DNA from: Haladaptatus paucihalophilus DX253
GTDB taxonomy: Archaea; Halobacteriota; Halobacteria; Halobacteriales; Haladaptataceae
Reading direction: 5' to 3'
NCBI RefSeq assembly: GCF_000376445.1
Contig: NZ_AQXI01000001.1
Span: forward strand, 1,830,962 to 1,894,961
Length of the DNA: 64,000 bases
The position numbers were made by a program, and so were the translations under genes. Position 1 is the stretch's first letter. Each line of letters opens with the position of its first letter. Below are positions 1-64,000 of this stretch, one piece after another. The notes below the pieces were generated by a model, which had not been told where the DNA came from, searched no databases, and saw only the letters and a program-made list of their open reading frames with translations.

Positions 1-2
1 AC

Positions 3-167
3 CTCCGCTACGTCGTTCGGATGCTGTTCCTCTGTCTGAGAGCGATCGTTCGACGGAAGTGTTCGACAGTTCGTCGTCTCCAAACCGGTCAGAGTATCGA
101 ACTCGCCAAGGGAGAGAATGGTCAGGTGCAGCGCGATGGCGATCTCCCGAAGTACGGCTACGGATGA
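3..167 (+). CDS. possible 3' end of an unidentified gene
   Basis: An open frame enters from the window edge and stops at 165-167, one base before the convergent end of the next gene at 168. The visible 54 residues start with a hydrophobic-basic stretch (LRYVVRMLFLCLRAIVRR) and end GYG. I do not recognise the family. The tight convergent packing is the only support, and the tail is less acidic than most proteins here, so it may be chance open frame. Confidence 0.2.
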   Translation, partial: LRYVVRMLFLCLRAIVRRKCSTVRRLQTGQSIELAKGENGQVQRDGDLPKYGYG

Positions 168-743
168 TCAAACGAGTATCGGCAGATACCGCAACCCGAC
201 GAAGATAGCCACGGCGGCACCGATGGGAATCGTGAGATTGTCGTCGATGACGTAGCCCGCGATGACGGGTTTCACGCCGTCGGCGAGCGTCGCAGCGACG
301 GCACCGAACACGGCGGCGGGAAGCGGGAGGCCGAAGGCGGATGCGATGAGAAGACAGACCGCGAAAGTCACCAGCAAAGTGTGGGCCGCCTTGATGCCGA
401 GTTCGCCCGACCCGATGAGGCCGCTGATGGGGTCGGCGATGGTCAGCATGAGCATCGCGGGAACGGCGATTCGCGGTTCGAACACCCACGCCGTCGCGGT
501 CATGCCGAAGAAGTAGAGGGCGTAACCCGCGAGGTTGTCCTGTTCGTAACTCCGCGTGAGTTCGTCGTATATCTTCCAGTCGAGGCCGACGAACAGACGG
601 ATGATTTCGAGTGCGAGCGCGACCGCGGAACCGAGGAGAAGAAGGCAGCGCAACTGCTCCCACGTCAGCAACCCCAGTAGGTACAGCGCCGGAAATCCGG
701 TTCCGCTGACGTGTACCAGCCTGCGCTTGACTTCACCCGCCAC
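168..743 (-). CDS. dolichol kinase-like membrane protein
   Basis: The 191-residue product is almost wholly hydrophobic, with about six membrane segments, and resembles the SEC59/dolichol kinase and phosphatidate cytidylyltransferase-like group that phosphorylates polyprenols with CTP. Supporting features are the N-terminal basic KRRLVHVSGT stretch, the LTIADPISGLIGS loop near residue 100 and the ATLADGVKP loop near 150, both typical of the family's cytidylyl-binding loops. It starts 2 nt after the glyS stop, so it is the last gene of the CBS-glyS operon. A role in lipid-carrier phosphorylation for glycosylation is inference; prenol substrate unknown. Confidence 0.65.
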   Translation of the reverse strand: MAGEVKRRLVHVSGTGFPALYLLGLLTWEQLRCLLLLGSAVALALEIIRLFVGLDWKIYDELTRSYEQDNLAGYALYFFGMTATAWVFEPRIAVPAMLMLTIADPISGLIGSGELGIKAAHTLLVTFAVCLLIASAFGLPLPAAVFGAVAATLADGVKPVIAGYVIDDNLTIPIGAAVAIFVGLRYLPILV

Positions 744-745
744 GG

Positions 746-2476
746 TTAGAGTTCGGAGAAGGCGCGCTCGCCGCTCCGAAGGTCGGCGATGAGGTTCGGG
801 AGGTCGTCGACGGCGACGCGAACTTGTTCGGTTGAGTCTCGCTCGCGGAGCGTCACCGTGTCGTCTTCGAGACCCTCGTAATCGACGGTGACGCAGAACG
901 GCGTGCCGACTTCATCCTGTCGCCGGTATCGACGGCCGATGTTCCCGGAGTCGTCGTAGACCACATCGAGGCCGTGGCTTCGGAGTTCGGCCGCGATGTC
1001 TCTGGCCGTCTCGCCCATGTCGTCCTTGTCCATGAGCGGGAAGACGCCGACCGTCGTCGGCGCGATTTCGGGGTCGAGCGACAGCCGGGTTCGCGTTTCG
1101 CCCTCGATTTCGTCCGTGTCGTAGGCGTGGTCGAGGACGGTGTAAAGAACGCGGCCGATACCGATGGACGGTTCGACGACGTGCGGAACGATGTGTTCGC
1201 CCGACTCCTTGACTTCCTCGACGCTGAAACCGGTCTTCTCGACCGGAATCGCGTAGGTGTCGCCGTCGGCTTCCACGGTCACCACGTCGCCGTCGAAGGC
1301 GGTGCGGTCGCGCTCCGCGAGCGTCTGGAGCGCCTCGGCGATGTCGGCGGCCGCGCCGCCGAACTCCGGACCGAGATAGCTCATGTCGGGGTCGACCGTC
1401 GCCCGTTCGACCACTTTCGGTTCGTCGTACTGCCGGAAGATGGTGAAATCCTCGTCGGAGTATTTGTCGTGCTTCGAGAGGTCGTAGTCGCTCCGGTAGG
1501 CGTAGCCGGTAATCTCTATCCAGTCGCCGTCGATTTCGGCTTCGGCGTCCCAACAGTCGCTCGCGTAGTGGGCGCGCTCGCCCGCGAGGTGCTGTCGGAA
1601 GCGGAAACGGTCCATGTCCACGCCGATTCGTTCGTACCACTCCTGACCGACGCCGAGGTAGTAGGCAACCCAGTCGCTGGCGATGATGCCCTCCTCGACC
1701 GCCTCACCGATGGTCGTTCGGAGGTAGTCGCCGTCATCGTCGTTCTGTTCGACGGCGGAGTACAGCGTCACTTCGACGTCCTCGACGCGGTGAAGCGGCG
1801 GTTCGTCGGTTTCGGGGTCGATGAAGTGTTCGAGTTCCGCCTGCGTGAACTCGCGGACGCGGATGATGGATTTCCGCGGGCTGATCTCGTTCCGGTAGGC
1901 CGTGCCGATTTGGGTGATACCGAACGGGAGTTGATTGCGGGCGTACTCCTTGAGTCGCGGGAACTCGACGAAGATGCCCTGTGCCGTCTCAGGGCGGAGA
2001 TAGCCGGGGTGGCCGGAGCCGGGACCGATGTCCGTCTCGAACATGAGGTTGAAGTCTTCGACCGGCTCGCCCGCCAGCGGCGTCTCACAGCTCGGACAGT
2101 GGAGGTCGTACTCGGCGATGAGGTCGCCGACTTCCGAAAGCGGCATGGCTTCCGCGTCCTCGATGTCCGTGTTGTCCTCGATGAGATGGTCTGCGCGGTG
2201 GCTCTCGCCGCATTCGGGGCATTCGACCAGCATGTCGTCGAAAGTGTCGAGGTGGCCCGACGCCTCGAAGACGGGTTCCGGCATCACCGTCGGTGCTTCT
2301 ATCTCCCGGTGGCCCTCCTGTACCTGAAAGCGGTCGCGCCACGAGTCCTCGATGTTTCGCTTCAGCGCCGCACCTTGCGGGCCGTAGACGTAGAAGCCGG
2401 ACACGCCGCCGTATGCTTCCGACGATTGGAAGAAGAAACCACGACGCTTGGCGAGTTCGACCAACTCGCCGGTCAT
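746..2476 (-). CDS. glyS: glycyl-tRNA synthetase (alpha2 type)
   Basis: Charges tRNA-Gly with glycine in the cytoplasm. The 576-residue length and architecture match the archaeal/eukaryotic homodimeric class II GlyRS. Visible are the opening LAKRRGFFFQSSEAYGGVSG, a zinc-ribbon insertion with CPECGESH and CPSCE pairs, class II motif 2 (YRNEISPRKSIIRVREF), motif 3 (PSIGIGRVLYTVLD) and a C-terminal anticodon-binding domain beginning near APTTVGVFPL. The start overlaps the upstream CBS gene by 4 nt (ATGA), and the dolichol-kinase-like gene follows 2 nt after the stop, so all three are probably co-transcribed. Confidence 0.97.
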   Translation of the reverse strand: MTGELVELAKRRGFFFQSSEAYGGVSGFYVYGPQGAALKRNIEDSWRDRFQVQEGHREIEAPTVMPEPVFEASGHLDTFDDMLVECPECGESHRADHLIEDNTDIEDAEAMPLSEVGDLIAEYDLHCPSCETPLAGEPVEDFNLMFETDIGPGSGHPGYLRPETAQGIFVEFPRLKEYARNQLPFGITQIGTAYRNEISPRKSIIRVREFTQAELEHFIDPETDEPPLHRVEDVEVTLYSAVEQNDDDGDYLRTTIGEAVEEGIIASDWVAYYLGVGQEWYERIGVDMDRFRFRQHLAGERAHYASDCWDAEAEIDGDWIEITGYAYRSDYDLSKHDKYSDEDFTIFRQYDEPKVVERATVDPDMSYLGPEFGGAAADIAEALQTLAERDRTAFDGDVVTVEADGDTYAIPVEKTGFSVEEVKESGEHIVPHVVEPSIGIGRVLYTVLDHAYDTDEIEGETRTRLSLDPEIAPTTVGVFPLMDKDDMGETARDIAAELRSHGLDVVYDDSGNIGRRYRRQDEVGTPFCVTVDYEGLEDDTVTLRERDSTEQVRVAVDDLPNLIADLRSGERAFSEL

Positions 2477-3321
2477 TTAAGCGCCTCCAACAGGTTCACG
2501 TCGCGCACGATGCCGACGAGGAGGTCGCCGCTAACGAGGGGAACCTGTTCGATGTCGTTCGTCAGCATCATCTGTGCGACCTCGCGCGCGGTCTTGTGTT
2601 TCGAAACCCTCACCACGTCGTCGGTCATGTACTCGCTGACCGGGGCGGACGGAATCTGGACGTTTCGCGTCGGGATGTAACTGTTGCCGACCGATTTGAT
2701 TCCCTCCCACATCCACGCATCGTCCTCGTTTGCGATACTGCCGCCGGTGTCGTCCTCGCCCTCGACCACGTGGGCGACGTCGATGATATCGACTTCGGTG
2801 AGGATGCCGCTCATCTCGCCGTCCTCGCCGAGCGTGACAGCGTACGGGACGTTCGCGTAGTAGATTTCGCGTTCGGCGACGCTCAGCGGCGTGTCGACGT
2901 AACAGGTGTTGACGTCCGGACTCGCCAGTTCGCCGACATCCGTGTCGCCATCGGCTTCGCCTTCGGCTATCGCTCGAACGACGTCCGTGACGGTGACGAT
3001 TCCTTCGAGTTCGCCGTCGACGACGGGAACGCGGCGGGTTCGTTCGTCCAACATCAATTTGGCGACGTCTTCGACGGATGCGTCCTGCGTCGTCGTCGCG
3101 ACGTCGCGCATGAGCATCGCAAGTTGGTCTTCGTCGGGGTTCTCGATGAGGTCATCGCGCGAGATGAGACCGCGGTACTGCTCGCCGTCGTCAGTCTGCT
3201 TGACGACCGGAACGGAGGAAAACGAGCGTTCCTGCAAGTATTCGAGCACATCGTCGCGCGTGCCCGGAAGCTCGACAGTAACCACGTCTGACCGGGGTGT
3301 CATCGCTTCGGCAACGTTCAT
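2473..3321 (-). CDS. four-CBS-domain protein
   Basis: A soluble acidic protein of 282 residues made of about four CBS motifs (MNVAEAMTPR..., then repeats with RRVPVVDGELEGIVTVTDVV, MSGILTEVDI and VSEYMTDDVVRVSKH). CBS pairs bind adenine nucleotides or SAM and usually regulate a partner; no catalytic domain is fused here. I chose the start at 3321 rather than an upstream ATG at 3342, because a box-A-like GTACAAG lies about 27 nt upstream of 3321. It overlaps glyS by 4 nt, a gene order that suggests regulation of translation or nucleotide sensing, but the ligand is not deducible. Confidence 0.85.
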   Translation of the reverse strand: MNVAEAMTPRSDVVTVELPGTRDDVLEYLQERSFSSVPVVKQTDDGEQYRGLISRDDLIENPDEDQLAMLMRDVATTTQDASVEDVAKLMLDERTRRVPVVDGELEGIVTVTDVVRAIAEGEADGDTDVGELASPDVNTCYVDTPLSVAEREIYYANVPYAVTLGEDGEMSGILTEVDIIDVAHVVEGEDDTGGSIANEDDAWMWEGIKSVGNSYIPTRNVQIPSAPVSEYMTDDVVRVSKHKTAREVAQMMLTNDIEQVPLVSGDLLVGIVRDVNLLEALK

Positions 3322-3433
3322 ATCCGCCGGATACGGCTTCACCCTTCTTGTACCCTACGAAGCGCGGGGGGACGAGAAGCGGATGCGCGGATGCAAAATC
3401 GAGGTGAGACAGAGGGACACCGACGAACGGTGA

Positions 3434-4000
3434 CTATTCGTCGTCGGTTCCGACGTTCGCTTCCACAACGTAGTCTTCGTACTTTTCCGGCTCCGGGAAG
3501 AATTTCGTGTAGTCGTCGTGCCGGAACGACCCGTGAACCGTCCCGTCCAGCGTCTGGACGTGACTGAACATCTCGTCTTCTTCCATCGCCGTTTTGACGA
3601 GCGGCGGCGCGTGCATCATCTCGTAGGAGCCCGCGATGAGAATCGCGGTTTCGGTGTCGGGGTCGAGGAACTGCGTGAGCTGGAACACGCGGGAGCCGAC
3701 TTCCTTGCGGAAAACTTGATATTTCGGGAACGTCCCCGCTTCGACCGCTTCACTGAAGTCCTCGGCGTAGTTGTCCGGGATGACGTAAACGAAACCGAAC
3801 CGGTCGGTGTCGCCCGCGTCCGGGTTTTCCGGTGCGGTGTGGCTGGCGGGGACGGTAACGACGTCCCACCCCTCCGATTCGAGGTCGTCCGCCATCGCGT
3901 TCATGTCTTCGAGCGTCATCCCCCACGCATCCTTCTCGGCATCGGCGTTCGCCGCGATTCGCTCGGCGTAGTTGCCTTCCTCGTCGCCGGTTTCTGGCAT
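3434..4000 (-). CDS. conserved haloarchaeal hypothetical protein
   Basis: A soluble, very acidic 188-residue protein. The N-terminal third is helical and highly charged, the middle has RFGFVYVIPDNYAEDF, and the C-terminal half has VFQLTQFLDPDTETAILIAGSYEM followed by a Phe/Tyr-rich tail. No signal peptide, membrane segment or catalytic motif is seen. It looks like a family restricted to haloarchaea; no function can be given. The start is supported by TTTTTACC on the minus strand at 4024-4031, about 27 nt before the ATG, implying a leaderless transcript separate from the CBS gene. Confidence 0.75.
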   Translation of the reverse strand: MPETGDEEGNYAERIAANADAEKDAWGMTLEDMNAMADDLESEGWDVVTVPASHTAPENPDAGDTDRFGFVYVIPDNYAEDFSEAVEAGTFPKYQVFRKEVGSRVFQLTQFLDPDTETAILIAGSYEMMHAPPLVKTAMEEDEMFSHVQTLDGTVHGSFRHDDYTKFFPEPEKYEDYVVEANVGTDDE

Positions 4001-4023
4001 ACAGCGACTTCAGGCGCGGAAGC

Positions 4024-4031
4024 GGTAAAAA
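4024..4031 (-). promoter_or_regulatory. box A (TATA-like) for the 3434-4000 gene
   Basis: The minus strand reads TTTTTACC with its centre about 27 nt upstream of the ATG at 4000, the spacing expected for an archaeal box A of a leaderless gene. Confidence 0.4.
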
Positions 4032-4037
4032 CTGTTG

Positions 4038-4487
4038 CTACGCGCCAACGCCGAACACGGCTTCCATGAGGAACGAAGCGAGGAGAATCGCGATGCTCGC
4101 CAGAAACAGCTTCGCACCGGGAGAAAACCGCTCCTCGGGCGGAATCGAATACCACGACAGCGGCGGCAGTCGCTGCACGGTAGCTTGAAACCGCGTCTCC
4201 TCGCGCGAACCGATGACCTCGCCCCGGGTATCGTTTCGCACGATCTCTATCTCGCCGTCGGATTTATCCACGTCCCACGGACGGTCGGGTCGTAACTGCC
4301 ACGCACCGTATCCGAACAGCAGGAAGCCGATCAGAAACAGAAAGTACTTCACGCCGACCAGCCCGCCGCCGAGCGGGAAGCTTACCAGGCCGCCGCCGAC
4401 GAACGCCACACCGGTCACTGCGATGGCGTAGACGAGTGCGTCGAGCGCCTGTCGTGCCCGCCGTGGAGACCGGTCCGGTGCAGCCAT
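4038..4487 (-). CDS. small membrane protein in the peptide-transporter operon
   Basis: A 149-residue protein with two N-terminal hydrophobic segments (about residues 17-62), a soluble middle (RPDRPWDVDKSDGEIEIVRNDTRGEVIGSREE) and one C-terminal hydrophobic segment (FLASIAILLASFLMEAVFGV). Its ATG overlaps the stop of the upstream dppF-like gene by 1 nt (TAATG), so it is translationally coupled to the ABC importer. It belongs to no family I can name with certainty; it is likely a haloarchaea-restricted family. A role as an accessory of the transporter is possible, but shared transcription is the only evidence. Confidence 0.7.
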   Translation of the reverse strand: MAAPDRSPRRARQALDALVYAIAVTGVAFVGGGLVSFPLGGGLVGVKYFLFLIGFLLFGYGAWQLRPDRPWDVDKSDGEIEIVRNDTRGEVIGSREETRFQATVQRLPPLSWYSIPPEERFSPGAKLFLASIAILLASFLMEAVFGVGA

Positions 4488-5818
4488 TACCGATTCGCGT
4501 AGGGCGTGAACTCGTCCGGTTCGTCGTACTCGTCGAGGTGGCGGTGACAGTGACTAAAGCGACCGGAATTGCTCACCACGTTGTCGCCGGGCGAGTCGGA
4601 GTCACAGACGCTTCCGAACACGTCGCGGAGATACTCGCGGGCCTGCTGGTCGTCGTTGTTCTCGATGTAGCCCGTCGCCTCGTCGATGTGCTGTTCGATG
4701 TCGCGCGGGATGTCGATATCGGCGAACAACTCCTGTTGAATCTCGCCGATGTCCGAAAAGCGCGTCTCCATGCCGAGCAGTTCCTTCACCTGGTCGGTCA
4801 CCGACCGGTCCGCGCGGGTTCGTGCGCGCACGACTTCGCGGAAGATCTCGATGTTGAGCCAGAGGTCGTCGTCCGCGTCCCGGAACTCCTCCGGCCGAAT
4901 CTTCATCGGACAGCGCGTGCTGAACGGACATCCCTTCGGCGGGTCGCGGGGACTCGGTGGCGTTCCCCGAAGCGTGATGCGCTCCCGACTGCTCGTCGGG
5001 TCGGGGTCGGGGATCGCCGACAGGAGCGAAATCGTGTAGGGATTTTTCGGTTCTTCGAACAGTTCGTCCGACGGACCGAGTTCCATGATGTGACCGAGAT
5101 ACATCACCGCCACGCGGTCACAGATGTGCCGAACGACCGAGAGGTCGTGGGCGATGAACAGGTACGTCAGGCCGAACTCCTCCTGCAGGTCTTCGAGCAG
5201 GTTGAGAATCTGGGCCTGCACGGACACGTCCAGCGCCGAGACGGGTTCGTCCAGCACGATGAACTCGGGTTCGAGCGCGAGCGCGCGGGCGATGCCGATG
5301 CGCTGGCGCTGCCCACCCGAGAACTGGTGCGGATAGCGGTAGTAGTGCTCGGGTTGCAACCCAACCACGTCGAGCAGTTCTCGAACGTGTTCCCGGCGCT
5401 CGCGCGGCGTCTTCCAATCGTGAACGTCGAGCGGTTCGCGGATGATCTCCCCGACCGTCATCCGGTCGTTGAGGCTGGATTCGGGGTCCTGGAAGACCAT
5501 CTGGCTGTTCCGTCGCCAGTTTTTGAGTTCCTGTCCCGACAGTTCGGTAATGTCGGTGCCGTCGAACAGCACCTCACCGGACGTCGCTTCCTCCAACTGG
5601 ATGAGCGTCCGTCCGAGCGTCGATTTGCCACAGCCGGATTCGCCGACCAGCCCGAGCGTTTCGCCGCGTTTGATTTCGAGCGAAACGCCGTCGACCGCCT
5701 TCACGGGGGTCGAATCGATGAGACCGCCGTCGCCGTAGTAGGTCTTCAGGTCGTTGATTTCAACGAGCGTCTCGCCTTCCGAGACAGAGGTGGATTTACT
5801 CTGCTGTACTTCGCTCAT
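4487..5818 (-). CDS. dppF: peptide ABC transporter ATP-binding protein, DppF/OppF type
   Basis: Second ATPase of the importer. Visible in order are Walker A ([12 protein letters not shown], about residue 60), the ABC signature ([16 protein letters not shown]), Walker B ([15 protein letters not shown]) and the switch His ([13 protein letters not shown]). The C-terminal region has the [11 protein letters not shown] cysteine motif usual in Opp/Dpp ATPases. At 443 residues it is about 100 longer than the usual family member: after residue 330 comes an acidic extension ending in a Cys/His-rich [15 protein letters not shown] tail. It overlaps dppD by 4 nt and is followed by a small membrane protein. 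Confidence 0.93.
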
Positions 5819-6891
5819 AGTTCATCCTCACTTTCGGTTGCCGCATTTCGGTGCACGTCGATGGCCTCTGATTGGGATACGTCTTCCGGATACAGCAAGC
5901 ACGCCGCGGCGTGGTCCTCCGAATCGTCGTTGACCGCGACGGGTACCGGATGCACTTTGTCGCACGAATCGAACGCTTCGGGACACCGGGGGGCGAACCG
6001 GCAGTACGTCGCCGGTTCGTTCGGCGTCGGAACGTCGCCCTCGATGGTGACGAGGCGGTCCGCGTCCGGGTTGTTCCCCGGAATGCTTCGAAGAAGCCCC
6101 CGAGTGTAGGGGTGTCGTGGATTTTCGAACAGTTCCACGACGGGAGCGCTCTCGACGATTTCGCCCGCGTACATCACGTTCACGCGGTCAGCGATTTCCG
6201 CGATGACACCCATGTCGTGGGTGATGAACATGATGGCGAGGTCGCGCTCCTCCTGAAGCTCGTCGAGGAGTTCGAGGATTTGGGCCTGAATCGTCACGTC
6301 GAGCGCCGTCGTCGGCTCGTCACAGATGAGCAGTTCGGGGTCGCACGCGAGCGCCATGGCGATAACCGCCCGCTGGCGCATCCCACCCGAGAACTCGTGT
6401 GGGTACTCGCGGACCCGTCGTCCGGCGTCCGGGATTCCGACCGCTTCGAGGAGGTTGATGGCCTCCTTGGTCGCTTCCGTTCCCGTCAGCCCTTGGTGGA
6501 GGCGAAGCGCCTCCTTGATCTGATTTCCGACGGAGTACACGGGATTCAGACTCGTCAGGGGGTCCTGGAACACCATCGCGATGTCGCCGCCGCGAATCTG
6601 TCGGTACTCCTTTTCGCTCTTCGTCGTCAGTTCCTCGCCCTTGAATTGGATACTTCCATCGAGGATGCGGCCCGGCGACTTGATGAGTCCCATGATGGAG
6701 CGTGCGGTGACGCTCTTTCCGGACCCGGATTCGCCGACGACGCCGACCGTCTCACCGGGTTTGATGTCGAACGAAACGCCGTCACAGGCGCGGATGACTT
6801 CCTTGTCGGTGAAGAAGGCCGTCTGAAGGTTCTCGACGCGAAGCATCGGTTCCCTGTCGGCGATCGACGAGGGGTGTTGACTCGATGCCAT
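5815..6891 (-). CDS. dppD: peptide ABC transporter ATP-binding protein, DppD/OppD type
   Basis: First ATPase of the importer, 358 residues. It shows Walker A ([13 protein letters not shown]), the Q-loop region ([18 protein letters not shown]), the signature ([16 protein letters not shown]), Walker B ([14 protein letters not shown]) and the switch His ([13 protein letters not shown]), plus the C-terminal [14 protein letters not shown] cysteine motif that binds an iron-sulfur cluster or metal in some family members. The start overlaps the dppC stop by 1 nt (TAATG). It pairs with DppF to energise the DppB/DppC channel. Confidence 0.94.
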
Positions 6892-8354
6892 TATGCGCCA
6901 CCTCCCGTCGCCGCGACTTCGGCACCGGCGTCTTCGCCAGTCTCGCTCTGCGGGTCAACCGCGTCGCGGATGCCGTCGCCGAGCGCGTTGAAGGCGGTGA
7001 CGACGAGCACGATGAGCACACCCGGAATGAACGAGATGTGCCACGATGGACCCGCCACGTAGCCCTGTCCCATACTTACCGCACGACCCCACTCGGGCGT
7101 CGGGGCGTTGATACCGAGGCCGAGGAACGACAGTCCCGCAACCCCGATGATGATGCCGCCGAGGGTCATCGAGGAGTAGACGAGCAGGTAGCCGAGGATG
7201 TACGGTGCCATGTGCTTTTTCATGGTCGTAACGGGGCTCTGTCCGAAGCTCCTCGCCGCGTCGATCCACTCCTGTTCGGACACTTGGAACGCGGGACCGC
7301 GCACCGCACGCCAGAGATACGGCCATCCCGTCCCGGCGAACAGTAAGGCGAGCAGGAAACCGCCGTTATATATGCGCGCAATCCAGGTGTCCGCTAACAC
7401 GTACGAGAGCAAGATGAGGAACAGGAGACGGGGAATCGACATGATGGAGTCACCGATGATGACGGCACCGAGGTCGACGAGACCCTTGTAGTACGCCGTC
7501 AGGAGCGCGAACGCCGTCGCGATGAGTCCGCTCACCAAGATAGCGGTGACACCGATGAACATCGACACGCGAGCACCGTGTACCATGAAGGTGAACATGT
7601 CCGACCCCAACGGTAACGTCCCGAACGGGTGCCATCGGCCGTAGTCGTCGTAGGTCATCGGAGCGACGTTTCCGCTCGGACCTTCCGATGTCGAACCCGC
7701 ATTAGCGTCACCGATATTGACTTTCTCGACCTGCCCGGTGTCCTTGTTGAGATAGTTAACCTCGTAGGAGTACGGGTTTTTGATGTTGCGCTCGACCGTC
7801 GTCGTTCCGAGTGCGGGTGCGAAAATCGCCATCACGACGAACATGAAGACGATGACGAACCCGAACAGACCCCACGTGTGACCGCGGAATCGGTTCACCA
7901 TGTCGTCACGGGGAGTCCAGTCGGCGTATCGATAGTGCTTCCGGAACGTGAGGTAGCCACGCCAAATCCAGTACAGGAAGACGAGCGAATAGGCGTAGAT
8001 GAGCGTAACCCGAATCGTCCAAACGATGGCCGGGGAGAGTCCGAGGAACGTTCCCTTCCAACCGCCCTGTGGCGATTGCCATCCGGTGTTGTCGAATATC
8101 TCCCTCGAAAGGAGCGTCGGCAGGTTCGCCAGCGCGTCGCCGAGGGTCGCAAACGGCGCGGCGACCGGTTTGAGGAAGGGCAGTTTGTCCATCAGCGCCG
8201 CCCACGGGAACGACATTATCATGCCCGAGAGCGCACCGAATTCGACCGCGATCAGCAGTAGGAATCCGGCGAGCCACAGCGTGGCCGGTTGTGGGTTGTC
8301 TGCGATTCGTTCGCGGAGGGGACGTTCTTCTCGAATGGTCGAATTTGAACTCAT
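6891..8354 (-). CDS. dppC: peptide ABC transporter permease, DppC/OppC type
   Basis: Inner permease of the importer. The C-terminal ~270 residues are a standard BPD-transp-1 domain with an EAA-like loop (EWIDAARSFGQSPVTTMKKHM). The protein is 487 residues, against about 300 for bacterial DppC; the extra ~150 N-terminal residues carry two more hydrophobic segments (WLAGFLLLIAVEFGALSGMI and VWTIRVTLIYAYSLVFLYWI). I chose the ATG at 8354, which has a GGAGGCG Shine-Dalgarno 7 nt upstream and follows the dppB stop by 1 nt, over an overlapping ATG at 8369. Confidence 0.92.
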   Translation of the reverse strand: MSSNSTIREERPLRERIADNPQPATLWLAGFLLLIAVEFGALSGMIMSFPWAALMDKLPFLKPVAAPFATLGDALANLPTLLSREIFDNTGWQSPQGGWKGTFLGLSPAIVWTIRVTLIYAYSLVFLYWIWRGYLTFRKHYRYADWTPRDDMVNRFRGHTWGLFGFVIVFMFVVMAIFAPALGTTTVERNIKNPYSYEVNYLNKDTGQVEKVNIGDANAGSTSEGPSGNVAPMTYDDYGRWHPFGTLPLGSDMFTFMVHGARVSMFIGVTAILVSGLIATAFALLTAYYKGLVDLGAVIIGDSIMSIPRLLFLILLSYVLADTWIARIYNGGFLLALLFAGTGWPYLWRAVRGPAFQVSEQEWIDAARSFGQSPVTTMKKHMAPYILGYLLVYSSMTLGGIIIGVAGLSFLGLGINAPTPEWGRAVSMGQGYVAGPSWHISFIPGVLIVLVVTAFNALGDGIRDAVDPQSETGEDAGAEVAATGGGA

Positions 8355-8355
8355 A

Positions 8356-9378
8356 TTACGCGCCTCCATCGTAGCCGACGCGGGGGTCGATGAGGGTGTA
8401 CAGGATGTCCTGTACGATGTTGATTATCACGACGAGCAGGATGAAGATGAACATCAGCGCTCCCACGAGCGGTAGGTCACCGCCTTCAATCGCATCGAAG
8501 AACAGTTGCCCGATACCGCTGATGCCGAACACCGACTCGACGAGAACCGAACCACCGATGAGCAGGAACGCCTCGCTCGTGATGATGGGAACGAGCGGGA
8601 TGAGCGCGTTCCTGAAGATGTGTTTCCAGACGAGCGAGCGCGGAGGGACGCCCTTCGCGCGTGCCGTCTCGATGAAGTTGGAGTTCACCGTCTCCAACAC
8701 GGCGGTCCGACCGATACGCATCTCGTTCCCCATCGACGCGGAACCGAGGACGATGGCCGCCGGTGCGATCTTCTTGATCGCCGCGAGCAGGTCGTGCGGG
8801 TTGGTCAAGTTACTGGGATCCTGAAACGGAACGCCGGTGACGTTCGTATGGACGATCCAATTCTGCCAGTCGAAGCCGAACAGCACCTGTTCGGAGAGGG
8901 ACAGAACCGACATGAAGATGATCGCCAACCAGAAGTTCGGCATCGCACGCCAGACGATACCACCGAACGAAGCGACGTAGTCGCTCCACGAGTTCGGGTT
9001 CAGTCCGGCGTAGAATCCGAGGGGAATACCCACGAAGACGGCGATGAGCACCGACCAGAAACCCAACCAGATGGTTCGCGGTGCGTAGTCCAGAATGATC
9101 GAGTACGCACTCACGTCGGGTTGAAGCACCCACGATTTGCCCAGGTTAAAGGTGGCCATGTTGATCATGTAGTCGATGTACTGTGCCCATAACGGCTTGT
9201 TAAGGCCGAGTTGATTCCTGATCTGCTGATATGCCTGTGGGTCGCCTGTCGGACCGAGAATGGTCCCAACGGGGTCGATCGGACCCATACGGAGGGCGAC
9301 GAACGTAATCGTCATCCCGAATATCAGGATCGGAATGGACAGTAACAGACGGCGACCGAGGTAGCGCCATCGGCTCAT
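8356..9378 (-). CDS. dppB: peptide ABC transporter permease, DppB/OppB type
   Basis: Integral membrane permease of 340 residues with the canonical opening of the family (RYLGRRLLLSIPILIFGMTITFVALRMGPIDP), a periplasm-facing loop, and the EAA-type coupling loop (FIETARAKGVPPRSLVWKHIFRNALIPLV) that contacts the ATPases. Length and organisation are normal. It sits 198 nt downstream of the binding-protein gene; dppC follows after 1 nt. Likely substrates are di- or oligopeptides, but this family also imports other solutes such as nickel or sugars. Confidence 0.94.
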   Translation of the reverse strand: MSRWRYLGRRLLLSIPILIFGMTITFVALRMGPIDPVGTILGPTGDPQAYQQIRNQLGLNKPLWAQYIDYMINMATFNLGKSWVLQPDVSAYSIILDYAPRTIWLGFWSVLIAVFVGIPLGFYAGLNPNSWSDYVASFGGIVWRAMPNFWLAIIFMSVLSLSEQVLFGFDWQNWIVHTNVTGVPFQDPSNLTNPHDLLAAIKKIAPAAIVLGSASMGNEMRIGRTAVLETVNSNFIETARAKGVPPRSLVWKHIFRNALIPLVPIITSEAFLLIGGSVLVESVFGISGIGQLFFDAIEGGDLPLVGALMFIFILLVVIINIVQDILYTLIDPRVGYDGGA

Positions 9379-9575
9379 ACTGTCAGTTCACCTCCTGTTC
9401 AAGCGTGGTCGTGTCGTGCGGTAGGTTGCACCCAATGGTAACCGCGTTCATGGCTGATACGGGTACGTATTTCGCGTTCCTCTCATTATGTCTTGCGATA
9501 CCATTACCCCGAATTTTTGGACATAGACGCCGCTAACGGGACGTTTAAAGAAAAATGAACGCCGAACTGTCCTGA

Positions 9576-11423
9576 TTATTTCCGTTCGCTAAGTTTGACT
9601 TTGTTGTACATCTGACGGCTGTAGTCAGCGCCACCGTACTTGGGTGCGTCGACCCATTCGTAGGAGAAGCGCTCGGAGAGACCGTGGTACATGTTGAGGA
9701 AGGTGACGTCCTCCCAGTTGGCCTCCTCCATCTTGATGTAAGCCTCCTCGCGAGCCGTCTGTTCTTTGTCCGTCGGACCGGTGTTGTTCTGGATCGTATC
9801 CCACGCGTTCGTCGCCTTCTTCGCTGCTGGCGTTCCGGACCAGTTGGTGTACGACTGCGGCGAGTCCTTGGACGTGTCGGTCAGCGGCGGGTAGAGCAGA
9901 CCGAGGAAGTTGTCCGGCTTGGGCCAGTCCATGACCCAACCGAGCGAGTAGGCCTCGAGCTTACCCTGACGACCCTGCTGGAGCAGCGTCGAGAACGGCG
10001 TCCTCTGGATCTCCATCTCGATGTGTGCCGCCTGAAGCTGGGCGCGGAGGCGCTTGCCCAGCTTGGGCCACGTCGAGGAGGACTTGTAGACCGTGAAGGT
10101 GAACTTGAACTTGTTGTTCTCGTTGTAGCCAGCATCCTCCATGATCTGCTTCGCTTTGTCACGGTCGGACTCGTCGTAGCTGTACGGATACTTGTTCTTG
10201 GCGTGGCTCTCGTACTTCTTCGCGCCGCCGGGGTAGATCATCGGAGGCGTGAGGTGGTACGCCGGTGCACCGCGGCCCTTGAACACTTCTTCGACGATGG
10301 TTTCCTGGTTGGCAGCGTAGGCGATAGCCTGTCGGACGGGCTTCGGAACCGCTTCCGTGTTGAAGCCCATGTAGTACGTGTTGATGGTCGAGACACCGAG
10401 GTAATCGAACGTGTTCCCTTGGATGGGACCGTACTTACCGACGGTTCGACCGAGGTCGTCGGTGCTGGTGTCACTGACTTTGCCGGGGTCGTATTTCGAG
10501 GTGGGGATGAAGTTGCTCCCGTACCCCATGTCCGCGTTCTGGTTCATGACACCGTAGGTGTACATCTCCTCGGAGTTCGAAGAGATCTTCCAGTGGACGC
10601 CATCGACCTTGGGCACGTCACCGTGGTAATCCTCGAACTTGGTGACTTCCGCGGAAACGTCGGATTTCCAGTGGTCGAACTTGAACGGACCGGCACCGAT
10701 CGGGTTCTTCGTGGCGAACTTGCTCTGTTTCATCTCGCCGTCGTAGCCATCGATGTCGCCGACGATACCTTCGGGGATTGCCGCGAAGGACGTGTAGGCG
10801 AGCATCTCGAGCGTGGCGTGGAACGGCTTTTCGAGCGTCATCTCGAGCGTGTAGTCGTCCTTCGCCTTGAGCGCCAGCGAGTTCGCTTTTGCAACGGTCA
10901 GTTCGTGTTCGCCCTCGTCGTCCTTGTACGTCTTCGTCGTCGTCTCGTGTTTGACGCCGATGGAACTCAGAATAAAGTACTGCCGACGGGAGTTCTTCGA
11001 TTCGGCGAGACGGCGCCACGAGTAAACGATGTCTTTCGCCGTGACTTCCTTGTCGTTGTGGAATTTAACGCCCTCTTTGAGGTGGAAGGTGTAGGTCTTC
11101 TGGTCGTCGGAAACCTCGTGACCTTTAGCGAGTTGTTTCTCGACGGCAATCTCCGAGTTCGGGTAGTTCATCAAGGAGTCGAAGACCTGCTGAATAACCG
11201 TTCCGGACGCCGTGTCGGCCGCCTTGACCGGGTCCAGCGTGGTCATCGTCGAGTTGATGAGTTGCAGCTTGTTGCCGCCACTGTTGTTACCGTCGCCGTT
11301 ACCGTCGCCGTTACCGTTGTCATCGTCACCGCCACCAGTACAGCCAGCAAGTGCGACAGCGGATGCCGCACCCCCAGTTGCCTGTAGGAACCGCCGACGG
11401 GTCAGGTTGTCAGTATCTGTCAT
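9576..11423 (-). CDS. dppA: peptide ABC transporter substrate-binding lipoprotein (SBP family 5)
   Basis: Exported solute-binding protein of 615 residues. The N terminus has a Tat motif (TRRRFLQ, residues 8-14) and a lipobox LAGC with the lipidated Cys at 28, followed by a Gly/Asp/Asn-rich linker typical of haloarchaeal lipoproteins. The rest is an SBP-bac-5 fold (KLQLINSTMTTLDPVKA, VKFHNDKEVTAKDIVYSWRRL, YMGFNTEAVPKPVRQAIAYA). I chose ATG 11423 over 11429, since TTTATCC on the minus strand lies about 28 nt upstream. It is the first gene of the importer; solute specificity cannot be read from sequence. Confidence 0.93.
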   Translation of the reverse strand: MTDTDNLTRRRFLQATGGAASAVALAGCTGGGDDDNGNGDGNGDGNNSGGNKLQLINSTMTTLDPVKAADTASGTVIQQVFDSLMNYPNSEIAVEKQLAKGHEVSDDQKTYTFHLKEGVKFHNDKEVTAKDIVYSWRRLAESKNSRRQYFILSSIGVKHETTTKTYKDDEGEHELTVAKANSLALKAKDDYTLEMTLEKPFHATLEMLAYTSFAAIPEGIVGDIDGYDGEMKQSKFATKNPIGAGPFKFDHWKSDVSAEVTKFEDYHGDVPKVDGVHWKISSNSEEMYTYGVMNQNADMGYGSNFIPTSKYDPGKVSDTSTDDLGRTVGKYGPIQGNTFDYLGVSTINTYYMGFNTEAVPKPVRQAIAYAANQETIVEEVFKGRGAPAYHLTPPMIYPGGAKKYESHAKNKYPYSYDESDRDKAKQIMEDAGYNENNKFKFTFTVYKSSSTWPKLGKRLRAQLQAAHIEMEIQRTPFSTLLQQGRQGKLEAYSLGWVMDWPKPDNFLGLLYPPLTDTSKDSPQSYTNWSGTPAAKKATNAWDTIQNNTGPTDKEQTAREEAYIKMEEANWEDVTFLNMYHGLSERFSYEWVDAPKYGGADYSRQMYNKVKLSERK

Positions 11424-11740
11424 CCACACTCGGCTTGTGTATCACAGCGGATAAACTTACCGCTTGAGAATGGCATCGTTACGGTCTTAAACAGGAGGTT
11501 TATTGCAGTCCGAGGTCGATTCTCCTTTTATATCACCAAGTTATTTTACAGAGAATTAAAATAGAATAAAGTCTGGAGAAAGTGATACGTTGGCAAAATC
11601 GACCGGGTAACGTGGTGCTATTTTCGTGAAATACATCATTGTCGCCGATTTTACCCGATTTTTCAGGAAAATCACAGCATCACGAGAGTAGGTATCATCG
11701 TTTCGGTGGCCTTATATCCCTTGGTACTCATTCTCAAAGT
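11424..11740. promoter_or_regulatory. divergent intergenic region upstream of dppA and a small ORF
   Basis: This 317-nt stretch is clearly A+T-richer than the flanking genes. On the minus strand it carries TTTATCC near 11452-11459 (about 28 nt before dppA) and a second, stronger TATAAAAGG-type box near 11524-11533 that would give a leader of about 80 nt. On the plus strand TTATATCC at 11712-11719 sits about 25 nt before the ATG at 11741. Two promoters for dppA would suggest regulated expression; no clear inverted-repeat operator is seen. Confidence 0.4.
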
Positions 11741-11914
11741 ATGACGCCGGATACGGCAGCAGTGTCGGTGTCGCTTGCAAACGACTCCGAGGTCATGGCC
11801 TCGGTGGACGATGACGGAGAGACGGAACGACTCGTCATCGCGGATGTGTCACGCGACGACGCGTGGATTTGCATGCGAGTATCGGACACTGCCGCACTCC
11901 CGAACTGGCGATAG
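11741..11914 (+). CDS. small acidic haloarchaeal protein (57 aa)
   Basis: A 57-residue protein containing EVMASVDDDGETERLVIADVSRDDAW and ending AALPNWR. It resembles a family of very small proteins found across haloarchaea whose function is unknown. The start at 11741 is favoured over an in-frame ATG at 11639, because a TTATATCC box A lies at 11712-11719, so the upstream residues would not be transcribed. No membrane segment or metal motif is present. Confidence 0.65.
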   Translation: MTPDTAAVSVSLANDSEVMASVDDDGETERLVIADVSRDDAWICMRVSDTAALPNWR

Positions 11915-12119
11915 TCCCCCATACCGCCGCGGTCCGCGAACAGCCCTCTCACCACGACTCCACGTTTTTCACTCCTCGGTGAGCCATCGTCAGAACCAAT
12001 TATAAGACTGACAAGAAAGGAGCACCGTACTCGGGAAAGCGATGCATACGTTCGTTGGAACGGAGAACTGACGGGGCGATACTAACCTTTTTTGTCCCCG
12101 GACGAAGTTCCATGCAGAC

Positions 12120-12539
12120 ATGGACTATCGGGAGGTCGCCGGGGAACAGGAGTTCGTTGCCCGACTCGGACACGGAGCGGATTGGCGCGAAGAGATCGAA
12201 TCACTGGCCGACGACGAGGACGTGGACGCGGCGTGGTTCGTCGCGATGGGCGCGGTACAGGACGCCGACGTTTGGTTCTACGACCAAGACGAAACGGAGT
12301 ACCGCGAGGTCCGATTCGACGAACCGCTGGAAGTCGCCTCGTGCGTAGGCAACGTCTCCCTGCTCGACGGTGAGCCGTTCGCGCACACGCACGCGGTTCT
12401 CTCTCGTCGGTCGGGACAAGCGGTCGCCGGACACCTCGACTCGGCGACGGTGTTCGCTGGGGAGCTGTACATGCGGACGTTCGAGGAACCGCTCGTCCGG
12501 GAACACGACGAGCCGACCGACCTCGACCTCTGGCTCTAA
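12120..12539 (+). CDS. PPC/DUF296 domain protein
   Basis: A single PPC (DUF296) domain of 139 residues. The FVARLGHGADWREEIESLADDEDVDAAWFVAMGAVQDAD core, the histidine pair in FAHTHAVLS and GHLDSATVFAGELYM are diagnostic; the His residues bind metal in structures of the family. Plant relatives bind AT-rich DNA, but the archaeal proteins lack an AT-hook and their role is not established. The stop is one base before the polC start, so it is probably co-expressed with the replicative polymerase, which hints at a link with replication or repair (inference). Confidence 0.85.
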   Translation: MDYREVAGEQEFVARLGHGADWREEIESLADDEDVDAAWFVAMGAVQDADVWFYDQDETEYREVRFDEPLEVASCVGNVSLLDGEPFAHTHAVLSRRSGQAVAGHLDSATVFAGELYMRTFEEPLVREHDEPTDLDLWL

Positions 12540-12540
12540 C

Positions 12541-15500
12541 ATGCGGGACGAAGACCGGCAGTATTTCGAGCGACTGGAGTCGCGGCTCGACGAGGCGTTC
12601 GACGTCGCGGAGGCGGCTAAAGAGCGCAGCGGCGACCCGCAACCGGAAGTCGAGATACCGGTCGCACAGGACATGGCCGACCGCGTGGAGAACATCCTCG
12701 GAATCGAGAACGTCGCGGAACGCGTCCGCGAACTCGAAGGCGAGATGTCACGCGAAGAGGCCGCCCTCGAACTGGCGAAGGACTTCGCGGACGGCAACGT
12801 CGGTGATTACGAGACGCGCGCCGGGAAAATCGAGGGCGCGGTTCGAACGGCAGTCGCGCTGTTGACCGAGGGTGTCGTCGCCGCACCTATCGAGGGAATC
12901 GACCGGGTGGAACTCCTCGAAAACGACGACGGAACGGAGTTCGTCAACGTCTACTACGCCGGTCCGATTCGCTCCGCGGGGGGGACCGCACAAGCGCTTT
13001 CGGTCCTCGTCGCGGACTACACGCGGGCGCTCATCGGACTGGGCGAGTACAAGGCGCGTGACGACGAGATAGAGCGGTACGCCGAGGAGATAAACCTCTA
13101 CGATTCCGAGACCGGATTGCAGTACTCCCCGAAGGACAAAGAGTCGAAGTTCATCGCCAAGAACATGCCCGTCATGCTGGACGGGGAAGCGACGGGCGAC
13201 GAGGAGGTTTCGGGGTTCCGCGACCTGGACCGCGTGGATACCAACAGCGCCCGGGGCGGAATGTGTCTCGTTCTCGCGGAGGGTATCGCGCTTAAAGCGC
13301 CGAAAATTCAGCGATACACGCGGAATCTGGACGAAATCGACTGGCCGTGGTTGCAGGACCTCATCGACGGCACCATCGGAAAGGACGACGGCAAATCGAA
13401 AGAAGACAACGCGAACGCGGACGACGACGCCGACGACGATGAGGAGGAAGAGGGAGCGGAAAGCGAGGCCGAGGGCGACCACAAGTTACACGGTCCGCCC
13501 CGCGTCGAAGAGGCGACGAAGTTCCTCCGCGACCTCATCGCCGGGCGTCCCGTCTTTACCCATCCCTGCCGTCCCGGCGGGTTCCGCCTTCGCTACGGAC
13601 GGGCGCGAAACCACGGCTTTGCGACCGCGGGCGTCCAACCCGCGACGATGCACCTCGTGGACGACTTCCTCGCGACCGGAACGCAAATCAAGACCGAGCG
13701 GCCCGGGAAAGCGGGCGGCGTCATCCCCGTCGATACCATCGAGGGGCCGACCGTCAGGTTGGCGAACGGGGACGTGCGCCGCATCGACGACACCGACGAG
13801 GCGCTCGAAATCAGGAACGGCGTCGAGGAGATTCTCGACCTCGGCGAATACCTCGTCAACTACGGCGAGTTCGTGGAGAACAACCACCCGCTCCCGCCCG
13901 CATCCTACGTGTTCGAGTGGTGGGTTCAGGACTTCGAACACGCCGGTGCGGACGTGCAGGCCATGCGCGACGACCCCCACATCGACCTCGAAGACCCCTC
14001 GGCAGCGGAGGCGTTAGCGTGGGCGACGGAGTACGACGCGCCGCTGCATCCGAAGTACACCTACCTCTGGCACGATATTTCGGTGACGGACTTCGAAGCG
14101 CTGGCCGAAGCCGTCGAGTCGGGAGAGGTCCGCGACGGGCGACTCGTCCTTTCGAACACCGAGACGGTACGAACGGCGCTCGAACACCTTCTCGTCGAAC
14201 ACAGACAGGGCGAGGTCCTGGAGATACCGGACTGGGAACCCCTCATTCGGTCGCTCGGATTCGACGCGGATCTCACGCGCGCGTGGGAATCACTATCAGA
14301 CGAGGCGCGCGAGTGGGGAGAGAACGAACCCGGGGACAACGCCGTGAAAGCGGTCAACGAAGTCGCACCGTTTTCCGTCCGGGAGCGCGCACCGACGCGA
14401 ATCGGGAACCGGATGGGACGGCCGGAGAAGTCGGAAAAGCGCGAGATGAGTCCCGCGGTACACACCCTCTTCCCGCTCGGCGAAGCGGGCGGCGATCAGC
14501 GCGACGTGGCGAAAGCCGCCGCCCACACCGAAGGCATGTCCGGGAAGCGCGGGCAAATCGAGGTCCAAATCGGACGTCGAGAGTGCGAAGAGTGCGGGCA
14601 CGAGACGTTCAAATGCCTGTGCCCGGAGTGCGGCGGCAACACCTATCCCGTGTACCGCTGTCCCGACTGTGAAACCCGCGTCGAACCGGACCAAGCGGGA
14701 CGGGCGGAGTGCCCCCGCTGCGAGGTCCCCGCCACGAGCGTCGAGTGGCAGACGATAGAGATGAACGACGAGTTCCGGGGCGCGCTCGAATCGGTCGGCG
14801 AGCGCCCGAACGTCTTCGATACGCTCAAAGGCGTCAAGGGACTCACCTCGGCGCACAAGACGCCCGAACCCATCGAGAAGGGCGTTCTCCGCGCCAAACA
14901 CGGCGTCAGCGCGTTCAAGGACGGGACGATTCGCTACGACATGACCGACCTTCCCGTCACCTCGGTCAGGGCGTCCGAACTGGACGTGGAACCGGGGCAA
15001 CTCCGCGCGCTCGGCTACGAGGAGGACATCCACGGCGAACCACTCCAGCACGACGACCAACTCGTAGAACTCCGGGTACAGGACATCGTGCTCTCGGACG
15101 GCGCGGCCACCCACCTGCTCAAAACCGCCGACTTCGTGGACCAGTTGCTGGAGGATTACTACGGCCTCGAACCGTTCTACGACATGGACGAGCGCGACGA
15201 TTTGGTCGGGGAACTCGTCTTCGGGATGGCACCCCACACCTCCGCCGCCGTCGTCGGCCGCGTCATCGGCTTCACGAGCGCGGCGGTGGGATACGCACAT
15301 CCGTACTTCCACGCGGCGAAACGGCGGAATTGCTTCCATCCGGAGACGAAGGTGTGGTATCGGGACCAGGACGACGAGTGGCGGTATGACGAAATTCGAC
15401 AGTTGGTCGAAGAGCGGTTGGAAAACCCGAGAGAGGATGATTTGGGTGCACTCGTCCAAGAACTCGATTGCGAGGTTTTGGTGCCGTCGATAGACGAGGA

Positions 15501-16626
15501 TGGGAACGTCGTTCGAAAACCCATCGAAGCGGTTTCAAAACATCCGGCTCCGAATCACTTGGTCGAAATCGAAACGCGAAGCGGGCGGGAAATTACGGTG
15601 ACGCCGGACCATTCGATGCTTCGGTGGAGCGGAAACGGCCCCGAAGAAATCGAAGCGCGAGAACTGAAAGCCGGCGCTTCGGTTCCCGGTTTCCTCGGAG
15701 AAGCAGGTTCCAGATTCTCGGAGGGAGACACGAGTTCAGGAGCAGTTGCGGACGGTGGTTCCTTCGAGCGCGACGAAGTAACGCGAGTCGAAATCGTTCA
15801 GTCCGAGATTTCGAACACGTACTGTGTCACCGTTCGAGACACGCACAACCTCGTCGCAAACGGAATAGCGACGAAGCAGTGCGACGGCGACGAAGATTGC
15901 GTGATGCTCCTCATGGACGGCCTGCTCAACTTCTCGAAGGAGTTCCTGCCGGACAAGCGCGGCGGGCAGATGGACGCGCCGCTGGTGATGTCCTCGCGCA
16001 TCGACCCCTCGGAAATCGACGACGAGGCGCACAACATGGACATCGTGGACCGGTATCCCCGCGAGTTTTACGAGGCGACGCTGGAGATGGTGGACCCGGA
16101 GGACGTGGACATCACCATCGCGGAGGAGTATCTGGGCACCGACCGCGAGTACACCGGGTTCCGGCACACCCACGACACCTCGAACATCGCGCTCGGGCCG
16201 GACCTCTCGGCGTACAAGACCCTCGGGTCGATGATGGACAAGATGAACGCCCAGTTGGAACTGGCCCGGAAGACCCGCGCGGTGGACCAGACCGACGTGG
16301 CCGAGCGCGTCATCGAGGGGCACTTCCTGCCGGACCTCATCGGGAACCTGCGCGCGTTCTCGCGCCAGGAAACCCGCTGTCTGGACTGCGGCGTGAAGTA
16401 CCGCCGGATGCCGCTCTCGGGCGATTGCCGGGAGTGTGGCGGCCGGGTGAACCTGACGGTTCATCAAGGCTCGGTGAACAAGTACATGGACACCGCGATT
16501 CAGGTCGCCGACGAGTACGACTGCCGCGAGTACACGAAACAGCGGCTTCAGATTCTGGAGCGCTCGTTGGAGAGCGTGTTTGAAAATGATAAGAACAAGC
16601 AGTCCGGAATCGCGGACTTCATGTAA
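12541..16626 (+). CDS. polC: DNA polymerase D large (catalytic) subunit DP2, intein-containing
   Basis: Catalytic subunit of the archaeal replicative polymerase PolD, 1361 residues as precursor and about 1178 after splicing. Seen are the N-terminal domain (YAGPIRSAGGTAQALSVLVADYTR), an acidic haloarchaeal insert near residues 280-315, the zinc-finger cluster (CEECGHETFKCLCPECGG, then CPDCE and CPRCE), the catalytic CDGDED motif (codons 1114-1119) and a C-terminal zinc module (CLDCGVKYRRMP...CRECGG). I chose ATG 12541, one base after the PPC gene stop, over the in-frame ATG at 12370, which lies inside that gene. The small subunit DP1 is not in the window. Confidence 0.96.
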   Translation: MRDEDRQYFERLESRLDEAFDVAEAAKERSGDPQPEVEIPVAQDMADRVENILGIENVAERVRELEGEMSREEAALELAKDFADGNVGDYETRAGKIEGAVRTAVALLTEGVVAAPIEGIDRVELLENDDGTEFVNVYYAGPIRSAGGTAQALSVLVADYTRALIGLGEYKARDDEIERYAEEINLYDSETGLQYSPKDKESKFIAKNMPVMLDGEATGDEEVSGFRDLDRVDTNSARGGMCLVLAEGIALKAPKIQRYTRNLDEIDWPWLQDLIDGTIGKDDGKSKEDNANADDDADDDEEEEGAESEAEGDHKLHGPPRVEEATKFLRDLIAGRPVFTHPCRPGGFRLRYGRARNHGFATAGVQPATMHLVDDFLATGTQIKTERPGKAGGVIPVDTIEGPTVRLANGDVRRIDDTDEALEIRNGVEEILDLGEYLVNYGEFVENNHPLPPASYVFEWWVQDFEHAGADVQAMRDDPHIDLEDPSAAEALAWATEYDAPLHPKYTYLWHDISVTDFEALAEAVESGEVRDGRLVLSNTETVRTALEHLLVEHRQGEVLEIPDWEPLIRSLGFDADLTRAWESLSDEAREWGENEPGDNAVKAVNEVAPFSVRERAPTRIGNRMGRPEKSEKREMSPAVHTLFPLGEAGGDQRDVAKAAAHTEGMSGKRGQIEVQIGRRECEECGHETFKCLCPECGGNTYPVYRCPDCETRVEPDQAGRAECPRCEVPATSVEWQTIEMNDEFRGALESVGERPNVFDTLKGVKGLTSAHKTPEPIEKGVLRAKHGVSAFKDGTIRYDMTDLPVTSVRASELDVEPGQLRALGYEEDIHGEPLQHDDQLVELRVQDIVLSDGAATHLLKTADFVDQLLEDYYGLEPFYDMDERDDLVGELVFGMAPHTSAAVVGRVIGFTSAAVGYAHPYFHAAKRRNCFHPETKVWYRDQDDEWRYDEIRQLVEERLENPREDDLGALVQELDCEVLVPSIDEDGNVVRKPIEAVSKHPAPNHLVEIETRSGREITVTPDHSMLRWSGNGPEEIEARELKAGASVPGFLGEAGSRFSEGDTSSGAVADGGSFERDEVTRVEIVQSEISNTYCVTVRDTHNLVANGIATKQCDGDEDCVMLLMDGLLNFSKEFLPDKRGGQMDAPLVMSSRIDPSEIDDEAHNMDIVDRYPREFYEATLEMVDPEDVDITIAEEYLGTDREYTGFRHTHDTSNIALGPDLSAYKTLGSMMDKMNAQLELARKTRAVDQTDVAERVIEGHFLPDLIGNLRAFSRQETRCLDCGVKYRRMPLSGDCRECGGRVNLTVHQGSVNKYMDTAIQVADEYDCREYTKQRLQILERSLESVFENDKNKQSGIADFM
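15331..15879 (+). mobile_element. mini-intein in DP2 (183 aa)
   Basis: An in-frame protein-splicing element interrupts DP2 between RRN and CDGDED. Block A is CFHPETKVWY with Cys1 at codon 931; block B is REITVTPDHSML with the TxxH pair; block F is the VEIVQSEISNTYCVTVRDTHNLVANGI region; block G ends IATKQ followed by Cys+1. There is no room for a homing endonuclease, so it is a mini-intein. The last residue is Gln rather than Asn and the penultimate one is Lys rather than His; C-terminal Gln is known in PolII inteins of Pyrococcus. Base use is A+T-richer than in the exteins. Confidence 0.93.
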
Positions 16627-16730
16627 CTCACCGGAACCGGCGAATCGTATTTGATTTGCATGGGACCGCAAGTACAGATGTCACTGAAACCGCAACCGCA
16701 CCGCGTGCTCACGGCGTTGCCGTTCGTTTT

Positions 16731-16751
16731 CGAGGGTTCTCCGAACCCTCG
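16731..16751. repeat. perfect 9-bp hairpin downstream of polC
   Basis: CGAGGGTTC and its exact reverse complement flank a 3-nt TCC loop, about 105 nt after the polC stop and in the space before the convergent DUF373 gene. The stem-loop apex (TC-TCC-GA) is the same as in the hairpin at 20256-20278, which suggests a recurrent intergenic element. Confidence 0.6.
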
Positions 16752-16823
16752 CACGCCACACCCTCCCCAACCGATTTCTCCGGTCGCTAACGCTCCCTCC
16801 GTCATCCCTCGCACGACTTCACC

Positions 16824-16857
16824 GAGGCGACGTGGCTGAGAGAGGCCACGTCGCCTC
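16824..16857. terminator. perfect 13-bp hairpin between convergent genes
   Basis: GAGGCGACGTGGC and its exact reverse complement enclose an 8-nt TGAGAGAG loop, 46 nt from the end of the minus-strand DUF373 gene and about 200 nt after polC. Position between two convergent stops suggests bidirectional termination or mRNA 3'-end protection, but there is no adjacent T-run, and archaeal termination rarely needs a hairpin, so function is uncertain. Confidence 0.5.
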
Positions 16858-16902
16858 GTCAGCGCGCGCCGCCCGGAAAGTTGGGACGCGGAAACAATAT
16901 TT

Positions 16903-18003
16903 CTAGCTCGCTCGCGCCTGTCCTGACCTCGAATAGCGGGATTCGGCGATGGCGAACACGAGCGTGCTCGTCAAGCCGAGCAGGGTTCCGGCCGTGAGCA
17001 TTCCGGCGAGGAATTCGAGCGACGCGCGGCTCAGGAAGTAGGCGCTGACGGCGTAGAGGACGCCGCCGATGGCGAGGACGTAGAACGGCGCGTTCAGGTA
17101 GCGCCACCGGAACTCGTCGGCGAGGTACTCGTCGGTGATTTGACCGAGGCTGGAGGTGATGCCCGCCGCGGAAAACCACACGACGGCACCGTAGATGAGT
17201 GCCGCGAGGACGCGAAGCGCGCCGAGACTCCGGCCGTCGTTCTGCTGGCGGATGGCTTCGAGGGTATCGACGCCGCTGACGCCGCCGATGACGAGGAGGG
17301 CGGCGGCGACGACGTAGGTGATAAGCGTCACGCGACCGGAGTAGAGGCTCCGACGGGTCTTCTCGGCGAGGCGGTCCACGACGCGTTCGAGGCCGAGGCC
17401 GCGAAAGAGGACGTACAAGCCGAGGAGGCCGGAGAGGCCACCGAAGACGGCACCACCGGGCATGCCGAGCCGGTCGGCGGCGAGCGCGAGCGGATAGATG
17501 AGTATCAGGATGCCGAGCGGGACGAGAATCGTGCCGCGGGTTTCGGGGTCGTCGAGAACCTGCTTGATGGTGTAGTACATCGACTCCAAGTCCTGTGCCT
17601 GCCGGACGACGACCCGGCGGACGCCATCGACGGGGATGCGCGAGCGGATGACGGGGATGACGCTCTCGTCCTGTGCGCCGTCGGTAACGATGACGGTCGT
17701 TATCTCCTCGCTGGTGCTGAGGCTGGCGAGCACCGTGTCCACCTCCTCGCCGACCTCCCGGTTGGCGCCGATGTCGCTTCCGTCGTTTCCGGTGACGATG
17801 GCGACTTCGACGCTCTCGTCGAACCGGATTCGGTCGTAGAGGTGGACTCCCTCGAACATGACGTTGACGTCGCTGTCCTCCGGGTCCGCGGTGGCGAGCG
17901 CGACGGCGGCGGCCTCGACGTTATCCCGACCGACGACCGGCGTGTCGAAGTGGGTCTTCCGGCCGAGGTCGTCGTCGAGGTCCACGCACAACACCAGCAG
18001 CAT
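16903..18003 (-). CDS. DUF373 family membrane protein
   Basis: A 366-residue archaeal DUF373 protein. The N-terminal soluble half begins MLLVLCVDLDDDLGRKTHFDTPVVGRDNV and holds RIRFDESVEVAIVTGNDGSDIGANREV and a TVIVTDGAQDE segment; the C-terminal half has about five to six membrane segments. Function is unknown for the whole family. The start has a box-A-like GTTAAC about 27 nt upstream on the minus strand. It is divergent from the lipoprotein at 18230 and convergent with polC, so it is a stand-alone transcript. Confidence 0.88.
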   Translation of the reverse strand: MLLVLCVDLDDDLGRKTHFDTPVVGRDNVEAAAVALATADPEDSDVNVMFEGVHLYDRIRFDESVEVAIVTGNDGSDIGANREVGEEVDTVLASLSTSEEITTVIVTDGAQDESVIPVIRSRIPVDGVRRVVVRQAQDLESMYYTIKQVLDDPETRGTILVPLGILILIYPLALAADRLGMPGGAVFGGLSGLLGLYVLFRGLGLERVVDRLAEKTRRSLYSGRVTLITYVVAAALLVIGGVSGVDTLEAIRQQNDGRSLGALRVLAALIYGAVVWFSAAGITSSLGQITDEYLADEFRWRYLNAPFYVLAIGGVLYAVSAYFLSRASLEFLAGMLTAGTLLGLTSTLVFAIAESRYSRSGQARAS

Positions 18004-18194
18004 TGGCGGTGCGTACGCGGCGGATGGTTAACTGTTTTCGGGAGTGAGGGCCCGAGGTGCAGAGGTGGTCCAGTGGAACAGACGAAGAGCGCACGATGTG
18101 AAATAGACACAGTGTTAAGTAATAAAATAGGATTGGTGGGGGAATAAACGGTCTAAACGGTGCGTTTGCCGTCGTTCGACCGACATTAGCCCGC

Positions 18195-18203
18195 GTATAA
18201 TAA
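18195..18203 (+). promoter_or_regulatory. box A for the 18230 lipoprotein gene
   Basis: GTATAATAA lies with its centre about 31 nt before ATG 18230. It makes the upstream in-frame ATG at 18203 unlikely, since that codon overlaps the box. Confidence 0.5.
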
Positions 18204-18229
18204 TGGCCTCATACGGGAGTTTTCGACCG

Positions 18230-19078
18230 ATGACTCGAACGCCGACACGCCGCCGCCTCCTCCACGCGGTCGGGGTCGCAGCGACGGCAACGCTCGCAGG
18301 TTGTTCGTCCACCGGTGACGACGAACCGACAGGGACAGAAACGACGACGGGAAGCGGGACGACGACGGGGGGTGGAACGACGACCGGAACGACGACCGCC
18401 GATGGGACGACCGACGCGGGGGAGACGACGACAGAAACGACAACTGGAGACGAGACGACGACCAACGAAACCACGACCGGAACCGCGCCGCCAGCGGACG
18501 GTGGCGACGTTCAGTTCGTGACCGAAGGCGGGGCGACTGTTCGCGGGACGCTGCTCGGCGACGGCGAGTGCGGCGTCGTCTTCGCACACGGAAAGGGATT
18601 CGACAGGAAGAGTTGGCTCCCCCAAGCGAAGCGACTCGCCGAGGACGGTCACACTTGCCTCCCCATCGACCTGAATCTGGACGGGGACGCAGCACCGGAG
18701 TACGTTCTCGCGGCGGTGCGCTACCTTCGTCGTCGGGTCGGCGTGGAAAGCGTCCTCCTCGTCGGTGCCGGTGCGGGCGCGAGCGCCGTCGTTCGCGCGA
18801 ACGCACAGGCGAAGTCGGGGACGGTGGACGGGACGCTCGTCGTCTCACCGGAAGCGGGCGTGGATTCCGCCGCCGAGATGCAGGGCTGGAAGCTGTTCGT
18901 CGTGAGTCGCGGCGACGAAAAGTCCGTGCAAACGACGAAGCGGATGCGCGACGCCGCTTCGAACCCCAAGCGATTGGAAACCGTCGATGGAAGCGCGCAC
19001 GGCCAACGCGTGTTCGAATCGAGCTCCGACGCGATGTGGTCGATGATGAACGGCCTGCTGCGGACGGTCTGCGGGTGA
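18230..19078 (+). CDS. alpha/beta-hydrolase-like lipoprotein, nucleophile Ser replaced by Gly
   Basis: A Tat-exported lipoprotein of 282 residues. RRR at 7-9 and lipobox LAGC (Cys25) are followed by about 60 residues of Thr/Gly-rich low-complexity linker, a likely O-glycosylated stalk. The remaining domain has alpha/beta-hydrolase features: the oxyanion-loop HG in VVFAHGKGFDRKSW, a nucleophile-elbow position reading G-A-G-A-G (179-183) where G-x-S-x-G is expected, and a His257 in GSAHGQRVF at the catalytic His position. Without the Ser it is probably not a classical esterase and may act as a binding protein. Substrate unknown; T-run terminator at 19099. Confidence 0.7.
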   Translation: MTRTPTRRRLLHAVGVAATATLAGCSSTGDDEPTGTETTTGSGTTTGGGTTTGTTTADGTTDAGETTTETTTGDETTTNETTTGTAPPADGGDVQFVTEGGATVRGTLLGDGECGVVFAHGKGFDRKSWLPQAKRLAEDGHTCLPIDLNLDGDAAPEYVLAAVRYLRRRVGVESVLLVGAGAGASAVVRANAQAKSGTVDGTLVVSPEAGVDSAAEMQGWKLFVVSRGDEKSVQTTKRMRDAASNPKRLETVDGSAHGQRVFESSSDAMWSMMNGLLRTVCG

Positions 19079-19098
19079 GGAAAGCGAGATTCGCACGC

Positions 19099-19103
19099 TT
19101 TTT
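19099..19103 (+). terminator. oligo-T after the lipoprotein gene
   Basis: A run of five T, 20 nt after the stop, is the kind of simple signal that terminates archaeal transcription; the next gene starts 30 nt later. Confidence 0.35.
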
Positions 19104-19132
19104 GAGGCTCGACGGGCAAAACGGTACAACGA

Positions 19133-20128
19133 ATGATTTCCAAGGGCTGTGAACAGTGTGCTGAAGGAGGGAAGATGGTTCTCTTCGTCTACGGCTACTG
19201 CGACCAGCGCGACTGTTTTTACTGCCCCCTCGGTGAGAACCGGAAGAACGTCACCGACGTGTACGCCAACGAGCGCCTCGTCGAGGACGACGAGGACGTG
19301 ATTACGGAGGCAAAGCGCATGAACGCGCTCGGCACGTCCATCACGGGTGGCGAACCGCAGGAGGCGATGAACAAGACCTGTCGGTACCTCTCGCTTCTCA
19401 AAGACGAGTTCGGCGAGGACCACCACACGCACCTCTACACCGGTATCACGGGCGGGCGGGAGAACATGCGACGACTGTCGGAGGCCGGGTTGGACGAGAT
19501 TCGCTTCCATCCGCCGTACGAACAGTGGGGAGAACTTCACGGGACCGAGTGGGAGGACATCCTCTACATCGCCCGCGAGGAAGGACTCACCCCCGCGTTC
19601 GAGATTCCGGGTATCCGCGCCGAAGAGGAGTTCCTCGACTTCCTCGACGAGGGCGCGGCGGAGTTCTGTAACATCAACGAGTTCGAGATGTCCCAGGGCA
19701 ACTACCGTCGGATGCAGGCCGAGGGATTCGAACTCCAAGAGGGTCACATGTCCGCCGTCGATGGGTCCAAGGAGGACATCCTCGACGTGATGGGTGACCA
19801 CCCGCGAACGTACTTCTGTACCTCGGTGTTCAAGGACGCCGCCCAGCACCGCAACCGCCTGAAGCGGATGGCCCGACAGATTCGCCGCGAGTTCGACGAC
19901 GTGACGGACGACGGTACCCTGATTTACGGGAAGACGTGGGCCGACGAGAAGCGGTTCGCCGAACTCGGCGTCCCCGAGGAGTTCTACACCGTCAAATCGA
20001 ACCACATCGAAGTCGCGTGGTGGCTGCTGGAGGAGATGATAGAGGAGGGCGACGTGGAGAAAGGCGAAATCGTCGAGCAGTATCCGACCTACGACGGGCA
20101 AGTGGTCGAGCGGACGCCGTTGGCCTGA
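19133..20128 (+). CDS. radical SAM protein with CX4CX2C cluster motif
   Basis: A cytoplasmic radical SAM-like enzyme of 331 residues. The N terminus has a CEQC pair and then YGYCDQRDCFYCPLG, where the usual CX3CX2C ligands are spaced CX4CX2C. SAM-binding features follow: TSITGGEPQEA (GGE motif), HLYTGITGGRENMRRLSEAGLDEIRFHPP and a TIM-barrel pattern. The C terminus is acidic and carries no extra cluster; the only late Cys are in EFCNINEFE and TYFCTSVF. It resembles the MoaA/NifB-like archaeal radical SAM proteins of unknown substrate. Length and conserved neighbours do not reveal the reaction. Confidence 0.85.
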   Translation: MISKGCEQCAEGGKMVLFVYGYCDQRDCFYCPLGENRKNVTDVYANERLVEDDEDVITEAKRMNALGTSITGGEPQEAMNKTCRYLSLLKDEFGEDHHTHLYTGITGGRENMRRLSEAGLDEIRFHPPYEQWGELHGTEWEDILYIAREEGLTPAFEIPGIRAEEEFLDFLDEGAAEFCNINEFEMSQGNYRRMQAEGFELQEGHMSAVDGSKEDILDVMGDHPRTYFCTSVFKDAAQHRNRLKRMARQIRREFDDVTDDGTLIYGKTWADEKRFAELGVPEEFYTVKSNHIEVAWWLLEEMIEEGDVEKGEIVEQYPTYDGQVVERTPLA

Positions 20129-20141
20129 GTTCCGCGAGCGA

Positions 20142-20157
20142 TTTTTGTAGCTATTTT
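20142..20157 (+). terminator. T-runs after the radical SAM gene
   Basis: TTTTT at 20142-20146 and TTTT at 20154-20157 follow the stop within 30 nt, consistent with an archaeal oligo-T terminator. Confidence 0.4.
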
Positions 20158-20234
20158 CGAGATACGCGACGGACACGAAGAACACGAGAGCAACGGTGGG
20201 TAACGCAACCACCGGAATCGACCGGTGACACAGC

Positions 20235-20513
20235 CGCTAGTCACTAGCGACTCTTCCGGAAAATCTCCGATTTTCCGGGCCGACGAACCCCTCGAAGGCG
20301 CGTCGAAGACGAGCGAACGCGAGTCTTCGGACGCGACGGGAGGGGGTGAGGAGGGTCTTCGTGAGCAGCGCGAACGAAGGCTCGGAAGTCGCAGCCCGCG
20401 AACGAAGTGAGCCGGAACGTCTTCCGGTGCTTTTGATCAACCTTTTCTCAGGGAGGTAGACCGAATCCGGCGCGGTTTGCACCGGATTCGGTTCCCGACC
20501 GCAAGAAAAGGTT
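20235..20513. repeat. cluster of perfect inverted repeats in a 423-nt gene-free gap
   Basis: The gap between the radical SAM gene and the TRAM gene holds four palindromes in a row: CGCTAGT-C-ACTAGCG (20235-20249), a 10-bp stem CCGGAAAATC with TCC loop (20256-20278), CCGGAA-CGTC-TTCCGG (20412-20427), and a nested structure with an outer 10-bp arm (20439-20448 with 20504-20513) and an inner 11-bp arm (20460-20470 with 20482-20492). The stretch between them, about 20280-20410, is open in the plus frame but reads as Ser/Arg-rich junk. It may be a degenerate non-coding mobile or REP-type element, or an RNA. Confidence 0.55.
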
Positions 20514-20551
20514 GCGGAAGTGTTTAGGCACGCGCCGCTATAGCCTGTAGC

Positions 20552-21007
20552 ATGCCGGACTGTCCACTCGCCGATGACTGCCCCAGTTTCGAAGAACGAA
20601 TCAACGGGATGGGATGTCATCACTACGGCGACCGCGGCGGCGCGGAATGGTGCAATCACTACAACCAACCGATCCGCGAGTTGAAGACCGCCCCGGTCCA
20701 GCCGGGCGAGGAAGTCGTCGTGGATATCGACGACATTCACGAAAGCGGCTCCGGCGTCGGTCGAACCGAAGACGGGTTCATCGTTCTCGTCGACGGGATT
20801 CTTCCCGACGCCCGCGCCAAGGTGAAGATCACGAACGTGAAGGGAAACCACGCGCTCGCGGACCCCATCGAACGGCTGCCAATGGAGCCGGAGGAAACGG
20901 ACAAAGGCGGCGAGGAAGCCGCGGACGGCGATGCCGAGACGAAAGACGACAGGAAAGCGGAACGGCGACAACACCTTGGAAGTCGAGACAACTTCTGGGG
21001 CGGATAA
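20552..21007 (+). CDS. TRAM-domain protein with Cys/His-rich N terminus
   Basis: A 151-residue cytoplasmic protein. Residues 50-110 form a TRAM domain (VVVDIDDIHESGSGVGRTEDGFIVLV...ARAKVKITNVKGNHALA), a small OB-like fold that binds RNA in tRNA- and rRNA-modifying enzymes. The first 37 residues hold Cys4, Cys10, Cys22, His23, His24, Cys34 and His36, a spacing fit for a metal site. The tail is acidic and low in complexity, ending NFWGG. Stand-alone archaeal TRAM proteins are thought to act as RNA chaperones. TTTAGG about 28 nt before the ATG supports a leaderless start. Confidence 0.85.
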   Translation: MPDCPLADDCPSFEERINGMGCHHYGDRGGAEWCNHYNQPIRELKTAPVQPGEEVVVDIDDIHESGSGVGRTEDGFIVLVDGILPDARAKVKITNVKGNHALADPIERLPMEPEETDKGGEEAADGDAETKDDRKAERRQHLGSRDNFWGG

Positions 21008-21070
21008 ACCAACGAGTGGACAGTCATTTGCGGGTAGGGGGCGTAAGCCGATATATGTCGGAGGTACGAA

Positions 21071-21547
21071 ATGAGTGAGCAACTGGACGTGAATGAGATT
21101 CTCCGACGGGCGGGATTCGACGCGGAGACGAGTGTTCTGACCCGACGACAAGCGGAAGTGCTCGCGCTCCGCGAGCGCGACACCGCACAGGCGGCCATCG
21201 CGGACCGGCTGGGTACCTCGCGGGCGAACGTGTCGAGCATCGAAGCCAGCGCTCGGGAGAACATCAGCAAGGCGCGCGAAACGGTGGCGTTCGCGGAGGC
21301 GCTCCGCGCGCCGGTTCGAATCGAAGTCGAATCCGACAGCGACCTCTACGACGTTCCGTCGCGGGTGTACGAAGCGTGCGACGAGGCGGGGGTAAAGGTG
21401 AACCACGCGGCTCCCGAACTCATGAAGCGAATCAGCGACGAGGCGGGCGAGGCGGTGAAAGGGCGGACGATTCGAACGGCCCTGCTCATCGGCGTGACGC
21501 ACGACGGCGAGGTAGCGGTCAGACGGCCGGGTCCCGAGGAGTTTTAG
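21071..21547 (+). CDS. Tfx family DNA-binding protein
   Basis: A 158-residue transcription regulator. Residues 20-65 hold a sigma-70 region 4/LuxR-like helix-turn-helix (VLTRRQAEVLALRERDTAQAAIADRLGTSRANVSSIEASARENI), and the C-terminal half is the Tfx domain (PVRIEVESDSDLYDVPSRVYEACDEAGVKVNHAAPELM). Methanothermobacter Tfx activates fmdECB; the target in haloarchaea is unknown, molybdenum or tungsten enzymes being the family precedent. A GGAGGT Shine-Dalgarno sits about 5 nt before the ATG. The SDR gene follows after 22 nt and may be co-transcribed. Confidence 0.88.
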   Translation: MSEQLDVNEILRRAGFDAETSVLTRRQAEVLALRERDTAQAAIADRLGTSRANVSSIEASARENISKARETVAFAEALRAPVRIEVESDSDLYDVPSRVYEACDEAGVKVNHAAPELMKRISDEAGEAVKGRTIRTALLIGVTHDGEVAVRRPGPEEF

Positions 21548-21569
21548 CGGTTCCCACGGATGCGAACGT

Positions 21570-22355
21570 ATGGACCTCGGACTGGAGGGTAATACGGCAC
21601 TGGTAACGGCGAGTTCGAGCGGCCTCGGCTTGGCGAGCGCGAAGGCGTTGGCGCGGGAAGGAGCCAACGTCGTCATCTGCGCGCGGAGCGAGGACGGACT
21701 GGCGAGCGCGGAGGAAGAAATCGCCGACCTCGGCGGCGGCGACGTGCTCGCGGTGCCGACGGACATCACCGACCCGGACGAAATCGAGGCGCTGGTCGAG
21801 GCGACCGTCGAGGAGTTCGGCGGACTCGACCACCTCGTCACCTCGGCGGGCGGGCCGCCGAGCGGGCCGTTTCTCGACACCTTAGAGCGCGATTGGTACG
21901 CCGCCTACGACCTGCTGGTGATGAGCGTGGTGTGGCTGACGAAACGGGCACATCCGCACCTCGTAGAAAGCGACGCGGGAACGGTCGTGAACATCACCTC
22001 GACGAGCGTTCGGGAGGCCATCGACGGACTCGTCCTCTCGAACGCGGTTCGGCGGGGCGTCATCGGGTTGATGCAGACGCAAGCCCGGGAGTTCGCGCCC
22101 GACGTCCGCGTCAATGCCGTGCTTCCGGGCGCGCACGAAACGCCGCGGATTCAGGACCTCGTGGAGGCCGCCCTCGAACGCGGCGAGTACGACAGCTACG
22201 AGGAAGGGTTGGCGGACTGGGCGAGCGACATCCCGATGGGTCGCGTGGGCGACCCGATGGAACTCGGAGACACCGTGGCGTTCCTCTCCAGCGAGCGGGC
22301 GAGTTTCGTGAACGGCGTCGCGCTTCCCATCGACGGCGGACGACTCCGAAGCTAA
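21570..22355 (+). CDS. short-chain dehydrogenase/reductase family protein without YxxxK
   Basis: A Rossmann-fold SDR of 261 residues. The cofactor loop reads TASSSGLGLASAKAL and the NAG-type motif SAGGPPSGPF; the C terminus ends VNGVALPIDGG as in FabG-like SDRs. The canonical Tyr-x-x-x-Lys is not present: the aligned position reads S157-N-A-V-R161. This is a known pattern for a sub-branch of FabG-like SDRs, and its members may bind rather than reduce, or use another residue. It overlaps the next gene by 1 nt (TAATG), so the two form a translational pair. Confidence 0.85.
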   Translation: MDLGLEGNTALVTASSSGLGLASAKALAREGANVVICARSEDGLASAEEEIADLGGGDVLAVPTDITDPDEIEALVEATVEEFGGLDHLVTSAGGPPSGPFLDTLERDWYAAYDLLVMSVVWLTKRAHPHLVESDAGTVVNITSTSVREAIDGLVLSNAVRRGVIGLMQTQAREFAPDVRVNAVLPGAHETPRIQDLVEAALERGEYDSYEEGLADWASDIPMGRVGDPMELGDTVAFLSSERASFVNGVALPIDGGRLRS

Positions 22356-23014
22356 TGACGGCGCAACAGAACACGGTGCTCTCGTGGAGCGGCGGCAAGG
22401 ACGCCGCCTACGCCCTGTTGGAACTGCCGCACGTCACCGAACTGCTCACGACGGTTTCGGAGAACGGCAGGAGCAGCATGCACGGCGTGCGCCGGGAGTT
22501 GTACGACGCGCAAGCCGAGGCGCTCGGGATTCCGATTCGATACGTCGAACTCCCGATGGAGTGTTCGAACGAGGAGTACGCCGCACGGATGGCGAGCGTG
22601 GTAGACGAGTACGAAGCGCGCGGAATCGAGCGCATCGCCTTCGCGGACCTCTATCTCGAAGATATCCGCGCGTATCGAAAAGAGCGACTGGCGGAAACGA
22701 CCATCGAGGGCTGTTGGCCGGTTTGGAATCCCGATACCGACGAGCAGATTCGGTCGTTCCTCGACGCCGGGTTCCGCGCGACGGTCGTTACGGTCGATGG
22801 CGGCACGCTCGACGCATCGTTTGCGGGACGGGAGTTGGACGAGGCGTTCCTCGCCGACCTTCCCGAAGAAGTCGACCCCTGCGGCGAAAACGGCGAGTTT
22901 CACACGTTCGTTTGGGACGGGCCGACGTTCGACTCGCCGCTCTCGGTCGACGTCGGCGAGACGGTTACCCGAGCGGTGGGTGACGGCGAGTTCCACTACT
23001 GCGATTTGTACTAA
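22355..23014 (+). CDS. ATP-pyrophosphatase, diphthine-ammonia ligase-like
   Basis: A 219-residue N-type ATP pyrophosphatase. The PP-loop is SWSGGKDAAYAL near residue 10, followed by LLTTVSENGRSSMHGVRRELYDAQAEALGIP and later FADLYLEDIRAYRKERL and PVWNPDT, all diagnostic of the DUF71/Dph6-like family, which amidates diphthine on elongation factor 2. Archaeal relatives may instead modify other substrates; the alternative is a general adenine-nucleotide alpha hydrolase. The start overlaps the SDR stop by one base. Its stop overlaps the convergent gene by 4 nt. Confidence 0.85.
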   Translation: MTAQQNTVLSWSGGKDAAYALLELPHVTELLTTVSENGRSSMHGVRRELYDAQAEALGIPIRYVELPMECSNEEYAARMASVVDEYEARGIERIAFADLYLEDIRAYRKERLAETTIEGCWPVWNPDTDEQIRSFLDAGFRATVVTVDGGTLDASFAGRELDEAFLADLPEEVDPCGENGEFHTFVWDGPTFDSPLSVDVGETVTRAVGDGEFHYCDLY

Positions 23015-23280
23015 GACTCGATTTCCTGCGCGATTTCCTTCGCTTCGTCACGGGCTTTCTCGGTGCCCGCTTGCTTTTCGATGAGGACGCTCTGGACTTC
23101 CCACTCGTCACTGCCGATTCGTTTGCCGGTTCGAACCTCTGCCCCGTTCGAAATGTCCCGTGCGATGTCGGCGGCCCAATCGGGGGTTCGAATCGTGTCG
23201 AAGACGTCCGGGTCGCGGAATCGAACGTGGATGTACTCGTCCGTCGTTTCGACGGACTTGACGCGTAGCGTGTCGGCCAT
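23011..23280 (-). CDS. conserved haloarchaeal hypothetical protein (89 aa)
   Basis: A small acidic protein beginning MADTLRVKSVETTDEYIHVRFRDPDVFDTIRTPDWAADIA and ending in a charged helix (EKARDEAKEIAQEIES). No motif of known function. I chose the start at 23280 over the longer frame (23328), because the upstream 16 residues are basic and unlike the rest. It converges with the Dph6-like gene, the two stops sharing CTAA at 23011-23014. Confidence 0.7.
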   Translation of the reverse strand: MADTLRVKSVETTDEYIHVRFRDPDVFDTIRTPDWAADIARDISNGAEVRTGKRIGSDEWEVQSVLIEKQAGTEKARDEAKEIAQEIES

Positions 23281-23324
23281 AGCGTGCCGGATTCGGGACG
23301 CGAATGCAGAAATCTGACGGCCGA

Positions 23325-24314
23325 TCAAAAACGGTCGTCGTCGCGCAGTTTCGTGACGACTTCGCGCACGCGCTGGGCCTCCGATTTCGGCACGACTAAC
23401 ACGCGGGCGTCGTAGGCCGCGACCACGAGGTCGTCAACGCCGACGAGGCTCACGTGTTTGTCTCCGGCCACGATATTCCCCGTGGCGTCGATGGTCAACG
23501 CGTCGCCGAGGACGACGTTCGTGGACGAATCGAACCGGTCGAACGCGTCCCACGAACCGAGGTCGTCCCACTCGAACGCGGCGGGAACGACGAAGGCGTC
23601 GTCGGTGCGCTCCATCACGGCGTAATCCACGCTCGTGGGAGATACGGCGTCGAATCCGGGGGCGGGGTCGCCGTCTTCGAGCGCGGAGACGAGGGGTTCG
23701 AGGGAGGAGTCGCGGGCGGCCCGGAGGAACGCGTCCGGCGTCCACGCGAACAGACCGGCATTCCAGTAGAAACCCTCATCGACGAAGCGTTCGGCGGTCG
23801 ATTTGTCGGGTTTCTCTCTGAACTGGGAAACGTCAAAATAGCTTCCGTAATCGTGTCCCGGTTCGATATATCCGTATCCTGTCGCGGGACGAGTTGGTTC
23901 GATTCCGACCGTTACGACCCCCTCCGTTTCGACTGCAGTTAACGCGGCACGGCGAGCGGTCGTCTCGAAGTCGCCCGTAATGTAGTGGTCGCTCGGCAAG
24001 CAGAGGAGCACGCAGTCGCCGACTTGCTCGCGGATTCGGTGCGTGGCGTAGACGAGCGCCGGACCGGTATCCTTCGGCTCGGGCTCGACGAGCACGCCTG
24101 CTTCGGGTGCGTGTTCGCGAACGAGGTCGGCGTGCGTCTCTGCGGTGCAGACGAAGATTTCGTCGGCAAAACCGGCGCGGTTCACGGTTTGGGAGAGCAA
24201 CGAATCGTCTCCGAGGAGGGACAAGAACTGTTTCGGTCGGTCGCTTCGACTCGCGGGATAGAGTCGGGTACCGGTACCCCCAGCCATAATCAGTGCGACG
24301 AGCGGGCGGTCCAT
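23325..24314 (-). CDS. mannose-1-phosphate guanylyltransferase-like nucleotidyltransferase
   Basis: Makes a GDP- (or other NDP-) sugar from the sugar 1-phosphate, probably for glycoprotein or glycolipid synthesis. The 329-residue protein has the pyrophosphorylase signature GGTGTRLYPASRSDRPKQFL near residue 12, LPSDHYI, GYGYIEPG, EKPDKSTAERF and FYWNAGLFAW, all typical of the ManC/mannose-1-phosphate guanylyltransferase group. The short C terminus lacks the isomerase domain of bifunctional forms. The stop is 44 nt from the neighbouring minus-strand gene, so co-transcription is possible. Confidence 0.88.
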   Translation of the reverse strand: MDRPLVALIMAGGTGTRLYPASRSDRPKQFLSLLGDDSLLSQTVNRAGFADEIFVCTAETHADLVREHAPEAGVLVEPEPKDTGPALVYATHRIREQVGDCVLLCLPSDHYITGDFETTARRAALTAVETEGVVTVGIEPTRPATGYGYIEPGHDYGSYFDVSQFREKPDKSTAERFVDEGFYWNAGLFAWTPDAFLRAARDSSLEPLVSALEDGDPAPGFDAVSPTSVDYAVMERTDDAFVVPAAFEWDDLGSWDAFDRFDSSTNVVLGDALTIDATGNIVAGDKHVSLVGVDDLVVAAYDARVLVVPKSEAQRVREVVTKLRDDDRF

Positions 24315-24394
24315 ATCCTGCGCAGGACCCTCCGGCGTTTAAATTCCTCTCATCGGAACGTCGGGGTCGAGTTCTCGTTCGTAAAAAAGCGTGT

Positions 24395-24997
24395 TTAGGC
24401 CGCGCCGCGGGGTTCCGTTTCCGGGGTCGTCCCCTCGCGGGCTTCGGTTCGGGTGCCCTGCGCCATGAACATCATCGACACGCCGCTGACGAGGAGGTTC
24501 ACGCCGAAGAGGAGGCCGACCGCCCAGACGGCGGTTGCGGGCCATCCGGCCCAGATCAGCCCCGCAATCACCAGCGCGAGAACGCCGCTCACGACGAGTG
24601 CGCCCCAGCCCCGGTTGCCGCGGGCCTGGAACCCCATGACGATTTCGAGGACGCCATCGACGACGAGGAACGCGACCAGCAGGATGGTCAGCGTCGTCAG
24701 TCCGATGACCGGGTTCGCCAGGAGCGAAATTCCGGCGATGGCGTAGATGACCGCGAGCAGTCCCTGCACGAAGAACCGCTTCCAGCCACCCGAGAAGGCG
24801 CGTGCGATGTGAACCAGCGCCCCGACGACCAGCAACGCTCCGAGTAGAATCGATAGCGAAACACCGGCCGCGAACGGCGCTAAGATGGCGAGTACGCCGA
24901 TTACGGCGATAATAGCCCCGGCCCCCATCGAAGCACGCCACGATTGTTCGGTGGTCTCCGATACCATTTCCGCACCGCTTTGTACTTCAGTGCTCAT
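24395..24997 (-). CDS. HdeD/DUF308 family membrane protein
   Basis: A 200-residue membrane protein with about six hydrophobic segments arranged as repeated pairs, matching the HdeD (DUF308) fold. In E. coli HdeD is linked to acid resistance, but the haloarchaeal proteins have no proven role. The N-terminal 25 residues are soluble. The upstream minus-strand region holds TTTATATGG near 25032-25040, about 35-40 nt before the ATG. A+T-rich DNA separates it from the next gene. Confidence 0.85.
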   Translation of the reverse strand: MSTEVQSGAEMVSETTEQSWRASMGAGAIIAVIGVLAILAPFAAGVSLSILLGALLVVGALVHIARAFSGGWKRFFVQGLLAVIYAIAGISLLANPVIGLTTLTILLVAFLVVDGVLEIVMGFQARGNRGWGALVVSGVLALVIAGLIWAGWPATAVWAVGLLFGVNLLVSGVSMMFMAQGTRTEAREGTTPETEPRGAA

Positions 24998-25138
24998 TTG
25001 AACTTCACCGAATACATATTCGATAGCTAACCATATAAATTGTGTTGGCTATTTGAAGGAAATTCCAAGCGTCAGACCTATTTCGCCTGATTGAAAGAGT
25101 TAGAAGCGTTTTACCCACCGAATCCGAATCCGTAGAAT

Positions 25139-25228
25139 ATGGCAGAACTTTTAATTATCTGGCAAATATCACATCTTTTCGGGTCCCGATTTCGACTTTT
25201 CCCCTGCTATCTGACCGTTTCAACGTAG
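25139..25228 (+). CDS. possible leaderless microprotein (29 aa)
   Basis: An ATG at 25139 opens a short frame MAELLIIWQISHLFGSRFRLFPCYLTVST before a stop at 25226. A TTTTACCC box-A-like element at 25109-25116 is placed about 27 nt upstream, the spacing seen for other leaderless genes here. The surrounding 24998-25283 gap is A+T-rich. The peptide is hydrophobic-basic rather than acidic, unlike typical haloarchaeal proteins, so this may equally be a non-coding transcript or chance. Confidence 0.2.
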   Translation: MAELLIIWQISHLFGSRFRLFPCYLTVST

Positions 25229-25283
25229 CCTTTGATTCCGAAATCGAACCGTCCGTTCAACGACCGTCGCATCATCGGTCGTC

Positions 25284-25595
25284 TCACCACGTCTCGATGG
25301 TCCCTTCGCGGATGTCTTCGACACATCCCTCGCACGCGGGATGGTCCGGGTCGAAACACTTCGGCCGTCCCTCCTGGTCTATCGGCGCTGCCCGACGGTC
25401 GACGTGCCTTCGGCAGACGATTTTGGCCCGGCCGTGTTCGTCCCGCGGCAAATCGGCGAGGACGGTATCGTGAGCGTTCCGGTACGCATCCTTCGCCTCC
25501 TCTATCTGGCGGTTCGCCGATTGACGGGTTTCGGCGTACTTCTTTCCCACCTTCCGGAGTTTGACGCGGAGGAAACGGTCGAGGCGGTCGTCCAT
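25284..25595 (-). CDS. conserved haloarchaeal protein with Cys/His motif (103 aa)
   Basis: A 103-residue soluble protein. The N-terminal half is a charged helix (DDRLDRFLRVKLRKVGKKYAETRQSANRQIEEAKDAYRNA); the C-terminal half holds KIVCRRHVDRR, then PKCFDPDHPACEGCVEDI, four Cys plus His residues that could form a zinc site. I chose the ATG at 25595 with a GGAGGT immediately upstream over an ORF start at 25700. It looks like a family limited to haloarchaea; function unknown. Confidence 0.7.
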   Translation of the reverse strand: MDDRLDRFLRVKLRKVGKKYAETRQSANRQIEEAKDAYRNAHDTVLADLPRDEHGRAKIVCRRHVDRRAAPIDQEGRPKCFDPDHPACEGCVEDIREGTIETW

Positions 25596-25824
25596 ACCTC
25601 CCTCTTGGTGGTGGGGGAATGAAAGGTTAACCCGATTCGGTGGAGCAAAACAACCGCCGAGAGGAAGACGGTGAGTTCGTGACGGTTGAAATCCCACCAA
25701 TAGCGCGTCTAGCGACCCGAACGAGCCGTTTTCACTTCCGCTCTGCTCCCACGTAACCTTTTATACTATTGCGAACCAACCACGGCATGTCTCCCATAGA
25801 AAACGAAGTGGAGACGGAGCAACC

Positions 25825-26754
25825 ATGACCGATGTGCGACAGCACGCAGAGGAAATACACGAACAGTTCTCCGACCATCTCGACGTGACCGTAGACGACG
25901 TAGCCTCGCGTCTCGACAGCCTCGTCAACGAGTACAAAGTGCCGATGGAGGAGGCGCGACGAAGCGTCACCAGCCATTATCTCGACGAAGCCGGATTGGA
26001 ACGCGACGACATTCGAACCGGCGGGACCAGCGACGTGAACGTCGAGGACATCGAAACCGACGAAGAGTGGGTGAACCTCACCGCGAAGGTCGTCGACCTT
26101 TGGGAACCGCGAAGCGACGCCGTGGGCCAGGTCGGCCTCCTCGGCGACGAGACGGGCACCATCAAGTTCACCAAGTGGGCCAAATCCGACCTCCCCGAAC
26201 TGGAGGAAGGGACGGTCTACTCGCTCGGTAACGTCGTTACGGACGAGTATCAGGGCCGCTATTCGGTGAAACTCAACCGCACGACCACCATCGAGGAACT
26301 CGACGCCGACATCGAGGTCGGCGACAACAGCACCGAGATGGAGGGCGCGCTGGTGGACATCCAGTCCGGCAGCGGGCTCATCAAGCGGTGTCCGAAGGAA
26401 GACTGCACGCGCGTCCTGCAAAACGGCCGCTGTTCGGAGCACGGCGAGCAGGAAGGCGAATTCGACCTCCGAATCAAGGGCGTCTTGGACGACGGTCTCG
26501 ACGTACACGAGGTCATCTTCAATCAGGAATCGACCGAGAACCTGACCGGCATCGAACTGGAGGAAGCGAAGCAGATGGCGATGGACGCGCTCGACACGAC
26601 GGTCGTGGCCGACGAGATGCGCGAGAAGACGCTCGGTCACTACTACCGCGTGACGGGACCGACGATGGGTCGGTACCTGCTCGCGAACGATGTCGAGCTG
26701 CTCTCCGGGCCGGTGGATGCCGAAGCGGCGCTTATCAAAGCGAGGTCGATGTAA
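25825..26754 (+). CDS. rpa3: replication protein A, single-stranded DNA-binding (RPA3-like)
   Basis: Single-stranded DNA-binding protein of 309 residues used in replication and repair. An N-terminal helical domain (VDDVASRLDSLVNEYKVPMEEARRSVTSHY) precedes one OB fold with TAKVVDLWEPRSDAVGQVGLLGDETGTIKFTKW (residues about 80-130), and a CX4C...CX2H zinc finger (CPKEDCTRVLQNGRCSEHG, starting at residue 189), followed by a C-terminal domain. Haloferax volcanii has a paired rpa3-rpap3 locus of this kind, with a shorter RPA than rpa1. The downstream RPA-associated protein gene starts 1 nt after the stop. Confidence 0.9.
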   Translation: MTDVRQHAEEIHEQFSDHLDVTVDDVASRLDSLVNEYKVPMEEARRSVTSHYLDEAGLERDDIRTGGTSDVNVEDIETDEEWVNLTAKVVDLWEPRSDAVGQVGLLGDETGTIKFTKWAKSDLPELEEGTVYSLGNVVTDEYQGRYSVKLNRTTTIEELDADIEVGDNSTEMEGALVDIQSGSGLIKRCPKEDCTRVLQNGRCSEHGEQEGEFDLRIKGVLDDGLDVHEVIFNQESTENLTGIELEEAKQMAMDALDTTVVADEMREKTLGHYYRVTGPTMGRYLLANDVELLSGPVDAEAALIKARSM

Positions 26755-26755
26755 C

Positions 26756-27400
26756 ATGAGCAACGCACCAACACGAGAGGTCGCACGCCGCACCTTCGCG
26801 GCGGAGTTCAACGACGCGAGTTACACGTTCAAAGAGTCGGACGACGAGCGCGCACCGGTCTACTTGCTCCTCCCCACGGGCGAGCGAGCGAACCGAGTCT
26901 TCGTTGTCGGAACGCTGACCGAGAAGGAAGACGTCGGTGAGGACAGCGAATACTGGCGCGGACGGGTCGTGGACCCGAACGGGGACACGTTCTTCGTCTA
27001 CGCCGGGCAGTACCAGCCGGACGCCGCGGCCATGCTTCGAGAACTCGAAGCACCGGCCTACGTCGCCATCGCCGGGAAACCCCGGACGTTCGAGATGGAC
27101 GACGGAACGGTGAACGTCTCGCTTCGACCGGAGTCCATCACGGTGGTGGACGAATCGACGCGGGACCGCTGGGTGGTCGAAACCGCCGAGCGAACTCTCG
27201 AACGCATCGAGGCGTTCGACGACGAGACGAACCGCTACGCCGCGATGGCGAAAGAGGAGTACGAGCGACCCATCGACACCTACCGCGACAACGCGATTCG
27301 GGCGCTCGAAAGCCTCGCCACCGTCGATGGAGCGGGTGACGACGGCGGCGACGAAGCGGACGAGGGAGCGGCTACCGAGGGCGAAACGACGCCACAGTAG
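26756..27400 (+). CDS. rpap3: RPA-associated protein (RPAP, COG3390 family)
   Basis: Partner of the RPA protein encoded upstream; in Haloferax the pair co-purifies and acts in DNA repair. The 214-residue protein has an OB-like core (VYLLLPTGERANRVFVVGTLTEKEDVGEDSEYWRGRVVDPNGDTFFVYAG...MLRELEAPAYVAIAGKPRTF), then a helical region and an acidic low-complexity tail. I chose ATG 26756, one base after the rpa3 stop, over an earlier in-frame codon inside rpa3. Tight coupling indicates equimolar expression. Confidence 0.88.
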   Translation: MSNAPTREVARRTFAAEFNDASYTFKESDDERAPVYLLLPTGERANRVFVVGTLTEKEDVGEDSEYWRGRVVDPNGDTFFVYAGQYQPDAAAMLRELEAPAYVAIAGKPRTFEMDDGTVNVSLRPESITVVDESTRDRWVVETAERTLERIEAFDDETNRYAAMAKEEYERPIDTYRDNAIRALESLATVDGAGDDGGDEADEGAATEGETTPQ

Positions 27401-27526
27401 CGAACTCCACGAGCACCCTTTCGACCGCGGATACGATTTCGAAGGGGCCGGGTAGACGACGCGAAGAGCGACGGCTCTCGATTACGGACGAAACGAGCGG
27501 AGATAAAACCGACACCACACCGACCC

Positions 27527-27760
27527 ATGCCCGACGAACGAACCTCACCGAGCGGTGATTGGCGGGACGTGTACGCGGAGATGGGGGCGGACACGTCGGC
27601 GGAAGGGCCGGTTCACCCGTGCCCGAAATGCGGTGCGGAGTCCGCGTGCGTCTTTCATCGCGTGTTCGAGTGCGAGGAACACGGCGTGTGGGCGCTCGAC
27701 AGAACTGGGAAGCCGCGAATCGGGACGGCGACGGACTCGAATCGGACGATGGCCGATTAG
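27527..27760 (+). CDS. small zinc-ribbon protein (77 aa)
   Basis: A microprotein with CPKCG at residues 32-36, Cys41 and Cys49, plus His52 (FECEEHG), a zinc-ribbon arrangement common in haloarchaeal microproteins. The N terminus is acidic (MPDERTSPSGDWRDVYAEMG). TATA-like GATAAAAC lies about 27 nt before the ATG, supporting a leaderless start. Its stop codon overlaps the convergent hutH stop by 4 nt. Function unknown; regulatory or RNA-binding roles are suggested for related small zinc-finger proteins (inference). Confidence 0.75.
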   Translation: MPDERTSPSGDWRDVYAEMGADTSAEGPVHPCPKCGAESACVFHRVFECEEHGVWALDRTGKPRIGTATDSNRTMAD

Positions 27761-29328
27761 TCGAGGGATTCGGAGAGCGCGTCTCGAACGCGCTCTTCGA
27801 GCAAGCCGGACCACACCAGCGTCTCGGCCGCTGAAATGTCCTCGTGAATGGGGCGGTCCTCAACGAGCGGCGGGACGACTTCGCGGACAGCCTCGTAGGC
27901 GGCCGCGGTACCGACACCGTGGGAGAGGTCGTCGGAGACGAACTCCGCGGCTTGCGCGCCGCAGAGGAGTTCGATACCGACGATGGAAAGCGCGTTCGCC
28001 ACGGCACGGCGGGCGTTGTACGCGCTCTGGGCACTCATACTCACGTGGTCCTCCTGATTCCCGCTGACTGGCGTGTTGTCCATCGAGGCGCGCCCGATGG
28101 AGCGATTTTCGTTCAACAGCGCGGCGGCGGTGTACTGGGCGATCATGTAGCCCGAGCGCAGCCCGCTGTGTTCGGTGAGGAACGGCGGCAGGTGTGGTTC
28201 CTGCGTGTTCGGGTTGAGCATGCGGTCCACCCGGCGTTCCGAGATGGCCGCGAGTTCCGTGACAGCGTTCGTCAGGTAGTCGAGCGGGAGCGCGAGCGGG
28301 TCGCCGTGGAAGTTGCCGCCGGAGAGGACAGCCGCGTCGCCCGCACCGCTGGCCCGACTGTTTACCGTATCTGCGGGGAAGATGAGCGGATTGTCGGTCG
28401 CGCTGTTGAGTTCGATTTCGACGACGCCGCGGAGGTGGGCAACGGCGTCCCGGACCGCACCGTGGACTTGCGGCAGGCAACGAAGCGAGTAGGCGTCCTG
28501 CACGCGGTCGCAGTTGCGATGGGACTCGACGATTTCGGAGTCGGCGGTGAGGCGCTTTACGTTCCGCGCGCTCTTCGCGTGGCCGTCGTGAGGACGGACG
28601 TCGGCGATTACGGGGTCGGCGGAGGCGGTGGTTCCCATCGTCACCTCGGTCGTGAGCGCCCCGGCGACGTCGGCCGCTCGAATCGCTCGTTCGGCGTCGC
28701 GCACGGCGAGGGCGGCGAGACCGACAGAGAGCTGCGTGCCGTTGATGAGCGCCAACCCCTCCTTGGCCGCGAGCGTCACCGGTTCGAGTCCGGCGGTTTC
28801 GAGCGCGTCGGCACCGTCGAGTCGTTCGCCGTCCACCGTTGCGGTTCCCTCGCCCATGATGACCAGCGCGAGGTGCGCGAGCGGCGCGAGGTCGCCGCTC
28901 GCGCCGAGGCTGCCGCGCGATTTGACGACCGGATGGACGCCCTCGTTCAGCATCGTGACGAGTTGGTCCACGACGAGTTCGCGGATGCCGGAGTAGCCCT
29001 TGACGAGCGCGTTGACCCGGCCGAGCATCATGGCCCGGACCTCCTCGCGGCGCAGTTCCCTGCCCGCACCCGCGGCGTGGCTCCTGATGAGGTTGGTCTG
29101 GAGCGTCTCGATGTCCTCGCGCGGGATTCGTTCGTCCACGAGTTCGCCGAAGCCGGTGTTGACGCCGTAGACGGCCTCGCCGCTCTCGACGACCTGTTCG
29201 ACGCGTTTCCGTGCGGTTCTGACCCGTTCGCGGACGTCCTCGGGGACGAAGACGGTCGCGTCGTCGCGCGCGACGCGTTCGACGTCCTCGGGCGTTAGCG
29301 ATTCGCCGTCGATTTCGATTTCACTCAT
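27757..29328 (-). CDS. hutH: histidine ammonia-lyase
   Basis: First step of histidine degradation: L-histidine to trans-urocanate and ammonia. The 523-residue protein has the Ala-Ser-Gly triad that forms the MIO electrophile at residues 143-145 (GSLGASGDLAPLAH), YGVNTGFGELVD near 52, and the conserved C-terminal QEDHVSMSAQSAYNARRAV. Order in this operon is hutU-hutG-hutI-hutH, so this is the last gene; hutI overlaps its start by 8 nt. Stop shared with the zinc-ribbon gene at 27757-27760. Confidence 0.97.
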   Translation of the reverse strand: MSEIEIDGESLTPEDVERVARDDATVFVPEDVRERVRTARKRVEQVVESGEAVYGVNTGFGELVDERIPREDIETLQTNLIRSHAAGAGRELRREEVRAMMLGRVNALVKGYSGIRELVVDQLVTMLNEGVHPVVKSRGSLGASGDLAPLAHLALVIMGEGTATVDGERLDGADALETAGLEPVTLAAKEGLALINGTQLSVGLAALAVRDAERAIRAADVAGALTTEVTMGTTASADPVIADVRPHDGHAKSARNVKRLTADSEIVESHRNCDRVQDAYSLRCLPQVHGAVRDAVAHLRGVVEIELNSATDNPLIFPADTVNSRASGAGDAAVLSGGNFHGDPLALPLDYLTNAVTELAAISERRVDRMLNPNTQEPHLPPFLTEHSGLRSGYMIAQYTAAALLNENRSIGRASMDNTPVSGNQEDHVSMSAQSAYNARRAVANALSIVGIELLCGAQAAEFVSDDLSHGVGTAAAYEAVREVVPPLVEDRPIHEDISAAETLVWSGLLEERVRDALSESLD

Positions 29329-30565
29329 GATGGACCACCTCGCCGTTCTTCAGCACCGTCTCGACCGTGTTCACGCCGAAGTTGTACGGGACGTGAACGT
29401 AGCTCGGTGCGTCGATGACCGCGATGTCGGCCGGGGTACCCGGTTGAAGCGTCCCGGTTCCGTCTCCGATATCGAGCGCCATCGCGGCGTGTTTCGTCCC
29501 GGCGACCAGCGCCTCGGCGGGCGTCATGCCCATCTCCACGCAGGCGAGCGACGAGGCGAAGCCCATGCTCTGGGAGTGGCAGTTCGGGTTGAAGTCCGTC
29601 GCTATCGCCACCGGTGCGCCCGCATCGAGGAACGCGCGGGCGTCGGCGAACTCCGCGCCGAGGCCGAAGGCGGTTCCCGGCAGGAGGACGGGGACGACAC
29701 CGGCGTCGGTCAGGGCGGCGATGTCGTCATCCGTCGCGTAGAGAAGGTGGTCCGCGCTCGTCGCCCCGAGATTCGCGGCGAGTTGCGAACCGCCGATGTG
29801 CGCGAGTTCCTCGGCGTGGACCTTCGGGGTCAATCCCTGCTCCTCGCCGGTTTTCAGGACGCGGCGGGACTGCGGGACTGTGAAGACGCCTTCCTCGCAA
29901 AACACGTCGCAGAACTCCGCGACGCCCTGTTCCACGACGGCCGGAATCTGTTTCTCGACGACTTCATCCACGTAGTCGTCCGCGTCCCGGCCTTCCGGAA
30001 TCGCGTGGGCCCCCATGAAGGTCGGGACGACATCGACCGCGTGGTGGTCGTCGGCCCGAGCGATGACGTCGAGCATTCTGAGTTCGGTTTCGGTGTCCAG
30101 CCCGTAGCCGGATTTCACCTCGACCGTCGTCGTCCCGTGGGCGAGCATCGTATCGAGGTGCGAGAGCAGGTTCGAGAGGAGTTCCTCGTCGCTCGCCTTC
30201 CGCACCGCGCGGACGGTTCGGAGGATACCGCCGCCGTCGGAGAGGATTTCCCCATACGTCTTCCCCTGCAGTTTCGCCTCGAACTCGTCCGAGCGGTCCC
30301 CGGCGAACAGCGCGTGGGTGTGCGGGTCAACGAACCCCGGAATCACCGCTTTGCCGCTCGCATCGACGACGTGGGTCGCGTTCTCCGGCGGGAACTCGCG
30401 GGTGACGGGACCCGTCGCGCCGATACGCGCGACATCGCCGTCAACCACCGCGATTGCGGCGTCCTCGTAGATTCCGAGGGACCCGTCGTCTTCGACCGTG
30501 ACGACCTGTTTCGCGTCGTGGACGAGGGCGGTGAGGTCGTTTTCGTTCGGTTCCGAGTCGGTCAT
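29321..30565 (-). CDS. hutI: imidazolonepropionase
   Basis: Third enzyme of histidine degradation: opens the ring of imidazolone-5-propionate to N-formimidoyl-L-glutamate. A metal-dependent amidohydrolase of 414 residues, with the HxH motif in [18 protein letters not shown], the [14 protein letters not shown] segment and metal/substrate residues in [16 protein letters not shown] chose the ATG at 30565, overlapping the hutG stop by 4 nt (ATGA), over the upstream frame that runs inside hutG and begins with Arg/Pro-rich residues. Overlaps hutH by 8 nt. Confidence 0.96.
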
Positions 30566-31515
30566 TGGCCACCTCCGACGGCGGAGAGGAAGTGGGCAAT
30601 CGCCCGCGCACCGGCGTTCACCGTTCGGTCGTCGCGGTCGAGCGACGGGGCGCATTCCACGACTTCGAAACCAGCAACGCGGTCGTCGCTGGCGGCGAGC
30701 CGGAGCATGCGGAACAGTTCGCGGGGGGAGATGCCGCCCGGCGTCGGCGCGCTGACGCCGGGTGCGAACGCGGCGTCGAGCACGTCCAAATCGACGCTCA
30801 CGTATATCGCGTCAACGTCGTCCAGCGACTCCAGCGCGGTGTCGATGGCGGAGACGGCATCGTCGCCGACCTCTTCGGCCGTGACGACTTCGCCGCCCGA
30901 TTCGCGGACGGTATCGGCGTACCTCGAACTCGTCTCGAAGTGGCGCGCGCCGACGCAGGCGTAGGCGTCGAGGCCCGCGTCGAACAGCTGACGGTACGGC
31001 GTGCCGCTGGTCGGGTCGTCGCGCACTTCGCGCACGTCGAGATGCGCGTCGAAGTTGACAACGCCGAGCGAACCATCTTCGAGGAGCGGTGCGGCGTTCG
31101 GATAGGTGAAGGAGTTGTCGCCGCCGAGGAAGACGGGGAGCGCGTCGGCGTCGTGGAGTCGGTTCGTGAGGATGCGGGCCTCCTGCTGGAGCAGTCGAGT
31201 CGTGACCTCGTTCGGTTCGTCCGAGTCGAGCATGAGCATCAGGTCGCCAGCGTCGCCGACGTTGCCGACCGGTCCGGCGTCGAAGTGGTGGGTTTTCACA
31301 CCGGCGAGGCTCTCGCGGAGCGCCGCCGGGCCGTCCGCCGCGCCTTTTCGGCCGATGACGGCGTGGTCGAACGGTTCGCCGAGGAGTACCGCGTCGAACT
31401 CGGAAAGGCGGTCGTCGTCCAGTTCCGAGATGGGTTCTACGACATCGCCGAACTGTTCGTCGTTCGGATCGGACGACGTGCCGCGCCATTCGGACGGTGG
31501 GTTCAGTCCGGTCAT
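30562..31515 (-). CDS. hutG: formimidoylglutamase (arginase family)
   Basis: Hydrolyses N-formimidoyl-L-glutamate to L-glutamate and formamide, the last step of the pathway. The 317-residue arginase-fold protein has the Mn-ligand motifs [10 protein letters not shown] and [16 protein letters not shown], plus [12 protein letters not shown] at the position where many arginase-family enzymes have GGDHS. The first metal ligand would thus be Asn rather than His. The ATG overlaps the hutU stop by 4 nt; downstream it overlaps hutI by 4 nt. Confidence 0.92.
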
Positions 31516-33242
31516 GGTCGGTCACGCATCGGAACCGCGACGTTCGATTTCTCGGCCTGTTCTATCGCCTCGTCGTAGCCCGCGTCGGCGTGGCGAATCA
31601 CGCCCATTCCCGGGTCGGTGGTGAACACACGGCGGGCCTTCTCGGCGGCCAACTCGGAGCCGTCGAGGACGACGTGGTTGTTCGCGTGAAGCGCGTTGCC
31701 GATGCCGACGCCGCCGCCGTCGTGGACGGACACGATGTCCGCGCCCGCCGCGCAGTTGAGCAGGGCGTTGAGAATCGGCCAGTCGGCGATGGCGTCCGAG
31801 TCGTCGCGCATGGCTTCCGTCTCGCGGTTGGGGCTGGCGACGGACCCGGCGTCGAGGTGGTCGCGGGTGACGACGATGGGGGCCTCGATTTCACCGTCCG
31901 CGACGAGTTCGTTGATTCGGAGGGCGAAGCGAGCGCGTTCGGTGAGGCCGTCGTCATCCGTAGCGTAGCCGAGCCAACAGACCCGCGAGGGAAGTCCCTG
32001 AAACTCGACCTGCTCCTGTGCGAGGTCTATCCAGCGGTGGAGTTGCTCCTTCTCGGGAAACAGGTCCACGACGGCCTCGTCGGTGCGGTGGATGTCCTCG
32101 GGGTTGCCGGAGAGCGCGGCCCAGCGGAAAGGACCCTTGCCCTGACAGAACAGCGGGCGGATGTAGGCGGGGACGAATCCGGGGAAATCGAACGCGTGTT
32201 GCATGTCGCGGTGTTCTTTCACCTGTCCGCGGATGTTGTTGCCGTACTCGAAGGCGATAGCACCCGCGTCCTGAATGTCGAGGATGCCTCGGACGTGGCG
32301 AGCCATCGTGTCCAGACTCTCCTCGACGTACGTTTCGGGGTCCTCCTCGCGGAGGTGGTCGGCTTCTTCGACGGAATAGCCCGACGGATAGTAGCCCTCC
32401 AGTTCGTCGTGGGCGCTCGTCTGGTCGGTGATGACGTCCGGGACGAATCCCCTGTCGAGCATCCCCTCCAGCATGTCGGCGGCGTTGATGTGGACGCCGA
32501 CGGAGTACGGTTCGCCGTTCTCGGCGGCTTCCGTCGCCTTCTCGATGGCGTCGTCCAAGTCGTCGGTCTTTTCCATGCAGTAGCCGGTTTCGATGCGGCG
32601 GTCGATTCGGCCCTCGTCCACCTCGGCCGCGATGCAGACTCCGTGGTTCATCGTGACGGCGAGCGGTTGGGCACCGCCCATCCCGCCGAGACCGCCCGTG
32701 ACGACGATTTTACCGGAGAGGTCGCCGTCGTAGTGCTCGTCGGCGAGCGCGGCCAGCGTCTCGTAGGTCCCCTGGATGATTCCCTGCGTACCGATGTAGG
32801 CCCACGACCCCGCCGTCATCTGGCCGTACATGATGAGACCCTTCGCTTCGAGTTCGTGGAAGTGCTCCCAGTCGTCCCACTTGCCGACGAGGTTGGAGTT
32901 GGCGATGAGGACGCGGGGCGCGCGTTCGTGCGTCGTGAATCGCCCGACGGGTTTGCCGGACTGGACGAGCAGCGTCTCGTCGTCGTCCAGTTCGCGCAGT
33001 TCGGCCATGATGGCGTCGTAGGCGTCCCACGAGCGGGCCGCCCGCCCCGTCCCGCCGTAGACGACGAGTTCCTCGGGGTTCTCGCCGACGTCCGGGTCGA
33101 GGTTGTTGTTCAGCATGCGGAGGGCCGCCTCCTGCCGCCAGCCCTTGCACTCGATGTCCGTCCCGGTGGGCGCACCCTGATAGTCGCGCCACTGGGCGCT
33201 CGGGTCGCCGATGTCGTGATCGGGGTCCGATGAGTCGTTCAT
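31512..33242 (-). CDS. hutU: urocanate hydratase
   Basis: Second step of histidine degradation: urocanate to imidazolone-5-propionate with tightly bound NAD+. The 576-residue protein shows the NAD+ loop [36 protein letters not shown] and [16 protein letters not shown], all diagnostic. I chose the ATG at 33242 over 33278, whose extra 12 residues are unlike the family. It is the first gene of hutU-G-I-H and is divergent from the HTH regulator at 33338; the 95-nt intergenic space carries a palindrome. Confidence 0.96.
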
Positions 33243-33288
33243 GCGGTTTCTAGCTTGTAGTATGAACGCGAGGCGCAAATACCCACGA

Positions 33289-33304
33289 CCCTCCTCTCGG
33301 AGGG
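33289..33304. promoter_or_regulatory. palindrome between hutU and the HTH regulator
   Basis: CCCTCC-TCTC-GGAGGG is a perfect 6-bp inverted repeat located 47 nt before hutU and just 3-4 nt upstream of the box A TTTAAATA (33308-33315) of the divergent regulator gene. Placement suits an operator for control of both promoters, but binding is not shown. Confidence 0.4.
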
Positions 33305-33337
33305 TTCTTTAAATATTTCCGGCGAGAATTCCCGGTG

Positions 33338-34000
33338 ATGCACGAGGTCGTGATGCGAATCGAACAGCCGAGCGTTCCGGCGGAAGCGACGGCGGGAACC
33401 GAAACGGCGGTCGAGTTGTGGTGTAACGACCACTGTGACCTGTTGCACCTCAGCGGCCCGGACGGGGAAGCCGTCCTCGAACGCATCGAACGGCTCGTCG
33501 GCGTGCAGGAACTACTGGTCGAGGGCGACGAACGGGTGGCGATGACCGAAGCGTGTCTGAAAGAGCACGAATCCGACACCGTGGAGTCGTTTCTCGCCCG
33601 CCACAACTGCCTGCTCGTCCCGCCGTTGCGGTACGTCGCCGGTGAGAAGTGGTGTCGGATACTGGCGCTCGATTCGGCGAACCTGACAGCGCTGTACCGC
33701 GACCTCGTAACGACGTTTCCGGTGACGATAGAATCGAAGCGCGAAATCAGGGCTGTTTCGGGTGACAGACCGCTTCTCACGCCGGAAACCGCGTTACCCG
33801 ACCTTTCGTCGCGTCAGCAGGAAGCGTTGGTGTTGGCGGTCGAGATGGGGTACTATCGGATTCCGCGCGAGACCACGACGAGCGAAATCGCGGCGGAGAT
33901 GGGCGTCGAGCGGCGGACACTGGAGGAGCACCTGCGACGGGCGGAGAACAAGATAGTCGGCGGAATGGTGTCGTTCTACGGCGGCCGTGGCAACGTCTGA
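33338..34000 (+). CDS. HTH-10 (bacterio-opsin activator-like) regulator, possible hut regulator
   Basis: A 220-residue protein. The C-terminal HTH-10 domain (LSSRQQEALVLAVEMGYYRIPRETTTSEIAAEMGVERRTLEEHLRRAENKIV) is typical of haloarchaeal bacterio-opsin activator-like regulators; the N-terminal region is a variable ligand- or signal-sensing domain with several Cys (NDHCDLLHL, CLKEH, HNCLL, KWCRIL). It is divergent from hutU with a palindrome between them, so it is likely the regulator of histidine use (inference). The start at 33338 follows the TTTAAATA box by about 26 nt; GTG 33335 is an alternative. Confidence 0.85.
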   Translation: MHEVVMRIEQPSVPAEATAGTETAVELWCNDHCDLLHLSGPDGEAVLERIERLVGVQELLVEGDERVAMTEACLKEHESDTVESFLARHNCLLVPPLRYVAGEKWCRILALDSANLTALYRDLVTTFPVTIESKREIRAVSGDRPLLTPETALPDLSSRQQEALVLAVEMGYYRIPRETTTSEIAAEMGVERRTLEEHLRRAENKIVGGMVSFYGGRGNV

Positions 34001-34040
34001 CGAAACCTTAAGTAGCGCCACGGTGCTAATATACGCTAGG

Positions 34041-34448
34041 ATGGGCAACAAAAACAAGACGATTTCCTTCCGGGTGAACGAGGACGCGTTCGAAACCCTG
34101 CGGGAGATCGCCGAAAAGCGCGACATTTCGCTGTCGGCAGTGTTCCGTGACTACGTGGATCTGCTGGTCGCCCATGACGGGAAAGTCAAAGTCGTTCCGG
34201 AAAATCAGATCGGGGAGGAAAGCGACGAGAGTTCGTTCCCGCCGAAAGTCGAGGTCCCGAAGAGCTTCGTCCGCGAACACGAGCGCCTCGAACTGGAAGC
34301 CGAACACCTCCGCGAACAGCTACAGGAACACAAGGAGTACGTCCGCCACCTCCAGACGAAGGTCGGCGACGAGGAAGACGAGGAAGTCATCCAACTGGAG
34401 GAGTTGGACGACGAACTGGAGAGCGACGAACCGTTCCGATTGGGGTAG
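34041..34448 (+). CDS. ribbon-helix-helix protein with coiled-coil tail
   Basis: A 135-residue protein. The N-terminal KTISFRVNEDAFETLREIAEKRDISLSAVFRDYVDLL is a MetJ/Arc/CopG-type ribbon-helix-helix; a long helical coiled-coil (REHERLELEAEHLREQLQEHKEYVRHLQTKVG) and an acidic tail follow. It probably binds DNA as a dimer and oligomerises through the coil. I chose ATG 34041 over 33987, since CCTTAAGTAG sits about 27 nt upstream. Target genes unknown. Confidence 0.75.
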   Translation: MGNKNKTISFRVNEDAFETLREIAEKRDISLSAVFRDYVDLLVAHDGKVKVVPENQIGEESDESSFPPKVEVPKSFVREHERLELEAEHLREQLQEHKEYVRHLQTKVGDEEDEEVIQLEELDDELESDEPFRLG

Positions 34449-34461
34449 TTGGGTTCCGAAC

Positions 34462-34917
34462 TCAGCCCGACAGCGAGTGTTTCTTCTGCCGCGACCGTGA
34501 TTCCATCGAGTCGTCGCCCTCGACGCGGGCGAGTTCCTCGACGGCTTCGAGCGTCCGAACCGAGTCGTCCAAAAAGGAGAGGATGTCGCCCGGATAGGCG
34601 TACACCAGATAGTCGTCGGTCATCACGTCCACGATGGCGTCGGGGCCGAGGCCGCCCTCCCGGAGTTCGAGGAGGTAACGCATGAACTTCCGCTCCGGGC
34701 AGCCACAGTAGGGGTTGCTCTGGCAGTCACAATCCAGAAAGTCCTCGGCGAAGTCGAGCACGCGGTCCCGCGTCGCCTCGTCGAGTTTCTGGAGACCGTC
34801 ACCCTGAAACAGGATGTCGAGGGTCGCGCCCTTGAACGCCCCTTTCGGGATGTTCGTCTCCAGTTGCGAGGAAATCTGCCGATGGTTTTTGACGTAGATT
34901 TTGTCCGTGATAGCCAC
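34462..34917 (-). CDS. conserved haloarchaeal protein with Cys cluster
   Basis: A 151-residue protein of a conserved archaeal family seen alone in haloarchaea. It contains DRVLDFAEDFLDCDCQSNPYCGCPERKFMRYLLELRE, with four Cys within about 13 residues, a probable metal site, then GLGPDAIVDVMTDDYLVYAYPGDILSFLDDSVRTLEAVEELA. No catalytic motif. The relatives I recall are annotated as a DUF (possibly DUF5814), but I cannot verify that. It converges with the RHH gene, ending 14 nt from its stop. Confidence 0.7.
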   Translation of the reverse strand: MAITDKIYVKNHRQISSQLETNIPKGAFKGATLDILFQGDGLQKLDEATRDRVLDFAEDFLDCDCQSNPYCGCPERKFMRYLLELREGGLGPDAIVDVMTDDYLVYAYPGDILSFLDDSVRTLEAVEELARVEGDDSMESRSRQKKHSLSG

Positions 34918-35038
34918 GCTTGTTGGATTTCTATTCGGTGAGTTCGGATAAGGGTGTCGTCAACGAAGGGGAAACGCGGACGATACCGTATCGGCAGTAC
35001 GTGTGGAAACAGTGAAAACGGCGATAACAGCGGCGAAT

Positions 35039-35122
35039 ACGACGACAACAGCGACGACCGCGGTGACAGCAGTGACGACCACGACGACAACAGCGACGAC
35101 CGCGGTGACAACAGCGATGGAC
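35039..35122. repeat. 42-bp tandem repeat, two copies
   Basis: A 30-bp stretch (ACGACGACAACAGCGACGAC then CGCGGTGACA) occurs perfectly at 35039-35068 and again at 35081-35110, giving a 42-bp (14-codon) period within a longer GAC/AAC-rich microsatellite. All three plus frames are open: one reads Asp/Ser-rich, another Thr-rich; a minus frame reads Val-rich. No start signal supports a real protein, so I record it as a repeat in the 412-nt gap 34918-35329. Confidence 0.65.
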
Positions 35123-35161
35123 ACGACGACAGTTGCTAGGGAAAATGACCGTACCGCATTC

Positions 35162-35192
35162 GGGCGGTTCGCGCGGATTGCGCGAACCGCCC
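35162..35192. repeat. perfect 13-bp hairpin, copy 1
   Basis: GGGCGGTTCGCGC and its exact reverse complement flank a GGATT loop. It lies in the gap after the 42-bp repeats and 137 nt from the end of the minus-strand polyprenyl synthase gene. The apical 17 nt match those of the second hairpin read on the other strand. Confidence 0.65.
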
Positions 35193-35221
35193 TCGGGGTC
35201 CCCATTCCTCCCCGGGCATAC

Positions 35222-35252
35222 GGACAGGTCGCGCCATCCGCGCGACCTGTCC
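35222..35252. repeat. perfect 13-bp hairpin, copy 2 (inverted orientation)
   Basis: GGACAGGTCGCGC and its reverse complement flank a CATCC loop. Read on the minus strand, the apex is TCGCGCGGATGGCGCGA, which equals the top-strand apex of the hairpin at 35162-35192 except for one loop base, while the lower stems differ but stay perfectly paired. The pair is 29 nt apart. Confidence 0.65.
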
Positions 35253-35329
35253 GAATCGCGCGTCCTGAAAGCGGGTGAGAAAATGCGAGAAACGGGAGAA
35301 AATCAGCTTCGGCTTTCGGCTGCTTCGGT

Positions 35330-36172
35330 TCAGTGTTCGCGCGTGACGACGAACTCGGCGAAGTCGCGCAAGTAGTCCAGCGCGGCGGAATCGGGTGCGT
35401 CAACTCTATCGAGGGCGGCCAGCGCCGCGTCGGACTGTTTGTGCGCGAGTTCGTTGGCCTCCTCCGCGCTGAGGTCGGTCACTTGGACGATGGAGGGGCG
35501 GCCGATTTCTTCGTCTTGACCTGTGGGTTTGCCGAGGTCGTCTGGGTCCGCCGTGGCGTCGAGCACGTCGTCCCGGATCTGGAAGGCGATGCCGACGCGC
35601 TCGGCGTACTCGCCGAAGGCGTCGATAGTTTCCGGGTCGGCGTCGGCCGCGATGGCACCGAGTTCGGCGGCGGCACGAAACAGCGCGCCCGTCTTCCGGC
35701 GGGCGAGTTCCATGTACTCGGACTGGTTCGACGGCGTGGCGACGAGTTCAGACGCCTCGCCCATCCCGAGTTCAATCATCGACTCCGCGACGACTTCCAT
35801 CGCGCGGGGGTCCGAGGAAAACAGTTCGAACGCCTCGCCGAGCATCCCGTCGCTGGCGATGATGGCCCGGCCGTAACCGTACTCAGCCCACGCGCTCTCC
35901 GTCCCGCGCCGCACGTCCGACCGGTCGATGATGTCGTCCACGACGAGCGACGCGTCGTGAACCAATTCGATACCGACGCCGAAATCGACGGCGTTCTCGG
36001 CATCGCCACCCGCGGCCTCACAGGCCAGCATGGCGACGGTCGGCCGAACCCGTTTGCCACCCGAGAGTGCCGTGTGGGCCAACTGCTCCGACAGTTCGCG
36101 TGGTTCGACCCGCTCGACGACCTCCTCCAACCGGTCTTCGACGAGCGTCCTGCGGGCCATCAGGTACTCCAT
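35330..36172 (-). CDS. polyprenyl diphosphate synthase
   Basis: A trans-isoprenyl diphosphate synthase of 280 residues that condenses isopentenyl diphosphate onto allylic diphosphates. It has GGKRVRP (residues 38-44), the first Asp-rich motif DDIID at 79-83 and the second DDVLD at 201-205, RKTGALF for substrate binding, and the expected all-helical pattern. The residue five before the first motif is Ala74, where short-chain archaeal enzymes have Phe or Tyr, so the product may be longer than C20. Lipid or menaquinone side-chain synthesis is the likely role. Confidence 0.88.
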   Translation of the reverse strand: MEYLMARRTLVEDRLEEVVERVEPRELSEQLAHTALSGGKRVRPTVAMLACEAAGGDAENAVDFGVGIELVHDASLVVDDIIDRSDVRRGTESAWAEYGYGRAIIASDGMLGEAFELFSSDPRAMEVVAESMIELGMGEASELVATPSNQSEYMELARRKTGALFRAAAELGAIAADADPETIDAFGEYAERVGIAFQIRDDVLDATADPDDLGKPTGQDEEIGRPSIVQVTDLSAEEANELAHKQSDAALAALDRVDAPDSAALDYLRDFAEFVVTREH

Positions 36173-36331
36173 TCGTCTGTGCTTCAGGACGGCGGACGCA
36201 AATACGTGACGGGTTCAGTCCGCTGTCATCACCGCCCGAACCGACAGAAACGTCGGTTCGCGTGAGACGCGTTCGAACGCTCTCGCTCGTCGGTCATACA
36301 CCGGACTCCGAAGCGGAAAAGAAAACGGTCG

Positions 36332-37285
36332 TTATTCGAACTGCTCGATGAGTTCCGGCACCACGTCGAACAGGTCGCCCACGATACCATAGTCGGCGAT
36401 GTCGAAGATGGGCGCGTTCGGGTCGTTGTTGATGGCGATGATGGTGTCCGACCCCTTCATCCCGGCGACGTGCTGAACCGCACCGGAGATACCGATAGCG
36501 AGGTACACCGTCGGTGTCACCTGCGAACCGGACTGGCCGACCTGTCGGTTCTTCGGGAGCCAGCCGTTGTCCACGATGGGACGCGACGACGAGAGCGTCG
36601 CGCCGGTCGCTTCCACGAGGTCCTCGATGAGCGGGAGGTTGTCCTCCTCCTCGATACCGCGACCGATGCTGACGAGGAACTCGGCCTCGCTGATGTCCAC
36701 GTCGCCAGCGCCGACTTCCTCGAAACCGGTGACCGTCGAGCGAATGGCATCCTCGTCGGGGTCGAAGTCGAACGCGGACACGTCGGCTTCACCGACGCCC
36801 TCCGCTTCCGGCCACTCCGCGCCACGGGTCGTGAGGGCGAACTGGTCCCCTTCGACTTCGACCGTGGTCTCGACTTTCGACCCGTACATCTCGCGCGTCG
36901 CCGTGAGCCCGCCATCGTACTCGAAGCCGATGACGTCGGTTACGAGCGGCAGGTCGAGGCTGTTGGCGACCGCGGGCGCGTAGTCGAGTCCGTTCACGCT
37001 GTTGGGCATGAGGACGAACGTCGGTTCGAGGTCGGCGAACAGCGCCTCGATGGCCTGCGCGTACACGTCGTGGTTGAACTCCTCGCCGTATTCGACGGTG
37101 TGAATCGTGTCCACACCGTCGCGGTTCAGCGTGTCGGCGTAAGAATCGACGTCGCCGCTGATGACGGCGAGGTGCAGGTCGCCGCCCGCGTCGTCGGCGA
37201 GTTCGCGCCCGGCGGAGATGACTTCGAAGCTCTCGTCGCGGAGTTCGCCGCGGCGGTGTTCCGTGACCGCGAGGACGTCGCTCAT
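36332..37285 (-). CDS. etfA: electron transfer flavoprotein alpha subunit
   Basis: FAD-binding subunit of an ETF heterodimer, 317 residues, that passes electrons from acyl-CoA or other dehydrogenases towards quinone. The C-terminal FAD domain is clear: SSRPIVDNGWLPKNRQVGQSGSQVTPTVYLAIGISGAVQHVAGMKGSDTIIAINNDPNAPIFDIADYGIVGDLFDVVPEL. The start overlaps the etfB stop by 4 nt, so the pair is translated together. No FixC/FixX gene or acyl-CoA dehydrogenase is adjacent, so the electron donor and acceptor cannot be read from context. Confidence 0.95.
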   Translation of the reverse strand: MSDVLAVTEHRRGELRDESFEVISAGRELADDAGGDLHLAVISGDVDSYADTLNRDGVDTIHTVEYGEEFNHDVYAQAIEALFADLEPTFVLMPNSVNGLDYAPAVANSLDLPLVTDVIGFEYDGGLTATREMYGSKVETTVEVEGDQFALTTRGAEWPEAEGVGEADVSAFDFDPDEDAIRSTVTGFEEVGAGDVDISEAEFLVSIGRGIEEEDNLPLIEDLVEATGATLSSSRPIVDNGWLPKNRQVGQSGSQVTPTVYLAIGISGAVQHVAGMKGSDTIIAINNDPNAPIFDIADYGIVGDLFDVVPELIEQFE

Positions 37286-38073
37286 TGGACGACCCCCTTC
37301 TCGCGGAGAACGTCAGCAAGTTTCCCGGCCGTCTCCCCGGCGTCACCTTCGAATATTTCCGCGTCGCTCTCGCTCTCGGGTTCGTACATGTCCGTCAGTT
37401 TCAGGTCGCTCTCAACGGCGTCGGCGTCGAGGCCGAGGTCGTCGAGCGTCTTGGGCGCGATTTCCTTCGACTGTGCCTGTCGGATGCCGCGCAGACTGGC
37501 GTATCGCGGTTCGTTGATACCCGTCTGGATGGTCAGCACGGCGGGGAGTTCGATGTCCGTCAACTCCTCGACGCCACCCTCGAGTTCGCGGTGGACGTGC
37601 GCGACGCCTTCATCGGCGTCCATGTCGAGCGCGTTGACGACCGCACCCCACTCGAAGTCGATCTCGTCCGCGAGTGCAACACCGGTCGCACCGAACGCGT
37701 CATCTCCGGCTTGCACACCGGTCAGCACGAGGTCCGGGTCCTCCTCCGCGACGACGGCGGAGAGGATTTTGGTTTTCGTCTCCACGTCGAGCAGGTCGGG
37801 GTCTTCGAGCGCCTCGTCCCACACGCGAATCGAGCGGTCAGCGCCCTTGGCGAGCGCCATCCGAATCGTCTCCTCGGCGCGTTCCGGGCCGATGGTGACG
37901 GTCACCACTTCGTCGGCGACGCCCGCTTCGTTCATCTGGACGCCTTCCTCGACGGCGTAGTCGTCCCACTCGTTCAGGTCATATTCGAGGTAGCGGTCGT
38001 CTACCTCGGTCCCGTCCACTTCGAAGTCATCCGCGAGTTCGGCGACTTCTTTTACCGTTACAAGGACCTTCAT
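37282..38073 (-). CDS. etfB: electron transfer flavoprotein beta subunit
   Basis: AMP-binding partner of EtfA, 263 residues. Features are KVLVTVKEVAELADDFEVDGTEV, YDLNEWDDYAVEEGVQM, VTIGPERAEETIRMALAKGADRSIRV, DLVLTGVQAGDDAFGATGVALAD and a C-terminal QTGINEPRYASLRGIRQAQSKEI, all usual for EtfB. I chose the ATG at 38073 (MKVLVTVKE) over 38079, since MKVLV is the canonical start. First gene of etfB-etfA. Confidence 0.95.
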   Translation of the reverse strand: MKVLVTVKEVAELADDFEVDGTEVDDRYLEYDLNEWDDYAVEEGVQMNEAGVADEVVTVTIGPERAEETIRMALAKGADRSIRVWDEALEDPDLLDVETKTKILSAVVAEEDPDLVLTGVQAGDDAFGATGVALADEIDFEWGAVVNALDMDADEGVAHVHRELEGGVEELTDIELPAVLTIQTGINEPRYASLRGIRQAQSKEIAPKTLDDLGLDADAVESDLKLTDMYEPESESDAEIFEGDAGETAGKLADVLREKGVVQ

Positions 38074-38173
38074 AATCAATTCCTTTCCGGGTAGCGGGTA
38101 AACGTTTTCGAAACGCTCGACAATGCACGTGCCGTACTAATCGAGAATCTTACCAATTCCGGCGTTCGAGCGC

Positions 38174-39277
38174 TTACTCGTCGTCGAAGTCGGTCACGTC
38201 CTCGCCGGGAAGCGTGATGAGGTTCTCCCGACCGATACGGAGTTTGTCGATTCGGTCGGAATCGCTCATCGCCGAGAGGAGTTGGGACACCTTCGCGTTC
38301 GACCAGTTCGTCTCCTTGACGATGGTCGCCTGTTTCATCCGACCGCCGTTCCGTTTCAGTAGATGCTCGACGCGCTCCTCGTCGGAGAGGAGTTCGAGGT
38401 TCGGTTCGTCGTCTTCCGGTTCGGGGTCGGTGTCAGGTGTCGTCGATGGGATGGGTTCCTCGTCCGTGTGTTCGGAATCGGTTCCCGGTCCGTCCCTATC
38501 TCGTTGGGTGAACGCGTAGACGCCAGCACCGACGATTCCCACGAGGATCACGAATCCGGCGATATACGCCAATAGTGGAGTCGATTGCTCGACCGGGCGG
38601 GAATCTTCGGCGTACGTCACTCGAATAAAGCGACCACCGCCGGTCGGGGAACGAATCGTCATCGGGCCACTGAGGGTAATCGTCCCGTTGTTGTGACCGA
38701 AATTCGAGTTTTGAATCTCGTACTCGTCGGGGGAGTGAATGAAGAGATTTTGGTTCGCGGACAGCGAACGGAACCACGTGGACTCCCCGTCGTCGAGCAA
38801 GAACGCGTCCCCAAGATAGATTTTATCGCCGTTCACACGGGTGAAATTCGTCCAGATGAACGAGAGAGTCAGCATACCGGTTTCGTTGCTCACGGTGTAA
38901 TCGCGGTTGACGCTCCGTATTTTCATCTCGCGACCGGTTTCGGCCTGCTCGCGTTTTGCGATTTCTCGGAACGTTTCCGCCGAAAAGCCGACACTGCTGT
39001 CGCCTTGCTTGAAATCACGCCCCAAGCGCTTGAACGCCTCCGTTTCGTTTTCGTCGTGAAGCGAGAAATCCATCGAAACGTTCCAGTGAGCGTCGCCATT
39101 GGCCCGTGGCGTAATCTGTATCGTCGTCCCGTTCGTCGGCGTTTCGTTGACCGCACTGCGGTCTCCCACTACGAAATCGGTAGCAGCCGGATGAGTCTGC
39201 ACATCACCCGCCGCAAGGGCGGTTCCCGAGGCTAAAAGGGAAAGGAGGACCACGAGGAGGGCGAAATGTGACCGCAT
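38174..39277 (-). CDS. membrane-anchored winged-helix protein
   Basis: A 367-residue protein with a Sec-type signal peptide (residues 1-22), an extracellular beta-rich domain (about 25-225), one TM segment (PLLAYIAGFVILVGIVGAGVYAF), an acidic linker, and a cytoplasmic C-terminal winged helix (LLSDEERVEHLLKRNGGRMKQATIVKETNWSNAKVSQLLSAMSDSDRIDKLRIGRENLITL). This outside-sensor/inside-DNA-binding layout recurs in haloarchaea and is thought to signal through the membrane (inference). It is divergent from a secreted coiled-coil protein and a pilin, which may be its targets. Confidence 0.8.
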   Translation of the reverse strand: MRSHFALLVVLLSLLASGTALAAGDVQTHPAATDFVVGDRSAVNETPTNGTTIQITPRANGDAHWNVSMDFSLHDENETEAFKRLGRDFKQGDSSVGFSAETFREIAKREQAETGREMKIRSVNRDYTVSNETGMLTLSFIWTNFTRVNGDKIYLGDAFLLDDGESTWFRSLSANQNLFIHSPDEYEIQNSNFGHNNGTITLSGPMTIRSPTGGGRFIRVTYAEDSRPVEQSTPLLAYIAGFVILVGIVGAGVYAFTQRDRDGPGTDSEHTDEEPIPSTTPDTDPEPEDDEPNLELLSDEERVEHLLKRNGGRMKQATIVKETNWSNAKVSQLLSAMSDSDRIDKLRIGRENLITLPGEDVTDFDDE

Positions 39278-39398
39278 ATCCCACTGTGGTTAAGCAGACA
39301 AGAAAATACTTTCCATCTATGCGATAAAAGGTCAGGGGACGATTTAAAAGGTCTCGCGCGATTTCGTCCGGTCATCGAATAACGCGGAATCCCGTACG

Positions 39399-39406
39399 TA
39401 TTTTAA
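39399..39406 (+). promoter_or_regulatory. box A for the 39430 gene
   Basis: TATTTTAA lies about 27 nt before ATG 39430, so transcription should begin at the start codon. The in-frame ATG at 39406 is inside the box and is not used. Confidence 0.45.
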
Positions 39407-39429
39407 TGAGTAGTTACGTAATCAACGAT

Positions 39430-40683
39430 ATGAGCCGGGTGTCCTCTATCCTGCTAGTAGCCCTCCTCCTCTTCTGTTCGCCTGCCGCTGCGTTCGGAGT
39501 CGGCTCGCAACCCGCATCTTCGACGCAGCCGAGTGCGAACAATCCCGCGAAACCGCCGGGGTTCAACGAGACATCCTCCCACCTGAGCCTCGGAACGCCG
39601 GAACGGAGCGAGACGTACACCTCATCACTGAGCCTCAGCACCACGCTCGAAATGGACAGGAACAAGGTTCAGTCGCAGCAGAAGATGTACACGCTCGACG
39701 AGAAACTATCGAATGCGGACGACGATGAGGAGAGATATCAGCTCCTTACTCGGTTTAGAACCGATCTCGAATTGGAACTATCGTCGCTAAAAAACAAAGA
39801 ACGGAGCGCGAGCAAGCAGTTCAACAATCAGGAGATTGGAGTACGCGAATATGTTGAACGGCTTGCCATGCTCGATAGCAGGGCGGACGATGTAAACCGC
39901 GCGATCGATCACATGAAAACGAAGGGGAAAAGCGTCATCCAATTCGCGCCACACGAGTACGAACTTCGAGCGGATTTGATACCCCTCCGTGGAGAGGTTC
40001 GCAACAACGTGGTCGAGAGCGTTCGCAGTGGAACCGGTTCGAAGTACGTCTACGTAGCGACGACGAGCGATGGAACCGTGTTGTCGACCGTACTCGGCAA
40101 CAAATACGTTCGAGAAGCGTATCGATCCGATTACCGAAACAGCAGTTTGGATAGTTACCTCACGGGGCGGGAGAAGACCAATATCACAGTGAACAGCTAT
40201 CCGTGGGTAAAAGAGAAGAATCCCGGAACGTCTTCGAACATACAGTACAAGAAAGGCGTGTCGGAAACCAAGATGGTCTATCCACAGGGCGTCATCACGG
40301 CGTATCTCGACAGCGGGACGGAGAAAATCTATCGAGAGATACAGTACAAGCTCCTCACCGGAGACAACCACACACCCTACGGCACGGCCATACGGAACAA
40401 CAGCACCGATCTCCACCTCGCCGTCAATCGAACGTATCCGGGCGGACCACTGCGGATAAACCTGACCGACGCGAACGGTGACCCGGTTCAGTCCACTATC
40501 GAAATCGGGGAAAACGAGGTCGGAGAGACCGATTCAGACGGAATTCTGTTAACGGTTTCCCCGCGGCGGACGTTCACCGTCTCGGCGAGACACGGCTCCG
40601 AGAGGGTAAACGTAACAGTAACCCCGTACGGTGTTACCCGAACGAACGCGACGAACGGGCCGCCGCAAGACATCGCCGGGTAG
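39430..40683 (+). CDS. secreted coiled-coil protein of a haloarchaeal family
   Basis: A 417-residue protein with a Sec-type signal peptide (SSILLVALLLFCSPAAAFG), a long coiled coil (about residues 70-180), a middle domain and a C-terminal Ig-like or carboxypeptidase-regulatory-like domain (LRINLTDANGDPVQSTIEIGENEVGETDSDGILLTVSPRRTFTVSARHG). Sequons for N-glycosylation are many. No anchor is visible, so it may be free or bound to the surface layer. The pilin-like gene follows after 39 nt. Codon use is somewhat A+T-richer than neighbours, common for secreted proteins. Confidence 0.7.
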   Translation: MSRVSSILLVALLLFCSPAAAFGVGSQPASSTQPSANNPAKPPGFNETSSHLSLGTPERSETYTSSLSLSTTLEMDRNKVQSQQKMYTLDEKLSNADDDEERYQLLTRFRTDLELELSSLKNKERSASKQFNNQEIGVREYVERLAMLDSRADDVNRAIDHMKTKGKSVIQFAPHEYELRADLIPLRGEVRNNVVESVRSGTGSKYVYVATTSDGTVLSTVLGNKYVREAYRSDYRNSSLDSYLTGREKTNITVNSYPWVKEKNPGTSSNIQYKKGVSETKMVYPQGVITAYLDSGTEKIYREIQYKLLTGDNHTPYGTAIRNNSTDLHLAVNRTYPGGPLRINLTDANGDPVQSTIEIGENEVGETDSDGILLTVSPRRTFTVSARHGSERVNVTVTPYGVTRTNATNGPPQDIAG

Positions 40684-40722
40684 GGCCAAGGTTGAAATAC
40701 CAACACCGAACCACTCCTCGGC

Positions 40723-41187
40723 GTGTCGAATCGCGCGCTCTCACCCGTCGTCGCAACCGTCCTCCTTCTCGTCGTTACGCTCGTTGTAGCAGGAACAATC
40801 GGAGCTGTTGCGGTACATTCACTGTCGCTGGAGGCACCGGAGCACGCCGCCATCGGAGTGTCCGCCAGTGCGACGACGAATCGAGTGACGTTCACGCATC
40901 GCGCGGGAGAATCACTCGACGTCGATGAACTCGATATCGAGATTAGCGTGAACGGCGAGCCATTGAAGGAGCAGCCACCGGTCCCGTTTTTTTCGGCGGA
41001 CGGATTTCGGGCGGGGCCGACGGGACCGTTCAACAGCGCGGCGGATTCGACGTGGAGCGCCGGGGAGGTCGCAAGTCTCGAACTGGCTGGAACGAACGCG
41101 CCGCTGCTCGAATCGGGGGACGAGATAGACGTTCGAATCGTGGAGAACGAGACGCTGATCGCCGAAATCGAAACGACCGTGCGGTGA
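40723..41187 (+). CDS. type IV pilin-like protein
   Basis: A 154-residue protein starting with GTG. The N terminus NRALSPVVATVLLLVVTLVVAGTIGAVAV is the archaeal class III signal peptide: a short basic leader, then a hydrophobic helix cut by prepilin peptidase PibD, likely after RA-LSPVV. The rest is a beta-rich head (LEAPEHAAIGVSASATTNRVTFTHRAGESLDVDELDIEISVNGEPL) ending with a conserved EIDVRIVENETLIAEIETTVR. It may form an adhesion or secretion filament. It lies 39 nt after the secreted coiled-coil gene and is probably co-expressed. Confidence 0.75.
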   Translation: MSNRALSPVVATVLLLVVTLVVAGTIGAVAVHSLSLEAPEHAAIGVSASATTNRVTFTHRAGESLDVDELDIEISVNGEPLKEQPPVPFFSADGFRAGPTGPFNSAADSTWSAGEVASLELAGTNAPLLESGDEIDVRIVENETLIAEIETTVR

Positions 41188-41247
41188 CATCGGGGTTCCC
41201 CGTTTTCGTACCGTCGTGCCTATTATTTCCGCGCCGTTCTCGGGGTT

Positions 41248-41871
41248 TTATTTCTCTGGCACGCGCGCGACGGTCGTGATGGCGATATCGGGGTCGTACG
41301 TCGGTCCCATCTCCCGGTGGCGGATGTCCTCGTATCCCGCCTCTCGGAACATCCGGTCCGCCTCCTCGCGGTCGTAAAAGAGCATGATGGTGTCCGCGAC
41401 TTTCTGCATGATGCTCGTTCCGGGGTAGTTCGGACCGACGACCAAGACCTCCCCACCGGGTTTCGTGACGCGACGGATGTCTCGGAGAGTTTCGACGGGT
41501 TCGGGCCAGTACTCGATGGACCCGGACGACCAGACGATATCGAAGGAGTCGTCTGTGAACGGCAACCGTTCGGCGTCGCCGCGATAGAAGCTCACGGGGT
41601 CGTATTTGCCGAGTTTTTCCCACGCCTTTTCGAGTTGATGGACGCTCTGGTCGAGACCGTGCACGTTCTCGGTGTGTTGGAGCAGTCCTTCGGTTCCGAA
41701 CCCGGTGCCACAGCCGACATCGAGCACCGTATCATCCTCGTCGATGTCGAGCATCGACAGGGCCTCGTCACGCATCTCCTCGTCCCAGATGAACGGATTC
41801 ACTTGGTCGTACACCTTCGAGAGGTACTTGTAGAAGATTCGTGCTCGACGTTTGTCTTCGAGGATACCCAT
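41248..41871 (-). CDS. SAM-dependent methyltransferase (UbiE/MPBQ-type)
   Basis: A class I methyltransferase of 207 residues: FYKYLSKVYDQVNPFIWDEEMRDEAL, SAM motif I VLDVGCGTGFGTEGL, and the post-I region RLPFTDDSFDIVWSSGSIEYWPEPVETLRDIRRVTKPGGEVLVVGP. Its closest look-alikes are methyltransferases of benzoquinone or menaquinone synthesis, so a quinone-ring substrate is plausible but unproven. I chose the ATG at 41871 (MGILEDKRRAR) over 41961. It is divergent from the ATP synthase operon. Confidence 0.82.
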   Translation of the reverse strand: MGILEDKRRARIFYKYLSKVYDQVNPFIWDEEMRDEALSMLDIDEDDTVLDVGCGTGFGTEGLLQHTENVHGLDQSVHQLEKAWEKLGKYDPVSFYRGDAERLPFTDDSFDIVWSSGSIEYWPEPVETLRDIRRVTKPGGEVLVVGPNYPGTSIMQKVADTIMLFYDREEADRMFREAGYEDIRHREMGPTYDPDIAITTVARVPEK

Positions 41872-41950
41872 TATCCGGCGGTTGGGACCGAGCGATGATG
41901 AATCCCCACCATTTTCGCCCGTGGAGGGGTCGAGATGGTTCCGCAAGTAG

Positions 41951-41956
41951 TTTATA
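41951..41956 (+). promoter_or_regulatory. box A for the ATP synthase operon
   Basis: TTTATA in the 120-nt space between the methyltransferase and atpH predicts a start near 41978-41980 and a leader of about 12 nt before ATG 41991. Confidence 0.45.
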
Positions 41957-41990
41957 GCCACTCGCGCAACCTTCCGCGTGATTACAGTAT

Positions 41991-42323
41991 ATGCCGAGGC
42001 CAGAGGTTCTCGAACGAATAAAGGAGGCCGAAACGGAGGCTGACGACATCGTTGCGGACGCTAAGGAAGCCCGCGAAGAGCGGATTTCCGAGGCGCGCAC
42101 GAAAGCGGAGGAGATCCGCTCGGAAGCCCACGAAGAGGCCGAAGAACTGGAGCAGAGAAAACTCGAAAACGCACGGGACGACATCGAATCCAAGCGCAAA
42201 AAGCTCCTCGCGGAGGGCGAGGAGGAGCGCGAAACACTCGAAACGCGCGCCGAGGAAAACGTCGATGACGCGATAGAGTTCGTCCTCGACAGGTTCAGGG
42301 AGGCGGTGCATGCTCAGACCTGA
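41991..42323 (+). CDS. atpH: A-type ATP synthase subunit H (peripheral stalk)
   Basis: A 110-residue, almost fully helical protein (VLERIKEAETEADDIVADAKEAREERISEARTKAEEIRSEAHEEAEELEQRKLEN), a right-handed coiled coil that pairs with AtpE in the peripheral stalk. It is the first gene of atpHIKECFABD. It overlaps atpI by 14 nt. Confidence 0.93.
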   Translation: MPRPEVLERIKEAETEADDIVADAKEAREERISEARTKAEEIRSEAHEEAEELEQRKLENARDDIESKRKKLLAEGEEERETLETRAEENVDDAIEFVLDRFREAVHAQT

Positions 42324-44508
42324 ACAGATGAGCAAAATCTCGGTGACCGGCTCGCGCACCGTCATGTCCGACGTCATCGAGACCATCCACGAGTTGAACC
42401 TCGTCCACCTGTCGAACTACGACGGGTCGTGGGACGGGTTCGACCCCGGGAACCCGGTCAGCGGTGCGGACGAAGCATCCGATAAACTCGTCACCGTCCG
42501 TTCCATCGAGAGCATTCTCGGTGTGGACGCGGAGGACGCCGGACCGCAGCGAATCGTCACCGGCGAAGCGCTGGAAGACGAACTGGAGGACATCCGAGCG
42601 CAGGTAAACGAACTCGACGACCGCCGAAACGAACTCGGCGAGAAGCTTCGAAGCGTCGAGGACCGAATCGACTCGATGGAGCCGTTCGCCACGCTCGGTA
42701 TCGACCTCGACCTGCTATCCGGCTACGACCATCTACAGGTCGCGGTCGGCGAAGGAAACGCGGACGAAATCGAGCGCGCGCTCGCGGATTCCGGGGCCGT
42801 TCAGGAGTACGAACTGTTCACGCAAGGGCAAACGGTCGCCGTCTTCGTGTATCCGACGGGTGAAGCGGACGACGACGCGCTCGACGATGCGCTCGTCGGC
42901 GCCGATTTCGCGTCGCTCGAAATCCCCGACGCGTCCGGCAGCCCCGAGGAGTACGTCGCGGAGCTCAAACACGACAAGCAGAAGCTCGAATCGAAGCTCA
43001 ACGGCGTCGAAAACGAGCTGAACGACGTGAAGCTCGACGCCGCGGGATTCCTCCTCGCGGCCGAGGAGAAACTCGCCATCGAGGTCCAGAAGGCGGAAGC
43101 GCCGCTCCAGTTTGCGACGACGGAGAACGCCTTCGTCGCGGAAGGCTGGATTCCGACGGAAAAGTACGCGGAACTGAAGAGCAACCTCGACAGCGCCGTC
43201 GGCGAGCACGTCGAAGTGGACGAGCTCGAACGGGCGTCCTACGAGGAAAAGGGCGGCCACCACGCGCCGCTCGAAAAGGCTGAAGAGACGGGCATCGCCA
43301 CGGACGGCGGCCACGTCACGGAGGGAGAAAACCCGCCGGTCGTCCAGAAGAACCCCGGCGCGGTCAAACCGTTCGAAGTGCTGGTCCAGACCATCAACCG
43401 GCCGAAGTACTTCGAGTTCGACCCGACGGTCATCCTGTTCCTCACGTTCCCGCTGTTCTTCGGGTTCATGATCGGGGACTTCGGTTACGGGACGCTATAC
43501 ACGCTCATCGGGTACTTCATCTACACCAAGTTCGACAACGAGGCCGTCAAGAGCCTCGGCGGAATCGCCATCTGGGCGGGCGCGTTCACGATGCTGTTTG
43601 GTGTTCTGTACGGTGAAGTCTTCGGGTTACACATCCTCGGAGAGACCATCTACAGCAACGGGCCGCCGCTCCACAAGGGGCTCCAGCCCGTCGAAGGCGA
43701 GTTCGCCGTTGGTTGGCTCGTGCTGAGCCTGCTGGCCGGTATCGCCCACCTCACCATCGGATGGGGCTTCGACTTCGTTGAGAACTTGGAACACAGCTTC
43801 ACGGACGCCGTGACCGAGAGCGGGTCGTGGATCATGATGATGTTCGGCCTCTGGGCGTGGATTTTCTCGGGTGCAGGTGGAAGCGCTCCCGGCCTTCTCT
43901 ACGGCGCCGAGAGCGTCTTCAACGGGAACCCATTCCCGTTCGGGTTCACCGGTTTCCCAGCATTCAACTTGTTCACGATACCAGTACTCGGATTCCCCTT
44001 CTCACTGTGGCTGGGGATATTCTTCCTCGGACTCGTCCTGCTCGTCGTGGGCGAACCCATCGAGGCGGTCGAGTTCCTCAACGTGCTCGTGAACGTCCTC
44101 TCGTACACCCGTCTTGCGGCAGTGCTGCTCGCGAAGGCCGCGATGGCGTTCGTGGTTAACATGCTGTTCTTCGGCGTGTACGTGACGGAAGAGCATCACG
44201 GCGGAGAGACGCTAGAAGCGTGGCACTTCGGGCTCGGTCACATGCCGCATCTCGGTGACATGGCTCACGGCCACGAAGTCACAGCCATCATGTTCCCCGG
44301 ACTCGTTCACTCCGGCGTCGCGGGAATCATCGGTGGACTGGTCGTTCTGCTCCTTGGACACCTTCTAGTGCTGGCACTCGGTATTACGAGCGCCGGACTG
44401 CAGGCGGTGCGTCTCGAGTACGTGGAGTTCTTCGGCAAGTTCTACGAGGGCGGCGGCGAAAAGTACGAACCGTTCGGCTACGACCGATCGTACACGACGC
44501 AGGACTAA
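42310..44508 (+). CDS. atpI: A-type ATP synthase subunit I (a subunit)
   Basis: Membrane stator and ion channel of the ATP synthase, 732 residues. The N-terminal soluble half (1-340) is a coiled-coil hairpin that binds the peripheral stalks; the C-terminal half has about seven to eight TM segments, starting with PTVILFLTFPLFFGFMIGDFGYG and including the channel-Arg helix LVNVLSYTRLAAVLLAKAAMAFVVN. The start overlaps atpH by 14 nt. A T-rich terminator and an internal promoter separate it from atpK. Confidence 0.95.
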   Translation: MLRPEQMSKISVTGSRTVMSDVIETIHELNLVHLSNYDGSWDGFDPGNPVSGADEASDKLVTVRSIESILGVDAEDAGPQRIVTGEALEDELEDIRAQVNELDDRRNELGEKLRSVEDRIDSMEPFATLGIDLDLLSGYDHLQVAVGEGNADEIERALADSGAVQEYELFTQGQTVAVFVYPTGEADDDALDDALVGADFASLEIPDASGSPEEYVAELKHDKQKLESKLNGVENELNDVKLDAAGFLLAAEEKLAIEVQKAEAPLQFATTENAFVAEGWIPTEKYAELKSNLDSAVGEHVEVDELERASYEEKGGHHAPLEKAEETGIATDGGHVTEGENPPVVQKNPGAVKPFEVLVQTINRPKYFEFDPTVILFLTFPLFFGFMIGDFGYGTLYTLIGYFIYTKFDNEAVKSLGGIAIWAGAFTMLFGVLYGEVFGLHILGETIYSNGPPLHKGLQPVEGEFAVGWLVLSLLAGIAHLTIGWGFDFVENLEHSFTDAVTESGSWIMMMFGLWAWIFSGAGGSAPGLLYGAESVFNGNPFPFGFTGFPAFNLFTIPVLGFPFSLWLGIFFLGLVLLVVGEPIEAVEFLNVLVNVLSYTRLAAVLLAKAAMAFVVNMLFFGVYVTEEHHGGETLEAWHFGLGHMPHLGDMAHGHEVTAIMFPGLVHSGVAGIIGGLVVLLLGHLLVLALGITSAGLQAVRLEYVEFFGKFYEGGGEKYEPFGYDRSYTTQD

Positions 44509-44524
44509 CGGTTTCCGTCCGTCG

Positions 44525-44537
44525 TTTTTCTTCTTTC
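44525..44537 (+). terminator. T-rich element after atpI
   Basis: TTTTT-C-TTC-TTTC, about 16-28 nt after the atpI stop, could partially terminate transcription ahead of the separately promoted atpK. Confidence 0.35.
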
Positions 44538-44641
44538 ACGACCAGACTGGCCTCTTTTCGCCCTGGACACTGGCATATGGTACCATGATTTAGCGGGTAC
44601 AGCCCTCGATACAAGCGAATCGGGCAAAACGCTTTGGGAAG

Positions 44642-44649
44642 TTTTAAGA
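44642..44649 (+). promoter_or_regulatory. internal box A upstream of atpK
   Basis: TTTTAAGA in the 201-nt atpI-atpK gap would start transcription near 44672 and give a leader of about 38 nt. A separate promoter would help produce the many K subunits needed per complex. Confidence 0.4.
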
Positions 44650-44709
44650 ATCCAGTGACTCGAACTACGACTTGTTCGGCTATAGAGAGCCTACAAGAGG
44701 ATCAAATCA

Positions 44710-44985
44710 ATGTTCGAAGCTATATTCGCATTCGTCAGCACAGTTGCACCGCTCCTGCAGGAAAATGCCGCTCAGGCGGCCTCTTCGCCCGCAATCCCGG
44801 CAGACGCAGCCTCCGCCCTCGCAGTCGGTCTCGCCGCACTCGGTGCGGGATACGCGGAGCGGGGTATCGGTGCCGCCGCAGTCGGTGCCGTCACGGAAGA
44901 CCAGGACCTGTTCGGTACGGGTCTCATCCTGACGGTTCTGCCGGAGACGCTCGTGATTCTGGCACTCGTCGTCGTGTTCGTCTAA
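44710..44985 (+). CDS. atpK: A-type ATP synthase subunit K (rotor ring)
   Basis: Ring subunit of 91 residues with two TM helices (about residues 36-58 and 66-91). The first has the GLAALGAGYAERGIGAAAVGAV glycine-rich packing face; the second has the ion-binding carboxylate in LPETLVILALVVVFV (Glu near 80). The N terminus is a third hydrophobic stretch (FEAIFAFVSTVAPLL), probably a leader or additional helix. It lies between atpI and atpE. Confidence 0.93.
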   Translation: MFEAIFAFVSTVAPLLQENAAQAASSPAIPADAASALAVGLAALGAGYAERGIGAAAVGAVTEDQDLFGTGLILTVLPETLVILALVVVFV

Positions 44986-45008
44986 ACACACCCCTTCCCT
45001 CTTCATCA

Positions 45009-45590
45009 ATGAGCTTGGAAACGGTAGTTGAGGATATTAGAAACGAGGCCCGCGAGCGCGCGGAAGAGATTCGCACGGAAGGCGAAACCCGCGCGAACGA
45101 GATTGTCGACGAGGCGGAGTCGGAAGCCGAGGAGATACTCGCGGAGAAAGAACAGGAGGTTGCAAACCGAATCGAGCGAGAACGAGAGCAGAAACTCTCC
45201 AGCGCGAAACTCGAAGCCAAGCAGAAACGGCTCGAAGCCCGCCGCGACGTGCTACAGGAAGTGCGCGCCGACGCTGAAGAGAGCATCGCCACCCTCGGTG
45301 GCGACGAGCGCGAAGAACTGACGCGCTCCCTGCTCGACGCGGCCGCGGAGGAGTACGAATCGGGGAACACCGTTCGAATCTACGGACGACCCGACGACGA
45401 GGATCTCCTCACCGATATCGTCGCGGATTACGACGACTTCGAGTACGCGGGTGAGTACGACTGTCTCGGCGGCATCGTCGCCGAGAGCGAAGCTTCCCGC
45501 GTTCGCGTGAACAACACGTTCGACTCGATTCTGGAAGACGTGTGGGAGGACAACCTCCAACAGATCAGTTCGCGGTTGTTCGAGCAATGA
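45009..45590 (+). CDS. atpE: A-type ATP synthase subunit E (peripheral stalk)
   Basis: Stalk subunit of 193 residues. The N-terminal half is a long coiled coil (ETVVEDIRNEARERAEEIRTEGETRANEIVDEAESEAEEILAEKEQEVANRIERE) that pairs with AtpH; the C-terminal half is a globular domain that binds the A3B3 head (YDCLGGIVAESEASRVRVNNTFDSILEDV). I chose the ATG at 45009, just 23 nt after the atpK stop, over the upstream frame within the atpK region. Overlaps atpC by 4 nt. Confidence 0.95.
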   Translation: MSLETVVEDIRNEARERAEEIRTEGETRANEIVDEAESEAEEILAEKEQEVANRIEREREQKLSSAKLEAKQKRLEARRDVLQEVRADAEESIATLGGDEREELTRSLLDAAAEEYESGNTVRIYGRPDDEDLLTDIVADYDDFEYAGEYDCLGGIVAESEASRVRVNNTFDSILEDVWEDNLQQISSRLFEQ

Positions 45591-46642
45591 ACACGACCGA
45601 AGGAACATCGAATTACGAGTACGTCACCGCGCGAGTCAGGGCGCGCAAAGCCGCCCTGTTCGACGAGGAGGACTATCGGAAGCTCCTGCGAATGGGTCCG
45701 GGCGAAATCGCCCGCTACATGGAGGAGACCGAATACGAGTCCGAGGTGAACGCACTCGGTGCGCGCTACGACGGGGTCGATCTCGTAGAGTACGCGCTGA
45801 ACCGCAACCTCGCGAAGCACTTCAACGACCTGTTGGATTGGGCCGACGGAAAGCTGTACGGCCTCATCGCCCGGTACCTTCGGAAGTTCGATTCGTGGAA
45901 CATCAAGACGGTGCTTCGGGGAATTTACGCGGATACCGACAGGCAGTCCGTGCGCGACGACTTGATTCACGCCGGAGAGTTCGAGGAGGCGTTCCTCAAC
46001 CGGTTGGCCGAAGCGAACACCATCGAGGATGTCGTCGAGATGCTGGACGGGACGATTTTCGGTGAGCATCTCGAAGCCGCGTACGAGGATTACGAATCGA
46101 CTGGACTGTTGATTCCGTTGGAAAACGCGGTCGATCTAGCCTATTACGACAGGCTGATGGACGGACTGTCGAAGACGGCAAACCGTGCGAACCGATTGTA
46201 CATCGAGTTCCTACAGGCGGAGATTGACTTCCGAAACATCCGCAACGTGCTTCGAATCAGTCGAAGCGGTGCGGACATCGACCCTTCGGAGTACTACATC
46301 TCAGGGGGTCGCATATTCAGCGCGAACGAGTTGAGCCAACTCGTCGGCAATGCCGACGACCTGATCGCGAAGGTCCGGGACAGCACCTACGGTGACGAAC
46401 TTGACGAAGCGCTGGACGAGCTTGAGCGAGCCGACAGCCTCATCGGATTCGAGCACGCATTGGATATCGCGCTACTCGAATACTCCGACCACCTTTCACA
46501 CGTGTACCCGTTATCCGTGTGTCCGGTGCTCGCTTACGTTCTCGCCAAACAGCGCGAAGTCGATAACATCCGTGCCATCGCGCGTGGACGCGAAGCGGGA
46601 CTGTCCGAAGACCGAATCGAAGAGGAACTGGTGGTACTATGA
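45587..46642 (+). CDS. atpC: A-type ATP synthase subunit C (central stalk)
   Basis: A soluble helical protein of 351 residues made of three similar V-ATPase d/AC39-like repeats, with YEYVTARVRARKAALFDEEDYRKLLRMGPGEIARYMEETEYESEV at the N terminus and conserved NIRNVLRISRSG and VDNIRAIARGREAGL segments. It sits between the K ring and the central stalk. The start overlaps atpE by 4 nt and the stop overlaps atpF by 4 nt. Confidence 0.94.
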   Translation: MNTTEGTSNYEYVTARVRARKAALFDEEDYRKLLRMGPGEIARYMEETEYESEVNALGARYDGVDLVEYALNRNLAKHFNDLLDWADGKLYGLIARYLRKFDSWNIKTVLRGIYADTDRQSVRDDLIHAGEFEEAFLNRLAEANTIEDVVEMLDGTIFGEHLEAAYEDYESTGLLIPLENAVDLAYYDRLMDGLSKTANRANRLYIEFLQAEIDFRNIRNVLRISRSGADIDPSEYYISGGRIFSANELSQLVGNADDLIAKVRDSTYGDELDEALDELERADSLIGFEHALDIALLEYSDHLSHVYPLSVCPVLAYVLAKQREVDNIRAIARGREAGLSEDRIEEELVVL

Positions 46643-46980
46643 GCCAAGAAATCGCCGTCATCGGAAGTCCGGACTTTACGACCGGATTCAGACTCGCAGG
46701 CGTCCGGAAGTTTGCGAACGTTCCGGACGACGAAAAGGATGCGAACTTGGACGACGCTGTTTCTCGGACGCTGGAAGACGACGACGTGGGCATCATCGTG
46801 ATGCACGACGACGACCTCACGCACCTCTCGCGGAACGTCCGAAACGACGTCGAGACGAGTGTGGAACCCACCCTTGTGACGCTGGGTGGTGGCGCGGGAA
46901 GCGGCGGACTCCGCGACAAAATCAAGCGCGCAATCGGTATCGACCTTATGGACGAAGACGAACAAGGTGATAACGAATGA
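46639..46980 (+). CDS. atpF: A-type ATP synthase subunit F (central stalk)
   Basis: A 113-residue regulatory central-stalk subunit: [56 protein letters not shown], a Rossmann-like CheY fold, with an acidic C-terminal tail. It couples through 4-nt overlaps to atpC and atpA. Confidence 0.94.
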
Positions 46981-48737
46981 GCCAGGCAACAGACAGCGAC
47001 GTCGTTCGTGAGGACGGCGTCATTCAGAGCGTGAGCGGACCTGTCGTTACCGCCACGGACCTCGGCGCCCGGATGAACGACGTTGTGTACGTCGGTGAAG
47101 AAGGGCTGATGGGAGAGGTCATCGAAATCGAAGGAAACCAAACCACCATTCAGGTGTACGAGGAAACCTCGAACGTCGCCCCCGGTGAACCCGTCGAGAA
47201 CACGGGCGAACCGCTGTCGGTCGACCTCGGACCGGGAATGCTGTACTCCATCTACGACGGTGTGCAGCGCCCGCTCGACGTGCTCGAAGACAAGATGGGC
47301 GCGTTCCTCGACCGTGGTGTCGACGCTCCCGGTATCGACCAGGGGAAGACGTGGGAGTTCACCCCGACCGTCAGCGAAGGCGACGTGGTGGAACCCGGCG
47401 ACGTCGTCGGGACCGTTCCCGAAACCGAGAGCATCGAACACAAAGTGATGGTGCCGCCGGACTACGAGGGCGGCGAAGTGGTTGCCACGAAGGAGGGCAA
47501 CTACGACGTGACCGAAACCGTCGTCGAACTCGACAACGGCGAAGAGGTCGCAATGCAACAGGAGTGGCCGGTCCGTGAAGCACGGCCCTCCGTCGACAAA
47601 CAGACGCCCCGGACGCCGCTCGTGTCCGGCCAGCGTATCCTCGACGGCCTGTTCCCCATCGCAAAGGGTGGGACGGCCGCGATTCCGGGACCGTTCGGCT
47701 CCGGAAAGACCGTGACCCAGCACTCGCTCGCCAAGTGGGCCGACGCGGACATCGTCGTCTACGTCGGCTGTGGTGAGCGTGGCAACGAGATGACGGAAGT
47801 TATCGAGGACTTCCCGGAACTCGAGGACCCGCGAACGGGCAAACCGCTCATGTCGCGGACGTGCCTCATCGCGAACACGTCGAACATGCCCGTGGCAGCA
47901 CGTGAGTCGTGCATTTACACGGGAATCACCATCGCGGAGTACTACCGCGACATGGGATACGACGTCGCGCTCATGGCCGACTCCACCTCGCGGTGGGCGG
48001 AGGCGATGCGTGAGATTTCCTCGCGTCTCGAGGAGATGCCCGGCGAGGAAGGGTACCCGGCGTACCTCGCCGCCCGTCTCGCGGAGTTCTACGAGCGCGC
48101 AGGTAAGTTCGAGAACATCAACGGCACGGAGGGTTCGGTGTCGGTCATCGGTGCAGTGTCGCCCCCGGGCGGCGACTTCTCCGAGCCGGTCACGCAGAAC
48201 ACCCTGCGTATCGTGAAGACGTTCTGGGCGCTGGACGCCGACCTCGCGGAACGGCGGCACTTCCCGGCCATCAACTGGGACGAGTCCTACTCGCTGTACA
48301 AGGACCAGCTCGACCCGTGGTACGAACAGAACGTCGAACCCGACTTCCCGGAGAAGCGCCAGTGGGCGACTGACGTGCTCGACGAGGAGGGCGAACTGCA
48401 GGAAATCGTTCAGCTCGTCGGTAAGGACGCGCTGCCGGAAGACCAGCAGTTGACGCTCGAAGTCGCGCGCTACCTCCGCGAAGGGTGGCTCCAGCAGAAC
48501 GCGTTCCACGACGTGGACATGTTCTGTGAGCCGAAGAAGACCTACCGGATGCTCGAAGCCATCCAGACGTTCAACGACGAGGCGTTCAACGCACTCGAAG
48601 CCGGCGTTCCGGTGGACGAAATCACGGCCATCGACGCCGCCCCGCGCCTGAACCGCATGGGAACGGCCGAGGACTGGGACGACTTCATCGGCGAAATCGA
48701 AGAAGAGATCAAAGACGAGCTCAGGGAGAAGTACTAA
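46977..48737 (+). CDS. atpA: A-type ATP synthase catalytic subunit A
   Basis: Catalytic subunit of the A3B3 head, 586 residues. Visible are the N-terminal beta-barrel, the non-homologous bulge region, Walker [12 protein letters not shown], the [42 protein letters not shown] segment and the C-terminal helical domain. Unlike many archaeal A subunits there is no intein at the P-loop. The start overlaps atpF by 4 nt, the stop overlaps atpB by 1 nt. Confidence 0.97.
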
Positions 48738-50143
48738 TGAAAGAATACCAGACCATTACGGAAATCAGCGGTCCGCTGGTGTTCGCCGAAGTCGACGAGC
48801 CGATCGGATACGACGAAATCGTCGAAATCGAGACGCCGGACGGCGAGACGCTGCGCGGACAGGTACTCGAATCGAGCGACGGCCTCGTCTCGATTCAGGT
48901 GTTCGAGGGAACGGAAGGAATCAACCGAGAGTCCTCGGTTCGATTCCTCGGAGAGACGATGAAGATGCCCGTCACCGAAGACCTGCTCGGGCGCGTGCTC
49001 GACGGGTCGGGACAGCCCATCGACGGCGGACCGGAAATCGTTCCGGACCGACGTGACGACATCATCGGCGCGGCGATCAACCCCTACGCACGCGAGTACC
49101 CCGAAGAGTTCATCCAGACCGGTGTGTCCGCCATCGACGGCATGAACACGCTGGTTCGTGGACAGAAACTGCCCATCTTCTCCGCGTCCGGGCTTCCGCA
49201 CAACGACCTCGCGCTCCAGATTGCGCGACAGGCGAGCGTGCTCGAAGACGAGGAAGAAGGCGAAGAGAGCGAGTTCGCAGTGGTGTTCGGCGCGATGGGC
49301 ATCACGGCAGAAGAGGCGAACGAGTTCATGGAGGACTTCGAGCGCACCGGTGCACTGGAGCGCTCCGTGGTCTTCATGAACCTCGCGGACGACCCCGCGG
49401 TCGAGCGGACGGTCACCCCGCGTCTCGCGCTGACGACGGCGGAGTACCTCGCGTTCGAGAAGGATTACCACGTGCTGGTCATCCTGACGGACATGACGAA
49501 CTACTGCGAGGCGCTGCGCGAAATCGGTGCCGCGCGTGAAGAGGTGCCGGGTCGCCGTGGCTACCCCGGATACATGTACACTGACCTTGCGCAACTGTAC
49601 GAGCGCGCGGGTCGTATCGAGGGTCGTGATGGGTCCGTCACGCAGATTCCCATCCTCACGATGCCGGGTGACGACGACACGCACCCGATTCCCGACCTGA
49701 CCGGGTACATCACCGAGGGACAGATCTACATCGACCGCGACCTGAATTCGCAGGGTATCCAACCGCCGATCAACCCGCTTCCGAGCCTCTCGCGGCTGAT
49801 GGACGACGGTATCGGCGAGGGACTCACCCGTGCCGACCACTCCGGCGTCTCCGACCAGATGTACGCGGCGTACGCGCAAGGTGAGGACCTGCGCGACCTC
49901 GTGAACATCGTCGGTCGTGAAGCGCTGAGCGAGCGGGACAACCAGTACCTCGACTTCGCAGATCAGTTCGAGACCGAGTTCCTCGACCAGGGATTCGACA
50001 CGAACCGCAGCATCGAAGAGACGCTCACCATCGGCTGGGACCTCCTCTCGATGCTGCCGAAAGAGGAACTCAACCGTATCGACGAGGAGTTCATCGAGGA
50101 GTACTACCCCGAAGAGCAGGCGGAAGAAGTCACGGCTGACTAA
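48737..50143 (+). CDS. atpB: A-type ATP synthase subunit B
   Basis: Non-catalytic head subunit of 468 residues. It has the N-terminal barrel ([39 protein letters not shown]), no Walker A lysine motif ([24 protein letters not shown]) and [35 protein letters not shown]-like helical region. TAATG overlap with atpA. A T-rich stretch follows at 50161. Confidence 0.97.
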
Positions 50144-50160
50144 CGCGATTTCCGCTTCGA

Positions 50161-50169
50161 TTTTTGTTT
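50161..50169 (+). terminator. T-rich element after atpB
   Basis: TTTTTGTTT, 18 nt after the atpB stop, may cause partial termination before atpD. Confidence 0.35.
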
Positions 50170-50256
50170 CTCACGCGCGTAATCGACACGAGCGACGCGA
50201 GTATTCCGGTTCTCAGTACCCGAGCCGTCCCCGCAGAGCAGCGTTCGACTGTAAAG

Positions 50257-50264
50257 AATTATCC
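50257..50264 (+). promoter_or_regulatory. box A upstream of atpD
   Basis: AATTATCC is centred about 30 nt before ATG 50291, in the 147-nt atpB-atpD gap; atpD may have its own leaderless transcript in addition to read-through. Confidence 0.35.
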
Positions 50265-50290
50265 CCTTCGAGTTTCTAGCATCAACCAAC

Positions 50291-50983
50291 ATGGCCAAGG
50301 ACGTCAAACCCACTCGGAAGAACCTCATGGCGATTGAGGACCGCATCGACCTCTCCGAACGGGGCCACGACACGCTGGAGAAGAAGCGTGACGGCCTCAT
50401 CATGGAGTTCATGGACATCCTCGACCAGGCACAGGACGTACGCTCCGGGCTGGAAGAGGATTACCAGCGCGCACAACAGACCATCAACATGGCCCGCGCG
50501 ATGGAGGGCGACGTCGCAGTTCGCGGTGCCGCCGCCGCGCTGCAGGAACACCCCGAAATCACGACCGAGTCGAAGAACATCATGGGCGTCGTCGTCCCGC
50601 AAATCGAGTCCTCGAAGGTCAAAAAGTCACTCGACGAGCGGGGCTACGGTGTCCTCGGAACGAGCGCGCGCATCGACGAGACCGCGGACGCCTACGAGGA
50701 ACTGCTCGAAAGCATCATCCTCGCCGCGGAAGTCGAAACCGCGATGAAGAAGATGCTGACCGAAATCGAGACGACGAAGCGGCGTGTCAACGCGCTCGAA
50801 TTCAAACTGCTCCCGGAACTCCACGAAGCCCAGGACTACATCGAGCAGAAACTCGAAGAACAGGAGCGAGAAGAGATCTTCCGAATGAAGAAGATCAAGG
50901 CCAAGAAGGAAGAAGAAGAGCGGGCCGAGAAGGAAGCCCGCGAACCGGAGATGGCGGAAGGCGAAGTCGTCGTCACGAGCTAA
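50291..50983 (+). CDS. atpD: A-type ATP synthase subunit D (rotor shaft)
   Basis: Central rotor shaft of 230 residues, rotating inside the A3B3 head. Two long helices form an antiparallel coiled coil ([39 protein letters not shown] and [65 protein letters not shown]), with a short globular middle. The C terminus is a charged extension. Last gene of the operon. Confidence 0.95.
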
Positions 50984-51291
50984 CACCAATATTTTCTTGC
51001 TGCGGTTTGGGGAAGTAGAAAGCGGTGCGTTTCGAGTCGATGAAGTGGACGTCGAAGGTCACGGCATCCCCGACTCTCCATCCGAAACGACGCCCTTGGA
51101 GAGACGGAAGTCTGAGGGAAACCGAACGCGATTCGAATTTCAGCTTCAAAAAGTGACGTACCGATACGAAGGTCACGCGAAGCGTTGGAAGCTGTCGTGT
51201 CGTCGAGAGAAATAGCCGAAGCGAAAACGCGACCGATGTCCTGTTCTCGAACGGTTGCGAGTCTCTGAATCGAGAACGCTCGCGGAACGGA
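50984..51291. other. 308-nt gap between atpD and ilvE; no confident gene
   Basis: A T-rich ATATTTTCTT follows the atpD stop at about 50992. A plus-strand frame (50997-51215) reads an acidic-to-basic 72-residue peptide and a minus frame reads a basic one, but neither has a start signal, conserved motif or coding bias I can support. No hairpin stands out. Confidence 0.3.
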
Positions 51292-52227
51292 TTACTCCCC
51301 GACGTACGTGAACCACTCGTCGTGGTCGTCGGTGCGACGGTTCACGAGGTCGAAGAAGGCGGATTGGAGTTCTTCGGTCACGGGACCGCGACTGCCGTTG
51401 CCGATTTCGACGTTATCGACCTGCCGGATGGGCGTGACTTCCGCCGCGCTGCCGGTGAAGAACAGTTCGTCGGCGGTGTTGAGTTCGCCGCGACTGATGG
51501 TCGCGTCGTCGTGGACCGTGTAGCCCATCTCCTCGGCCATCGTGATGACGCTGTTGCGGGTGATGCCGTCGAGGATGCTCTGGGAGAGACCGGGGGTGAA
51601 GATTTCACCGTCGCGGACCATGAAGATGTTCTCGCCGGGACCTTCCGCGACGTTGCCTTCCTTGTTCAGGACGATGGCTTCGACGTAGCCGTTGCGTCGG
51701 GCTTCCTCACCGGCGAGGAGGCTGTTGACGTACAGGCCGGTCGTCTTGGCGTTCGTCGGAATCTGGCTGGAGGCGTGCTTGCGCCACGAGGAAACCATCA
51801 CTTCGACGCCGTTTTCGAGGGCGTCCTCGCCGAGGTACGCGCCCCACGGCCACGCGGCGATGGTGACGTCGGTCGGGCAGTCGCCGGGGCTGACGCCGAG
51901 GCTGTCGTAGCCGTAGTAGGCGATGGGCCGGACGTAACAGGAGCGGAGGTCTTGGCGGTCGATGAGTTCGAGGGTCGCCTCCGTGAGCTCCTCCGGGCTG
52001 TACTCGATCTCCATGTCGTAGGGTTTACACGAGTCGTAGAAACGCTGGAGGTGGTCCTCCCAGCGGAAAATCGCAGGTCCCTTTTCAGTATCGTAACATC
52101 GGACTCCTTCGAAGACACCCGTTCCGTAGTGCAGTCCGTGCGTGAGAACGTGGATTTTCGCATCGTCCCAATCGACGAATTCGCCGTCCATCCAGATAGT
52201 GTCCACGTCCATTTCGTCAAAGCTCAT
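51292..52227 (-). CDS. ilvE: branched-chain amino acid aminotransferase
   Basis: PLP-dependent class IV transaminase of 311 residues for the last step of Leu/Ile/Val synthesis or their degradation. Features include VHVLTHGLHYGTGVFEGVRCYDTEKGPAIFRW, the catalytic Lys in TNAKTTGLYVNSLLAGEEA, EAIVLNKEGNVAEGPGENIFMVRDG and ELFFTGSAAEVTPIRQVDNVEIGNG. Family length is normal. It stands alone between atpD and a small membrane protein, with no other ilv/leu gene in the window. Confidence 0.95.
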   Translation of the reverse strand: MSFDEMDVDTIWMDGEFVDWDDAKIHVLTHGLHYGTGVFEGVRCYDTEKGPAIFRWEDHLQRFYDSCKPYDMEIEYSPEELTEATLELIDRQDLRSCYVRPIAYYGYDSLGVSPGDCPTDVTIAAWPWGAYLGEDALENGVEVMVSSWRKHASSQIPTNAKTTGLYVNSLLAGEEARRNGYVEAIVLNKEGNVAEGPGENIFMVRDGEIFTPGLSQSILDGITRNSVITMAEEMGYTVHDDATISRGELNTADELFFTGSAAEVTPIRQVDNVEIGNGSRGPVTEELQSAFFDLVNRRTDDHDEWFTYVGE

Positions 52228-52421
52228 ACGTCCGCCCCAACGAAGGCCACGGTAATGAGTTTTGGCGATTGTCTTTGGACGATTGTGTAGGATTACTCAT
52301 CTAAGAGTAATCCATGGGAACCGTGAATCGATGGTGCTCGCCGGAGCGAGGCATCAGAAAAGCGTTCTCGAACCGTTTACGCCGGCAAAAATGAGTCGGG
52401 TGTGAAAATGGGTCGGTGGTA

Positions 52422-52820
52422 TCAGGCGGGCCGCGCCGCGGCGCGCCGTTCCGAGCGACCGTTGAGCCACGAGCCGAGCGCGCCGCCGACGATGCCGGGG
52501 ATTGCCGCGACGACGACGAACAGCACGCCGAAGGCGAACAGGCCCATCGCCGGGACCGGACCGGCGAGCAGTCCGCCGATAGTCAGAATGACGAGCGCGA
52601 CGATGGCCCCCGCGGCAGTTGCGACGCCGCCGTTGAGCGCGCCGTCGTCGAGTTTCGTTCCGGAGACGTACCCTGCCACCAGTCCACCGATGATGCCAGT
52701 CAGGCCAGCACCGACGACCGGTAGCGTCATGTCCGTGAACGGGATGCCAGCACCACTGAGGAGGCCGACGATGATGGTTGCGACGATTCCGTATGCGATA
52801 GCTTTTGCTTTGAAGTCCAT
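52422..52820 (-). CDS. DUF5518-like membrane protein
   Basis: A 132-residue, strongly hydrophobic protein with four TM segments rich in Gly and Ala (AKAIAYGIVATIIVGLLSGAG, LPVVGAGLTGIIGGLVAGYVSG, NGGVATAAGAIVALVILTIGGLLAG, MGLFAFGVLFVVVAAIPGIVGGALGSWL) and a basic tail. It resembles the haloarchaeal DUF5518 family of unknown role. I chose the ATG at 52820 (MDFKAKAIAY) over 52829. The upstream minus-strand DNA is A+T-rich with box-A-like elements near 52841-52862. Confidence 0.75.
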   Translation of the reverse strand: MDFKAKAIAYGIVATIIVGLLSGAGIPFTDMTLPVVGAGLTGIIGGLVAGYVSGTKLDDGALNGGVATAAGAIVALVILTIGGLLAGPVPAMGLFAFGVLFVVVAAIPGIVGGALGSWLNGRSERRAAARPA

Positions 52821-52958
52821 ACGTAGCATATTGACCCCCAGAAATATGAACATTTTTTATAATATAGATACCTATTCCGATATTATCGCAATTCGGGGCG
52901 GAAATTTCGTTAGTAAAAGGGAGTCTTACCGTCTCGCCGGGAAGACGGGTGAAAAGCG

Positions 52959-53618
52959 TCAGTCGAGCGATTCGATTATCTCCGACCCTTCGAGGTAGGG
53001 GAACTCGTGGCGCTCGGCGTATGCGCGTGCGTCCGCGGGGGACAGTGCACCGCCGGTTTCGTCGTCCAACATCTCACAGACGACGACGGCGGGGGCGCGG
53101 TCGGCCGCGCCCGCGAGGGCGATACCGAGTTCGGTGTGGCCCTGTCGCTCGGCGAGTAGTTCGGGGGCGGCCTTGAGCAAGTGGACGTGTCCCGGTGCAC
53201 GGAACTCGGAGGCGAAGTCGATTTCGGCGGGGGTCGCGGCCACGTTTGCGAGTTCCCGAATCGTCAATGAACGGTCGTCGTCCGTGATACCGGTGTAGGT
53301 ATCGCGGTGGTTCACGGTCAACGAGAACGACGAGCGCGAATCGTAGCCGAGTTCGTGGCCCTCGCTCGCGGGGTGGTCGATGATGTCGTCCATGTAATCG
53401 AGGTCGAAGGTTTCGGCGACGTCGTGTGAGAGGGCGACACAGACCAGTCCACCGGCATCGTTTCGAAGTCGTGAAACGGCATCCGGGGTAACCGCACCGG
53501 CGGGATAGATGAGGTCGGTCTCGCCTTCGCGGTCGGCCGCGTCGTGGACGAGGACGGGCGAACCCTCACGGAACGCGGAGATTGCCGCTTCGACCGCCGC
53601 GGCGGTTGTTTGGCTCAT
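52959..53618 (-). CDS. ribB: 3,4-dihydroxy-2-butanone-4-phosphate synthase
   Basis: Makes the four-carbon precursor of riboflavin from ribulose 5-phosphate. The 219-residue enzyme has [33 protein letters not shown] (metal-binding Glu/Asp), [27 protein letters not shown]-like [27 protein letters not shown], and [11 protein letters not shown] with the catalytic His. The start overlaps the stop of ribK by 4 nt, so ribK and ribB form one operon with ribK first. Confidence 0.95.
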
Positions 53619-54319
53619 TGTCTCTCCTCGATGTGGACCGTAACGTGGTCACCGTCTTCCAGACCGAGTTCGTCGCGGAGTTTCGTCGCCGCGATGAGTT
53701 CCAACTGGTCCTCGTCGTGATGGGTTCGTTCGGGAGCGATGACGTGAACGGGTTCGTACGACTCGCCGTCCGTCGCTTCGATGGCGGCGGGATAGCAGAC
53801 GGCGGGACCGTAGGTTCGGTCGCCGTCCTCCCACGCGTCGATGGAGACGGGGTCGAGCGCGTCCATCGCCGAGCGAGCGCGGACGCTTTCGGCGGAGAGT
53901 TCGACGTTCAGCGTTCCCGGATACGGTTCGTAGCCCAGCCGGTCGATGAACTGTTCCATGTAGCCCGACAGCGAGATGTAGTGTTTCCCTTCGCCCATCC
54001 CGCCGGTGACGGTTCCCGAGAGGTCGACGCCGGAGAGGTCCTCGAAGATTCTGCGGTAATCCTCGTACTCGCGTTTCAGTTCCCACTCGCCGTCGTCGGT
54101 GATGGCGACCCACTGCCCGTTGCTGACGATTTCGCGCGTGATGAGACCCGCATCGTCCAAGCGCTGGAGACGGCGCGATGCCGTCTGATTGGACGCGTCG
54201 AGGCGGTCGGCGAGGTCGGCACACGAGACTTTGACCTCGCTTTCGAGCGCCCCGTCGAGGGCGAGCAGTTTCAACGCGGCGAGTTCGTCGTACCCAACCA
54301 CGAGCGATGTCGCTGACAT
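53615..54319 (-). CDS. ribK: CTP-dependent riboflavin kinase with winged helix
   Basis: Phosphorylates riboflavin to FMN with CTP, the archaeal enzyme. The 234-residue protein has an N-terminal winged helix ([52 protein letters not shown]) and a C-terminal RibK domain with [23 protein letters not shown] and the GTLNVEL and VIAPERTHH motifs. In some archaea this fusion (RbkR) also represses riboflavin genes. I chose the ATG at 54319 over 54466; GCTTAAAGG lies about 30-35 nt upstream. It is first gene of the ribK-ribB operon and may autoregulate it (inference). Confidence 0.93.
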
Positions 54320-54619
54320 ACGTGATACTCCGTGCTTCGGTCCTTTAAGCATACCGGAAATGAGATGCGTAACAGAAATGTTATGGCGTGGGTGCGGATG
54401 AACCGCTGGGGCAGAAGATAGAGTGCGACAACATCTAAGTGTGCTGATTTTCGGCGGGGAACGCACCGATGTATCACGAGACTCGAAGCCACACCAACCC
54501 TCGAATCGAAGTTGAAGGCATTCTCCGCTATTCTCCCAGATTTGGAGTCTGAATTGTAGTTGAAATTTAGTTGATTAGTGGCTAGATTAAAGTGTGTTGT
54601 GATAATGCGTAACAAATGC
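54320..54619. promoter_or_regulatory. divergent A+T-rich region between ribK and the amylase gene
   Basis: The 300-nt stretch has A+T-rich patches near 54505-54600. On the minus strand GCTTAAAGG near 54350 serves ribK; on the plus strand GATTAAAG at 54585-54592 is about 30 nt before the amylase start at 54620. No strong operator repeat is visible. Confidence 0.4.
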
Positions 54620-55996
54620 ATGGTGGCAGAAGATAACGTAACTCACACAGAAAACGGTCGAGAAGGGCAATCAGCGGCGGACGAAGGGAGAAACGAGAGA
54701 GCAGAAGCAGCGGACGAAGGGAGGGCCAGACGAGCGGACCTGACGCGCCGGGCGTTCGTCGGCGGCCTGTCCGTCGTCGGTTTGGGGGCGGGACTGCCCG
54801 CACTCTCGGACCGTGCGGCGGCGGCGGGTGAACCGGTGCACTTCCAGTACTTCCACGAGACGTGGCCGACCATCACGGACAACCTCTCGACGGTCGCCGA
54901 CAGGGGGTACGACGCGGTGTGGATACAGGCACCCCAGAAGAGCGACCTGACGTGGAGCGACCAGAGCGGACGCAACGACCCGCCGCTCGGCTATCAACCG
55001 GTGGACTACACCGTGTTCGATAGCGAGTTCGGGACGGAGGCGGAACTCCAAGCACTCATCGACGAGGCGCACACGCAAGGGCTGGAGGTGTTCGTCGATT
55101 GCGTGATGAACCACATGGCGACGGGATACGACTACGACTTCCCGCGCTTTTCGTACAACGACTTCCACCACGACGTCGGGTCCATCGACGACTGGAGCGA
55201 CGACCATCAGGTCGAACACGGCGAACTCCTCGGACTCCCCGACCTCGCGCAGTACGAATCGTCCACCTCGGAGTACGTCCGCGGCGAGTTGATGAACTAC
55301 ATGGAGAAGATAGCGTCCATGGGTGCGGACGGCTACCGCTACGATGCGGTCAAACACGTCGAGGAGAAGTACTGGAGCGATTACGCGAACCCGAAGGCGG
55401 ACGACCTCGGCATGAGTAGAATCGGCGAGGTGTACAGCGGCAGCATCGATTACGTACAGGGCTACGTCGATACCGGAATGGACGCGTTCGACTACCCCCT
55501 GTACTACACCCTCGGTGACGTGTTCTCCGGCGGCGACATGAGCCAACTGCAAGGCGCGGGTCTCATCGGGCAAGACCCGTTCCACGCCCACCCGTTCGTC
55601 CAGAACCACGACGCGGATGCGCCATCGCAGTACCACCTCGCACACGCGTTCGTCCTCACCAGCGAGGGCGTCCCGATGATTTACAACCTCTACCCGAACG
55701 CCATCCTCGACGACAGCGACATCAACAACATGGTCTGGGTGAAAACGAACCTCGCCGGGGGCGAGACGTACTGGCGACACGCGGACAGCGACCTCGGAGT
55801 CTACGAGCGGTACAACAACCTGCTGGTCGGCATCAACAACGGGGGAAGCAATCGCACCCAGTCGGTGTACACCTCGTGGACGAACACGACCCTCCACGAC
55901 TACAGCGGCACGTCCGGCGACGTGACCACGGACGGGAGCGGGTGGGTCGATATCACGGTCCCGTCGGAAGGCTGGGTGTTCTACGCGCCGAACTGA
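54620..55996 (+). CDS. secreted alpha-amylase (GH13)
   Basis: Starch-degrading endo-1,4-alpha-glucosidase exported in folded form by the Tat pathway: DLTRRAFVGGLSVVGLGAGLPALSDRAAAA follows an acidic N-terminal stretch. The 458-residue protein has GH13 regions I (FVDCVMNH), II (GADGYRYDAVKH, nucleophile Asp), III (RIGEVYSG, acid/base Glu) and IV (FVQNHDADA, transition-state Asp), and a C-terminal beta domain. I chose ATG 54620 because of the box A spacing; 54605 is an alternative. Tat-dependent secretion is usual for haloarchaeal amylases. No sugar transporter is adjacent. Confidence 0.93.
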   Translation: MVAEDNVTHTENGREGQSAADEGRNERAEAADEGRARRADLTRRAFVGGLSVVGLGAGLPALSDRAAAAGEPVHFQYFHETWPTITDNLSTVADRGYDAVWIQAPQKSDLTWSDQSGRNDPPLGYQPVDYTVFDSEFGTEAELQALIDEAHTQGLEVFVDCVMNHMATGYDYDFPRFSYNDFHHDVGSIDDWSDDHQVEHGELLGLPDLAQYESSTSEYVRGELMNYMEKIASMGADGYRYDAVKHVEEKYWSDYANPKADDLGMSRIGEVYSGSIDYVQGYVDTGMDAFDYPLYYTLGDVFSGGDMSQLQGAGLIGQDPFHAHPFVQNHDADAPSQYHLAHAFVLTSEGVPMIYNLYPNAILDDSDINNMVWVKTNLAGGETYWRHADSDLGVYERYNNLLVGINNGGSNRTQSVYTSWTNTTLHDYSGTSGDVTTDGSGWVDITVPSEGWVFYAPN

Positions 55997-56059
55997 GCGC
56001 GACGAAAATCGCCCCTTCCCGCGGATATACCGTTCCGCGCCGGGAACGCTCGACTACGC

Positions 56060-56422
56060 ATGGAGAAAGTCACGCTCGACGCCGCGTTCGACACCTTCGA
56101 CGAACACTGGTCACCCCGACTCGCGGCCGAACTGAACGGGCAAGCCGTCAAACTCGCCAAACTGGAGGGCGAGTTCGTCTGGCACCGCCACGACGACGCT
56201 GACGAGATGTTCCTCGTGACGAGGGGTCAACTCCGCATCGAGTTTCGGGAGGAAGAGGACGTGGTGCTGGACGAAGGCGAATTCGTCGTCGTTCCGCGGG
56301 GCGTCGAACACCGACCGGTCGCCGATGAGGAAGCCGAAGTACTCCTGTTCGAACCGGCGGGAACGACGAACACCGGCAACGTCGAGAGCGAGCTGACGAA
56401 GACGGACCTCGAAGAGGTGTAG
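56060..56422 (+). CDS. cupin-domain protein
   Basis: A 120-residue single-domain beta-barrel cupin. The metal-binding motif 1 reads FVWHRHDDADEMFLVTRGQLRIEF (H-x-H...E) and motif 2 LDEGEFVVVPRGVEHRPVADEEA. It could be an enzyme or sugar/metal-binding protein; substrate unknown. A GGATATACCG box A about 28-35 nt upstream suggests its own promoter, 63 nt after the amylase gene. It converges with taw1. Confidence 0.85.
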   Translation: MEKVTLDAAFDTFDEHWSPRLAAELNGQAVKLAKLEGEFVWHRHDDADEMFLVTRGQLRIEFREEEDVVLDEGEFVVVPRGVEHRPVADEEAEVLLFEPAGTTNTGNVESELTKTDLEEV

Positions 56423-56445
56423 CGAACCGACCGCGGGTAGACCGT

Positions 56446-57486
56446 CTACTCGCCCAGACGCGTCCACGTCGTCGAATCGCGTTCCCAGAACTCGCTGTCC
56501 TTCTTCAGTTTCGGCACCCACGTATCCTCCGTTTTCGAGAGCAGTGCGACCCGCGAGGCGGGAACCTGCTTCAGCACGTCGTGGTCGGGCATGTGTTCGC
56601 CCACCCGTTCGGTGAACTCGACGACCTCCTCGTGGTCGAGCATGGACGTGCGGTCGAGACGGCCGCGCGAGTGGCCGACGTGCATGTACGCCTTCAGTTC
56701 GACGAAATCCGGGTCGGCGCGCTCGTAGAAGGCGGCGTACCAGTCGGGGTTAGCGACGTTCTCCCCGCCGACGAGCGTGGTTCGGATGACGGTTCGCGTG
56801 TCGTCCTTCTCGGCCAGCACGTCCATCGTGTCGATGAGTTTCTCCCACGCGTCGTCGTCCACGGCCCGGACCACGTGGTCGAAGGTGGCGCGGTCCGCGG
56901 CGTCCACGCTGACGTAGAGTTGCGTCGGGTCGCACCGTTCCAGCATCTCGGGGTTCGTCCCGTTGCTCACGAGGAACGTGGTGATGTCCCGGTCGTGGAA
57001 CGCCTCGATGAGTTCCGGAAGGTAGGGATACAGCGTCGGTTCGCCATCGAGCGAAATGGCGACGTGGCGCGGTTCCATCGACTCTTCGAAAATTTCTCGG
57101 GGCACCTCGTCGTTACCGCCGAATCCCGACAGGAGTTTGCGCTGGAGGCGGATGCTCGCGTCCACGACCGCTTCGGGGTCGTCCCACTCCACGTCGCCGA
57201 GTTCGTAGGAGTGCCCGCGGTGGTCGCGCCAGCAGAAGACACAGCGTTCGTTACACTTCACGACCGGCGTCATCTGGATACAGCGGTGGGATTCGATGCC
57301 GTAGAAGATGTTCTTGTAGCATTTTCCTTCCCCGCGAAGCGCGTTCGCCGTCCAGCCGCAGGTCTGGGCGGCGGTGTGGTTCTCGCTGTGGTAGTTCGGG
57401 GAGGAGACCTGTTTCGGTCCGTCATCGGAATCCGACGCGTCCCGATTGCTCGCCGAAGTCTCCTCGACGGTATCCGATTCGCTCAT
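56446..57486 (-). CDS. taw1: 4-demethylwyosine synthase (TYW1/Taw1)
   Basis: Radical SAM enzyme that forms the tricyclic base of wyosine at position 37 of tRNA-Phe. The 346-residue protein has NALRGEGKCYKNIFYGIESHRCIQMTP, the canonical CX3CX2C cluster CNERCVFCWRDH, LDGEPTLYPYLPELI, FLVSNGTNPEML, and MHVGHSRGRLDRTSML. The additional Cys residues upstream can bind the second cluster. I chose ATG 57486 over 57507, since a TTTTAC box lies about 27 nt upstream of 57486. The acidic N-terminal stretch is haloarchaea-specific. Confidence 0.95.
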   Translation of the reverse strand: MSESDTVEETSASNRDASDSDDGPKQVSSPNYHSENHTAAQTCGWTANALRGEGKCYKNIFYGIESHRCIQMTPVVKCNERCVFCWRDHRGHSYELGDVEWDDPEAVVDASIRLQRKLLSGFGGNDEVPREIFEESMEPRHVAISLDGEPTLYPYLPELIEAFHDRDITTFLVSNGTNPEMLERCDPTQLYVSVDAADRATFDHVVRAVDDDAWEKLIDTMDVLAEKDDTRTVIRTTLVGGENVANPDWYAAFYERADPDFVELKAYMHVGHSRGRLDRTSMLDHEEVVEFTERVGEHMPDHDVLKQVPASRVALLSKTEDTWVPKLKKDSEFWERDSTTWTRLGE

Positions 57487-57652
57487 TGGCGGATTAATGT
57501 CGTCCATAGGTAAAACGTTCTTTCCTCTCGGTCGGTTTGCGAGCCGACAGCATACTCATTCGAATTTCGATTCGATACGGTTCGCTCTTTGACGGGGCGT
57601 TACCGCTCGACTCGACACAATCCCTTTAGGCGTCGCCGACGGCCCTTTTGCT

Positions 57653-57991
57653 ATGAAACTCGACCCGGATCAACTCGAAGCGCGACTGATGACGCACGGC
57701 GTCTACGTCACCGAACTCGACGTGGACGAGGGGAGAATCGACATCGAGTACGAATCCATCGCCGCCGGGAAAACGAACGCGGTTCCGCACCGGGAGGTCG
57801 GCCGCGTTATCAACGTTGTCCGGGACCTCGCCGAGACGCCGCGGGACGTTCACGGGTCCGTGACCGACCTCGACGACGAAGCGGTCGGTCGGTGGCGTGC
57901 CGAAGCCGAGTGGCTTCGAGCGTTGGAGGACGAGGAGCTATCGGAGGTCGATTTCTCCCAGCGAGTCATCGAGACGATAGACGAGTCGTAG
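57653..57991 (+). CDS. conserved haloarchaeal hypothetical protein (112 aa)
   Basis: A soluble acidic protein of 112 residues: MKLDPDQLEARLMTHGVYVTELDVDEGRIDIEYESIAAGKTNAVPHREVGRVINVVRDLAETP, then a helical DEEAVGRWRAEAEWLRAL-type segment. No catalytic motif or membrane segment is seen. It looks like a family found in many haloarchaea, function unknown. A TTTAGG box is placed about 27 nt before the ATG, so it probably has a leaderless transcript. Confidence 0.75.
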   Translation: MKLDPDQLEARLMTHGVYVTELDVDEGRIDIEYESIAAGKTNAVPHREVGRVINVVRDLAETPRDVHGSVTDLDDEAVGRWRAEAEWLRALEDEELSEVDFSQRVIETIDES

Positions 57992-58006
57992 CGAAGGCCC
58001 GATTCG

Positions 58007-58810
58007 TCACGGCGAGCGCACCTTGGACCGAAACGCCTCCGGGGCCGCCTCGGGGTGGATGGCCGACGAGAGGTCCGCTTCGTACACCATCGGCCACGGG
58101 AAACCGCGGGTAACTCGCAACGTGTCGCCGTCGATTCGAACGTCGCGGATGCGCCGCCACGGGACGAGGGACCCGCCGCTTTCTTTGTTCGGTCGGACGA
58201 GCAACCCGTCGTCCAGTGCGACGAGTCCGACCTCCTGTTTGCCGGTCAACAGCGTCCCGATGGTCGTCCCGATGAGCGTCCCAATGAGTGTCGTGGAGAG
58301 GAATTGGACTGTGACGAACTCGCCGAGTATCAGTTTGACCACGGCGATTCCGATTGCGCTGGAAACCAGGGTGAGCGGCAGTTCGTAGCGCCGCGATTTG
58401 GTACCGATGACGTTCGCCCGGACCGACCGGGTTTGGTACAGTATCTCCGCGTGGCGACCCGAACCGAGGGAGGTTGCGACGAGCGCGACGACTGTAAACA
58501 CGGATAAGCGGAGGATGATTCCGGCCGTGGGGTCGTAGTCCGTGAACACCTCGGCGAGGAAGACGCCCGCGAAGGGGAGGACGCCCGCGACGGCGAGCGA
58601 CCGATGGAGGCGGGAACAGACCGCGCGGTCGAGTTCGTCGCGGAACTGCTCGGCGGCGGTCCACCCGAGGAGGGTGACGAGGAGACCGATTTCGATTTCG
58701 TTCGCGGGCGCATCGGGCCACAGCCACGGGAGGGCGGCCGCGACGGCAGTTCCGACGAAGAGGCCGAGCGCGACGCTAAACGGGCGAAACCGGGGAGGGC
58801 GGAGCTGCAT
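58007..58810 (-). CDS. membrane protein with C-terminal PH-like domain
   Basis: A 267-residue protein with about six to seven hydrophobic segments in two sets (FSVALGLFVGTAVAAALPWL, EIGLLVTLLGWTAAEQF, and VVKLILGEFVTVQFLSTTLIGTLIG), then a cytoplasmic domain with EVGLVALDDGLLVRPNKESGGSLVPWRRIRDVRIDGDTLRVTRGF, which resembles a bacterial PH-like domain. The start at 58810 fits a GATTAATG box A about 27 nt upstream on the minus strand. It is divergent from the transmembrane pseudokinase gene with a dyad between them, so they may be co-regulated. Function unknown. Confidence 0.7.
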   Translation of the reverse strand: MQLRPPRFRPFSVALGLFVGTAVAAALPWLWPDAPANEIEIGLLVTLLGWTAAEQFRDELDRAVCSRLHRSLAVAGVLPFAGVFLAEVFTDYDPTAGIILRLSVFTVVALVATSLGSGRHAEILYQTRSVRANVIGTKSRRYELPLTLVSSAIGIAVVKLILGEFVTVQFLSTTLIGTLIGTTIGTLLTGKQEVGLVALDDGLLVRPNKESGGSLVPWRRIRDVRIDGDTLRVTRGFPWPMVYEADLSSAIHPEAAPEAFRSKVRSP

Positions 58811-58843
58811 ACGGAACACGTAGCTTCCGAATCACATTAATCG

Positions 58844-58861
58844 TTCTCCATTTTCGGAGAA
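58844..58861. promoter_or_regulatory. inverted repeat between divergent membrane genes
   Basis: TTCTCC-ATTTTC-GGAGAA is a perfect 6-bp dyad placed in the 121-nt space between the PH-like membrane gene (start 58810) and the pseudokinase gene (start 58932). It could be an operator for both, but no binding data exist. Confidence 0.35.
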
Positions 58862-58931
58862 AGATGAACGCTGGCGGCAAGGGGAACATCGGAAAGAAGA
58901 TGTAGGATTGTCGTTATGAATAGGACGAGAA

Positions 58932-60935
58932 ATGCGAGATGGGTCCTCGAATCGACGTGAATTTCTAGCCACGGTCGGTCTGGCGCCCTTTGCTTGGGTT
59001 CCGAGCATGGACATCACACGCTCTTTCGCACCGGAACCGAACGTTCGGTGGACGTTCGAATTGGAAGAGGAACCGAAATCGGGATCACTCCTTCTCGACG
59101 GGGCGACCGTTTACGTGGCGACGAACGACAGGTTGGCCGGCCATTCTGTGGTGACAGGTGACCGACGATGGGAAACCGCCTTCGATACGGGCGGAATTAC
59201 TCCGGTTGCCGTCAGGGACGGCACCGTCTATGCGAGCGACGGCGATGTCGTCCACGCCCTGAATTCGACTGAATCGACCGGAACATTCGGAAACGAACGC
59301 TGGCGCGCCCGAGGAGGCGACCGTATCGCAACGACGGAAGAGATGGTGTATCTGGGCGCGGGAACGCTGGATGCGCGTTCTTCGTGGAACGGGAAACTTC
59401 GCTGGCGGTTCGCCGGTGACGAGCCGATACATCGGAAACCGGTAGTACACGACGAAACGGTGTACGTCTCGGACAACAGTGGAGGACTGTACGCGGTTTC
59501 CACGGAAGACGGGAGCGAACGATGGAATGCGTTCCACAACAGCGAGAATCCGAATCGCTCCTCGTCGCAATCCATAGCAGTCGCAGGGGTCATCCCGGAA
59601 TACGACACGACGCATTCGACCGGAAGCGTACTCGTGTGGGATTCGACGTACGGGAGCGTGTCCGCCTGTGCGGCGGACACAGGCCGTCTGCGGTGGCGAT
59701 TCATGGCGAACGACGGACGAAAAGCGTCGAACGCAACGATAACCATGGCTGGAGGGCGGATTTACGTCGCCGCCGGTCGGCGGCTACACGTACTCTCGCC
59801 AGCCACCGGAGACGAACGGTGGCACGTCACGCTTCCAGATGAAATATCCGGGAGCATCCACTCCGACGGGTTCAGCGTGTTCGTCGGAACGACCGGTGGG
59901 GAGGTCTATAGTTTCGCCCGGAAAAACGGGACGCAACGGTGGAGCTTCGGCACGGAAGAAGACGGAACAACGAGGAGCAGAACCGACGATTACGGCCGCC
60001 CTATCGCGTGGCAGGGGAAGGAATTGGACGCGTTGGACGCAAGTGGAGAGCTTCGCTGGAAGCGGCGGTTCGAAAGTCCACCGTGCTGTCCTCCGAGCGT
60101 AGCGAACGATTTCGTCTACGTGCTTACGGGTGATGGGACCATTCACGCCCTCGGGACGGCCGAATCAGCACCGATATTTGGAGCGATACAGGTCGCAAAA
60201 TCGCTCGATTGGATACCCGTCTTCGGCGCAGTCGTCGGAAGCACGGCACTTGCCGGTGCGGTGTGGAAACTCCATTCATCGGGCGACGAGACGGAGGGGG
60301 AGATGAGGGAGTCTGCCGACGAACCCGAGTATCCGACGTGGAACGGCTACGAACTCCACGAGCGATTGGACGCCGAAACGCATCTCGCTCGAACGATGGA
60401 CGGCGATACCGTTCTCCTACGGCGATTCACCGATCCGCCGGAAACATTCGAGCGAGACGCGAAGGAGTGGAAAAAGCTCGGTGTCGATGGCGTCCAGCAG
60501 GTGCTCGGCTGGGGCATCGGCCCGGAGCCGTGGGTAGCGGTAGAACGCGTGAACGGACGAACGGCCTCCGAAATCGCTGCAACGCTCGACGAGGGGAACG
60601 CCGTGGATGTCGTCGGACGGGCGGCCGAAATCGTCCATCTCGCGCACAAACGGGGAGTGTTTCACGAATCGCTCTCGCCGGAGAACGTGGTGGTAACGGA
60701 TTCGGGCGTGGTGGTCACTGACTGGCGGTTTACCGGGACCGGGGATGGAAGGGAACGGAGCGTCCCCGCGGACGTTCGTCGCCTCGGGGGACTCGTCCGG
60801 TCGCTCCTCTCCGACGAGCCGTCCGAACCGCTTCGGGACGTGCTGGAACGGGCCGCCGCGTCCGACCCGGACGAACGCTACGAATCCGCGCTGGCATTCG
60901 CCGACATGCTCCGCTGGGCGGCCCGCAACCGCTAG
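58932..60935 (+). CDS. signal peptide, PQQ-like beta-propeller, TM and pseudokinase domain protein
   Basis: A 667-residue membrane protein. Residues 7-25 (NRREFLATVGLAPFAWVPS) look like a Tat signal. Residues about 37-420 form a PQQ/BamB-like beta-propeller with repeated GxxRWxF blades (TGDRRWETAF, DGSERWNAF, TGRLRWRFM, TGDERWHVTL). A single TM segment (about 427-447) leads to a protein-kinase-like fold (470-667), where the glycine-rich loop is lost, the VAIK Lys is Arg (497/498), HRD reads HES (578-580) and DFG reads DWR (597-599). It is probably a pseudokinase sensor. tatC follows after 101 nt. Confidence 0.8.
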   Translation: MRDGSSNRREFLATVGLAPFAWVPSMDITRSFAPEPNVRWTFELEEEPKSGSLLLDGATVYVATNDRLAGHSVVTGDRRWETAFDTGGITPVAVRDGTVYASDGDVVHALNSTESTGTFGNERWRARGGDRIATTEEMVYLGAGTLDARSSWNGKLRWRFAGDEPIHRKPVVHDETVYVSDNSGGLYAVSTEDGSERWNAFHNSENPNRSSSQSIAVAGVIPEYDTTHSTGSVLVWDSTYGSVSACAADTGRLRWRFMANDGRKASNATITMAGGRIYVAAGRRLHVLSPATGDERWHVTLPDEISGSIHSDGFSVFVGTTGGEVYSFARKNGTQRWSFGTEEDGTTRSRTDDYGRPIAWQGKELDALDASGELRWKRRFESPPCCPPSVANDFVYVLTGDGTIHALGTAESAPIFGAIQVAKSLDWIPVFGAVVGSTALAGAVWKLHSSGDETEGEMRESADEPEYPTWNGYELHERLDAETHLARTMDGDTVLLRRFTDPPETFERDAKEWKKLGVDGVQQVLGWGIGPEPWVAVERVNGRTASEIAATLDEGNAVDVVGRAAEIVHLAHKRGVFHESLSPENVVVTDSGVVVTDWRFTGTGDGRERSVPADVRRLGGLVRSLLSDEPSEPLRDVLERAAASDPDERYESALAFADMLRWAARNR

Positions 60936-60970
60936 CGCCGAACCACAACCGCCCGCTAGCGCCGAACCAC
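60929..60970. repeat. 24-bp tandem duplication spanning the stop codon
   Basis: CCGCTAGCGCCGAACCAC occurs at 60929-60946 and again at 60953-60970, so the stop codon TAG (60933-60935) and its context are repeated 24 bp later. It marks a recent duplication or a short regulatory repeat upstream of tatC. Confidence 0.55.
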
Positions 60971-61036
60971 GAATTCCGGCGAGCAACGTTGATAGCCGAG
61001 CGAGGCGTTACTAGGGATGCGATTGGGGGAGTTCGC

Positions 61037-62878
61037 GTGGGGGCACTTGGATACGACAGATTGGGAGGAGTGGCGGGTATCGCGCTTCGGAGGGTACGCT
61101 CCGAGCTACGGCTGGCGTTCGTCGTCTTCGTGGGGGGATTTCTGGCGACGTTCTACGCGCTTCGCTATTGGATATGGCCCGCGTTGGCGCGGCGGCTGCT
61201 GGAGTCGAAGGCTATCGTCGTCGCGGTGACGCCGTTCGATGTCGTCCTGCTACAGGCGAAGATAGGACTCATCACTGGCCTGCTGATGGCCGCGGTCTTT
61301 CTCCTCTATCGAACACGGCGGACGGAGCGAGGTGGGGACCTCTCGATGCCGGGAACGAGACGGACGCGACTGCTGGTCACGGGTCTGGTGGTCGTCCTGT
61401 TCGGCGGCGGCGTGGCCTACGCGTACCTCGTCTTCCTCCCGTTGCTGTTCGATTTCCTCGTCGACAACGCGATTCGGTCCGGATTTCAACCGACCTACTC
61501 CATCGTGGAGTGGACGCAGTTCGTGCTCCTGCTGACCATCGTGTTGGGGTTCACCGCCGAACTGCCGTTGCTCATGGGCGGATTGGTGTACGCCGACATC
61601 GTTCCCTACGACCTGTTCCGTGACCGATGGCGCTACGCCGTCTTCGGCATCGTCGTTATCAGTTCGATGGTGAACGGTTCGCCGGACCCGTTTTCCATGT
61701 CGCTCGTGGCGATACCGATGACGACGCTCTACTTCGTGGGACTCGGCTGTGCGCGACTCGTGGACCGCGGGAGCGGCGGGAGTCGAACCGGCATCGGGGT
61801 AGACCGTCCGGGTGAAATCGACCTTTCGTCCCTCGACGCGTCCGGGATTCGCTCCGCGCCGCCCGAAACGTTCGATTCGCTCGCGGAACACGAGGCGCTC
61901 GAACTGGCGGATACGGCGCTCGATTCGGGCGACCACGAGCGAGCGGCGGCCATCCTCGACCGCTTTGACGCCGCGAACGACAACGGGGACGACGAAGCGG
62001 AGGAACGAACCTCCGAAAGCGAAGCCGACGACGGGAACGGCCTGACGACTGCGGTGGAGGGAACCACGGCCCGGATGGCGTCGGTGTTCACGGAAGAGGA
62101 GAAAACCGAGGACGACATCGGCGGCTACTACTACGACCTGCGGTTCGTCCTCGGAAGCCTTCGGAGCAAATCGTTCCGCCTCGCGGGGGTGTTCATGTCC
62201 GTCGTCGCGCTGACGTTCACGTTCCTCTACGGGGGCGGCATCGGCGCGATAAAGCGGGATTTCCTGACGAAGCTTCCCGAAGGCGTGAATCCCGAGGCGT
62301 TGAACATCGTCCTCCTGCATCCGGTCGAAGCCCTCGCGTTCGAGATGAAGGTGAGCCTCATCGCGGGTGCGGTGGCGGTGATGCCGCTGGTGCTGTACTA
62401 CGCGTGGCCCGCCGTCGAAACTCGACTGGACGCGCATGCCGACCGAAACGTGTTCCTCGTTTGGGGCGGCGCGCTGGCGGTGGGGCTGTTCGGCGGGAGT
62501 TTCGTCGGCTACCGCTACGTCGCGCCGGAAGTGATGTCCTATCTCGTAGCCGACGCCCGCGCCGCGGACATGATAATCGCCTACCGCACGGGGGCGTTCT
62601 TCTGGTTGGTGTTCGCGCTGACCGTCGGGGTCGGACTGCTGGCCGAAATCCCGGTGACGATGCTGTTGTTCCATCACGGCGACGTCGTTTCCTACCGGAC
62701 GATGCGGCGGCGCTGGCGTGAGGTTTCCATCGGCGTGCTGGTCGTCGCGGCGGTGCTTCCGGGTGGGCTGTTGTTGATGCTGTTCGTCGGAACCGCGGTG
62801 ATGGTCGCCTACTGGTTCGGGTTGGCCGTGCTCTGGGTCGATTCGCTCGGCGAGCGGTTGCGTCGCGTGGCGACGTAG
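61037..62878 (+). CDS. tatC: Sec-independent protein translocase, TatC fusion (TatCt-type)
   Basis: Core subunit of the twin-arginine translocase, which exports folded proteins. At 613 residues it contains two TatC-like modules (about 20-260 and 350-605) with the TatC-typical segments [57 protein letters not shown] and [25 protein letters not shown], joined by an acidic linker; about 12 to 14 TM helices. Haloarchaea have such a fusion next to a normal TatC, but only this one is here. The start is uncertain: I take GTG 61037; TTG 60989 is an in-frame alternative. Confidence 0.85.
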
Positions 62879-62943
62879 GGCGTCCGGACCGCGACCGGAA
62901 TCGTTCAGAAACCCCTTTACCGACCGCCCCGGAACGAACGGGT

Positions 62944-64000
62944 ATGTTCCTGACGTTCAGGGAAGAAGTCGAGGACGCCCTTCTCGCGGCGCTTTCCGCC
63001 CTCGACCTTCCGACCGACGACCTCGGAATCGAGACGCCCCCGGAAGGCGTGGACGCCGTACTCGCTTCCAGCGCGGCGTTCCGACTCGCGGGGGAAGTCG
63101 GCGCACCGCCACCGAAAATCGCGGCCGACATCGCGGACGAAATCGACGCCGACGGCTACGACCACCTCGCGGCCGCGGTGGGACAGGGGCCGTACGTCAA
63201 CTTCCTCCCCAGCGACACCTACTACGACGAGACTGTCGAGACGGCACAGGACGAGGAGTACGGCCGCCTCGAACCCACCGGCGAGAACGTCGTGGTCGAG
63301 CACACGAGCGCGAATCCGACCGGCCCGGTGCACGTCGGCCGCGCTCGCAACCCGATTACCGGCGACGCCATCGCGCGCATTCTGGACTTCGCGGGCAACG
63401 ACGTGGACCGTCACTACTACGTCAACGACGCGGGTCGCCAAATCGCGGTGTTCACCTGGGCCTACGAGACGTTCGACGAGGAGGACCTACCGAAACCCGA
63501 GCGCGAACGCGCCGACTACGACCTCGTGCGCTACTACCGCAAGGGGAACGCCTACCTCGAAGAGGCCGACCCGGAGGACGCGGACGAGGCCGAGACGAAA
63601 ATCGCGGCAATCCTGCAAGGCCTCGAAGAGAACGACGAGGAGACCTACGAGCGCGTCAGCGAAGTCGTCGATACCGTCCTCTCCGGCATGCGCGTCACGT
63701 TGGACCGCCTCCCGGCCGAGTTCGACGAGTTCGTCAAAGAGACGCAGTTCATGTTCGACGGCAGCACCGACGACGTGGTGTCGCGCCTCAAGGAGGACGA
63801 ACACGCCGTCTACGAGGAGGACGCGTGGCAACTCGACCTCTCGGAGTTCGGCTTCGAGAAGAACCTCGTCTTCCTCCGTTCGGACGGGACGAGCCTCTAT
63901 ACGACCCGCGACTTGGCCCACCACGAGTGGAAACTCGACAACTACGACCGCGCCGTGACGGTCATCGGCGAGGACCACAAGCTACAGGCCGACCAACTCG
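62944..64000 (+). CDS. argS: arginyl-tRNA synthetase, 5' part (runs off the window)
   Basis: Class I synthetase charging tRNA-Arg. The visible 352 residues cover the N-terminal Add-1 domain ([35 protein letters not shown]) and the start of the catalytic fold ([31 protein letters not shown]), followed by [19 protein letters not shown] and [42 protein letters not shown]. The class I HxGH motif reads HVGR. The start at 62944 follows a TTTACC box by about 27 nt. The 3' end lies beyond 64000. Confidence 0.96.

Follow-up and report, generated by a model that had tools for sequence, protein, structure and literature searches.

A Tat-type propeller protein with a degenerate kinase domain, repeatedly lost in Haladaptatus

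Architecture of the locus and its product

The window, a stretch of 64,000 nucleotides from the genome of Haladaptatus paucihalophilus DX253, contains an intact open reading frame (58932..60935, + strand) that starts with ATG and runs for 667 codons without frameshift. Its product of 667 amino acids combines a Tat-type signal region, a beta-propeller, a single transmembrane (TM) helix and a kinase-like C-terminus, the layout that the first-pass annotation had read from the DNA and that our searches bear out. The signal region (residues 1-25; 58932..59006, + strand) contains NRREFL. Residues 5-11, SSNRREF, present the Tat-type RRxF motif, and all 14 family members with an N-terminus have the twin arginine, as Tat substrates do at the motif level. 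Residues 36-415 (59037..60176, + strand) correspond to a propeller of the BamB/PQQ_2 type, matched by PF13360 with 128.4 bits against a cut-off of 27.6 (E 4.3e-37), and by the NCBIfam model for AfsK. Because nine blade-closing RW motifs follow one another at a spacing of about 40 residues, we count about eight blades. A single-sequence AlphaFold2 model of the propeller (pLDDT 32.5) is too poor to serve as structural proof. The TM helix (residues 427-445, WIPVFGAVVGSTALAGAVW; 60210..60266, + strand) reaches a Kyte-Doolittle maximum of 1.53 at a position common to most relatives. Directly behind it, most members carry several lysine or arginine residues, so that the C-terminus is expected inside according to the positive-inside rule. 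Together with the Tat motif, this rule would place the propeller outside the cell.

Two neighbours of the gene lie, in our assessment, outside its system. Downstream on the same strand, about 54 bp away, begins a gene for a tandem-domain TatC (60989..62878, + strand; PF00902 in two stretches, E 2e-63), the second tatC copy of the genome. It encodes 629 amino acids; the other TatC has 757 and is encoded at G000:C1:1703446-1705611. Within the family, the short TatC form occurs only in the genus of the window and one sister genus. The TTG start at 60989 is doubtful, and the first 12-24 amino acids are not conserved. Upstream lies a gene for a polytopic membrane protein (58007..58819, - strand). 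It had been annotated as PH-like, a label for which Pfam and NCBIfam give no support, as neither yields a match; we refer to it below as the "PH-like" gene for convenience. The protein has a beta-rich tail and is 47-80% identical where present in Haladaptatus. A further protein of 112 amino acids (57653-57991), equally blank in Pfam and NCBIfam, is 71-78% identical in other Haladaptatus and missing at the locus of Haladaptatus sp. DYF46.

Kinase fold and loss of the active site

The C-terminal domain (residues 468-667; 60333..60932, + strand) matches PknB with an E-value of 4e-6 in a PDB sequence search even when used alone. A profile of 12 family members aligns over positions 7-213 of 219 with residues 11-278 of PknB (E 9.7e-26), spanning the two-lobe kinase profile in full length, as a Hanks/PknB-like fold should, with gaps at the activation segment and in the alpha-G region. 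PF00069 is matched by 9/12 members (best E 1.8e-12) and remains below threshold for the window protein itself (E 0.09). A single-sequence AlphaFold2 model (pLDDT 51, pTM 0.33) is again too poor as structural proof; in this low-confidence model the secondary-structure elements come in kinase order, and all 50 Foldseek matches listed are kinases, with a TM-score of only about 0.2, so that modeling lends the fold faint backing at most. The profiles, by contrast, argue for a real kinase fold, the absence of which the first-pass annotation had allowed for.

Catalytic residues are largely gone. There is no glycine loop; the lysine of VAIK is replaced by Arg497 (60420..60422, + strand), and the HRDxKPxN motif reads HESLSPEN (60663..60686, + strand), with Ser580 in place of the aspartate and Ser582 in place of the lysine. 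Asn585 is kept, as is Asp597 at the position of DFG, which reads D597-W598-R599 (60720..60728, + strand). Of the residue set of active kinases (VAIK lysine, HRD aspartate, asparagine, DFG aspartate), R497 and S580 thus leave the window protein only half. Only 16 residues separate the DFG position from helix alpha-F, without an APE motif, compared with 37-41 in seven intact haloarchaeal kinases, all of which read K/D/K/N/DWG in the same alignment table. The alignment agrees with what the earlier annotation had said about the glycine loop, Arg497 and Ser580, and offers no alternative placement that would restore a catalytic aspartate. The reading of DFG as DWR also holds, yet the tryptophan is no sign of degeneracy, because haloarchaeal kinases normally read DWG, and DWR differs from this by a single substitution of glycine to arginine. 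The deletion of the activation/P+1 segment and the loss of the HRDxK lysine had not been recorded in the first-pass annotation. That catalysis is unlikely, as proposed, is strengthened by the 16-residue activation segment and by residue losses throughout the family.

No member of the clade linked to argS (see below) has the K/D/N/D set complete, and the HRD aspartate is lost in 28/29 members of the wider pseudokinase clade. The one exception is the nearest relative (genome G007; kinase domain 60% identical), which reads HED and lacks the VAIK lysine, the HRDxK lysine and the DFG aspartate instead. The VAIK lysine is retained by some Halorussus members, and the alignment contains no nucleotide-contacting residue that is conserved throughout the family. 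Invariant positions are structural ones and those of the last helix (SALxFADxLRW), which includes the most conserved motif of the domain, DPDERYESALAFADMLRW (alpha-H/I; 60864..60917, + strand); this part also persists as a relic 5' of tatC in relatives. As judged from its sequence, the window protein is a true pseudokinase, in which the remaining N585 and D597 may still allow some nucleotide or metal binding.

Relatives, synteny with argS and multiple losses

An order-wide search of 392 genomes, followed by a reading of the loci, retrieved the propeller-TM-kinase fusions that the first-pass annotation had suggested looking for, in intact as well as pseudokinase form. Tat-propeller-TM-kinases with intact catalytic motifs occur in other haloarchaeal families, for example in genomes G075 (L105 1299-3638; HTDIKPAN...DWG) and G354 (L096 3756-6152; HLDLKPEN...DWG), with Pfam E-values of 7e-53 and 1e-88 for PQQ_2 and of 3e-35 and 1e-33 for Pkinase. 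These two share with the window protein the RR signal, the PQQ_2 propeller, the TM helix and the kinase-fold C-terminus in the same order, but have GxGG, VALK or IAIK, HxDxKPxN, DWG and a full activation segment, whereas the window protein keeps only the asparagine and the aspartate. The domain order, previously thought to be unusually inverted, is therefore ordinary in haloarchaea, and a second protein of this layout (L090) is encoded in the same genome. Descent of the window gene from haloarchaeal Tat-propeller-TM-kinases, in this direction, appears probable. In both G075 and G354, the intact gene stands in tandem with a Tat-propeller-TM-pseudokinase gene (clusters L105 1299-8499 and L096 1492-6152), and the products could form kinase-pseudokinase receptor pairs.

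A tree of the kinase domains unites 29 Tat-propeller-TM-pseudokinases, mostly from Haladaptataceae, in one clade (support 99/97), within which the argS-linked copies form a subclade (98/94) next to a group of paralogues; a copy in G017 (L044) falls outside. L090 (PQQ_2 E 3e-30, Pkinase E 1.4e-8) resembles the window protein in architecture, in its placement in the pseudokinase clade and in the loss of the HRD aspartate (HGG for HRD). It differs in retaining an APE-like activation segment of 31 residues and in its wider distribution across the family. Its genomic neighbourhood, an ABC-transporter region that looks from the sequence to be of the phosphonate type, has no obvious partner in common with that of the paralogue in G009.

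In seven genomes of the sister genus, which we take to be Halorussus, the gene and argS are immediate neighbours, with the gene on the 5' side, and in four others they are no more than 6 kb apart; the window-type tatC is absent there. In Haladaptatus, the two are separated by the second, tandem-domain tatC. The syntenic anchor of the gene is thus argS, not tatC. As argS is a housekeeping gene, this adjacency looks like vertical inheritance rather than a functional operon, and the position beside tatC like an accident of history. Conservation beyond the strain, one of the points raised earlier, accordingly holds for the gene (Halorussus, G007), but not for its adjacency to, or co-occurrence with, tatC and the "PH-like" gene. 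Between a wyosine-type radical-SAM gene and the propeller-pseudokinase gene, no consistently co-inherited partner was found. In G022, two copies of the gene, one per subclade, stand in tandem 5' of argS, and G018 contains fragments of a second argS (L045 11282-11591) between the propeller-pseudokinase gene and the full argS.

Intact copies are present in 10/18 Halorussus genomes, but in only 2/9 Haladaptatus genomes, the window's own and G007. Four other Haladaptatus genomes hold C-terminal relics, of 38 codons (DYF46, G008), about 21 (G006), about 15 (G001) and about 14 (G003), the last two reading DPFLTFADILRW and ESALKFADMLRW, respectively; G002, G004 and G005 have no remnant. Window genes are 80-96% identical to those of DYF46, in conserved order; there, the 38 codons stand in frame directly 5' of tatC with 76% identity, and the tested neighbours are intact; this relic was also the only match in a scan of genome contigs. 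In G006, the first blades are fused to the C-terminal piece, with a frameshift, and G010 has kept the propeller but not the kinase domain. As the breakpoints differ between genomes, there must have been several independent deletions. The family is fast-evolving and often lost, and the gene is dispensable.

Where the gene persists, it is under relaxed but purifying selection, alike for both parts of the protein: dN/dS ratios between Halorussus pairs range from 0.39 to 0.63 for the propeller and from 0.38 to 0.62 for the pseudokinase domain. Between the DYF46 relic and the window gene, dN/dS is 0.21, a rough value over 38 codons, close to the 0.24 of tatC, which suggests that the deletion is recent. 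Third-position GC content (GC3) is 0.69 in the gene compared with 0.80-0.88 in its neighbours and, like the repeated loss, also fits a gene under weak constraint.

Possible function of a receptor without catalysis

Together, the data suggest a model, to which we assign a probability of roughly 60%, of a dispensable, Tat-exported single-pass receptor or scaffold whose dead kinase fold relays signals, if any, without phosphotransfer. The protein would be exported by the Tat system and anchored as a single-pass membrane receptor, with the BamB-type propeller outside as the part that binds a ligand or a protein of the surface. On the cytosolic side, the kinase fold, dead and without activation segment, would act as a docking or scaffold module, so that ligand occupancy would be passed on by protein contact instead of phosphotransfer. 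Descended from haloarchaeal Tat-propeller-TM-kinases, the gene would have remained under weak purifying selection, dispensable and repeatedly deleted. To single it out as the leading candidate for an undescribed signalling system, as was done earlier, overstates the case for what seems to be one such member of a receptor family.

It could be argued instead that the gene is simply in decay, the ancestral receptor kinase having lost its function in this lineage and deletion being still to come. The thin distribution in Haladaptatus, with its relics and complete absences, the reduction to a propeller in G010, the low GC3 and family dN/dS values of 0.4-0.6 all speak for it. However, the frame in the window is unbroken over its whole length, more than half of the Halorussus genomes have an intact copy, and dN/dS is clearly below 1 in both domains; in DYF46, the rough value for the relic indicates constraint until shortly before loss. 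We therefore consider decay rather unlikely, though worth keeping in mind. An enzyme of a non-canonical kind, which binds a nucleotide and uses other residues to transfer phosphate or AMP, would be compatible with the retained N585 and D597 and with the VAIK lysine of some Halorussus members, but is very improbable given that nucleotide-contacting residues are not conserved across the family and that both the glycine loop and the activation segment are absent.

The tandem genes in G354 and G075 raise the idea that the pseudokinase acts on an active kinase, either as a decoy or as an allosteric partner. In the genome of the window, however, searches with PF00069 and with the family profile found no intact Hanks-type kinase, but only pseudokinases (the window protein and two with HGG, L090 and L091) and one RIO-like kinase, so that its Hanks-type kinases all seem to be dead. 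It is hence improbable that the output consists in switching on a canonical Hanks kinase, and a partnership with one is highly unlikely here, which leaves scaffolding or docking as the simplest function; the C-terminal domain of the receptor would then be a scaffold. Barely credible, finally, is the proposal that the protein reports on Tat export or the state of the envelope together with TatC and the "PH-like" protein. The nearby tatC on the same strand and the Tat motif of the protein itself speak in its favour, but the Halorussus gene stands 5' of argS without such a tatC, the window-type tatC is kept in 9/9 Haladaptatus genomes and in G009 with or without the propeller-pseudokinase gene, and the "PH-like" gene is present without it in G002, G004, G005 and G008. 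The phyletic pattern does not support the proposed module and argues against coupling to either gene, and we found no evidence for the reporting function. The repeated, datable losses are a warning against inferring function from adjacency to tatC.

Fusions of a propeller with a kinase or pseudokinase are known from AfsK of Streptomyces, which is active, and from the actinobacterial ActPs1, which often lacks the G-helix (PMC1262709; PMC12599244). Both join the fold to a PQQ_2 propeller, but with the kinase first and the propeller C-terminal, the reverse of the order in the window protein. Scaffold function is found in EssB/YukC and MviN (ActPs3), pseudokinases that span the membrane once or are anchored to it and whose activation loop is reduced; by analogy, they may serve as precedents for a membrane pseudokinase scaffold (PMC12599244). 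They differ in having no propeller, another topology, and T7SSb or peptidoglycan synthesis as partners. PknB of M. tuberculosis, the closest solved kinase fold to the family profile, is active and has its kinase domain N-terminal and a PASTA sensor outside.

Much is known about pseudokinase receptors of eukaryotes, while the cataloguing of bacterial ones is just starting; among the papers that we searched, none dealt with archaeal propeller-pseudokinases. Here, catalysis has disappeared from a clade that retains the full architecture of a receptor, while intact kinases are found in neighbouring clades, a natural series in which one can ask what role a receptor kinase retains without phosphotransfer. 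Tentatively, a whole clade of haloarchaeal receptors with a Tat-exported propeller might signal across the membrane independently of phosphorylation, by a pseudokinase that has no cognate kinase in the cell; the inactivation would then be older than the family and maintained by selection. The third pseudokinase of the genome, L091 (2056-3642; G000:C3:168133), has its kinase-like domain fused to HEAT-like repeats and reads HGGLCPPS.
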